Source: Spirochaetia bacterium
GTDB taxonomy: Bacteria > Spirochaetota > Spirochaetia > PWKH01
Direction of reading: 5' to 3'
NCBI GenBank assembly: GCA_007128345.1
Contig: SKXS01000024.1
Span: 1 to 34,284, forward strand
DNA length: 34,284 bases
Shown here: positions 1 through 34,284 of the stretch, in pieces
How positions within the stretch are numbered: the stretch's first letter is position 1
Layout of the letters: each line of letters opens with the position of its first letter
Program-made: the position numbers and the translations under genes
The notes under the pieces: model-generated
What the model was told of the DNA's origin: nothing
What the model saw: only the letters and a program-made list of their open reading frames with translations
Databases searched by the model: none

Positions 1-51
1 CTTCCGTGGTATCTCTTAATCACCAAGCGTGGACATACGAGGAGCCATACC

Positions 52-1437
52 ATGATCGAAAGAATCCGAGAGCTGCTGAACAGGGAACCCGCGGAAATTC
101 CAGTAACCGCACAGGGATGGGTGCGCACCAAGCGGGATACGAAGCACGTCACCTTCCTGGAAGTGAATGACGGTTCGTGCCTTAAGAGCCTCCAGGTCAT
201 CATCGACCGGAATTCCAGGGAGGTAACCGATACGCTGAACCGGGTTTCCACAGGCGCCAGCGTCTCCTGCACCGGCAGGCTGGCTGAATCACCGGGGAAG
301 AACCAGAAAGTGGAACTGCACGCTGACACCATTGAGCTCATCGGTGAGGCTCCTCCTGAAAGCTATCCCCTGCAGAAGAAGCGCCACAGCTTTGAATTCC
401 TCAGGGAGATTGCCCACCTGCGTCCCCGCACTAACACCATCGGTGCTGTTGCCAGGGTCCGCAACGCCATGAGCAGGGCTGTGCACACCTTTTTCCAGGA
501 GCGTGATTTCCTGTATATCCACACGCCCATCATCACCACTTCAGACTGCGAGGGCGCCGGCGAGATGTTCCAGGTTACCACCCTGCCCCTGAACCAGGTC
601 CCCATGCGGGAGGGCTCACCAGACTACTCAAGAGACTTTTTCCAGAAGCCTGCAAACCTCACGGTCAGCGGGCAGTTGGAGGCGGAAATTTACGCCCTGG
701 CTATGACCAACGTATACACCTTCGGGCCTACCTTCCGGGCTGAGAACTCCAACACCAGCCGTCACCTCTCAGAATTCTGGATGATTGAACCTGAGATGGC
801 CTTCTGTACCTTGGAGGGAAACATGGAGGTCGCAGAATCCTTTCTCAAGTATGTCTTCTCCCACGTACTGGAGACATGCAGGGAGGATATGGAGTTTTTC
901 AATCAGTGGATCCAGAAGGGAGTCATCGATTCCCTCAGCTCAGTTGCCGAGGGGGTCTTCACCCGGATGACCTACACGGATGCGGTGAAGGAACTCACCG
1001 CCGCCCCGGTTTCCTTTGAGTATCCAGTCAGCTGGGGGGCAGACCTCCAGTCGGAACATGAGAAGTACCTCACTGAACAGGTGTGCAGAGGACCGGTGAT
1101 CGTCACCGACTATCCCAGGGAAATCAAGGCGTTCTACATGCTGCTCAACGACGACGAAAAGACCGTCCGCGCCATGGATGTGCTGGTGCCCAGGCTGGGT
1201 GAGATCATCGGGGGCAGCGAACGTGAGTACCGCTATGACGTGCTTACCCGGCGTATCCTGGAGTCGGGACTTGATCCGAAAGATTACTGGTGGTACCTGG
1301 ACCTTCGGCGATACGGAACGGTACCCCATGCCGGTTTCGGCCTGGGGTTTGAACGCGCCGTGCAGTATGTGACGGGCATGCAGAACATCCGGGACGTGAT
1401 CCCCTTCCCCAGGGCTGTAGGAAGCGCTGAATTTTAA
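52..1437 (+). CDS. asnS: Asparagine--tRNA ligase
   Basis: Class II aminoacyl-tRNA synthetase that charges tRNA-Asn with asparagine in the cytoplasm. The protein has 461 residues, the usual length for bacterial AsnS. The N-terminal OB-fold anticodon-binding part begins with a [12 protein letters not shown] segment. The catalytic core follows, with the [25 protein letters not shown]-type motif 2 region (residues about 224-248) and the C-terminal motif 3 region [15 protein letters not shown] ending in RDVIPFPR, which is characteristic of the AsnS/AspS group. The E-N-S-N-T-S-R-H-L stretch favours asparagine over aspartate specificity. The ATG is preceded by GAGGAG at a good distance. It stands alone, and a stem-loop lies just after the stop codon. 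Identification is secure. Confidence 0.97.
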
Positions 1438-1438
1438 C

Positions 1439-1460
1439 GGGATCCCGCGATGGGGATCCC
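1439..1460. terminator. Stem-loop between convergent genes
   Basis: Two copies of the 8-base palindrome GGGATCCC (1439-1446 and 1453-1460) separated by GCGATG can form an 8-bp hairpin. It starts one base after the asnS stop codon and lies before the end of the convergent gene at 1470. There is no strong T-run on either side, so a factor-independent terminator is likely but not certain. It could serve both strands. Confidence 0.5.
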
Positions 1461-1469
1461 AAACCGCCC

Positions 1470-1751
1470 TCATCTCTCCTCAATGAAGGAACGCCATACG
1501 ATGTACGCCGTCCTGGCAGTGACGGGTATGCACATCGTATAGAGCACCACAAGGTATACAACCATCTCATGCATGAATGGATCAATGACTCCAGCAGCGG
1601 CTGTCAGGTGTATCACCGCTGAGGCAACCGCAGCTGCTCCGCAGAGAAGCACATCACTGCTGTGCACACTCTCCTTCCTCCATACACGCAGAGCAGCAAG
1701 AGATGCCATGAGAAATCCAAACCACAGCGCGTAGATAAGAAATCTGCTCAT
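1470..1751 (-). CDS. Small integral membrane protein, unknown function
   Basis: A 93-residue protein I do not recognise. It is mostly hydrophobic, with about three predicted membrane segments (residues about 4-22, 33-54 and 62-82) and a short basic/acidic tail ending SFIEER. It has no catalytic motif. It is the last gene of a three-gene minus-strand set: LuxR-type regulator, exported 118-residue protein, then this one. Only 15 bases separate it from the gene before it, so co-transcription is likely. The ribosome binding site in front of the ATG is weak, which fits translational coupling to the upstream gene. Its role may be tied to the upstream regulator, but that is inference from position only. 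Confidence 0.65.
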   Translation of the reverse strand: MSRFLIYALWFGFLMASLAALRVWRKESVHSSDVLLCGAAAVASAVIHLTAAAGVIDPFMHEMVVYLVVLYTMCIPVTARTAYIVWRSFIEER

Positions 1752-1766
1752 CAGGGATACCCGTCC

Positions 1767-2123
1767 TCAGTGTCCATAGCGGATATAGTACGATCCGATC
1801 CTGAAGGATGTCCCTGCCACCACCCCCAGTCCTGCCAGGGCGCCCGCTGCAGGGCTTACTGCAGCCACAGCGCCTATCGCGGCGGATTTCATCGTGCCCT
1901 CCCAGGTTGGGGTAATGTTTCTGCCCAGGCAGTCCGCCAGGTAGGTCAGGCTGCCAAAAATGGCGCCTCCCAGAAGAGCCTTAAACACCCCGTCACCTTC
2001 GGCATCCTCCATCTCGCACTCAGTCATCTGTTCGCCGGGTACTGAATCAAAGAGTCCCCCATGTGCCCATACGCCCTGTGCTGAAATCAGCAGAACCAGG
2101 ACGACCGTCACCATCTGTTTCAT
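1767..2123 (-). CDS. Small exported protein, unknown function
   Basis: A 118-residue protein I cannot assign to a family. It has a clear N-terminal signal peptide (MKQMVTVVLVLLISAQGVWA, likely cut after AWA, before HGG). The mature part carries two cysteines (in ECEMED and ADCLGR) and a glycine/alanine-rich hydrophobic stretch AAIGAVAAVSPAAGALAGLG that could insert into a membrane. The start is well supported by GGAGGTG four bases before the ATG. It lies 24 bases after the LuxR-type regulator gene and 15 bases before a small membrane protein, so the three probably form one transcript. The cysteines could form a disulphide outside the cytoplasm. No function can be given. Confidence 0.7.
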   Translation of the reverse strand: MKQMVTVVLVLLISAQGVWAHGGLFDSVPGEQMTECEMEDAEGDGVFKALLGGAIFGSLTYLADCLGRNITPTWEGTMKSAAIGAVAAVSPAAGALAGLGVVAGTSFRIGSYYIRYGH

Positions 2124-2147
2124 AGCGCACCTCCGTAACGATTGTAT

Positions 2148-2792
2148 TTACTCCCAGAGGAACGTAATGCCCGACTGCAGCGCCAGCCTCGTCATCTCGG
2201 CGATGGAGCAGGCTCCGGTCTTCCGGGATATCTGTTTTCTGTAGGATTCTACGGTATGATGGGAGAGCTTCAGCTCGTAAGCGATGGACTTGGTGGTTTC
2301 GCCCCGGCTGATGAGTCCCAGGACCTCCCGCTCGCGGACGGTCAGCTGCCTGACATAATTCTTCGCTTCCGTCCGCTCACGGGGATATGATAATCCCTTG
2401 GGCTCCAATTCCCTGCATTCACAGCGGCAGGGCTCAAGGAACTCCCTCACTGATGTGATCATCCGGGCATACTCCTCCGTGCAGTCAATGATCCGTGTGA
2501 TGCCCAGCGAGAGCAGCACAAGTTTCGTCCGCCGTTCAAGAGTACGGGGAGATCCGTAGGCCAGCACATGGGCTTCAGCAGTCAGGCGCATGAGCATCCA
2601 GGATACGCACTGGTCTCGCTCCACCAGCTCAGCCTCGATGCAGTAGACATCAATCCCTGGCATGGGTATGCTGCCCCGAAGGATATCAAGTTCTTCGTAG
2701 GCACAGACCACTGCACAGTTGCATTCACCTTCAAAGAGGTGCATGACCCCTTCCCTCAGCAGATTTGATTTACCGATGATTATTGAGTTCAT
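2148..2792 (-). CDS. LuxR-type regulator with an atypical receiver domain
   Basis: A 214-residue transcription regulator. The C-terminus (about 147-207) is a clear LuxR/NarL helix-turn-helix, with QLTVREREVLGLISRG and the recognition part KLSHHTVESYRKQISRKTG. The N-terminal part starts like a response-regulator receiver (IIIGKSNLLREGVMHLF, matching the usual VLIVDDHPLFREGL pattern). The acidic pair is replaced by K8-S9, and the position expected for the phosphorylated aspartate seems to be E53 (in GIDVYCIEAE). It is therefore unlikely to work as a normal phosphorylated response regulator, and no sensor kinase gene is nearby. No clear ribosome binding site precedes the ATG. It heads a three-gene minus-strand set with two small membrane or exported proteins and may control them. 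Confidence 0.85.
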   Translation of the reverse strand: MNSIIIGKSNLLREGVMHLFEGECNCAVVCAYEELDILRGSIPMPGIDVYCIEAELVERDQCVSWMLMRLTAEAHVLAYGSPRTLERRTKLVLLSLGITRIIDCTEEYARMITSVREFLEPCRCECRELEPKGLSYPRERTEAKNYVRQLTVREREVLGLISRGETTKSIAYELKLSHHTVESYRKQISRKTGACSIAEMTRLALQSGITFLWE

Positions 2793-3087
2793 GCAATAGG
2801 TATTGGGGGATGCGGAATATTTGATTCACCTATGAAGCGACATTTGTATACATTTTTTCACAGGAGATAAACAGCGGAGAAACTCCTGTCCGATGCTGAC
2901 AGGGAAGACTGCAGGCACTACTAAGCATATTCAGCTGATCTGCAATGGCCCTTGCATCCTATACTGACGCATATGCATTTGCTGCATGGGGATTCCTCAA
3001 AGACGCACAGATCCCGTCATCAGAAGTACATTGAGCAGAGTCAATTACAGCAGATAATCACATCAGTTTGTTCCGCACACCAGTATG
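2793..3087. other. Intergenic stretch of about 295 bases
   Basis: No convincing gene or RNA is seen here. It contains a perfect 8-base palindrome TGTATACA (2845-2852) and a 7-bp inverted repeat ACAGGAG / CTCCTGT (2860-2866 and 2883-2889, 16-base loop). It also has a short repeat TGCAA-N6-TTGCA near 2942. The palindrome lies upstream of the LuxR-type gene on the minus strand and could be an operator, but nothing proves it. Confidence 0.3.
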
Positions 3088-3606
3088 CTAGAGGAAGGTG
3101 ACCAGCTCTTCAAGGGCCTTCCGGTGCTTCTCCGTCTGTTTCTCATACCCGTCCCTCGGGTAGCCCAGGGGAGTGATCGCGAAGACCTCCTCATCCGTAC
3201 CCAGCGAAAGGGCGCTTGTGAGTAGGTTCGGGTCAAATGCGGCAATCCAGCAGGTGCCAACCCCTTCGCTGTCAGCGCAGAGGATCATGTGATCCATAGC
3301 GATGGTGAGATCGGTCTCAAGAGAGTTGTACCCGTCATGCTTTCGTGTCCAGGCATCTGCCCTTCTTCCGGCCACCGCCAATACAGCCGGTGCGTCCTGA
3401 AACCAAGGAGCTTCGTAGCTCTGCTTCACCTGGTCGAGCATATCCTTTGACGTAATGACGAAAAACCGCCACGGCTGACGGTTTGCTGCTGACGGTGCAA
3501 GCCTTCCCGCTTCGAGAATCCGCTTGAGCACATCCCTGGGTATCTTCCGATCAGGGTCGTAGTTCCTCACACTCACACGACTTTTGACGATCTGTACATA
3601 ATCCAT
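3088..3606 (-). CDS. Nitroreductase family protein
   Basis: A 172-residue FMN-dependent NAD(P)H oxidoreductase of the nitroreductase superfamily. The N-terminus VKSRVSVRNYDPDRKIP is the typical phosphate-contacting R-x-S-x-R segment. It is followed by LEAGRLAPSAANRQPWRF, the conserved FMN-binding region, and GVGTCWIAAFDP and ITPLGYP in the second half. Members reduce nitro compounds, quinones or other electron acceptors; the substrate cannot be told here. The size is that of the shorter subfamily. The start is supported by a GGGGGAAGG stretch before the ATG. It lies 31 bases after the DUF188 gene and probably belongs to the manA operon. Confidence 0.9.
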   Translation of the reverse strand: MDYVQIVKSRVSVRNYDPDRKIPRDVLKRILEAGRLAPSAANRQPWRFFVITSKDMLDQVKQSYEAPWFQDAPAVLAVAGRRADAWTRKHDGYNSLETDLTIAMDHMILCADSEGVGTCWIAAFDPNLLTSALSLGTDEEVFAITPLGYPRDGYEKQTEKHRKALEELVTFL

Positions 3607-3637
3607 ACCTTCCCCCTTATGCGTACGGCCGGCGAAC

Positions 3638-4078
3638 TTATTTCAGCACCTGTTCAAGAGCCCGGGCAAATGCTGAGGAGCTTCCGCCGTGCCGCTTTTT
3701 TCTCCGTCCTATACCGTGGGGTTCCGCTTCACGAACCCCTTCCATGAACTGGAGCAGCGAGAGCCGCTCCCTGATATTCTCACTAGTGTAGGTCTTCCCG
3801 GAATCATCGATGCACCATGCACCCTTTCGGATGACCTCTTCCATCAGCCTGACATCCCGGGTGATCACCAGGTCACCCGGCATGACCCTTGATGCAATGT
3901 ACGCATCGCTGCTCCCTTCTTGTATCTCCACCAGCTCCAGTGAAACCAGTTCGTGGCGGGGTATGTCAACCTTCCGGTCAGCTGCAATCCGCACACTGAC
4001 ACCTCTTTGTATCCCTGCTTTACAGGCAATCTCCCGGATCCGCTTCGGGCAACCGTCACCATCCACCCAGATTGTCAC
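3638..4078 (-). CDS. YaiI/YqxD (DUF188) family protein
   Basis: A 146-residue protein of the UPF0178/DUF188 family, a PIN-like fold. The hallmark N-terminus IWVDGDGCPKRIREI has the conserved D6 and D8. It is followed by SSDAYIASRVMPGDLVITRD, with the second acidic cluster expected for a metal-dependent nuclease-like site. The C-terminal GRRKKRHGGSSSAFARALE resembles the family's basic tail. The biochemical role of the family is not established. Its start codon overlaps the manA stop by four bases (ATGA), indicating translational coupling. Confidence 0.92.
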   Translation of the reverse strand: MTIWVDGDGCPKRIREIACKAGIQRGVSVRIAADRKVDIPRHELVSLELVEIQEGSSDAYIASRVMPGDLVITRDVRLMEEVIRKGAWCIDDSGKTYTSENIRERLSLLQFMEGVREAEPHGIGRRKKRHGGSSSAFARALEQVLK

Positions 4079-5232
4079 TGACTGACCCCCTGCGATGCCA
4101 GGTAGAGCTGACCTGTGCTCTCAATACTGTACCGGCCTATACAGGCGGGAATCACGAAGGACTGCCCCCTGTTTGCCTGGTACACTCGCCTGCCCCCTTC
4201 CCAGGAAATCATCGTCTCCCCGGAAATCACAATACCGATTTCCAGATAATCGGCCCTCTCTATAGTCCATCTGCCTTCGGCACATTCGCGAAGCAGGAAA
4301 TCATCCGCCGCCGCAGGGAAAGCGGGACGCGGATCACCAGCTGATCGGCACGCGGTAAAAGGGACAACCGGCTGCTGGTCTATGGAGAAGACCTCCAGCA
4401 GTTCCCTGACATCTATGTGCTTCTTGGTCAGCCCACCCCGGATTACGTTATCGGAGTTTGCCATAAGCTCCACGGCAAACCCTGAAATGTACGCATGAAG
4501 GTTTCCCGGGGAAAGGAAAATTGCCTCGCCGGGGGAGAGGTCCAGCACCTGGAGATAGATCGGGGAAGCAATGCCGATATCCAGTCCAAAGCGCTGGCTG
4601 AATTCCCGTGCAAGGGCGTAGATGCCGTGATCATCATCCTCTATGACCGACAACAGCTGCACGAATTCCTGGAGCAGACGCTGCCTGAAGCCCTTCGGGG
4701 AACAGAAAAGCCGGCGGACAAATGAGACGCATCCGTCACGGGCAAGGTCCCTGAGCATAGGAAACGGAGAAGCCAGCTTATGAAGTTCCGCATCACTGCG
4801 CAGGCCGCACATAGCCCTGAAGGGAGAGAGGGCGCAGAGAATCTCAGGTTTATGTTGTGCATCCCGGTAGGTACGGTTTGGCGCATCCCTGGGTATGCCC
4901 TCCTGCTCCTCCCGGGCGAATCCCCTGCGCGCCTGCCCGGCATCGGGATGACACTGGATGGAAAGCGGTGCAGCAGCTGCGAGCAGCTTGAAAAGAAAGG
5001 AGATATCATCCCCCATGCCGATCCAGTACCCGGGATCATCCTCTATGCAGGCACGCAGGGACTTGCGCACACCGCCAAGTTCAACCATGCTCATGCCGCC
5101 CGGGTGCGTACCCATCCAGAGTTCAGCGTAAGGGGTTTGTTCCGGATTCTCCAGCCCGAGGAGCCGGGGAATATGAACCGGAGAACCCCATGGGTACTGC
5201 TGGACCGCGGGAATAAGGGTATGCACGTTCAT
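4075..5232 (-). CDS. manA: Mannose-6-phosphate isomerase, class I
   Basis: A 385-residue zinc enzyme interconverting mannose 6-phosphate and fructose 6-phosphate, linking mannose use and GDP-mannose supply to glycolysis. Conserved pieces are YAELWMGTHPGG, LSIQCHPD with zinc ligands Q93 and H95, YRDAQHKPE with E130, and SPGNLHAYISG with H246. The active-site segment SDNVIRGGLTKKHID follows. The ATG at 5232 is chosen because the family begins close to this point (MNVHTLIPAVQQYPWGSP). A longer reading would need a TTG that lies inside the promoter. No Shine-Dalgarno is present, and the -10 box ends seven bases upstream, so the mRNA may be leaderless. It faces the phosphofructokinase gene across a shared promoter region, which fits hexose-phosphate metabolism. 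Confidence 0.95.
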   Translation of the reverse strand: MNVHTLIPAVQQYPWGSPVHIPRLLGLENPEQTPYAELWMGTHPGGMSMVELGGVRKSLRACIEDDPGYWIGMGDDISFLFKLLAAAAPLSIQCHPDAGQARRGFAREEQEGIPRDAPNRTYRDAQHKPEILCALSPFRAMCGLRSDAELHKLASPFPMLRDLARDGCVSFVRRLFCSPKGFRQRLLQEFVQLLSVIEDDDHGIYALAREFSQRFGLDIGIASPIYLQVLDLSPGEAIFLSPGNLHAYISGFAVELMANSDNVIRGGLTKKHIDVRELLEVFSIDQQPVVPFTACRSAGDPRPAFPAAADDFLLRECAEGRWTIERADYLEIGIVISGETMISWEGGRRVYQANRGQSFVIPACIGRYSIESTGQLYLASQGVSQ

Positions 5233-5239
5233 ATCTGCA

Positions 5240-5268
5240 ATAATGGACCAATCATATGGGGATGTCAA
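5240..5268 (-). promoter_or_regulatory. Promoter of manA, probably leaderless
   Basis: On the minus strand, a perfect -35 TTGACA (5268-5263) is followed by a 17-base spacer and -10 CATTAT (5245-5240). Seven bases then lead to the manA ATG at 5232. The expected transcription start falls on or next to the ATG. Confidence 0.6.
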
Positions 5269-5279
5269 TGCGAAGCGAG

Positions 5280-5308
5280 TTGAAGAAGAGATTCATTTTC
5301 AATATACT
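5280..5308 (+). promoter_or_regulatory. Promoter of the PPi-phosphofructokinase gene
   Basis: -35 TTGAAG (5280-5285), a 17-base spacer and -10 TATACT (5303-5308) read toward the gene at 5341. It lies back to back with the manA promoter, about a dozen bases apart, so one regulator could affect both. Confidence 0.6.
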
Positions 5309-5340
5309 ACCTGCATTCAACCAGACCAAAGGAGTTGCAT

Positions 5341-6999
5341 ATGGCCTATTCACCCCTTCAGCAGGTACGCTACGGCTACCAACCAAAACTTCCCGGAGTG
5401 CTTCGAGAAGACATCAGGAAGATGACCCCAATGAAGGGGGCAGCCACTGAGTCGGCATCTGACCACTCGGAGATTCGAGAACGGTTTCCCCATACCTACG
5501 GCATGCCCATGGTGCGCTTCGAGCAGGGAGAGAATCCCGATGTTCCGGAAAAACGAAATATCGGTGTGGTGCTCTCCGGCGGGCAGGCGCCGGGAGGGCA
5601 CAATGTCATAGCCGGGCTCTACGATGCGCTGGCAAGCGCCAATCCGGAATCAAAGCTCTACGGATTCATCGGCGGTCCTTCGGGCATTCTCAAGGACGAC
5701 TGCCGTGAGCTCACGGGAGCAGTCATTGACGAGTACCGCAACACAGGTGGATTCGACATCATCGGGTCCGGCAGGACCAAGCTGGAATCCGAAAGCGACT
5801 TTGCGCAGTGCGCCAAGGTCTGCAACGCCCGTTCCATCTGCGCGCTGGTGATCATAGGAGGAGATGATTCAAACACAAATGCTGCAATGCTTGCCGAATA
5901 CTTTGTCCGCAACAAATCAGGCATACAGGTGATCGGGGTGCCCAAGACAATTGACGGAGATCTGAAAAACGAACACATTGAGGCATCCTTCGGATTCGAT
6001 ACCGCCACCAAAACCTATGCGGAGCTCATTGGAAATATCCAGCGTGACGCCAATTCATCCCGCAAGTACTGGCACTTCATTAAGCTCATGGGACGCAGCG
6101 CTTCTCACATATGCCTCGAATGCGCCCTGCTTACCCGTCCTACCATGGCCCTCATATCAGAGGAGGTGGAAGCGAAAAAGCAGACCCTCGGCGACATCGT
6201 ATCCCAGATAACCGACTGCGTGGTCTCCCGCGGCAGGCAAGGGATGCACTTCGGCATCGTCCTGGTTCCCGAAGGGCTCATCGAGTTCATCCCCGAAATG
6301 AAGACCCTCATATCGCGCCTCAATGACCTGCTGGCGCAGGACGGCGGGGAGATATCAGGTATAGAAGATCCTCTACAGCGATGCACCAAGGTAGCGACGC
6401 TGCTCCCGAAAGCAAGCGGATCACTGTTCAGCACTCTGCCCCAGGAAATCCAGATGCAGCTGCTGCTTGACCGTGACCCCCACGGCAATGTGCAGGTATC
6501 CCGTATTGAAACTGAAAAACTCCTCATCCAGATGGTCGCTGACCGGCTCAGGCATCTCAGGCAGGAGGGGATCTATACCGGACCGTTCAGCTCACAGCAC
6601 CACTTCTTCGGCTACGAAGGACGGTGCGCATTCCCGTCAAACTTTGATGCTGACTACTGCTACTCCCTCGGGTATACCGCATTCCTGCTCATTGCATCAG
6701 GCCTTACCGGGTATATATCTTCAGTCACCGGTCTTTCCAAACCCGCAGACAAATGGAATGCAGGGGGAGTTCCCATCACCATGATGATGAATATGGAAAA
6801 GCGTCACGGTTCACAGAAATCTGTAATCAGGAAGGCTCTGGTGGAACTCGACGGCAAGCCCTTTGGGGTGTTTGCAGCATCACGCGATGCCTGGGCTTCG
6901 GGCAACGAATTCCTCTATCCCGGTGCCATCCAGTATTTCGGTCCACCCGAGGTATGCGACCAGCCGTCGGTCACCCTAACCCTGGAACAGGAATCCTGA
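5341..6999 (+). CDS. pfp: Pyrophosphate-dependent 6-phosphofructokinase
   Basis: A 552-residue enzyme phosphorylating fructose 6-phosphate with pyrophosphate instead of ATP, reversibly, so it serves both glycolysis and gluconeogenesis. It is of the long (about 550-residue) form found in spirochaetes and plants. Visible motifs are [15 protein letters not shown] (GGQAPGG at 80-86), the phosphoryl-donor loop [10 protein letters not shown] (173-182; aspartate at the second D is the PPi-type signature) and the catalytic PKTIDGDL (201-208). C-terminal features include [13 protein letters not shown] and [14 protein letters not shown]. The ATG at 5341 has AGGAG six bases upstream; a TTG six bases earlier is less likely. 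It is transcribed alone from its own promoter and ends in a hairpin shared with the convergent dehydrogenase gene. Confidence 0.96.
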
Positions 7000-7015
7000 A
7001 GCATTCAGGAATTCC
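6990..7015. terminator. Hairpin between pfp and the convergent dehydrogenase gene
   Basis: GGAAT-CCTGAA (6990-7000), loop GCA, then TTCAGG-A-ATTCC (7004-7015) forms an 11-bp stem with one bulged A. It spans the pfp stop codon and ends six bases before the opposite gene's stop. There is no T-run. It probably acts in both directions. Confidence 0.5.
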
Positions 7016-7020
7016 GTGCA

Positions 7021-8193
7021 TTATAAGCGGCTCAGAAGCACTGCCTCCAGTTCCCCGGCATCCAGGATGACCGGGGCCTGCTTGCAGTCGGAAGCAGCCG
7101 CGGCGCGTTTCAGCTTCTCTTTGGTAAATCCGTATTCTGAAAGCCTCGGCCTGACAAGCTGCTCCTGCCACCGTGAAAGGGTGTTCAGCAGCATGGGTAT
7201 TCCATCTTCCGCAGTGCATGTGTCACTGCTGCCTGCAAGGGCGCATCCCGCACGGGCATACTTCCGGTAGGTTTCCCCGTCTCTATAGCCGCTTGATTCC
7301 AGCTTCCTGATGCTGGCAGCCGTTATTTCGAACAGCAGCGTGCCGCAGACAATATTGTGGGGAATATCCTGCATTCCTCCCAGAACGCCGGCAACCCCAT
7401 GGACAGCCCCGAGACCAGCGTTTGACAGTGTGATTCCTGAGAGGTATGCGGCAAGGAGCATCTGCGCCCTGAAATCTTCATCAGGCTCATCACGTACAGC
7501 TTTGTCGAACGCCGATCCGGCAAGGCAGAGCCCCTGGAGAGCAAGCGCATCAGTAATGGGATGTGCCCGCACCGAGACATAGGACTCAAGCAGCTGGGTC
7601 ACAGCATCAAGTCCCGATGCGGCTGTCACTGACGGGGGACAGGTGAGTGAGAGCTGCGGGTCAAGGACGGCAATATCAGGTGTGTAGGCTTCATGACGCA
7701 GGGACTTCTTGAAGCTTCCAATCCTGCTGATGACCGCGTTGAACGACGATTCGCTCCCCGTGCCTGCAGTGGTAGGTACCGCACTGAAGTGGACTCGCTT
7801 CCCCGACGGCTTCCGGTCCCCTACCCCTTCCAGGTAGCGCTCCACCCCAAGGGGTTCACACACCATAGCCGAGACGGCCTTAGCCGCGTCAATGACGCTC
7901 CCCCCGCCGACGGCCGTTACGGCCTGGACATGGAATTCCTTGGCTTCCCGCGTGATATCATCCACCAGTTCTACAGAGGGCTCTCCCTTCACCCGATGGA
8001 TCTGGCATGCAATGGAGGCATCCCTGAAAGCCTCTTCTATCCGTGCACGCCATCCTGAGCGGTCAAGGGAAGATCCTCCGGTCAGCAGCGCCGCCCGTTG
8101 AATCCCCATGCTTCCGAGCATCCCAGGAAGCTGCAGCACTCCCTGCGAAGCGCATACAAGCTGCCCTGTACTGTACATACGAAATTCCTTCAT
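7021..8193 (-). CDS. Iron-containing alcohol dehydrogenase family protein
   Basis: A 390-residue NAD(P)-dependent dehydrogenase of the iron-type (class III) family, close in length to FucO or YqhD-like enzymes. The nucleotide-binding motif GGGSVIDAAKA is at 97-107, followed by PTTAGTGSE. The metal site is recognisable. D196 in SGLDAVTQ, H265 in GLGAVHG and H279 in DIPHN match the family ligands D196, H263 and H277 of FucO, but the residue matching H200 is glutamine (Q200). Metal use or activity may therefore differ. The substrate is unknown. ATG 8193 follows the YhbY stop by only four bases. A second ATG five codons later has a better-placed AAGGA, so the start is uncertain by that much. It is the last gene of a five-gene minus-strand set. 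Confidence 0.88.
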   Translation of the reverse strand: MKEFRMYSTGQLVCASQGVLQLPGMLGSMGIQRAALLTGGSSLDRSGWRARIEEAFRDASIACQIHRVKGEPSVELVDDITREAKEFHVQAVTAVGGGSVIDAAKAVSAMVCEPLGVERYLEGVGDRKPSGKRVHFSAVPTTAGTGSESSFNAVISRIGSFKKSLRHEAYTPDIAVLDPQLSLTCPPSVTAASGLDAVTQLLESYVSVRAHPITDALALQGLCLAGSAFDKAVRDEPDEDFRAQMLLAAYLSGITLSNAGLGAVHGVAGVLGGMQDIPHNIVCGTLLFEITAASIRKLESSGYRDGETYRKYARAGCALAGSSDTCTAEDGIPMLLNTLSRWQEQLVRPRLSEYGFTKEKLKRAAAASDCKQAPVILDAGELEAVLLSRL

Positions 8194-8197
8194 ACCT

Positions 8198-8497
8198 CTA
8201 TTCCCTTGGAACCCCCGGAATCACGTTCAGCTGAGGATCTGCATTGCGTCGGTAGAGAATGCCTACATTCCCGATTACCGCAACTTCCTCAGCCCCGGTA
8301 CGCCGGGCGAGCTCGCTGAAGATCTCCAGTTTCGACTCCTTGAAGCCAACCCACTTTACCTTGATCAGTTCGCGGCAGCTGAGGCTTTCGTCTGTGCTTG
8401 CTACAACCGGTTCGGTGAGCCCCATCTTCCCGATCATGACCGTGGGGCGTATATGATGCGCCTCACGCATAAGAATTTTCCGCTTTTTACTCGTCAT
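8198..8497 (-). CDS. yhbY: YhbY/CRM-domain RNA-binding protein
   Basis: A 99-residue single-domain RNA-binding protein of the CRM/YhbY family, which associates with the large ribosomal subunit during assembly. Typical features are KKRKILMREAHHIRPTVMIGK at the N-terminus, LSCRELIKVKWVG, and a C-terminal GNVGILYRRNAD (the conserved G-x-x-x-x-L-Y-R). ATG 8497 gives an N-terminus like that of known members. An in-frame ATG nine codons upstream overlaps the acyl-CoA ligase end and is possible. It lies between the acyl-CoA ligase and dehydrogenase genes with almost no spacing, so it is co-transcribed. Confidence 0.92.
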   Translation of the reverse strand: MTSKKRKILMREAHHIRPTVMIGKMGLTEPVVASTDESLSCRELIKVKWVGFKESKLEIFSELARRTGAEEVAVIGNVGILYRRNADPQLNVIPGVPRE

Positions 8498-8504
8498 GGT
8501 TTTG

Positions 8505-10241
8505 CTACTTATACTCCTGGGCATATTTGAATCGTTTGATCTTCTTCGTGGTGGTCATTGCCATGGGCTCCTTGAGCACGTGGACCCTGCTGATGCGCTT
8601 ATAGGGCAGCAGGGACTTGTTCACTTCGTCGATGATCTCGTTGATGCGCTTTTCCACCTGTACATCCAGTTCATCTCCCTGAAATGACTGCTTCATCCGC
8701 TCCATAAATGTCTCGCTCGGATATGCCAGCGCCTGGATGCCCTCAGACTTCTCCTTCTTGTCAAGTTCGTATCCCATCACCAGGATCTGATCAATTTCCT
8801 CATAGAGCTGGAAGAGCTCCTCAATCTCCTCGGGGAATACATTTTTACCACCTTCGGTGACGATCAATGACTTCTTCCTCCCGGTGAGGTAGAGATACCC
8901 GTCACGGTCCTGGTATCCTACATCCCCTGTACGCAGCCATCCGTCCTTATCGAGGATTTCATCAGTATCTTCCTTGTTCTTATAGTATCCCCACATCACC
9001 ATGGGTCCCCGCACGGTTATCTCTCCAATCCCCCGATCATCAGGTTCAAGGATGCGCACCTCCACCTGGGGAAGGGGCAGCCCTACAGAGGATTCCCGGT
9101 AGGCCGTCACGGGGTTGAGAGTCAGGATAGGGGATGTTTCAGTCAGACCGTAGCCCTGGACGAAGTCAATACCCAGCTGGTTGAACATCCTAAAGGTGGA
9201 TGTGGGCAGCGGGCCTCCACCGGAAATGCAGATCCTGTTGGTGTCCAGGGAGATCTTCTTGAGGATGCCGCCGAACATCTTCTTTCCGGGATTGACCTTG
9301 AAGGTCTTCTTGATGAACCCGCTGATGCCCATAAGTCCCCGGATGATCCCGTAGATCACAATGCCCTTCTCCCTGATGCCCCCCATGACCCCCTTGATGA
9401 GCTTATTAAAGAGCATGGGCACCCCAAGGAACATGGTCACATTCCCCTCCTTGAGGTCCTTGAAAATCTGGGAGACAACCAGCTTCTTCCCGAAGACAAG
9501 TTCCGATCCTACGGATATCCCCTCGATGAAAACTGCCAGCATGGTGTAGGAGTGGTGAATCGGCAGCAGCACATAGAATACATCCGTCGGATAGAGGGTC
9601 ATGAGCGCCTGCGCCAGGAAACAGTCACTTGTAATGTTGCGATGGGTGAGCATGACCCCCTTGGGATTCCCGGTAGTTCCCGATGTATAGAGGATTGCCG
9701 CAAGATCAAGCTCTTCGCTCTTAGCGTTTCCATGGGGTTCATGATCCCTGACATCCAAGATGTAGGGCTTCTTGTGTTTTGAAAGGGAGACCTTCTTTGC
9801 CAGGGTGACATGCGTGCCTACCTCGTTGAAGAGCTCCTCATCGACAAAGGCAATCTTTGCATCCGAGTGATCCATGAGGGCATCCATATCCTTCGGCTTC
9901 AGCTGATAGTCCAGGGGAACCACAACACAACCCGCATAGAGCACTGCAAGGTAGGCGATCGCCCATTCAGGGCTGTTCTTACCGGTTACGACGATGCGGT
10001 CACCCTTCTTCGCTCCCGCCTTGGCTAGAAAATTGGCAACCCCGGTAATTGCCTCATGGGCTTCCCGGTAGGTAAGCTCAATTTTCTCCGGGCTGAACGC
10101 GGTAAAGCACCTGTTTTCGGGGTAGCGCTTCACCGTGATATCAAACATCTCCGGTAGTGTCGGCCATTCACCGGTGAATAGGGTACCGCGGTACTCATCG
10201 AGGAATTTCCAAGGTTTTGAGGATTCATACATCTTTGCCAT
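8505..10241 (-). CDS. AMP-dependent long-chain acyl-CoA synthetase
   Basis: A 578-residue adenylate-forming ligase that activates a fatty acid with ATP and joins it to CoA; acyl carrier ligation is an alternative for this family. The ATP-binding P-loop motif YTSGTTGNPKG is at 185-195. The second half has GYGLTETSPILTLNP, the hinge region GWLRTGDVGYQDRDGYLYLTGRKK and a late catalytic lysine in MTTTKKIKRF. The ATG at 10241 is chosen because AAGGAG lies just upstream; an in-frame ATG 33 codons earlier has no support. It lies 105 bases after the fructosamine-kinase-like gene. Length and order of motifs match the family, and nothing is missing. Confidence 0.92.
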   Translation of the reverse strand: MAKMYESSKPWKFLDEYRGTLFTGEWPTLPEMFDITVKRYPENRCFTAFSPEKIELTYREAHEAITGVANFLAKAGAKKGDRIVVTGKNSPEWAIAYLAVLYAGCVVVPLDYQLKPKDMDALMDHSDAKIAFVDEELFNEVGTHVTLAKKVSLSKHKKPYILDVRDHEPHGNAKSEELDLAAILYTSGTTGNPKGVMLTHRNITSDCFLAQALMTLYPTDVFYVLLPIHHSYTMLAVFIEGISVGSELVFGKKLVVSQIFKDLKEGNVTMFLGVPMLFNKLIKGVMGGIREKGIVIYGIIRGLMGISGFIKKTFKVNPGKKMFGGILKKISLDTNRICISGGGPLPTSTFRMFNQLGIDFVQGYGLTETSPILTLNPVTAYRESSVGLPLPQVEVRILEPDDRGIGEITVRGPMVMWGYYKNKEDTDEILDKDGWLRTGDVGYQDRDGYLYLTGRKKSLIVTEGGKNVFPEEIEELFQLYEEIDQILVMGYELDKKEKSEGIQALAYPSETFMERMKQSFQGDELDVQVEKRINEIIDEVNKSLLPYKRISRVHVLKEPMAMTTTKKIKRFKYAQEYK

Positions 10242-10346
10242 ACTATCTCCTTGCTGGTAAGAATTGGTACCGCTGCCTGCCGGTGCCTGCACATGGTATT
10301 GGTCCGAGCGGCACTGATGACAGTATACCATACTTCGCATGATGTT

Positions 10347-11213
10347 TCATGCGTACCTGCGGGCAATGGATGTCACTGACGACAGATATCCCCCGCCGAA
10401 CATGCACAGATGGTTGAGCAGATGGTAGAGGTTGTAGATCTCCTTACGCTGCCCATAGCCGTCCTCAAGAGGGAATTCGCTGTGGTAGCCATGGTAGAAC
10501 TCCTGGGGAAACCCTCCGAAGAGTTCGGTCATTGCCACATCCGCTTCCCGATGCCCGTAGGATACCGCAGGATCGATGAGCACCCCCTCCCCATCAGTGG
10601 AAATCAGGTAGTTCCCTCCCCACAAGTCTCCGTGGAGCAGTGATCCCCATGCAGGTTCCACGAGCAGGTCAGGCAGGCGGAGGCAGAGCTTCTCCAGCAG
10701 CTGCAGGTCCCCTCCCTTCAGCAGCCCCTGCGACTGTGCACGTGATACCAGGGGTGCTATGCGGAACCGGGTGAAGAACTCCGCCCATGAATCGCACCAG
10801 GTATTTATCTGCGGGGTCTTCCCGATCAGGTTATCCTGATGGAACCCGAACTTCCGCGATCTTCCTTCCCGGTGCATGCAGGCCAGCGCACGCCCAAGGT
10901 TCCTGAGGCTCTCAGACTGCTTCCTGCCGGGATGGATGTACTCAAGCATGAGTGCTGATGCATCACCCCCATCCACCAGGGCAAAGACCTCCGGCACCCG
11001 GGGTGCGGATGGTACTGAGGCTATAGCCTGGAGTCCCGCGGCTTCAGCCTCCAGCAGCTTCCGGCAATGGTGCACCTTCATGAAGTACCGGTTCTTCCCG
11101 TCAAACCGGTAGGCCGCGCAGATATCGCCCCCGCTGACGGGAGTCAGCTTCACATCCCGCGCCTCTTCGCTGACCGCTTCAGCCGCAGCGCTGATGAGCT
11201 CATTTGCCACCAT
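10347..11213 (-). CDS. Fructosamine/ketosamine 3-kinase family protein
   Basis: A 288-residue kinase of the FN3K family, which phosphorylates sugar adducts on protein amines so that they fall off (deglycation). The aminoglycoside-kinase-like fold is visible from FMKVHH (ATP-binding lysine region), SALMLEYI, HQDNLIG, the catalytic LLHGDLWGGNYLI and the metal-binding VLIDPAVSYGHREADVAMTELFGGF. The start at ATG 11213 has GGGAG upstream and lies inside the end of the phosphatase gene, a 14-base overlap. FN3K-like genes are often found next to low-molecular-weight phosphatases in bacteria. Such phosphatases can dephosphorylate the sugar-5-phosphate adducts, giving the kinase its substrate. That pairing is exactly what is seen here. 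Confidence 0.9.
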   Translation of the reverse strand: MVANELISAAAEAVSEEARDVKLTPVSGGDICAAYRFDGKNRYFMKVHHCRKLLEAEAAGLQAIASVPSAPRVPEVFALVDGGDASALMLEYIHPGRKQSESLRNLGRALACMHREGRSRKFGFHQDNLIGKTPQINTWCDSWAEFFTRFRIAPLVSRAQSQGLLKGGDLQLLEKLCLRLPDLLVEPAWGSLLHGDLWGGNYLISTDGEGVLIDPAVSYGHREADVAMTELFGGFPQEFYHGYHSEFPLEDGYGQRKEIYNLYHLLNHLCMFGGGYLSSVTSIARRYA

Positions 11214-11673
11214 GCAGCCGCTCCCGAACAACCTCTAGCAGGCCTCTGCATGAACGCAGAGTGACCGTCACCGCATCGTTAAAACCTTCAGGACCGCCGT
11301 AGTACGGATCCTCAAGGTCTCCAGGACCAAGGGGATCGAAATCCCTGAGCAGATGGACCCTGGCCCGGGATGCCTCGTCAGGTGCATGCTGCATAAGGTA
11401 TCTCCGGTTTTCTTCATCCATGGCTATGATCATATCGTATGAAGCATAGTCCTTGGCGAACTGCCTGCTCACATGTGTTATATGAATCCCCTTCCTGGCT
11501 GCCGCACTGCGCATCCGCGGATCCGCAGGCTCTCCGACATGATAGGCGCAGGTGCCGGATGATTCAACAGACACGCTGCCTTCAAGACCGTACTCACTGA
11601 GCAGCGACCTGCATACCGCTTCTGCAAGGGGAGACCTGCAGATATTTCCCAAACAGACATACATGATTCGCAT
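11200..11673 (-). CDS. Low-molecular-weight protein-tyrosine-phosphatase family protein
   Basis: A 157-residue phosphatase with the family's N-terminal P-loop CLGNICRS (nucleophile C7, arginine R13) and the C-terminal acid loop LEDPYYGGPEGF, whose aspartate acts as general acid. The family dephosphorylates tyrosine or arginine residues, and some members act on sugar-phosphate adducts of proteins. Because the next gene is an FN3K-type kinase, a deglycation role is plausible. ATG 11673 is preferred because it gives the family's usual start (MRIMYVCLGN). It has no Shine-Dalgarno, and a -10 box ends seven bases upstream, so it may be leaderless. It is the first gene of the five-gene minus-strand set. 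Confidence 0.93.
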   Translation of the reverse strand: MRIMYVCLGNICRSPLAEAVCRSLLSEYGLEGSVSVESSGTCAYHVGEPADPRMRSAAARKGIHITHVSRQFAKDYASYDMIIAMDEENRRYLMQHAPDEASRARVHLLRDFDPLGPGDLEDPYYGGPEGFNDAVTVTLRSCRGLLEVVRERLHGGK

Positions 11674-11680
11674 GAACGAG

Positions 11681-11710
11681 AGCATACCATGCTGCAGGCG
11701 TAAGGGTCAA
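11681..11710 (-). promoter_or_regulatory. Promoter of the phosphatase gene, probably leaderless
   Basis: Minus strand: -35 TTGACC (11710-11705), an 18-base spacer, -10 TATGCT (11686-11681), then seven bases to the ATG at 11673. No ribosome binding site is present. Transcription would begin at or next to the start codon. Confidence 0.5.
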
Positions 11711-11748
11711 AGGATACGTGACCTCTTTTCCCTAGCCTGCGAAACAGG

Positions 11749-11794
11749 TATAATACACCAACCTGCCGCAAGGCGGGCATTACAATCGGCAGGT
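11749..11794 (+). promoter_or_regulatory. folC -10 box and leader hairpin covering the ribosome binding site
   Basis: A perfect TATAAT (11749-11754) has only a weak -35. It would start transcription near 11761, where an 8-bp inverted repeat begins: ACCTGCCG (11761-11768) with CGGCAGGT (11787-11794). The right arm contains the AGGT that serves as folC ribosome binding site. A smaller alternative hairpin, CCGC-AAG-GCGG (11766-11776), uses part of the left arm and would free the site. The structures are seen by eye only. Confidence 0.45.
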
Positions 11795-11798
11795 AGAT

Positions 11799-13181
11799 AT
11801 GAAATTCAGCAGCCTTGATCACGCATTCACGCATATTGAGTCCTTCACCAACCTGGAGAAAACCCAGCAGTATACCGTACGTACCTACAGGCTCGACCGG
11901 ATGTTCAGCATCCTGGACCACTTTGACCATCCGGAACGCTCGTACCCGGTCATCCATGTTGCCGGATCCAAGGGAAAGGGGTCAACCTGTGCGTTCCTGG
12001 CCAAGGGGCTCAAAGCCCTGGGATACAAAACAGGTCTCTATGCGTCACCCCATGTGTCAACCTATATGGAACGATTTACCCTTGCGGGAACCTTTTTTCC
12101 CCCTGAGGAGGTCCTCAGTACCATAGAATCCATGTTCGCTCACCTGGAGGGATTCACGTTCGCCAAAGAGCGGGGGCTTGAGACACCCACCACCTTTGAA
12201 CTGCTCACCCTGCTTGCGTTCCTCCTGTTCAAGCGCTCCTCGTGCGACTACGCCGTGCTAGAGACCGGATTGGGGGGGAGGCTGGATGCAACCAATGTAG
12301 TCTCCCCCGTGCTGACCGCAATTACCCCGATCGAACTTGAGCATACCCAGATACTCGGATCAACCATCAAGGAAATTGCCCGTGAAAAGGGCGGGATCAT
12401 TAAGGAAGGGGTGCCTGTGGTAATCTCAGCCCAGCACAGCGATGCCAAGAAGGAGCTTCGCAGTATCGCCCAGCAACGCGGCAGCAAAGCATGCTTTCTC
12501 ACTGACCACCTGAGTCGCAGCACCTCCCACTCTTCTCCTGGGGTGAACCACCTGCAGCTCTACTGGTCCGATGACTCCTACGACGAATTTGATCTCCGCA
12601 TGCTCGGCAACTTCCAGGGAGAGAACTGCGCGCTGGCGCTCTTGATGCTTTCTCTGCTGGGATGCATTGCTGATCAGCAGCACAGGAAGCAGGCAATTGC
12701 GGGCATGTCCTCAGCCTATCTTCCGGCAAGGATGGAGCTGATTGAAGGCAGTCCCCCTGTCATTATCGATGGGGCCCATACAGGCAAGTCCGTTGACCGG
12801 CTCATCCATTCCTACCGGGAGATGTATCCTAAGGGCGGGGTGGTCATATTCGGAGCAGTTACGGGAAAGGACCACACCCAGATGGCCGAATCGGTGATCC
12901 GCACATTCGACCGAATCGTGATATCTACCCCGGGAACCTTCAAGCCCAGCAACCCCCTGGAACTCTACGAACTGTTCACCCACATAGCCCACACCCTGGT
13001 AAGTGAAGGCCTCCTTGAAGCGCCTCCCATCATCATCCTGGAAAAGGATCCCCGCTCTGCGTTACTGCGCGCCCGGGGCATGCTCTTTGCCGGTGAAGCC
13101 ATCCTCTGTGCCGGATCGTTCTATATGGCTTCAGAGATCAGAAACTGCATACTTCAGGAGACGGAAACGTGTACGAAGTAG
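11799..13181 (+). CDS. folC: Bifunctional folylpolyglutamate / dihydrofolate synthase
   Basis: A 460-residue Mur-ligase-fold enzyme adding glutamate to (dihydro)folates with ATP. The ATP-binding loop AGSKGKGST is near 55-63. Further motifs are YASPHVSTYMERF, ETGLGGRLDATNVV (155-168), ITPIELEHTQILGSTIKEIAREK and LGNFQGENCALAL. The C-terminal domain starts at DGAHTGKSV (324-332), where most relatives have DGAHNP. Whether it makes both reactions cannot be told from sequence. It opens a plus-strand set: folC, a 66-codon ORF, RqcH-like, MEMO-like and kinase-like membrane protein. Start ATG 11799 is preceded by AGGT lying in a hairpin arm. Confidence 0.94.
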   Translation: MKFSSLDHAFTHIESFTNLEKTQQYTVRTYRLDRMFSILDHFDHPERSYPVIHVAGSKGKGSTCAFLAKGLKALGYKTGLYASPHVSTYMERFTLAGTFFPPEEVLSTIESMFAHLEGFTFAKERGLETPTTFELLTLLAFLLFKRSSCDYAVLETGLGGRLDATNVVSPVLTAITPIELEHTQILGSTIKEIAREKGGIIKEGVPVVISAQHSDAKKELRSIAQQRGSKACFLTDHLSRSTSHSSPGVNHLQLYWSDDSYDEFDLRMLGNFQGENCALALLMLSLLGCIADQQHRKQAIAGMSSAYLPARMELIEGSPPVIIDGAHTGKSVDRLIHSYREMYPKGGVVIFGAVTGKDHTQMAESVIRTFDRIVISTPGTFKPSNPLELYELFTHIAHTLVSEGLLEAPPIIILEKDPRSALLRARGMLFAGEAILCAGSFYMASEIRNCILQETETCTK

Positions 13182-13369
13182 GTGCTGGGAAGCTGTCTGC
13201 CATAACGGAAAACCTCACGCCTGGTGCAGAAGCAGGGAATCACCTTCACATACGCAGACAGCACAATGCAGACGAATCTTCTGCGAATCTTATTTCGAGG
13301 GAGGCGACCAGGGAGGATGGGATGAAATCTTCTCTCATTTTCGATACACAGGCGATTTATGTCACTTAA
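13169..13369 (+). CDS. Small ORF between folC and the NFACT gene, possibly RemA/RemB-like
   Basis: A 66-codon reading frame that fills the gap between two genes. It starts at GTG 13169, eight bases after AGGAG, overlaps the folC end by 13 bases, and its TAA overlaps the NFACT start by 11 bases. This fit at both ends, with a good ribosome binding site, argues for a real coupled gene. The protein starts MYEVGAGKLSAI and ends MKSSLIFDTQAIYVT. The order hydrophobic-G-x-G near the start and a K-S-hydrophobic-strand ending in a Q-x-I-Y segment faintly recalls the DUF370 (RemA/RemB) family of small DNA-binding regulators. That likeness is from memory and weak. No function is claimed. Confidence 0.5.
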   Translation: MYEVGAGKLSAITENLTPGAEAGNHLHIRRQHNADESSANLISREATREDGMKSSLIFDTQAIYVT

Positions 13370-14792
13370 CTGGAAAGAGATAGACTGCATACTCTCTGAA
13401 CTTCCCCTGGTGAATTCCCGGGTGCAGCAGGTAATTCAGGGAGCCTACCACAGCATTACCCTTGAGCTCTACCATCCTGAAAAAGGACGCTGGCGATGCT
13501 ATATAAGTCTTGCCCAGCAGACTGTCCGGATGCATGAACTCACCTTCCCCCGTACTATGGAGCGCGTTAAGCTCCAGCGGTTTGCTCAGCTGCTTCGTTC
13601 GCATATTGTAGGCGCACGGATAGGTGAAGCAGTCCAGCTGGGAAATGACCGGATCGTCCGCATCATCCTGGAACGGGGAGGAGAAGAGCTGCTGCTCTAC
13701 ATCCGGCTCTGGGGCGGTGCGGGAAACATCATCCTGTGCAGCAGAGACGGGACAATCCTGGACGCATGCTTCCGCCGGCCGAAACGGGGGGAAGTATCAG
13801 GGGAACACTTTAACCCTGAACCCGTCTTATCGGGAAGCGGAAACGGCACCTATGAAGTCAGACCCAGGATCCCCGGTTCCTCCTTCAATGAACAGATTGA
13901 CAGGGAATACTGGAACCGGGAACTCAGCGATCGCTGCCGGAGGCTCTCACAGCGCATCCGGACATTATTGGATGATCAGGAAGCACGGCTGCTGAGCAAA
14001 CTGCATACCCTTGAGCAGCAGCAGCTCACCCAGGACGGCAGCAGGACCAGGGAACTTGCCGATCTTCTGGCTTCGAACATCCACCTTGTGAAAAGCGGCG
14101 ATACACGCATCGAAGTCCATGACTTCTACCACGACAACACCCCGGTCATCATCCCCCTGGATGGGAGACTTGAACCGGGAGCTCAAGTTGAGGCTTACTA
14201 TCGGAGGGCTTCCAGGGAGAAGCGGGCTCTGGAGCATCACCGTGAGGAGGGTGATGCAGCCATACGAGACCTTAGGGAGATCAGGCATCAGCGTGCCGAT
14301 CTTCTCAATGAGGAAGGAACCCTGGAGGAACGGATAGCCCGGATGCAGTCGTTCCTGGCCGCTGAAGCTCCCGCACGACGGAGGGCTGCGGAACCGAAAG
14401 AGATTCCGGGGCTCCAGTTCCGCTCAGGCATCCATCGCATCCTAGTGGGGCGGACTGCCCGGGATAATGAGGAACTCCTGCGTCGGCATACGAGAGGGAA
14501 CGACTGGTGGCTCCACGCGAGGGACTATCCCGGCGCGTATGTGTTTATTAAGGGGGTTGCTGGAAAAAGTGTACCTCTGGAGACACTCCTTGACGCAGCT
14601 GTTTTAGCACTCTACTATTCCAAAGGAAGGCAGGGCGGAAAGGGGGACATCTACTGCACCCAGGTAAAGTATCTCAGACGGGTGAAGCACGGCAAGCCTG
14701 GACAGGTTATCCCCACACAGGAGAAGAACCTGTCGGTTCACCTGGAGCCCGAGAGACTGGAACGGCTGCTGGGAGGTACCCGTGAAGCGTGA
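13359..14792 (+). CDS. NFACT family (RqcH-like) ribosome quality-control protein
   Basis: A 477-residue protein of the NFACT/Rqc2/FbpA family. Bacterial RqcH binds obstructed 50S subunits and adds alanine tails to stalled chains. The N-terminal NFACT-N region contains the D97-R98 pair (LGNDRIVRI) known to be needed for tailing in RqcH, followed by RLWGGAGNIIL. A charged helical, coiled-coil-like middle (about 270-345, with ALEHHREEGDAAIRDLRE) follows. The C-terminal NFACT-R domain has GNDWWLHARDYPGAYVFIKG and AVLALYYSKGRQGGKGDIYCTQVK-like sequence. It is shorter than the roughly 570 residues common in Firmicutes. It overlaps small genes at both ends, so translation is probably coupled. Confidence 0.88.
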   Translation: MSLNWKEIDCILSELPLVNSRVQQVIQGAYHSITLELYHPEKGRWRCYISLAQQTVRMHELTFPRTMERVKLQRFAQLLRSHIVGARIGEAVQLGNDRIVRIILERGGEELLLYIRLWGGAGNIILCSRDGTILDACFRRPKRGEVSGEHFNPEPVLSGSGNGTYEVRPRIPGSSFNEQIDREYWNRELSDRCRRLSQRIRTLLDDQEARLLSKLHTLEQQQLTQDGSRTRELADLLASNIHLVKSGDTRIEVHDFYHDNTPVIIPLDGRLEPGAQVEAYYRRASREKRALEHHREEGDAAIRDLREIRHQRADLLNEEGTLEERIARMQSFLAAEAPARRRAAEPKEIPGLQFRSGIHRILVGRTARDNEELLRRHTRGNDWWLHARDYPGAYVFIKGVAGKSVPLETLLDAAVLALYYSKGRQGGKGDIYCTQVKYLRRVKHGKPGQVIPTQEKNLSVHLEPERLERLLGGTREA

Positions 14793-15573
14793 ATCAATCG
14801 GAAGCGATATATTCTTTCCCTCGGATCCAGAAGAGCTGCGCTCAATCATTGATGGTTCTCTGGAGCTGTCATACTCTCCTGCAGGCTCCTGCGGGACGAT
14901 CATCGTACCCCATGGTGAATACGGAGTGACCGCCCCGCTAGCCGGGGCAGCCTGGAAGGCGGCATCCCGACAGCAGGCATCCCTCATTCTTCTCCTGCTC
15001 CCAGTCCACTCTCCGGTGAGTTCCCAAAACGAAGGACTCTGGATACCCTCATTGACTGCCCTCTCCTCCCCGCTTGGGGAAGTGCCGGTTTCCAATCCCC
15101 TCACCAAAACTGCCTGTTTCCGTGAGGATCATCAGTATGTCTGGGAGGAACCCGCACTGGACACTGCCCTCCCCTATATTTCCGTACTTTTCCCCGGCAT
15201 ACCGGTGCTGCCGGTCTTCTGCGCAGGACACACCAGCAGGGTTGCGGCATCGCTGGAAGAGCTGATCTCACATCTCAGCACCCTGAGCGTACTTTTCGTG
15301 GTTTCATCGAATATGTCGGGACATGAACCGCCCGAAACGGCACAGGCGCACCTGGATGCGGCGGTCAGCCTCCTCACTGCTACAGACCGGGCAGAGGGAC
15401 ATGAGCCGCTGCTTGAACCTTGGAGAAGAGGGAGAGTCAGCATGTGCAATCCCGCATCCCTGGAAGCTCTCAGGCGGGGGGTAATGAAGGGCAGATCCTA
15501 TCGTCTGCTGGGACACGCCTGCTCACCCGAGCATCTCGACAGAATAACTGCGTATGCCTCCTTTGCCGGGTGA
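14782..15573 (+). CDS. Diverged MEMO-family (AmmeMemoRadiSam B-like) protein
   Basis: A 263-residue protein resembling the MEMO family. The pattern is family-like: FFPSDPEELRSIIDGSLE at the start, IIVPHGEYGVTAPLAGAAWKA (family PHAGYxYSGPxAAxAY), LLPVHSPV, SSPLGEVPVSNPL, and SSNMSGHE in place of SSDMSHY. Candidate metal ligands equivalent to those of human MEMO1 are H44, H76 and C222. Several otherwise conserved residues have changed, such as the usual EHSLEVQLPF segment. It may therefore have lost or changed function. GTG 14782 has GGGAGG upstream and overlaps the NFACT gene by 11 bases. The radical-SAM and AMMECR1 partners often linked to MEMO are not in the window. Confidence 0.75.
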   Translation: MKRESIGSDIFFPSDPEELRSIIDGSLELSYSPAGSCGTIIVPHGEYGVTAPLAGAAWKAASRQQASLILLLLPVHSPVSSQNEGLWIPSLTALSSPLGEVPVSNPLTKTACFREDHQYVWEEPALDTALPYISVLFPGIPVLPVFCAGHTSRVAASLEELISHLSTLSVLFVVSSNMSGHEPPETAQAHLDAAVSLLTATDRAEGHEPLLEPWRRGRVSMCNPASLEALRRGVMKGRSYRLLGHACSPEHLDRITAYASFAG

Positions 15574-15648
15574 GCCGCTGGACTTTCATCCTGCTTACCG
15601 GTATCTTGGAATCAGCAAACTGGACGCACAAGGAGCTTGTGGACCTGA

Positions 15649-17022
15649 ATGTACTTCGAGACACATACCATTACGGTTGACCAAAAAAGCAAAACCGCCA
15701 TCCCCCTGGGACCTGAATCCATCATCATATCGAGGAGCATGTTCCAGGGAGGCAAGGCCCTGGGGTACATTGCCTCACCGTCCTCGGTCACCCCATGGTT
15801 CTGGCAGGGCATCCAGACACTTGAGGGAAGGCGATGCGTGTATACCGATACCGAGAACCTGCAGCCCCTTACCCTGCTCTTTGACTCCTCCTCTTCCCTT
15901 GCATCCCGGCTGGATCTCCTGGTGCTTCTCATCAGGTCACTGAACCGGGCGCAAACTGAAATACCCGCACCCTGGTTTGCCGAATCATTCATACTGCCTG
16001 CGGTCCGCATCATACCGGGAACCGGTGCCCTGATATTACCGAAGCCGATTACTGAACTCATGGAACAATCCTTCACTGAGCAGGACAAGATTGAAATGCA
16101 CGATGCGTGGATTCGGCCGAGGCTTCCGGCAGGCACAGGCTGGATATTCCAGTGCATTTCCCTGCTGTACCGAATGCTTACGGGAATACCGCCGTTTCTT
16201 GACGATGATGTACGGGAAGTCGGGTATCAGCCTGTCCCCGTCGGCCTGCTCAACCCTGGAGTCGGTTCTCACGCGGCAAAGACCATCAATCTCTGGCTCA
16301 AGGGAGCTAAGGATCTCCCCAGTGCAGAGGACCTGGCTTCATGGATAGAGGCAAATTATGAAGCATTGACCACTGAATCGGTACGGCAGCAGGATCGCGA
16401 TGCGGAGACTGCTCTCAAGGCATACCGGCGTGATCTCGCAAGGAAGGCGAAACGACATGTCTACCTGAGAAAAAAGGGTATGTTTCTGGCTGTCATCTCC
16501 GCTGCGGTGGTCATCAGCGCCGCTTTTCTGATCTCCCACATCATTGAGGCAGCCAAGCCGCCGCCTACTGTCGGGTGGAGTGCCGAAGAGGTGGTCCGGT
16601 ACTACTACCAGCTTCAGGACGAGCTGAAACTGGATGCAATGAATGACATCCTCTCGCGGTCTGCTCGGAAGGTGCGTGAGACCCAGCTGGTGTATCTCCA
16701 TGTGACCAGTTCGGTCCGCAGGGCCTACGGAGGCGACGAACTCATCAGGGCAAGCGATTGGATTGAAGCGGGGAAACCCCAGCTCGGCCCGACCGACATG
16801 GTCTACGGCATTACTGATCTGGACATACAGAGGATGGACGACCTACGCTACCAGGCCTCATACATTTTCTGGCTCCCGGAAGGACAGGAAACCGATCCTG
16901 CTTCAGCGCAGCAGGTCAGGGTGACAGGCGCATACTACCTGGAAGAGCTGGTCCTGGAAAAGCGTACCGACCACTACATCATTGATGACATCATGATCAT
17001 AGAATCCCGCATAGTTTACTGA
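15649..17022 (+). CDS. Membrane protein with a kinase-like cytoplasmic domain, unknown function
   Basis: A 457-residue protein I cannot name. It has one clear membrane segment (about 277-299, GMFLAVISAAVVISAAFLIS) preceded by a highly basic stretch, so the first 275 residues should be cytoplasmic. That part recalls the C-lobe of a Ser/Thr kinase around 165-184 (ISLLYRMLTGIPPF, like the LYEMLTGRPPF segment) and 210-232 (KTINLWLKG... LPSAEDLA). No ATP-binding lysine, HRD or DFG is visible, so it would be a pseudokinase at best. The outer domain (about 310-457) begins AEEVVRYYYQLQDELKLDAMNDIL, like an NTF2-type fold. AGGAG lies 13 bases before the ATG. Its tail overlaps miaA on the other strand by 26 bases. 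Confidence 0.75.
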   Translation: MYFETHTITVDQKSKTAIPLGPESIIISRSMFQGGKALGYIASPSSVTPWFWQGIQTLEGRRCVYTDTENLQPLTLLFDSSSSLASRLDLLVLLIRSLNRAQTEIPAPWFAESFILPAVRIIPGTGALILPKPITELMEQSFTEQDKIEMHDAWIRPRLPAGTGWIFQCISLLYRMLTGIPPFLDDDVREVGYQPVPVGLLNPGVGSHAAKTINLWLKGAKDLPSAEDLASWIEANYEALTTESVRQQDRDAETALKAYRRDLARKAKRHVYLRKKGMFLAVISAAVVISAAFLISHIIEAAKPPPTVGWSAEEVVRYYYQLQDELKLDAMNDILSRSARKVRETQLVYLHVTSSVRRAYGGDELIRASDWIEAGKPQLGPTDMVYGITDLDIQRMDDLRYQASYIFWLPEGQETDPASAQQVRVTGAYYLEELVLEKRTDHYIIDDIMIIESRIVY

Positions 17023-17941
17023 GTGACCGGTCATCATCAGGATGGATCCATACGGTCCGGCTGATGGACCTGAAGAAGGTCATCTGCTGCTTGGCATATC
17101 TGACGGTATGCGCACGTACCTGCTGTTCGGTATCTCGAAGTGAGTATTCGCCGCTGTGCCTGGAGAGGAAGAATTCACGGTAGCCGATGCCCTTCATCGC
17201 CGGCCATGCGCTTGTAGCCCCGCTGCGCATGAGCTGCTGCATCTCACGAACCAGTCCCTGGTCCATCATCATTTTGACCCTCTGCGCAATACGCCGCCGC
17301 AGCTCCTTCGGTTCACGCGTCAGGCCGATGACCACAGGGTCCAGCCGGTCCCGCACACATTCAGGCACGCGGAAGGACGAAAGCGGCCTGCCGCTGCACC
17401 TGCAAACTTCCAAAGCACGGGTAATGCGGTAGGCATCAGCAGGTGCTATCCGTGAAGCAGACTGCGGATCCAGAAGCTCCAATTCCCGGTAGAGCGATGC
17501 CAGTCCGTTGAGCCGCAGTTCCTCCTGAAGACGTGAGCGGACCTCCGCATCTCCCGGAGGGGCTCCAGGAAGGCCGTAGAGAAAATGCTTCAGGTAGTAT
17601 GCGGTACCGCCGGAAATCAGGGGTATATTTCCCCGTGAGGTGATTTCATTGCATAGTCTGTCCGCCAGACGCACAAAATCACCCACGGTGAACTGCTCAT
17701 AGGGTTCCCGTATGTCTATGCAGTGATGAGGAAGCAGTGACTGCTGGTATGGGGATGGTTTGGCAGTCCCGATGTCCAGTCCCCGGTATACCTGAAGTGA
17801 ATCCGCGCTGACAACCTCGCATCCCCGGGAAAACCGTCTGAACAGAAGCTCAGTCTTTCCCACGGCAGTGGGCCCGAAGATCACCACCACCCTGATGCGG
17901 TCGGTTACGTTACTCTTCTTTTTCGAAATGGTACTCAACAC
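16997..17941 (-). CDS. miaA: tRNA dimethylallyltransferase
   Basis: A 314-residue enzyme transferring a dimethylallyl group to A37 of tRNAs reading UNN codons. Seen are the P-loop VVIFGPTAVGKTELLF, SADSLQVYRGLDIGTAKPS (substrate-binding region), CIDIREPYEQFTVGDFV, LISGGTAYYLKHFLYGLPG and KGIGYREF near the C-terminus. The start is uncertain. A GTG at 17941 (with TTG at the next codon) lies inside the rpoZ end and gives a 32-base overlap. A GTG near 17890, just before the P-loop strand, would give a more typical N-terminus. It is the last gene of the murC-yicC-cmk-like-rpoZ-miaA cluster, and its tail runs 26 bases into the convergent gene. Confidence 0.94.
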   Translation of the reverse strand: MLSTISKKKSNVTDRIRVVVIFGPTAVGKTELLFRRFSRGCEVVSADSLQVYRGLDIGTAKPSPYQQSLLPHHCIDIREPYEQFTVGDFVRLADRLCNEITSRGNIPLISGGTAYYLKHFLYGLPGAPPGDAEVRSRLQEELRLNGLASLYRELELLDPQSASRIAPADAYRITRALEVCRCSGRPLSSFRVPECVRDRLDPVVIGLTREPKELRRRIAQRVKMMMDQGLVREMQQLMRSGATSAWPAMKGIGYREFFLSRHSGEYSLRDTEQQVRAHTVRYAKQQMTFFRSISRTVWIHPDDDRSLSKLCGIL

Positions 17942-18107
17942 GGTCTTCCAGGACCTGGGTCAGTGCCGTGGAGACGATCTTATCATCATGAAGATCCAGT
18001 TCCTCATCGTAGAACTTAGTTAAAAAGGCTGCACGCTTAATAACCACGCAGGTCTTTTCGTACATATTTCCCTGCTTGTTGATCAGGGTATCCATAGGAA
18101 TTGCCAC
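17910..18107 (-). CDS. rpoZ: RNA polymerase omega subunit
   Basis: A 65-residue protein starting with GTG at 18107. It is supported by a strong GGAGGTG ribosome binding site, so the longer open frame upstream of it is not coding. The sequence begins VAIPMDTLINKQGNMYEKT and continues CVVIKRAAFLTKFYDEELD and KIVSTALTQVLEDRVEYHFE. This follows the spirochaetal omega pattern (IP-x-x-x-L...NxYExTCxxIKRA...KVVSxxLxQVL). Omega binds beta-prime and helps RNA polymerase assembly. It lies between the cytidylate-kinase-like gene and miaA. In other bacteria rpoZ similarly follows a nucleoside-phosphate kinase gene (gmk) and yicC. Confidence 0.88.
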   Translation of the reverse strand: MAIPMDTLINKQGNMYEKTCVVIKRAAFLTKFYDEELDLHDDKIVSTALTQVLEDRVEYHFEKEE

Positions 18108-18156
18108 AGAATCACCTCCACTGTGCGGTCTCCGACAGTATAGAAAATTTTCCTGA

Positions 18157-18702
18157 TTATGTAAACGCCCCGGTACTGCGTTCACGGTATGCCGAGACAA
18201 TCTGTGAAGCAGCCTCGAACTGATCGCACCGATCGGTATCGATGACCAGGTCCGCCCATCGGTAGTCCGATGTGTCGATGCCGTATATGCGCAGGTAGCG
18301 CTCGGAATCCCGCAGATCCCGTGCTTTGGTCTCCTCCAGCTTACGCAGAAGGTCATTCCCCTCGCGCTTCATGATCCTGGCAGCCCGGGTCTCCAGGGAG
18401 GCATCTAGGTATACGGTGAGGGCTGCATCCGGCACCAGCCAAATTGCCAGCCGTGATCCCAGAACACAGTTTCCGCTGCGGGCCAAGGAGACCTGGCGAT
18501 CGTCCAGCATCCGGTCATAGCGGTCATCCTGCTGGGCACGTTCGGCGAGTTCTTCAAAGGAGATGCCTAAATCGTCGGCGAGGGAACGGAAGGTATAATT
18601 GATCATGACAAACCCAAGCTGTTCAGCCGCAAGGGCGCTAACGGTGGTGTTCCCGCACCCGCTTTTCCCTGATATCGCAATAATTCTCCTGCTATTCGAC
18701 AT
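18157..18702 (-). CDS. Cytidylate-kinase-like P-loop protein
   Basis: A 181-residue P-loop kinase of the cytidylate-kinase-like group, similar to the short archaeal-type Cmk. It begins RIIAISGKSGCGNTTVS, a Walker A variant with asparagine where lysine is usual (G-K-S-G-C-G-N-T-T), a feature seen in this subgroup. It also has LVPDAALTVYLDASLETRAARIMKRE and YGIDTSDYRWADLVIDTD, the typical lid and C-terminal strand. It probably phosphorylates CMP or a similar nucleotide, but the exact substrate is not proven. It overlaps the yicC end by 11 bases, so it is co-translated with it. Confidence 0.82.
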   Translation of the reverse strand: MSNSRRIIAISGKSGCGNTTVSALAAEQLGFVMINYTFRSLADDLGISFEELAERAQQDDRYDRMLDDRQVSLARSGNCVLGSRLAIWLVPDAALTVYLDASLETRAARIMKREGNDLLRKLEETKARDLRDSERYLRIYGIDTSDYRWADLVIDTDRCDQFEAASQIVSAYRERSTGAFT

Positions 18703-19558
18703 TGCGCAGCTGCTCCCTGATGTTTTCGAGGTGGTCCTTCATGATGACTACAGCCTGGTTCACTTCAGCCATGGTGCTCTTTGATGCTATGGTATTGATC
18801 TCGCGGTTGAGCTCCTGGCAGAGAAAATCAAGGCGCTTTCCCACCGGTCCTTTTGATGCAAGAATGGACTGGAATACATCGAGATGGCTGGCAATCCGCT
18901 TGATCTCCTCATTGACTGAGTACTTTACCAGCATCACCGCAGTCTCTGCAAGGATGCGGTTCTCATCATAGGAGCTGCCCAGCAGTTCCTCAAACCGCTG
19001 CCTGAGCACCTCCTGCACGGACTGCTCAAGCTCACCTGCCTTGTCTGCAACTTTCCGGTATGCCTCGGAAAATCCCTCAAGCTGCTCCTTGATATCCCGC
19101 AGCGTCGCTTCACCCTCCGCTGACCGCATGGCATCATGATCATCTATGAGCTTGAGAAGCAGCGATGTGATCAGCGCCCTGCTGGAATCGGGGAGCTCAC
19201 CCCTGACGGGCTTGAGCACCTCTTCAACCTGGAGAAAGTGATCAAGACGCAGCTGGTCATCCAGACCGACGGCTGCAATGATGTCCCTGAATGCGTCTGC
19301 GTAGCGCTGCAGTGCCTGACGGTCGACGTGAAGTTCCAGGTTGCTTTCCAGCATCCTGAAGCGAATCAATAACTCCACATACCCGCGGGACACCTTCGTC
19401 TTGATGATTCCCCGCAGCTCAGGTTCCATTGCATTGATGGACCCCGGAAGATGCACGTTGATATCCAGATACTTGTTATTGTGCGACTTGAGTTCCAAGG
19501 AGACCTGGAACACATCGTCCTGGTATTCCGTTGATGCATACCCTGTCATGCTCTTCAT
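18692..19558 (-). CDS. yicC: YicC family endoribonuclease-like protein
   Basis: A 288-residue protein of the YicC/YloC family. It begins MKSMTGYASTEYQDDVFQVSLELKS-like sequence, with the family's N-terminal S-M-T-G-[YF] and the following SHNNKYLDINVHLPG. The C-terminal DUF1732 region ends RLDFLCQELNREINTIASKST and VIMKDHLENIREQLRNVE, which is almost diagnostic. E. coli YicC has been linked to RNA cleavage. The start has AAGGAG upstream and lies only two bases after the murC end. The gene is part of a translation and nucleotide cluster with rpoZ and miaA. Confidence 0.95.
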   Translation of the reverse strand: MKSMTGYASTEYQDDVFQVSLELKSHNNKYLDINVHLPGSINAMEPELRGIIKTKVSRGYVELLIRFRMLESNLELHVDRQALQRYADAFRDIIAAVGLDDQLRLDHFLQVEEVLKPVRGELPDSSRALITSLLLKLIDDHDAMRSAEGEATLRDIKEQLEGFSEAYRKVADKAGELEQSVQEVLRQRFEELLGSSYDENRILAETAVMLVKYSVNEEIKRIASHLDVFQSILASKGPVGKRLDFLCQELNREINTIASKSTMAEVNQAVVIMKDHLENIREQLRNVE

Positions 19559-19560
19559 TG

Positions 19561-20919
19561 CTATGTTCGCTCCTTTGGTGGAGCAGCTGCAAGAGATGCT
19601 CCGAGACTGCGGTTGTCACCGGCACCCATAGTAATAAACAAATCACCGGGTTTCAAGAACCCCGCAAGGAATATCCGTGCGGTTTCATAGTCAGGGAAAA
19701 ACCGTGAGTCCCTCACCAGGTCTGCCAGGTCAGCCCCGGAAAGCCCGCCTGCCGGAGGTTTCTCCCTGCTGGGCTGGTAGATTTCCTGGATGCATACTGC
19801 ATCTGCCGCACTGAGGGCCTGGGCAAATTCATGAAGAAACGCCTTGGTCCTGGAAACGGTATGGGGAACAAAGTCAACCACCAGCCGTCGACGGGGATAC
19901 CGCTGCCGGAAAGCAGTGAGGGTTGCCTCAATCTCCCGGGGATGGTGCGCATAGTCATCATAAAACAGCACACCGCCGGATTCGCCGATACGCTCGCATC
20001 TCCTCACAGCGCCTGGATACGACGCTATCCCCTGGATGACTTCCAGCAGTTCCTGTCCATTGAGTTCACTGCCCCGGTGCGTCCGCATCCAGGCATTGCA
20101 GGCCAGCAAAGCCCCGAGCCCATCTTCTGCGATATGGTCACCGGGAACTGTGAAGGTGCACTCATGGCCCCAGGGCTCAAACCGGTAGCGGCCTGCCTCC
20201 CGGTCTACCGGGATAACCGCATACTCTGATGAGCCGCCGTAGCTTACGCGGGCTGCGGCGGCGGGTCCGATCTGATTATATGCATCCTCATGGATCACCA
20301 GCGTGCCCGACACCTTGCCGCAAAATTCCCTGAATGCCTGACGATATGCCTCCTGGTCACGATAGCAGTCCACATGATCGTAGTCCACCGAGGTTACCAA
20401 GGCAATCGCCGGGAGGTAGCGCAGAAAATGCCGGCGGTATTCACATGCTTCAATAACCAGCACCTCGGGAGTGCGGCAGAATGTGATCCCCGATACAGTT
20501 CCGGTGAGTGCTGCGGCCTTGACGCCGGCGGCAAGAAATCCCCTGGCTGTCATGACTGCCGAGGTGGTCTTACCGTGACTTCCCGCCACAAAAACCGACG
20601 GGTATTCCCTGGACAGCTCGGCAAGCGCTTCGGGATACGATTGCATGGGGATACCGTATGCTTCGGCCTGTCTGAGCTCACTGCAGGCATCAGGAGCATA
20701 GGCGGGTGAGTAGATAACTCGGTCTATGGATGTATCAATACGGGAGGAAGTAAACCCTTCGTACACCGGGATCCCGGCTTCTGAAAGCTGCTTCCGGGTA
20801 TAGAATGCGGAAAGAAGATCGCTGCCGGATACTTCGCATCCCTGGGTATGCAGAAACAGGGCCAGGTTGGATAATCCGGTCCCGCAGATGCCGATGCAGT
20901 AAACCTTGGCTCTCTCCAT
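19561..20919 (-). CDS. murC: UDP-N-acetylmuramate--L-alanine ligase (MurC-type)
   Basis: A 452-residue Mur ligase adding the first amino acid of the peptidoglycan stem. Motifs are YCIGICGTGLSNLALFL with the UDP-binding glycine loop, ATP-binding VAGSHGKTTSAVMT (GSHGKTT at 113-119), LVTSVDYDHVDCY, and the late VLFYDDYAHHPREIEATL that marks MurC/Mpl. The murein-recycling ligase Mpl is an alternative because the two families look alike. The length (about 450) fits both. GGGAGG lies three bases before the ATG, a rather short spacing. It is the first gene of the five-gene minus-strand cluster, and a hairpin lies just upstream, probably ending the zinc-ribbon transcript. Confidence 0.9.
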   Translation of the reverse strand: MERAKVYCIGICGTGLSNLALFLHTQGCEVSGSDLLSAFYTRKQLSEAGIPVYEGFTSSRIDTSIDRVIYSPAYAPDACSELRQAEAYGIPMQSYPEALAELSREYPSVFVAGSHGKTTSAVMTARGFLAAGVKAAALTGTVSGITFCRTPEVLVIEACEYRRHFLRYLPAIALVTSVDYDHVDCYRDQEAYRQAFREFCGKVSGTLVIHEDAYNQIGPAAAARVSYGGSSEYAVIPVDREAGRYRFEPWGHECTFTVPGDHIAEDGLGALLACNAWMRTHRGSELNGQELLEVIQGIASYPGAVRRCERIGESGGVLFYDDYAHHPREIEATLTAFRQRYPRRRLVVDFVPHTVSRTKAFLHEFAQALSAADAVCIQEIYQPSREKPPAGGLSGADLADLVRDSRFFPDYETARIFLAGFLKPGDLFITMGAGDNRSLGASLAAAPPKERT

Positions 20920-20942
20920 GATCCTCCCGGTACCTCAAGAAG

Positions 20943-20964
20943 AACGGGACCATCAGGTCCCGTT
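20943..20964 (-). terminator. Hairpin after the zinc-ribbon gene
   Basis: AACGGGACC (20943-20951), loop ATCA, GGTCCCGTT (20956-20964): a perfect 9-bp stem. On the minus strand it lies 18 bases after the zinc-ribbon stop and is followed by CTTCTTG, a poor T-run. It probably separates this gene from murC. Confidence 0.6.
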
Positions 20965-20981
20965 ATGTTTCGCGGATGCAG

Positions 20982-21164
20982 CTATGATGCTTTCTTCGTT
21001 CCGTGCTTGAGTGCAGCGCTGCACTGCTTGCAGACTTTCTGTTTCTTACCGCTGATTTCCCGTTCGTGCAGAAGCTTAATTCCCGTTCTGCTGCACACCG
21101 GGCAGGTTCCCCTTCCTTGCTTCTGCAGTTCGCGAATACCGGCTCCCCTATGTGATTTGGCCAT
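20982..21164 (-). CDS. Small zinc-ribbon protein
   Basis: A 60-residue basic protein with two CxxC pairs (C21/C24 in TCPVCSR and C45/C48 in KVCKQCS), the layout of a zinc ribbon. It has a lysine/arginine-rich N-terminus (MAKSHRGAGIRELQKQGRG) and a basic tail. The composition suggests binding to nucleic acid or the ribosome, but I cannot name a family. The gene has an excellent AAGGAG ribosome binding site six bases before the ATG, a good promoter (TTGACT / TATAGT) and its own hairpin terminator, so it is clearly a real single-gene unit. The strong signals for so small a gene suggest high expression. Confidence 0.8.
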   Translation of the reverse strand: MAKSHRGAGIRELQKQGRGTCPVCSRTGIKLLHEREISGKKQKVCKQCSAALKHGTKKAS

Positions 21165-21211
21165 AACAACTCCTTAGATCAGTACAACATACGTGTGCAT
21201 GACTATAGTAA

Positions 21212-21240
21212 GCGGAGAAAAAAAAGTCAAGCGGGATGTG
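21212..21240 (-). promoter_or_regulatory. Promoter of the zinc-ribbon gene
   Basis: Minus strand: -35 TTGACT (21240-21235), a 17-base spacer containing a T-run, and -10 TATAGT (21217-21212). The ATG is at 21164, giving a leader of roughly 40 bases with AAGGAG. Confidence 0.65.
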
Positions 21241-21293
21241 CTGATGCGCCGGGGTCTTTACTTTTGCATCTCCAGGTAGTAGCATGCTCAATT

Positions 21294-21611
21294 ATGACAC
21301 CAAAACAAGTACCGGGCATGGAAGACCTTAAGGAACTCATTGAGGTGTTTGCCGAGATTAACAGCTACGATGAGATGAACAAGCTCTTCAGAGAGCTCTT
21401 CACAGTCAAGGAGATCTACGATGTTGCCCTCAGGTGGCGCCTCATGAAGGATCTGTACCGGAAGGTCCCCCAACGCGAAATAGCCCACGACCTGGGCATA
21501 AGCCTGTGCAAGATAACCAGGGGCTCAAAGATTCTGAAGGAAGATACATCGCAGTGCAGGAAAATTATCGGCACACTGCTCAACGGTGATGAGGCAGGCA
21601 CACAGAAGTGA
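21294..21611 (+). CDS. TrpR-family transcription repressor
   Basis: About 105 residues, all helical, of the TrpR superfamily. The DNA-binding part REIAHDLGISLCKITRGSKIL follows the E. coli TrpR pattern [21 protein letters not shown] closely, including the T-R-G-S core. The FTVKEIYDVALRWRLMKDLYR segment matches the preceding helices. Residues known to contact tryptophan in E. coli are partly kept: the threonine before V-K-E, an arginine in the LRW-R segment and the arginine of TRGS. The residue equivalent to T81 is lysine. It may sense tryptophan or another ligand. No trp genes are in the window. The start is uncertain: ATG 21294 or ATG 21318, both without a clear ribosome binding site. Confidence 0.85.
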   Translation: MTPKQVPGMEDLKELIEVFAEINSYDEMNKLFRELFTVKEIYDVALRWRLMKDLYRKVPQREIAHDLGISLCKITRGSKILKEDTSQCRKIIGTLLNGDEAGTQK

Positions 21612-21642
21612 TCCCGGCTCATGTGACCGCATTCACGCCTTT

Positions 21643-22758
21643 CTAGAAGGATATACCGCCGGTGATCCGCAGCTTTGGCAGTTCCCCATCATAGGGATCA
21701 TCTCCGGTTTCGTTAAACAGCGGCAGTGCCGTCGCTGGGATCTGAATGGCTGCGTCGGCGGAGATATGGAGCAGTTCAACCCCGACTCCGAGGGAAAAGG
21801 TCCCCCGTGAAGGTTGTATGGCTCCCACCAGGACATCTGACAGATTTTCCAGCTGCTCAGCATAACCGGCCCGCACAGCGATGCGGTTGTAGTCCGTCAG
21901 GTAGAGACCGCCTTCCACCCCCAGCTGGAGCATTCTCCGGTCATCATCGCCGATATGATCGACGTCAAGAGAACCCATGACCCGAAAGGTATTGATTCTC
22001 CCAAACTGGTCGATTCTCCTGCTCCGCAGTCCTATTCCCACGTTGAGGTCGTCGGTGAGTCCGTTGAATGCGGGAAACTCCCGGTCCTGGGACCAGGCCA
22101 TGAAGTCAAAAAGCTTTTCATGGTACGCACCGACTGATACAATGCCGGTATCAAAGAGGATGCCGGCCTTCATGACCAGCACGTCATAGGCATCTCCTTT
22201 GGGCTCGTAGTCGCTGAGCATCAGATCGAGGGCCAAATCGTATATGGCCCCTATGCTCAGGTTATGCTGACCCATGGAGATGTTATCGGTGACACTCTCC
22301 TTTGAGGCCTGGAGGGATACGCCGAAGGAGAGCATGCCGATTCCCATGGCAGCCCCCACGTCGAGAGTATTGACCTTAGTCACTTCGTACGCGCCGTTAT
22401 TGAAGTCGGAGGGATTCATGTAGTAAGTTGAATGCATGCCGACCCCCCATCCGGGGGCAGTAAATACAAAACGGGGAATAAAGATAGGTGTATACTGCTG
22501 TTCCCCAAAGCTTCGGGGATCAGCATAGTCTTCGTACCCCAGAGTAAATCTGAACCTCCTGTCAGGAATGGTATCCAGTCCTGCGGGGTTCATGAACAAT
22601 GTGTTATGGTCATGGGCTACTGCGGTGTAGGCATGAGAAAGTCCGAATGCCCGGGCATCTCCCGGCGAGGTATAGTGTTCATGCCCTGCAAACAGCAATC
22701 CCGGTACAAGCATACAAAACATGGCGCACACCCATGCGCGAACAATTTTTTTAACCAC
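21643..22758 (-). CDS. Predicted outer-membrane beta-barrel protein (UPF0164-like)
   Basis: A 371-residue exported protein. The signal peptide is clear (MVKKIVRAWVCAMFCMLVPGLLFAG). The mature start, SPGDARAFGLSHAYTAVAHDHNTLFMNPAGL, is the conserved N-terminus of PorV/UPF0164/FadL-like barrels, where small loops plug the barrel. The rest alternates polar and hydrophobic residues and ends with an aromatic F (RITGGISF), as outer-membrane barrels do. Spirochaetes carry families of such proteins. GTG 22758 is chosen because AGGAG lies six bases upstream and gives a proper signal peptide. It follows the polyprenyl synthase gene after a 78-base AT-rich gap and may have its own promoter. Confidence 0.85.
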   Translation of the reverse strand: MVKKIVRAWVCAMFCMLVPGLLFAGHEHYTSPGDARAFGLSHAYTAVAHDHNTLFMNPAGLDTIPDRRFRFTLGYEDYADPRSFGEQQYTPIFIPRFVFTAPGWGVGMHSTYYMNPSDFNNGAYEVTKVNTLDVGAAMGIGMLSFGVSLQASKESVTDNISMGQHNLSIGAIYDLALDLMLSDYEPKGDAYDVLVMKAGILFDTGIVSVGAYHEKLFDFMAWSQDREFPAFNGLTDDLNVGIGLRSRRIDQFGRINTFRVMGSLDVDHIGDDDRRMLQLGVEGGLYLTDYNRIAVRAGYAEQLENLSDVLVGAIQPSRGTFSLGVGVELLHISADAAIQIPATALPLFNETGDDPYDGELPKLRITGGISF

Positions 22759-22836
22759 GTACAACTCCTGATATGTTTGTGCTACCATACATTAAACTAT
22801 TTACTTGATAAAAAGTTACAAAGAAATGTGAGACTG

Positions 22837-23817
22837 TTATGACTGCCGTTTTGCAAGCCTGTGCAGGAGTCTGCTCAGCGATTCCCGCGCATCGCATGCG
22901 GGGAGCCTGGAAAGCTCCCGATTTGCCTGCTGTTCATAGCTGCGGGCTGTCCGCCGGGCCGCATCCACCCCCCCGATCCTATGTATCTCAGCGATAATCT
23001 CGGGAATCTGCCGGTCTCCGGGGACAGCACCATCAAGCATACGCTTCAGCTTTCCGCTGCGGTCCATCTCCAGGGCGCAGATAAGCGGAAGCGTAGCGAT
23101 GCCTACGGTGAGGTCCTTGCCGACATCCTTTCCCATCCGGTTCGGCCTGCCGGTAATATCAAGTATGTCGTCGTGCATCTGGAAGGAGATGCCCAGGTTG
23201 TATCCGAAACGGGACAAGGCCCGCACCTGTCCGGCATCGAGCTTGCCCGCCGATGCCCCCAGGTAGCAGCTCAGTGAAAAGAGGGCGGCCGTCTTCCCAC
23301 CAATGCGCCGTATGTAACGGCTCTTCGGAATAAAGAAGTTTCCTATCTCGCTGTCCTGGTCGATCTCACTCTCGCACAGCTTTGCCATACGGTCTGACAC
23401 CACTTTGCTGTCGTAGGAACGCTTCATATCCTGAGAGAGGAGCGCGAATGCCCTCACCAGGATATAGTCCCCGGCAACCACGGCCTTGCGGTTTCCGATG
23501 CGCCGATGCAGGGTCTCCTCCCCTCTCCTGGCGGAGGCCTCATCAATGATGTCATCGTGGATAAGTGAAGCAGCGTGGACCAGTTCAATGCCTGCAGCCA
23601 GGGCTGTCACTTCCTCCTGCTGGCTGCTGCCGCTGCCCACCCAGGAAGCAAGGATGAGCAGGGCAGGCCTGAGCATCTTGCCCTGCTGGCTTGCAATGTC
23701 CTGGAGATGCGGCCTGATGTACCCGCGGGCTCCTGAAAGGGTTCCTTTGATGTTGACGCGGACGTGTTCAAGCCACTCAGCAAGCAGTGGGTCCTGGTTC
23801 CAGTACTCGTTGCTCAC
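22837..23817 (-). CDS. Polyprenyl diphosphate synthase (DmkA-like)
   Basis: A 326-residue trans-prenyltransferase making the polyprenyl chain of a quinone (or undecaprenyl-like lipid). Both aspartate-rich motifs are present: DDIID at 88-92 (LIHDDIIDEASARRG) and DDILD at 215-219 (FQMHDDILDITG). GKMLRPALLILA, VAGDYIL, GGKTAALF and KDVGKDLTVGIATLPLI are also conserved. It begins only seven bases after the stop of the type II NADH dehydrogenase gene, so the two are one operon. In Listeria the electron-transfer locus carries a similar synthase (dmkA) dedicated to a separate demethylmenaquinone pool. That is the likely role here. Confidence 0.93.
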   Translation of the reverse strand: MSNEYWNQDPLLAEWLEHVRVNIKGTLSGARGYIRPHLQDIASQQGKMLRPALLILASWVGSGSSQQEEVTALAAGIELVHAASLIHDDIIDEASARRGEETLHRRIGNRKAVVAGDYILVRAFALLSQDMKRSYDSKVVSDRMAKLCESEIDQDSEIGNFFIPKSRYIRRIGGKTAALFSLSCYLGASAGKLDAGQVRALSRFGYNLGISFQMHDDILDITGRPNRMGKDVGKDLTVGIATLPLICALEMDRSGKLKRMLDGAVPGDRQIPEIIAEIHRIGGVDAARRTARSYEQQANRELSRLPACDARESLSRLLHRLAKRQS

Positions 23818-23824
23818 GATGCAC

Positions 23825-25828
23825 TTAGCCTTTCTTCCTGAATCTCTTCTTTCGGACTACGGGTTCATCCAGGTAGAGGTACGTCTTGTGGGCAAGCCTG
23901 CAGCCGTTCCACCACTTCTTGATCCACGGCATCACCCAGTAGTCCAAGCCGAAGCACTTGCCTGCGCCTCCAAGCATGACGATGGATACCGCAATGTACC
24001 AGAGAATTTCCTGGCTGGCCAACGCGCCCATGAGCAGCATGAGTGAAAGCCCGATGGACGCAATCGCCGCTGGAAAGGTGAAAAGACCGACAAGGAAGGC
24101 CAGGCCTAAGGCAATTTCCCCGAGCACGATGGACACCTGGAAGAAATACGGCGCCTGGGCAACAAAGGTCTCATTTACCCACTGAAAGATTGCCGTAGGT
24201 TCACTCAGCAGGGGCGGAGCATACTGCGCCACCTCACCGCCGCCTGGGGTTGCCATGGTAAGCGCGTCAGTTGCGGCGGTGACCCCTTCTGCCCCGTTCT
24301 CCCAGGGGGTTGAAGTGGTTACAGCTGACACCCCTTCTGCCCCGTTTTCCAAGGGGGTTGAGCTGGTCACAGCTGACACCCCTTCTGCATCGTTGGCTTC
24401 CCAGGTTGCCCCTGCGGTACCGTCAGCACTTCCCCAGTACACCTTTCCCCCGGTTGTGTCGCTAAGCCAGCCTTGGGGAATCTTCTTGGCTCCTTCAATG
24501 AACCACATAACTCCCAAATACATCCTGAGGAAGGTCAGCCAGTAGGACTGGAGCTTGGCAGTAGCAAGTCCTCCTATGAATGATCGTTTGTTCTTTATAT
24601 CCAGGATCTCATGCTGCAGGTAGCGCCACCATCCGTTGATGCCGCAGGTCGTATGCTGGTAGTAGACATTGACCAGATGCTTCAGCCCCATGGCGAATAT
24701 GCCCGACATGGCTATGCCCATGGTGTACGAGACCGCGTAGCGGCCCCCAATGGACACCATGTACCCGTGGAAATTTGACTTGAATGGTTTAGGCTCCTTG
24801 GCACTGAAGCCAAGTTCCTTGCGTATTTCATAGACCATGCTGTCTACGGCGGTGAAAGCGGTCTGTTCAGCGGCCTCAACTGTCTGGGGAAGCGGAAGCT
24901 CATGCTCAATAAACCATACGGCATCGCCTGCCAGGTAGACTCGGTCGTAATCAACGCTCTTCATGTACTCATTGACCCGCTTCCTGGCCATCATTCCTTC
25001 AGCGAGGGGGAGCTTCTGGGCAAAATCGCTGCCCTTGATGCCGCAGGTCCAGATCACCGTATCGGACTTGATAACCGTCTTGTCCTTCAATGTGATGCTC
25101 CCCGGCTCAGCCTTCACAATGAATGAATTGAGCTTGATCTCCACGCCTTTCTTTTTCAGGTACTTCTCTGCCTTCATGCGGGGCTTTTCCGGCCAGGTAT
25201 TGAGGATCTTGCCGAGGCCTTCAACGGTGATAATCTGTATCTCGTCGGGGTCGGCCTTGAACTCCTTACAGAGGACAGGAATCCATTCAATAAGCTCTCC
25301 CACCATCTCAATACCGGTAAATCCTGCTCCTGCAACCACAAAGGTGAGCATCTGCCTGCGGCGCTCAGGGTCCTTCTCGTAGGAAGCCGCACGTACAGTA
25401 TCCTTGATGTGCTCACGTATCTTCAGGGCATCTGCAAGTCCCCACAGCGAGAACGCGTGCTCCTTGATGCCGGGAATGCCAAAGTCAGAGGACTCCGCTC
25501 CGGTACCCATGAGCAGGTAGTCGTAGCCGTAAGTCTCTGTACTTGAGGTGAGCGTCCGCCCCTCAAAGTCAATGGAAACGATGGTATCCTGCACCACCTT
25601 GACCATGCTGCCGGCGAATATCCGGTCAAAGGATATTTTAACCGATTCCTCCGGGACCCTGCCCCCTGCCAGTTCATGGAGCTCCGTCATGAGTACATGG
25701 AACGGATCCTTGTCTATGAGGGTGATCTCCACCCGGTCGCGCATTTTCTTAAACTGTTTGTGCAGCTTCTTTGCCGCGTGCACTCCTGCATATCCCCCGC
25801 CCAGCACAACTATCTGTATTGGTTTCAT
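23825..25828 (-). CDS. ndh2: Type II NADH dehydrogenase with a DoxX-like membrane tail
   Basis: A 667-residue protein. Residues 1 to about 400 form a flavin NADH:quinone oxidoreductase: FAD-binding VVLGGGYAGVHAAKKL (GGGYAG at 10-15), NAD-binding VVAGAGFTGIEMVGE (GAGFTG at 167-172), and the late FAD motif VYLAGDAVW. From about 430 it continues as a DoxX-like membrane part (FLRMYLGVMWFIEGAKKIPQGW, then three more hydrophobic segments between about 560 and 645). The loop between them (about 448-545) holds three 16-residue repeats. Listeria Ndh2 of the extracellular electron transfer locus also has an added membrane tail. ATG 25828 has GGAG six bases upstream. It is divergent from apbE and is followed at seven bases by the polyprenyl synthase. 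Confidence 0.92.
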   Translation of the reverse strand: MKPIQIVVLGGGYAGVHAAKKLHKQFKKMRDRVEITLIDKDPFHVLMTELHELAGGRVPEESVKISFDRIFAGSMVKVVQDTIVSIDFEGRTLTSSTETYGYDYLLMGTGAESSDFGIPGIKEHAFSLWGLADALKIREHIKDTVRAASYEKDPERRRQMLTFVVAGAGFTGIEMVGELIEWIPVLCKEFKADPDEIQIITVEGLGKILNTWPEKPRMKAEKYLKKKGVEIKLNSFIVKAEPGSITLKDKTVIKSDTVIWTCGIKGSDFAQKLPLAEGMMARKRVNEYMKSVDYDRVYLAGDAVWFIEHELPLPQTVEAAEQTAFTAVDSMVYEIRKELGFSAKEPKPFKSNFHGYMVSIGGRYAVSYTMGIAMSGIFAMGLKHLVNVYYQHTTCGINGWWRYLQHEILDIKNKRSFIGGLATAKLQSYWLTFLRMYLGVMWFIEGAKKIPQGWLSDTTGGKVYWGSADGTAGATWEANDAEGVSAVTSSTPLENGAEGVSAVTTSTPWENGAEGVTAATDALTMATPGGGEVAQYAPPLLSEPTAIFQWVNETFVAQAPYFFQVSIVLGEIALGLAFLVGLFTFPAAIASIGLSLMLLMGALASQEILWYIAVSIVMLGGAGKCFGLDYWVMPWIKKWWNGCRLAHKTYLYLDEPVVRKKRFRKKG
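24262..24402. repeat. 48-bp tandem repeat inside the NADH dehydrogenase gene
   Basis: The segment CCCCTTCTGC recurs at 24283, 24331 and 24379, an exact 48-base period. In the protein this gives about three 16-residue units (EGVSAVTSSTPLENGA, EGVSAVTTSTPWENGA, then a decayed EGVTAATDALT). The repeat lies in the Ser/Thr-rich loop between the first and later membrane segments of the DoxX-like tail. Confidence 0.9.
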
Positions 25829-25886
25829 GTATAACTCCATCTCCTAACCTATGCTTTCTATTCCAAAGTATTATTCTATCGCAGGG

Positions 25887-25915
25887 TTGTCAAGACTTAG
25901 CTTTTTCATCATAAT
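25887..25915 (+). promoter_or_regulatory. Promoter of apbE, probably leaderless
   Basis: -35 TTGTCA (25887-25892), a 17-base spacer, -10 CATAAT (25910-25915), then six bases to the ATG at 25922. No Shine-Dalgarno is present. The transcription start would fall at the start codon. Confidence 0.6.
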
Positions 25916-25921
25916 TATTTC

Positions 25922-27022
25922 ATGAGTAAATATCACATATTACGCAGCATTAATGTATTATTGTTAATAATATTACCATTGTTGTTTATAATTAACTGTT
26001 CTGACAATAAGAATTCACATAATAGTGCTGCTGTTTCACATAATCCGACGGCGAAAAACCACCTTGCGCTGGGCACAGCCTCCCGGGTTACTATTTATGA
26101 CCAGGAACCTGCACGGGCTGAGGAGATTCTCAAGCGTTCGTTTGCCCGGATTGACGATATTGAAGCGTCCATGACCCTCTACAACTCTGGCAGTGAGATC
26201 GCCAGGGTGAACAGGAACGCCGGAGGTCAGTTCACATCAGTTTCTGAGGAGACCTTTTTGGTCATCACCCAAGCCCTGGAGATAGCCGCTCAGACAGGCG
26301 GCGCTTTTGACCCGACCGTGGGGCCCTTGGTGAAGGCTTGGGGGATCGGATCAGACAACCCTATGATACCCGGAGAACAGGAGATGGCCATGCTCCTGGA
26401 CCTTGTGGACTATCGTGAGGTCGAACTCTCCCGTGAGGGCGGGGATTATCTTGTCAGGCTGAAGCGTCCCGACATGATGCTCGACCTCGGCGGCATAGCA
26501 AAAGGGTACGCCGCTGACGCGGTTAAGGAGGTGATCACGGGGATGGGCTCCTCGAGCGCCCTTATCAACCTGGGGGGAAACATTCTCCTGAAAGGAAGCA
26601 AGCCCGACGGCACACCCTGGAGGATAGGAATCCAGGATCCCGATGCAAACCGGGGAGCCTATGTGCTCATCCTTAATCTGACCTCGGGGACGGTGGTCAC
26701 ATCGGGCACGTATGAGCGGTTTTTCTACGATGCATCCGACCAGCGGTTCCACCACATCCTTGATCCGTGGGACGGATATCCCGTTGAAAACGGGCTGGAA
26801 AGCGTCACGATAGTCACTGAGAATTCCGCGTATGCCGACGGACTCTCCACAGGAGTGTTTGTTCTCGGACTCGAGCGGGGATGGGAGCTTGTGGAGTCGC
26901 TTCCGGGGGTGGATGCCGTGTTCATCACCGAGGATCAGAAGATATATATCACGCCGGGGATCACTTCCTATACGCTTTCAAACCAGGAATTCACTATCCG
27001 CAGCACCCTGCAGTCTCCTTGA
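25922..27022 (+). CDS. apbE: ApbE-type FMN transferase lipoprotein (FmnB-like)
   Basis: A 366-residue FAD:protein FMN transferase, which uses FAD to attach FMN covalently to Thr/Ser in exported proteins. The N-terminus is a lipoprotein signal (LLLIILPLLFIINCSDN, lipid-bearing C26), placing it outside the inner membrane. The family core is visible: IDDIEASMTLYNSGSEIARVN, GGAFDPTVGPLVKAWGIG, LDLGGIAKGYAADAV, ALINLGGNI, TSGTYERFF, HHILDPWDGYPVENG and SAYADGLSTGVFVLG, which has the conserved late metal-binding aspartate. The obvious substrate is the three-repeat FMN_bind protein at 28607. The first 120 bases or so of coding sequence are strikingly AT-rich against a GC-rich body. The tail overlaps the convergent EcfT-like gene by 29 bases. 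Confidence 0.94.
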   Translation: MSKYHILRSINVLLLIILPLLFIINCSDNKNSHNSAAVSHNPTAKNHLALGTASRVTIYDQEPARAEEILKRSFARIDDIEASMTLYNSGSEIARVNRNAGGQFTSVSEETFLVITQALEIAAQTGGAFDPTVGPLVKAWGIGSDNPMIPGEQEMAMLLDLVDYREVELSREGGDYLVRLKRPDMMLDLGGIAKGYAADAVKEVITGMGSSSALINLGGNILLKGSKPDGTPWRIGIQDPDANRGAYVLILNLTSGTVVTSGTYERFFYDASDQRFHHILDPWDGYPVENGLESVTIVTENSAYADGLSTGVFVLGLERGWELVESLPGVDAVFITEDQKIYITPGITSYTLSNQEFTIRSTLQSP

Positions 27023-27587
27023 AGTACAGCCATGCACCCCATACCGCCGCAGCTGCAGCGGCACTTATGACGGCAGTCAGCTTCCATGGACCTGCAGCCG
27101 CCTCAACTGCGTCGGGACTATCGGTTTCCATGCGTACAAGCAGCGCATCAAGACTGCTTACTATCTGTCCCGGCTTCAGGGAGAGACGGTGCTGGAGAAA
27201 CTGATTATAGTACGAGAACTGCATGCTCAGCAGCATGCCGATCCTTCCCGGGAACCTGGGCTTCCCTGATACCATGAACCGGGACAGATAGATCAAGGCG
27301 ATGAGGGTGAGGGCCTTGCGCAGTCCGATCTCCAGGGCTCCCTGGGTTATCGGGAGGGACCAGAGGGTGAACAGCACCCGTCCATGGGCCTGCAGAAGGT
27401 TAAGCGCCGTTACCGACACTATCATGATGATGTTCGGGAGCATCCGTATTCGCTCGCCCCGTATGATCTGGAGGATCATGAATATGATCACCTGGGCTGC
27501 CAGCGAGCCTACTGATGAATGGAAAACCACTGCAGGAAGCATCACCAGTCCTGCCGCCATGGGGATATTCCTGCTGCTGATCAACAC
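26994..27587 (-). CDS. EcfT-like membrane protein (FmnA-like)
   Basis: A 197-residue integral membrane protein with about five hydrophobic segments. It has a basic cytoplasmic region (ALEIGLRKALTLIALIYLSRFM) like the coupling helices of EcfT/CbiQ transmembrane components. In the Listeria extracellular electron transfer locus FmnA is an EcfT-type protein needed to supply FAD outside the membrane, and this gene sits in the matching company. The sequence likeness alone is modest. The start GTG 27587 (or TTG 27584) has AGGAGG just upstream and overlaps the stop of the Gx-family gene by seven bases, so translation is coupled. No EcfA ATPase genes are in the window. Confidence 0.68.
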   Translation of the reverse strand: MLISSRNIPMAAGLVMLPAVVFHSSVGSLAAQVIIFMILQIIRGERIRMLPNIIMIVSVTALNLLQAHGRVLFTLWSLPITQGALEIGLRKALTLIALIYLSRFMVSGKPRFPGRIGMLLSMQFSYYNQFLQHRLSLKPGQIVSSLDALLVRMETDSPDAVEAAAGPWKLTAVISAAAAAAVWGAWLYFKETAGCCG

Positions 27588-28123
27588 GGCGCCTCCTGAT
27601 CTGCAAGCCACCGGGAGGATCCCGCAAACTGCTCGGCAAACAGGCCCAGGAGGACCGATGTGACCAGCCCCATAATGAGAAACGGCGGGGCGATCAGCCA
27701 CGCACTGCGGCCGAAAAGCAGCACTCCGGCCAGTATAAGCTGTGAGCTGTTGCTCACCGTAGCCCCTGCTACGCTGATACCGACGAAGGTTATCCGCTTC
27801 CCGCAGGTTCGGTAAAGCAGGTACATCACCAGCGCGCTGGAGAGGGTTCCCGCCAGGGAAAAGAGAAAGACATAGGAGACTAATGTGCCGTGGATGATCC
27901 CCTGGCCAAGTACTTTGAGCACCACCAGGAGGGAATACTCCCGGGTATTCAGGGCGATCAGACCGATCATCACAGCCAGATTCGCAAGTCCTATGCGCAC
28001 AAAGGGCATGGGACGCGGGATGAGGTACTCAACTGTAGACAGAAAGAGTGCAAACGCAGCAAGCATGGCAACGGATCTGATACGCAGTTCCGCTCTGCCT
28101 GATGCCCGGTCAGAATGCGACAT
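27581..28123 (-). CDS. eetB: Gx transporter family membrane protein (EetB-like)
   Basis: A 180-residue membrane protein of the family once named heptaprenyl diphosphate synthase component I and now Gx transporter family. Conserved pieces are the N-terminal FLSTVEYLIPRPMPFVRIGLANL, LKVLGQGIIHGTLVSYVFLFSLAG and GATVSNSSQLILAG. About five to six membrane segments resemble the substrate-binding (S) components of ECF transporters. In Listeria the EetB protein of the flavin-based electron transfer locus belongs to this family. ATG 28123 has GGAGGTG upstream and lies inside the end of the EetA-like gene (14-base overlap). The EcfT-like gene overlaps its stop, so the three are one translational unit. 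Confidence 0.88.
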   Translation of the reverse strand: MSHSDRASGRAELRIRSVAMLAAFALFLSTVEYLIPRPMPFVRIGLANLAVMIGLIALNTREYSLLVVLKVLGQGIIHGTLVSYVFLFSLAGTLSSALVMYLLYRTCGKRITFVGISVAGATVSNSSQLILAGVLLFGRSAWLIAPPFLIMGLVTSVLLGLFAEQFAGSSRWLADQEAPC

Positions 28124-28493
28124 CGTCCACCTCCCGCTCTCCTGTTTCAATTCCTTCAATGCGGATGAAGACATCGTTGGGCAGGCAGATAATCCACTGC
28201 CCGATCCTGCTGATTGTCTTCATGGATTCGCAGACCTTGTTCCTGCAGGTTGAGTCCGACACATGCACGCCCCCCTGATGGATGGTTACCTCCGTCGGTC
28301 CCAGGGGTCCCGGGATGCTGACGACAGTGTCTGACTCAATTGAGTAGATCCACTGCTGCCCTGAAGCTTCAATGAGCACCTGGGGCGTGCCCTCCCTTGA
28401 TCCGTATACGGAGAATGCGAGCAGCCCTACGGCAATCACCGTGATTCCTATGATACCTGCATCCAGCAGCGTCAGTCGTTTCATCTCGGCCAT
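28110..28493 (-). CDS. eetA: NusG domain II membrane protein (EetA-like)
   Basis: A 127-residue protein with one N-terminal membrane anchor (about 8-30) and an extracytoplasmic NusG-domain-II fold, unrelated in role to transcription factor NusG. The signature is the C-terminal STCRNKVCESMKTISRIG and QWIICLPNDVFIRIEG, with cysteines C83, C88 and C103 in the family positions. EetA of the Listeria extracellular electron transfer locus is of this type and works with EetB to move electrons from quinol to outer flavins. The start could be ATG 28493 or the ATG three codons later; neither has a clear ribosome binding site. It leads the eetA-eetB-EcfT unit and is divergent from the FMN_bind gene. Confidence 0.88.
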   Translation of the reverse strand: MAEMKRLTLLDAGIIGITVIAVGLLAFSVYGSREGTPQVLIEASGQQWIYSIESDTVVSIPGPLGPTEVTIHQGGVHVSDSTCRNKVCESMKTISRIGQWIICLPNDVFIRIEGIETGEREVDDVAF

Positions 28494-28516
28494 GATATAC
28501 TATATTTTTTTGTTTT

Positions 28517-28545
28517 AATACAGGGGCAGATATATTGCATGACAA
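28517..28545 (-). promoter_or_regulatory. Promoter of the eetA-eetB-EcfT unit
   Basis: Minus strand: -35 TTGTCA (28545-28540), a 17-base spacer and -10 TGTATT (28522-28517). The expected leader before the ATG at 28493 is about 17 bases. It overlaps the plus-strand promoter of the FMN_bind gene, so the two would compete for polymerase. Confidence 0.5.
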
Positions 28546-28563
28546 AAACAATTAGCTTATAAT
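28535..28563 (+). promoter_or_regulatory. Promoter of the triple FMN_bind gene
   Basis: -35-like TTGCAT (28535-28540), a 17-base spacer and a perfect -10 TATAAT (28558-28563). It is followed by an inverted repeat, then GGAGGAA before the ATG at 28607. Confidence 0.55.
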
Positions 28564-28567
28564 TTTG

Positions 28568-28585
28568 ATATAGTATTATCTATAT
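28568..28585. promoter_or_regulatory. Inverted repeat, candidate operator
   Basis: ATATAG-N6-CTATAT lies 4-22 bases after the TATAAT box, across the expected transcription start of the FMN_bind gene. A dimeric repressor bound here would block that promoter. AT-rich surroundings make chance symmetry possible. Confidence 0.35.
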
Positions 28586-28606
28586 ACGTAATCGGAGGAA
28601 TTTACC

Positions 28607-29836
28607 ATGAAGAGACTCATCGCAGTACTCATTGTATTGACAATCGTCCTGGTTTCAGCAAGTGCTGCCGGGACACGCGACGTGTCGCACCTCATCCCTG
28701 TGGAATCTGCAGGATTTGAGGACGGCATCTATTTTGCCCAGGAACCCGGATTCGCGGAACGCAGCGGCTGGAAGTACGTCGTCACCCTTGAAGTGGCAGG
28801 AGGCAGGATCGTATCAGCTGACTGGAACGGGGCGCACCGGAATGCCGGCCTTGACAAAAAGACCCTGGATAAAATGGGCGGCTACCAGATGGTGGCCCGA
28901 GGCGGCGCCATAGACGAATGGTATGTCCAGGCGCAGCGGGTTGAGCAGAAGCTCATAGAAACCCAGGATCTCGCTTCCCTGCCCTACGATGAAGGCGGGT
29001 ACACCGACGCGGTGAGCGGAGTAACCATACATATCAATGAATTTGTGGATTTGGCAGCTGAAGCGCTTGCCCAGGGACCGGTAGGACGCGGACCCCATGC
29101 TGACGGGAGCTACTTTGCCCAGGATCTCCAGTTCCCTGAACGGGGAAGCTGGAAGAGCACCGTCAGGCTCACAGTCATCAACGGATACATCGTTGCAGCC
29201 AACTGGAGCGGAGTCAATCCGCAAGGTGACGACAAGAAGACCGTTGACCGTGCAGGCGGCTACCAGATGGTGGCACGGGGCGGCGCCATCGACGAGTGGT
29301 ACGTCCAGGCAGGACGGGTGGAGGCCCATCTGCTGGAGACACAGGATCCCCGCATCCCCTATGATGAAGGCGGGTACACCGACGCAGTCAGCGGCGTGAC
29401 CATCTATATTAATGATTTTGTCAGACTGGTCCACAAAGCCCTTGAGAAGGGTCCCGTGGGCGCACCTCCCTACGTTGACGGTAGGTACACCGCACAGGAG
29501 GCAGATTTCAACGAGCGGACCGGATGGAAGTCCACTATTGAGATCCTCGTTTCCGGCGGATTCATCGTTGATGTCAACTGGAGCGCAATTCACCGGGACG
29601 GACGTGACAAGAAGACCGTAGACCGTGCCGGAGAGTACCAGATGGTGGCCCGGGGCGGCGCCATAGACGAGTGGTACGTTCAGGCAGGCCGGGTGGAGGC
29701 CCATCTGCTGGAAACACAGAATCCCCACATCCCCCACGATGAGGGCGGGTACACCGATGCAATAAGCGGCGTGACCATCTACATAGATGACTTTGTCAAA
29801 CTCGCAGACAAGGCGCTCGAAGGAGCTCGAAGATAG
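28607..29836 (+). CDS. Exported protein with three FMN_bind repeats (PplA-like)
   Basis: A 409-residue exported electron carrier candidate. The N-terminus is a cleavable signal peptide (LIAVLIVLTIVLVSASA, cut near residue 20) with no lipobox cysteine. The mature protein is three copies of one FMN_bind-like domain. Each starts DGxYFAQ, continues through YQMVARGGAIDEWYVQAGRVE, and ends with an ApbE-type attachment motif YTDAVSGVTI (DAISGVT in copy 3). The threonines expected to carry FMN are T140, T265 and T390, exactly 125 residues apart. Listeria PplA has two such domains and a lipid anchor; this one has three and seems soluble. GGAGGAA lies six bases before the ATG, and a strong terminator follows. 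The nearby apbE product would load it. Confidence 0.88.
   Translation: MKRLIAVLIVLTIVLVSASAAGTRDVSHLIPVESAGFEDGIYFAQEPGFAERSGWKYVVTLEVAGGRIVSADWNGAHRNAGLDKKTLDKMGGYQMVARGGAIDEWYVQAQRVEQKLIETQDLASLPYDEGGYTDAVSGVTIHINEFVDLAAEALAQGPVGRGPHADGSYFAQDLQFPERGSWKSTVRLTVINGYIVAANWSGVNPQGDDKKTVDRAGGYQMVARGGAIDEWYVQAGRVEAHLLETQDPRIPYDEGGYTDAVSGVTIYINDFVRLVHKALEKGPVGAPPYVDGRYTAQEADFNERTGWKSTIEILVSGGFIVDVNWSAIHRDGRDKKTVDRAGEYQMVARGGAIDEWYVQAGRVEAHLLETQNPHIPHDEGGYTDAISGVTIYIDDFVKLADKALEGARR
28712..29833 (+). repeat. Three tandem 375-bp domain repeats
   Basis: The coding sequence consists of three in-frame units with a 375-base period, for example GGCGGGTACACCGA recurring in each. Copies 2 and 3 are most alike at the base level, which suggests a later duplication. 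Copy 1 has two extra residues before its SGVT motif region (DLASLPYDEGG), balanced elsewhere. Confidence 0.85.
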
Positions 29837-29842
29837 CACACC

Positions 29843-29870
29843 AAACGGCCAGGAAGTCACCTGGCCGTTT
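29843..29870 (+). terminator. Terminator of the triple FMN_bind gene
   Basis: AAACGGCCAGG (29843-29853), loop AAGTCA, CCTGGCCGTTT (29860-29870), followed by CCTTTCTGCTT. The perfect 11-bp GC-rich stem with a T-rich tail is typical of a factor-independent terminator. It starts six bases after the stop codon. Confidence 0.85.
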
Positions 29871-29879
29871 CCTTTCTGC

Positions 29880-29908
29880 TTGACCAATACCCCAATGTAT
29901 CCCATGAT
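29880..29908 (+). promoter_or_regulatory. Promoter of the patatin gene, probably leaderless
   Basis: -35 TTGACC (29880-29885), a 17-base spacer, -10 CATGAT (29903-29908), then six bases to the ATG at 29915. No ribosome binding site is seen. Confidence 0.45.
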
Positions 29909-29914
29909 GCCGGT

Positions 29915-30985
29915 ATGAAACTGTTCACCAAGTTCCGCAGACGCAGGGACGTGACGATCCTCTCCATAGACGGCGGGGGGGTGAGAGGCATCATTCCCAT
30001 CACCGTCCTGCTGGCGCTGCAGCAGGAAATGGAGCTCCAGGACATCAAGCTGCCTCTGTATGCCTGTTTCGACCTGATAGCGGGATCTTCCACCGGAGGC
30101 CTGGTGGCCCTAGGCCTGGCGGCCCCCAATGCGAACCTTCCGAAAGATGATGCTTCACCTGACAGACCGAAGCAGCGGAACCTCCCCGCTCCCATCCTGC
30201 CCGCAATGACATTGGAGAGCATCCTCCATATCTATGAAGCGCGAAGCGGAGACATCTTCCCCCAGGGTCCCCTGAAGGACCTCAGGGCTCTCGCACAGCT
30301 GTTTACCGAGAAGTACCAGGAAGACTCCCTGGAAAATCTGATTTATGAAATTTTCGGCGACCTCTCCATGGCGGATGCTCTGACACCAGCAATGATTACC
30401 TCCTACGAATGTCTTTCCGGAGAACCCTTCCTCTTCACATCCTATGCCGACCACCCCTACCGCATGCGGGAAGCAGCCAGGGCGACCACCGCCGCACCTA
30501 CCTATTTTTCCCCTACGGTCATCAGGTCACCTGAAGACGGGACAAACAGGTGCTTCATAGACGGCGGGGTGGCGGCAAACAATCCCGCGCTCTACGCCTA
30601 CTGCGAGGCCAGGAAGCTCTATCCTGAGGCGATACGGTTTCACATCCTCTCAATCGGCACATCGGGAAGTTCCTTCTCCGTATCCATGGGCAACATTAAG
30701 CGTATGGGAATTCTTGACTGGATTTCTCCTGCAAAGGGTGTTCCCCTGCTCAACGCCTATGCCGCCAGCCAGTACTATACCCAGGAGCATGTGCTGAAGA
30801 ATATTGAGGGGGTGACCTATCACCGTATTGCCGGAAACAAGGGGAATATATCAATTCCTATGGATGACTCCAGCAGGGAGAACATCCTGCGCGTCAAGCG
30901 AACCGCAAGCGCCATTGTCAGGGACCACGAGGAGGTGATCGAAGCGTACTGCAGGCTCTACCTCGCCAACCGACGGCATGCGTGA
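29915..30985 (+). CDS. Patatin-like phospholipase
   Basis: A 356-residue cytosolic lipid acyl hydrolase of the patatin family. The oxyanion loop ILSIDGGGVRGIIP comes first, then the nucleophile elbow AGSSTGG (S59) and the catalytic aspartate in FIDGGVAANNPA (D216), giving the complete Ser-Asp dyad. The order and spacing match bacterial patatins, including CapV-like ones. There is no signal peptide, so it acts inside the cell or at the inner membrane face. It lies just after the FMN_bind terminator and has its own promoter, so it is probably not part of the electron-transfer locus. No nucleotide cyclase gene is nearby that would suggest an anti-phage role. Its tail overlaps the nucleosidase gene by 28 bases on the opposite strand. 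Confidence 0.93.
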   Translation: MKLFTKFRRRRDVTILSIDGGGVRGIIPITVLLALQQEMELQDIKLPLYACFDLIAGSSTGGLVALGLAAPNANLPKDDASPDRPKQRNLPAPILPAMTLESILHIYEARSGDIFPQGPLKDLRALAQLFTEKYQEDSLENLIYEIFGDLSMADALTPAMITSYECLSGEPFLFTSYADHPYRMREAARATTAAPTYFSPTVIRSPEDGTNRCFIDGGVAANNPALYAYCEARKLYPEAIRFHILSIGTSGSSFSVSMGNIKRMGILDWISPAKGVPLLNAYAASQYYTQEHVLKNIEGVTYHRIAGNKGNISIPMDDSSRENILRVKRTASAIVRDHEEVIEAYCRLYLANRRHA

Positions 30986-31620
30986 ACGACTGCAGCGAGC
31001 CGCTGCGCCTGGGTGCGCATGAAGCGGGAAAAGCCCTTGGGCCGACGGTCTTCACTGTCATCCGAGACAATTTTTACGATTACCAGGGGCACATGACGGC
31101 GCTCACAGACATAGGCAACGGAAAAACTCTCCATATCAACTGCGGCTATGCCGTTCCACGCAGAGCTCCCAAAGAGGCGGGCTTTATCATGGGGGGTAAA
31201 GAACCTGTCTCCCGATGCTATCCCGCAGCCGTCACGGGGCCTCCCGCCTGCCGCATCAGATACCACACGGGCAAGCCGTGCCCCCCACGGATGGGATAGT
31301 GCACTGCGCATGGGAACAGGCTCCCGGGATCCCAATGACGGATTGAGGAAGCTGTCGGCATCTGAAGCCCAATGGGGAATCACCATATCACCTACGGAAA
31401 GTGCAGGGTCTGCTCCACCGCATATGCCCAGGTGGAGCACCGCCTCGGGGGCGCATGCATGGAGGCACTCCTGGATTGAGAGCGCACTGTGCACCTTCCC
31501 GGTTCCAAGGCAGCAGACAAAGAGATCTTCAGCCAGGGAAATCAGGCCCTCACCCACCTCCACGCCTGGCGGCATGAGCCCCTGAAGCTCACCTGCCATA
31601 GCTGCGGTCACGAGAATCAT
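30958..31620 (-). CDS. MTA/SAH nucleosidase-type protein
   Basis: A 220-residue member of the purine nucleosidase/phosphorylase superfamily, probably cleaving adenine from methylthioadenosine or S-adenosylhomocysteine. Recognisable are ILVTAAMAGELQGL (E11 near the catalytic-water glutamate), LHLGICGGADPALSVGDMVIP, ASGDRF, VDMESFSVAYVC (M163-E164, the ribose-contacting pair) and IVKIVSDDSED with the catalytic aspartate (187/188). Futalosine hydrolase (menaquinone pathway) is an alternative. I prefer the MTAN type because of the S-D after the strand. The start overlaps the pyridoxal kinase stop by four bases (ATGA), so it is the second gene of that unit. Confidence 0.8.
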   Translation of the reverse strand: MILVTAAMAGELQGLMPPGVEVGEGLISLAEDLFVCCLGTGKVHSALSIQECLHACAPEAVLHLGICGGADPALSVGDMVIPHWASDADSFLNPSLGSREPVPMRSALSHPWGARLARVVSDAAGGRPRDGCGIASGDRFFTPHDKARLFGSSAWNGIAAVDMESFSVAYVCERRHVPLVIVKIVSDDSEDRRPKGFSRFMRTQAQRLAAVVHACRRLAR

Positions 31621-32504
31621 AGGGGTACTTCCAGTTCTTCGAACTCAGCATGCTCAGGAAGTTCGTGGATCATGGGAATAACCCGCTCAAGGAGGATTCC
31701 CTCCCTGCGCGGAACTTCCGACTCCATGCTCACCCGCAGCGCCGCCTGTACCACCTCCGCTGCGTGGAAGGCAGCCTTCGGCAGGGAATTCCCATGCAGT
31801 ATGGATCCGGTCATGACGCTTGCAAAGAGGTCTCCTGTTCCGGGGTATGATGCAGGCACATACGGATGCTCAGTCCGCCAGTGCCTATTGCTTCGGCTGT
31901 CACGGATGTACACGCCGCAGAGATTCTCCCTGCCTTTCACCGGAACGCCGGTCAGCACGGCTTGGGACGGACCCATTCCGGTGAGTCTGCAAAGCCAGTC
32001 AGCCACTTCCTCTTCCGTGAGCAGCGGTCTCCACGGTTCATCCAGCAGCAGTGCCGCCTCGGTCACGTTCGGGGTAATCACGTCTGCCTGGGAAGCAAGC
32101 TCCTTCATCCTGGCTATGAGGCTTCCGTCAACTGGGCCGTAGGGTTCCCCGTCATCTCCGAGCACAGGATCAACGACTACCAGGGTATGTGCATCGGCGC
32201 ACCGGGAGATCAGGCCGGAGACCAGTTCGGTCTGACGGTAGGAACCCAGAAATCCGCTGTACACGCAGGAAAACAGGAGCCCGAGGGAACTCCAGTGATC
32301 TATGATGGCGCCCATCTCCTCAGTGAGGTCCCGGTAGACATAGCCGCTGAATCCGTCGGTCTGGGTTGAGAGCAGCGCAGTCGGCAGCGGACACACCTGT
32401 ATGCCCATAGATGAAAGCACGGGGAGCACTACCGTCAGCGATGCTTTTCCGAATCCTGAGATATCATGCACCGCCGCAAGCCTGGGAATCTCTTTACTGA
32501 TCAT
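31617..32504 (-). CDS. pdxY: Pyridoxal kinase
   Basis: A 295-residue ribokinase-fold enzyme phosphorylating pyridoxal (PdxK/PdxY type; which of the two cannot be settled). It has the N-terminal HDISGFGKASLTVVLPVLSSMG, the substrate loop TALLSTQTDGFSGY, SGFLGS, VVDPVLGDDGEPYG (ATP-binding), ITPNVTEAALLL and the catalytic PGTGDLFASVMTG with the conserved aspartate. ATG 32504 is chosen because GGAGAG lies seven bases upstream and the protein then starts close to the fold. A longer frame upstream has no support. It is divergent from the phosphohexomutase gene and coupled to the nucleosidase gene. Confidence 0.93.
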   Translation of the reverse strand: MISKEIPRLAAVHDISGFGKASLTVVLPVLSSMGIQVCPLPTALLSTQTDGFSGYVYRDLTEEMGAIIDHWSSLGLLFSCVYSGFLGSYRQTELVSGLISRCADAHTLVVVDPVLGDDGEPYGPVDGSLIARMKELASQADVITPNVTEAALLLDEPWRPLLTEEEVADWLCRLTGMGPSQAVLTGVPVKGRENLCGVYIRDSRSNRHWRTEHPYVPASYPGTGDLFASVMTGSILHGNSLPKAAFHAAEVVQAALRVSMESEVPRREGILLERVIPMIHELPEHAEFEELEVPL

Positions 32505-32607
32505 ATGCTTCTCTCCATGTGCACGAACGCAGGGTATAATACCACAGATGGTGTACAAAATCATCACCTTCTGGTACGCTTCATGTGGTTATCAACAGGA
32601 GGCATCA
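32505..32607. promoter_or_regulatory. Divergent intergenic region with a TATAAT palindrome
   Basis: Contains GGTAT-A-ATACC (32533-32543), which provides TATAAT toward the phosphohexomutase gene and TATTAT toward the pyridoxal kinase gene. No good -35 is evident on either strand. The gene at 32608 has AGGAGG seven bases before its ATG. Confidence 0.4.
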
Positions 32608-34284
32608 ATGCATACCATCCGATTGACCGATACCCCGCCTGCCGGCGAATCAGTGCTCGCATCCCTTGATGAGATGATCCTGTCAGCATCCGGCTGGAGG
32701 AAGGTGTTTGCCGCCGACCGCGATGAAGAGAGCATCTCATGGGAGATCACCCGGGAGGACGGCTACCTTGCAGGCCTGGCGGCACTGGTGTTTTCACGGT
32801 TCCTCCGAGAAGCAGATCCTGACGCCCGCATCCTCGTCCTTGCCATGGACGCACGTTTTACCGGCCCGGCCATAGCTGAATACATGTTCCGGGTATTTTC
32901 AGCACTCCAGTGGGAGGTGCGCTGCCTTTCCATAGCCCCTGTACCCGAAGTCATCGCATACCTCACCTCCGATGCTTCGATCAGCGGATGTGCATATATT
33001 TCGGCCAGCCACAATCCGGTGGGGCACAACGGGATGAAATTCATCGCCGCATCGGGGGTCATCGGGGGAAATGACTCTGCCAGGCTCATCAGATCCATGC
33101 GGGATGCCTGTACCAATGCGCATGCCCTGCAGGAGGTGCACACCTGCCTGCATCGTTCAGACAGCACATCCTGGGAGACCGCATGTCATGAGGAATCCGT
33201 ATGGAAGCAGCATGCAGAAGACGCATACCGCCAATTCATCGGCCTTACCGCGTCAGGCAGTTTCTGTACATGCACAGTTGATGATCTCTACAACCGGATC
33301 CGCTCATCGCTGAGCAGATCTCCCATGGGAATCGTCATCGACTTCAACGGGAGCGCGAGGACCCGTTCAATCGACGTGCAGCTGCTTGAAAGCATCGGTA
33401 TCCGCGTGCGTACCATCAATGAGAAACCCAGGCAAATTGCCCATCCAATCATCCCTGAAGGTGAAAACCTCATCCCCTGCGCCCGTGCGCTTGAAGAGGC
33501 CTGGAGGACGGACCCCTCCTTTTCCATGGGGTATCTCCCGGACAACGACGGGGACAGGGGGAACATCGTCATCATTGATGAGGCCACCGGAGAAGCGAAG
33601 CCCGTTGAAGCCCAGGAGCTTTTTGCTCTAGTTACAGTCTCAGAGCTCTCCTACCTGGTCCAGCAGGGGGTCACTGAAGGACTCGCCGTGGTGGTCAACG
33701 GTCCTACCTCCATGCGCATTGACGAGATAGCCCGCTTTTTCAATGCAGAGGTTTTCCGGTCTGAGGTAGGTGAAGCGAACGTTGTCGAACTGGCCCGAAT
33801 AAAACGCAGGGAAGGCTGCATTGTGCGCATCCTTGGGGAAGGGTCCAACGGAGGCAACATCACCCACCCATCGGTGGTTCGGGATCCATTGAACACCCTC
33901 CTCTCCCTGGTTAAGCTGCTTGCCCTGCGGGACACCCCGAACAGCAGGGGACTGGCAGGCATCTGGAGGGATGCCGCCGGCCTCACTGGTCCGTTTCCTC
34001 AGATACACACGCTCCAAGATATACCGGCAACCCTGCCTGCGTACATAACGACAGGAGTAACCGAAGAACGTGCGCTCATGCATCTGTCAACGCGTGACCA
34101 GTCAAGCCTCAAGGCCGAATACGAGCGGCTCTTCCTGGAAGCTTGGGAGAGGGAGCGGGATCTCTTCAGGGAACAGTTCGGCATATGCTCATGGAAAGCG
34201 GTGCAGTATGAAGGCACTGCCGCCCGTGACGGCATTGGGCCGGGCAGCCGATCCCAGGAGGCATCCGGAGGATTGAAAATCATC
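32608..34284 (+). CDS. Phosphoglucomutase/phosphomannomutase family protein (partial, runs off the window)
   Basis: An open frame of 559 codons from ATG 32608 to the last base, with no stop, so the C-terminus is missing. AGGAGG precedes the start. It belongs to the alpha-D-phosphohexomutase family, which moves a phosphate between C6 and C1 of a hexose. The phosphoserine loop SASHNP is at 132-137 (serine S134), the metal-binding loop DNDGDR at 312-317 and the sugar-binding loop GEGSNGG at 410-416. The metal loop continues G-N rather than the usual C-D-R layout. At more than 559 residues it is longer than the common 450-residue enzymes, and the part between the serine and metal loops looks expanded. 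With manA and pfp in the window it may serve hexose phosphate or surface sugar supply. Confidence 0.9.
   Translation, partial: MHTIRLTDTPPAGESVLASLDEMILSASGWRKVFAADRDEESISWEITREDGYLAGLAALVFSRFLREADPDARILVLAMDARFTGPAIAEYMFRVFSALQWEVRCLSIAPVPEVIAYLTSDASISGCAYISASHNPVGHNGMKFIAASGVIGGNDSARLIRSMRDACTNAHALQEVHTCLHRSDSTSWETACHEESVWKQHAEDAYRQFIGLTASGSFCTCTVDDLYNRIRSSLSRSPMGIVIDFNGSARTRSIDVQLLESIGIRVRTINEKPRQIAHPIIPEGENLIPCARALEEAWRTDPSFSMGYLPDNDGDRGNIVIIDEATGEAKPVEAQELFALVTVSELSYLVQQGVTEGLAVVVNGPTSMRIDEIARFFNAEVFRSEVGEANVVELARIKRREGCIVRILGEGSNGGNITHPSVVRDPLNTLLSLVKLLALRDTPNSRGLAGIWRDAAGLTGPFPQIHTLQDIPATLPAYITTGVTEERALMHLSTRDQSSLKAEYERLFLEAWERERDLFREQFGICSWKAVQYEGTAARDGIGPGSRSQEASGGLKII

Follow-up and report, generated by a model that had tools for sequence, protein, structure and literature searches.

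Can a single exported spirochaete protein carry three covalent flavins, and what would it do with them? The question is raised by an open reading frame within a 34,284-nucleotide stretch of Spirochaetia bacterium DNA (the window; contig SKXS01000024.1), for which the original prediction proposed up to three covalent FMN groups per chain. We find that the product is probably a multi-flavinylated carrier of the PplA-like clade, encoded in a spirochaete locus of the flavin-based EET type, soluble in the periplasm, bearing three FMNs and fed by Ndh2 and menaquinol. The features of the gene are listed below; the E-values given for the three domains come from profile A1, which was built with all three of them included, and are not independent:

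28607 to 29836, plus strand: three-domain PplA-like exported flavoprotein, 409 residues (Pfam FMN_bind, NCBIfam PplA, AF2, Foldseek)
28607 to 28669, plus strand: signal peptide MKRLIAVLIVLTIVLVSASAA, without lipobox cysteine, end approximate (sequence)
28712 to 29074, plus strand: FMN_bind-type domain 1 (profile A1, E 1e-65)
29006 to 29026, plus strand: site 1, DAVSGVT, Thr140 (sequence)
29093 to 29449, plus strand: FMN_bind-type domain 2 (profile A1, E 4.5e-65)
29381 to 29401, plus strand: site 2, DAVSGVT, Thr265 (sequence)
29468 to 29821, plus strand: FMN_bind-type domain 3 (profile A1, E 2.2e-65)
29756 to 29776, plus strand: site 3, DAISGVT, Thr390 (sequence)
29843 to 29870, plus strand: terminator-like hairpin 3' of the gene, 11 pairs, 7 of them GC (consensus scan only)

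The reading frame opens with an ATG downstream of a GGAGG, and its translation confirms T140, T265 and T390 within DA(V/I)SGVT motifs, separated as predicted by 125 and 125 residues. Chance is excluded as the origin of the repeated motif, since at least two copies arose in 0 of 20,000 shuffled versions of the protein. The value of 125 is an ordinary repeat length; across the family, acceptors lie 117–129 residues apart, mostly 124–128. Calling the domains near-identical proved too strong: protein identity is 64% between D1 and D2, 60% between D1 and D3, and 69% between D2 and D3, with 63–73% identity at the DNA level. Together with these identities, a dN of 0.23–0.33, well below the dS of 0.8–2.2, indicates that the domain copies are old, conserved and under purifying selection.

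Pfam FMN_bind (PF04205) scores the whole protein at 33.1 bits, above its curated cut-off of 22. NCBIfam PplA (NF041941) matches at 4e-18 and 65.6 bits, far below its 325-bit cut-off, which places the protein outside this equivalog; members above the cut-off in this analysis score 440–495 bits. The AlphaFold2 model, computed with 19 relatives (pLDDT 90.2, pTM 0.83), consists of three domains in which helices follow three strands, and both GPVG linkers are modelled with high confidence. Foldseek aligned the model to 2kzx and 3o6u with a probability of 1.00 and to no other credible match. The closest solved domain is 2kzx (A3DHT5, Clostridium thermocellum, NMR; 51% identity to domain 1, E 1e-31), which unlike the window protein has only one domain and an SGAT site and is entered as uncharacterised. 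Next is CPE2226 (3o6u), whose fold has been reported as the closest to those of SaFMN3-D2 and CbFMN4-D1, two domains with covalent FMN (PMC10339131). When aligned to 3o6u, the protein offers W55/W182/W307 and M95/M221/M346 as residues that may flank the flavin; among 151 non-redundant domains, 133 have W in the first of these columns and 133 have M in the second.

More than one FMN_bind domain on an extracytosolic chain defines the multi-flavinylated class, and the window protein has three such domains behind an N-terminal signal sequence. This class is already published (PMC8238504, PMC10339131): exported chains with several FMN_bind domains are encoded next to apbE (Meheust et al. 2021, PMC8238504), and SaFMN3 has three covalent FMNs proven by mass spectrometry (Tong et al. 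2023, PMC10339131). The domains of SaFMN3 and CbFMN4 are smaller (~84–88 residues), with flexible linkers and GAT motifs, whereas those of the window protein measure ~120 residues and are joined by a conserved GPVG linker. The window protein is a real, well-formed candidate multi-flavin carrier within the class. Three FMN_bind-fold domains with intact sites beside apbE make up to three covalent FMNs per chain, as originally proposed, the best reading of the sequence.

Nor is the triple-domain architecture itself unusual, as had been suggested. We found 80 loci in named Spirochaetota and Bacillota genomes, using scan patterns that excluded the attachment motif and therefore left motif counts unbiased. 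Matches to the domain profile occur in 29 of 393 Spirochaetota genomes, and all four examined genomes of the window organism's order encode a PplA-like domain. Relatives have between one and five domains: 74 proteins have two, 26 have three, two have four and one has five, in a tally where some genomes were sampled twice. The four-domain versions are in L040 and L041; the five-domain protein (L061, 450–2471, plus strand) has DDIAGVS in every domain and no lipobox. A tree built from 57 domains of three-domain proteins places all 12 from the window family in one group (100/99), apart from the Sphaerochaeta-type and Bacillota-type domains, so triple proteins arose, or had their copies homogenised, on more than one occasion. 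The Sphaerochaeta and CSSed10/CSBr16 lipoproteins (L035-L037, L048-L078) resemble the window protein in having three domains, mostly V-type sites and the same locus order; outside the window's family, their acceptor is mostly S, not T.

Listeria and Enterococcus PplA (NF041941) shares with the window protein tandem FMN_bind-type domains of ~120–125 residues, at ~20–30% identity. The Listeria carrier has two sites, in line with the two domains given in the original prediction, at Thr143 and Thr265 (PMC8906456). PplA has two domains, TGAT sites and a lipid anchor in a monoderm host; the window protein has three domains, SGVT sites and no anchor in a diderm spirochaete.

The absent lipobox, rather than the valine or the domain count, is what distinguishes the window protein. 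It contains zero cysteines and hence no lipobox or lipid anchor, setting it apart from the PplA lipoproteins and bearing out the plain signal peptide predicted for it. Residues 1–21, a hydrophobic N-terminus ending in SASAA, look like a type I signal peptide. Judged by a simple sequence pattern, a lipobox is present in 60 of 60 Bacillota relatives, and in Spirochaetota 24 relatives have one and 21 lack it. All 18 three-domain spirochaete relatives carry the lipobox cysteine, including those of three same-family genomes, and the window protein is the sole exception; the four- and five-domain proteins (L040, L041, L061) are likewise without one, as are most spirochaete proteins with two domains. 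Loss of the anchor appears to be recurrent in diderm spirochaetes and is unseen in monoderms, a pattern that would fit retention by the outer membrane.

The gene stands at one end of a locus (22837–29836) whose other members are:

28110 to 28493, minus strand: EetA homologue, NusG domain II (Pfam NusG_II 1.4e-19; synteny)
27581 to 28174, minus strand: EetB homologue (Hpre_diP_synt_I), ECF-S-like FAD-export subunit (Pfam PF07456 4.5e-37; role from PMC9973259)
26994 to 27701, minus strand: FmnA-equivalent ECF-T-like membrane protein (fold comparison; fused to EetB in L068)
25922 to 27022, plus strand: ApbE/FmnB flavin transferase (Pfam ApbE 7e-91; best PDB match Listeria FmnB 7esa, 5e-67)
23825 to 25840, minus strand: Ndh2-type NADH dehydrogenase with a C-terminal membrane (weak DoxX) region (Pyr_redox_2 5e-34; DoxX 0.0015, below its cut-off)
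22837 to 23817, minus strand: polyprenyl diphosphate synthase, DmkB equivalent (polyprenyl_synt 2.6e-56; HepT-like 1.5e-59)

Ndh2, DmkB, FmnA (by fold only), FmnB, EetA, EetB and a PplA-like protein are thus co-located, the same gene set as in Listeria and Enterococcus EET. With a MenA-like DHNA prenyltransferase homologue (DmkA-like) encoded elsewhere in the window genome, no named component of the Listeria pathway lacks a counterpart. The spirochaetes L035, L036, L040, L041, L052, L054, L059, L067, L074 and L078 share gene order and strands with the window over the extent of their contigs, and Bacillota relatives have different orders. Our literature search found no description of this locus among work on spirochaete flavin EET, which is weak evidence of absence.

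The FmnA-like assignment comes from structure: Pfam gave no match in nine members, the model is of moderate quality (pLDDT 72), and the ten best Foldseek matches are all ECF-T/CbiQ subunits, with a best E of only 0.023 and a probability of 1.00. Its GTG start is probably placed too far upstream, as most relatives begin near residue 35–40. In L068 a single open reading frame (6198–7511, minus strand) joins the EetB-like and FmnA-like (ECF-S and ECF-T) parts, which supports their pairing as one transporter, and the window pair fits the Listeria EetB-FmnA FAD exporter (PMC9973259). The window ApbE is the only one found in the genome, has a lipobox-like N-terminus (LLFIINC), and retains the residues that align with S257, E261, R262, H273 and D301 of FmnB (alignment to 7esa), named as catalytic in PMC8906456. 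We set aside a role as an FAD-pyrophosphatase-only enzyme of the Treponema Ftp kind, because Listeria FmnB gives the best alignment with the window ApbE and because FMN transfer is reported for both Ftp classes once a protein substrate is supplied (PMC4767422).

Several other features lie in or next to these genes. Within ndh2, a 48-bp tandem repeat (24282–24388, 2.2 copies, 91%) encodes 16-residue units repeated within the C-terminal membrane region, and relatives have differing Ala/Ser/Val-rich inserts at this position. Downstream of the PplA-like gene, a patatin-like phospholipase (29915–30985, plus strand) comes near a CBASS effector model (169 bits against a cut-off of 200); a patatin-like gene is also found 3' of the PplA-like gene in the same-family L035-L037, a conserved adjacency. 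Beside the polyprenyl synthase is a weak PorV-family match (21643–22788, minus strand), also seen in L036, which may either act as a partner in the outer membrane or be adjacent by chance.

These components suggest a route for electrons. The EetB/ECF-T (FmnA-like) pair would export FAD, by homology, and ApbE (FmnB-like) would move FMN from it onto T140, T265 and T390. Electrons would then pass from NADH through Ndh2 and menaquinol to the three FMNs, and the protein would carry them through the periplasm toward an acceptor. Given a diderm host and a plain signal peptide, the protein most likely shuttles electrons in soluble form within the periplasm, on three equivalent flavins, instead of acting as a surface-anchored reductase. 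The three FMNs of SaFMN3 share one potential of -184 mV (PMC10339131); by analogy, having several copies is more likely to add capacity and reach than to form a downhill wire. Neither a terminal acceptor nor any route across the outer membrane was found. A flavinylated fumarate reductase was rejected as terminal partner, as the only FAD_binding_2 match of the genome at 1e-10 resembles an L-aspartate oxidase and sits beside a nadA-like gene.

The valine of the attachment motif bears on whether ApbE would modify these sites. The acceptor motif of ApbE is given as Dxx[S/T]GA[S/T] (review PMC12052999), from which the window protein departs with SGVT at all three sites. The original prediction was right that A is usual here: characterised-type PplA (NF041941, 440–495 bits) carries DVVTGAT, and lower scorers DTITGAT or DAVTGAT. 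It suggested that the valine may be a local variant matched to the neighbouring ApbE; read in this way, SGVT would be a recognition sequence co-evolved with that enzyme, which would prefer V sites. The uniform V within the protein speaks for this idea, as does a Klebsiella fumarate reductase in which an A-to-V change at this position left flavinylation at about half (Bertsova 2019, as summarised in PMC12052999). However, V occupies the sixth motif position in 122 of 151 non-redundant domains of the PplA-like clade and A in 26, and it is the norm in two phyla (60 of 63 domains in Bacillota, 62 of 88 in Spirochaetota). V and A sites are mixed within one chain in 27 of 103 multi-domain proteins. 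Moreover, V sites occur alongside SGAT/TGAT sites of other FMN_bind proteins in five closed genomes with one detectable ApbE (G006, G049, G326, G311 and G194), and the window genome (90% complete, one ApbE) encodes SITGAT, SISGST and SLSGAT proteins besides its V-type PplA-like sites. A clade-wide norm, and V and A together under one ApbE, point to a clade character rather than an adjustment to this enzyme; the comparison largely refutes local co-evolution, which we regard as very improbable. By sequence, V marks a sister clade of characterised-type PplA, and natural V sites are common and maintained by selection. Modification may be less efficient in the V clade, or else the published motif is drawn too narrowly, so the unproven claim is that these sites work like ApbE substrates; we found no biochemical data on SGV[T/S] sites of this clade in the literature examined.

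A rival reading has flavin on just one or two sites, the other domains serving as structural spacers. V sites may be poorer targets, as the Klebsiella case hints, and two of the three same-family relatives each have one damaged motif in an otherwise intact three-domain protein (SSVT in domain 3 of L035, SRVT in domain 1 of L037), so that some sites may be neither needed nor used. All three window sites are intact, however, the candidate pocket tryptophan and methionine recur in every domain, and SaFMN3 is fully occupied (PMC10339131); partial flavinylation is accordingly rather unlikely. Slightly less doubtful, yet still not the reading we favour, is a protein held in the membrane by an uncleaved N-terminal helix, which would hand electrons on at the inner membrane instead of moving as a free shuttle. 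Residues 2–19 are modelled, with low confidence, as one hydrophobic helix, and SaFMN3 and CbFMN4 are predicted to have an N-terminal transmembrane segment (PMC10339131). Set against this, the ASA-A sequence would fit a signal peptidase I site, and most of the 21 other spirochaete relatives without a lipobox have cleavable-looking N-termini (for example ...SAQ and ...FAQ). The soluble, triply flavinylated carrier therefore stays our preferred reading.

With the multi-flavinylated class already described, the sequences leave two lesser points of interest: the likely ApbE substrates of this clade are V-type, and the EET locus of a diderm encodes a carrier that has no lipid anchor. Outer-membraned spirochaetes are now seen to encode a complete flavin electron-export locus of the Listeria type; as a periplasmic carrier cannot itself touch outside acceptors, the destination of its electrons becomes a testable question. 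Clades differ in their likely ApbE acceptor motif, since [S/T]GA[S/T] fits characterised Listeria-type PplA and misses four fifths of the PplA-like sites examined. Tentatively, and as a possibility we hold with considerable doubt, diderm spirochaetes may run Listeria-type flavin EET into the periplasm through a soluble triple-FMN carrier, rigidly spaced, that takes the role of multi-haem c-type cytochromes; at the same time, the V clade may represent a second recognition class of ApbE substrates missed by [S/T]GA[S/T] surveys.
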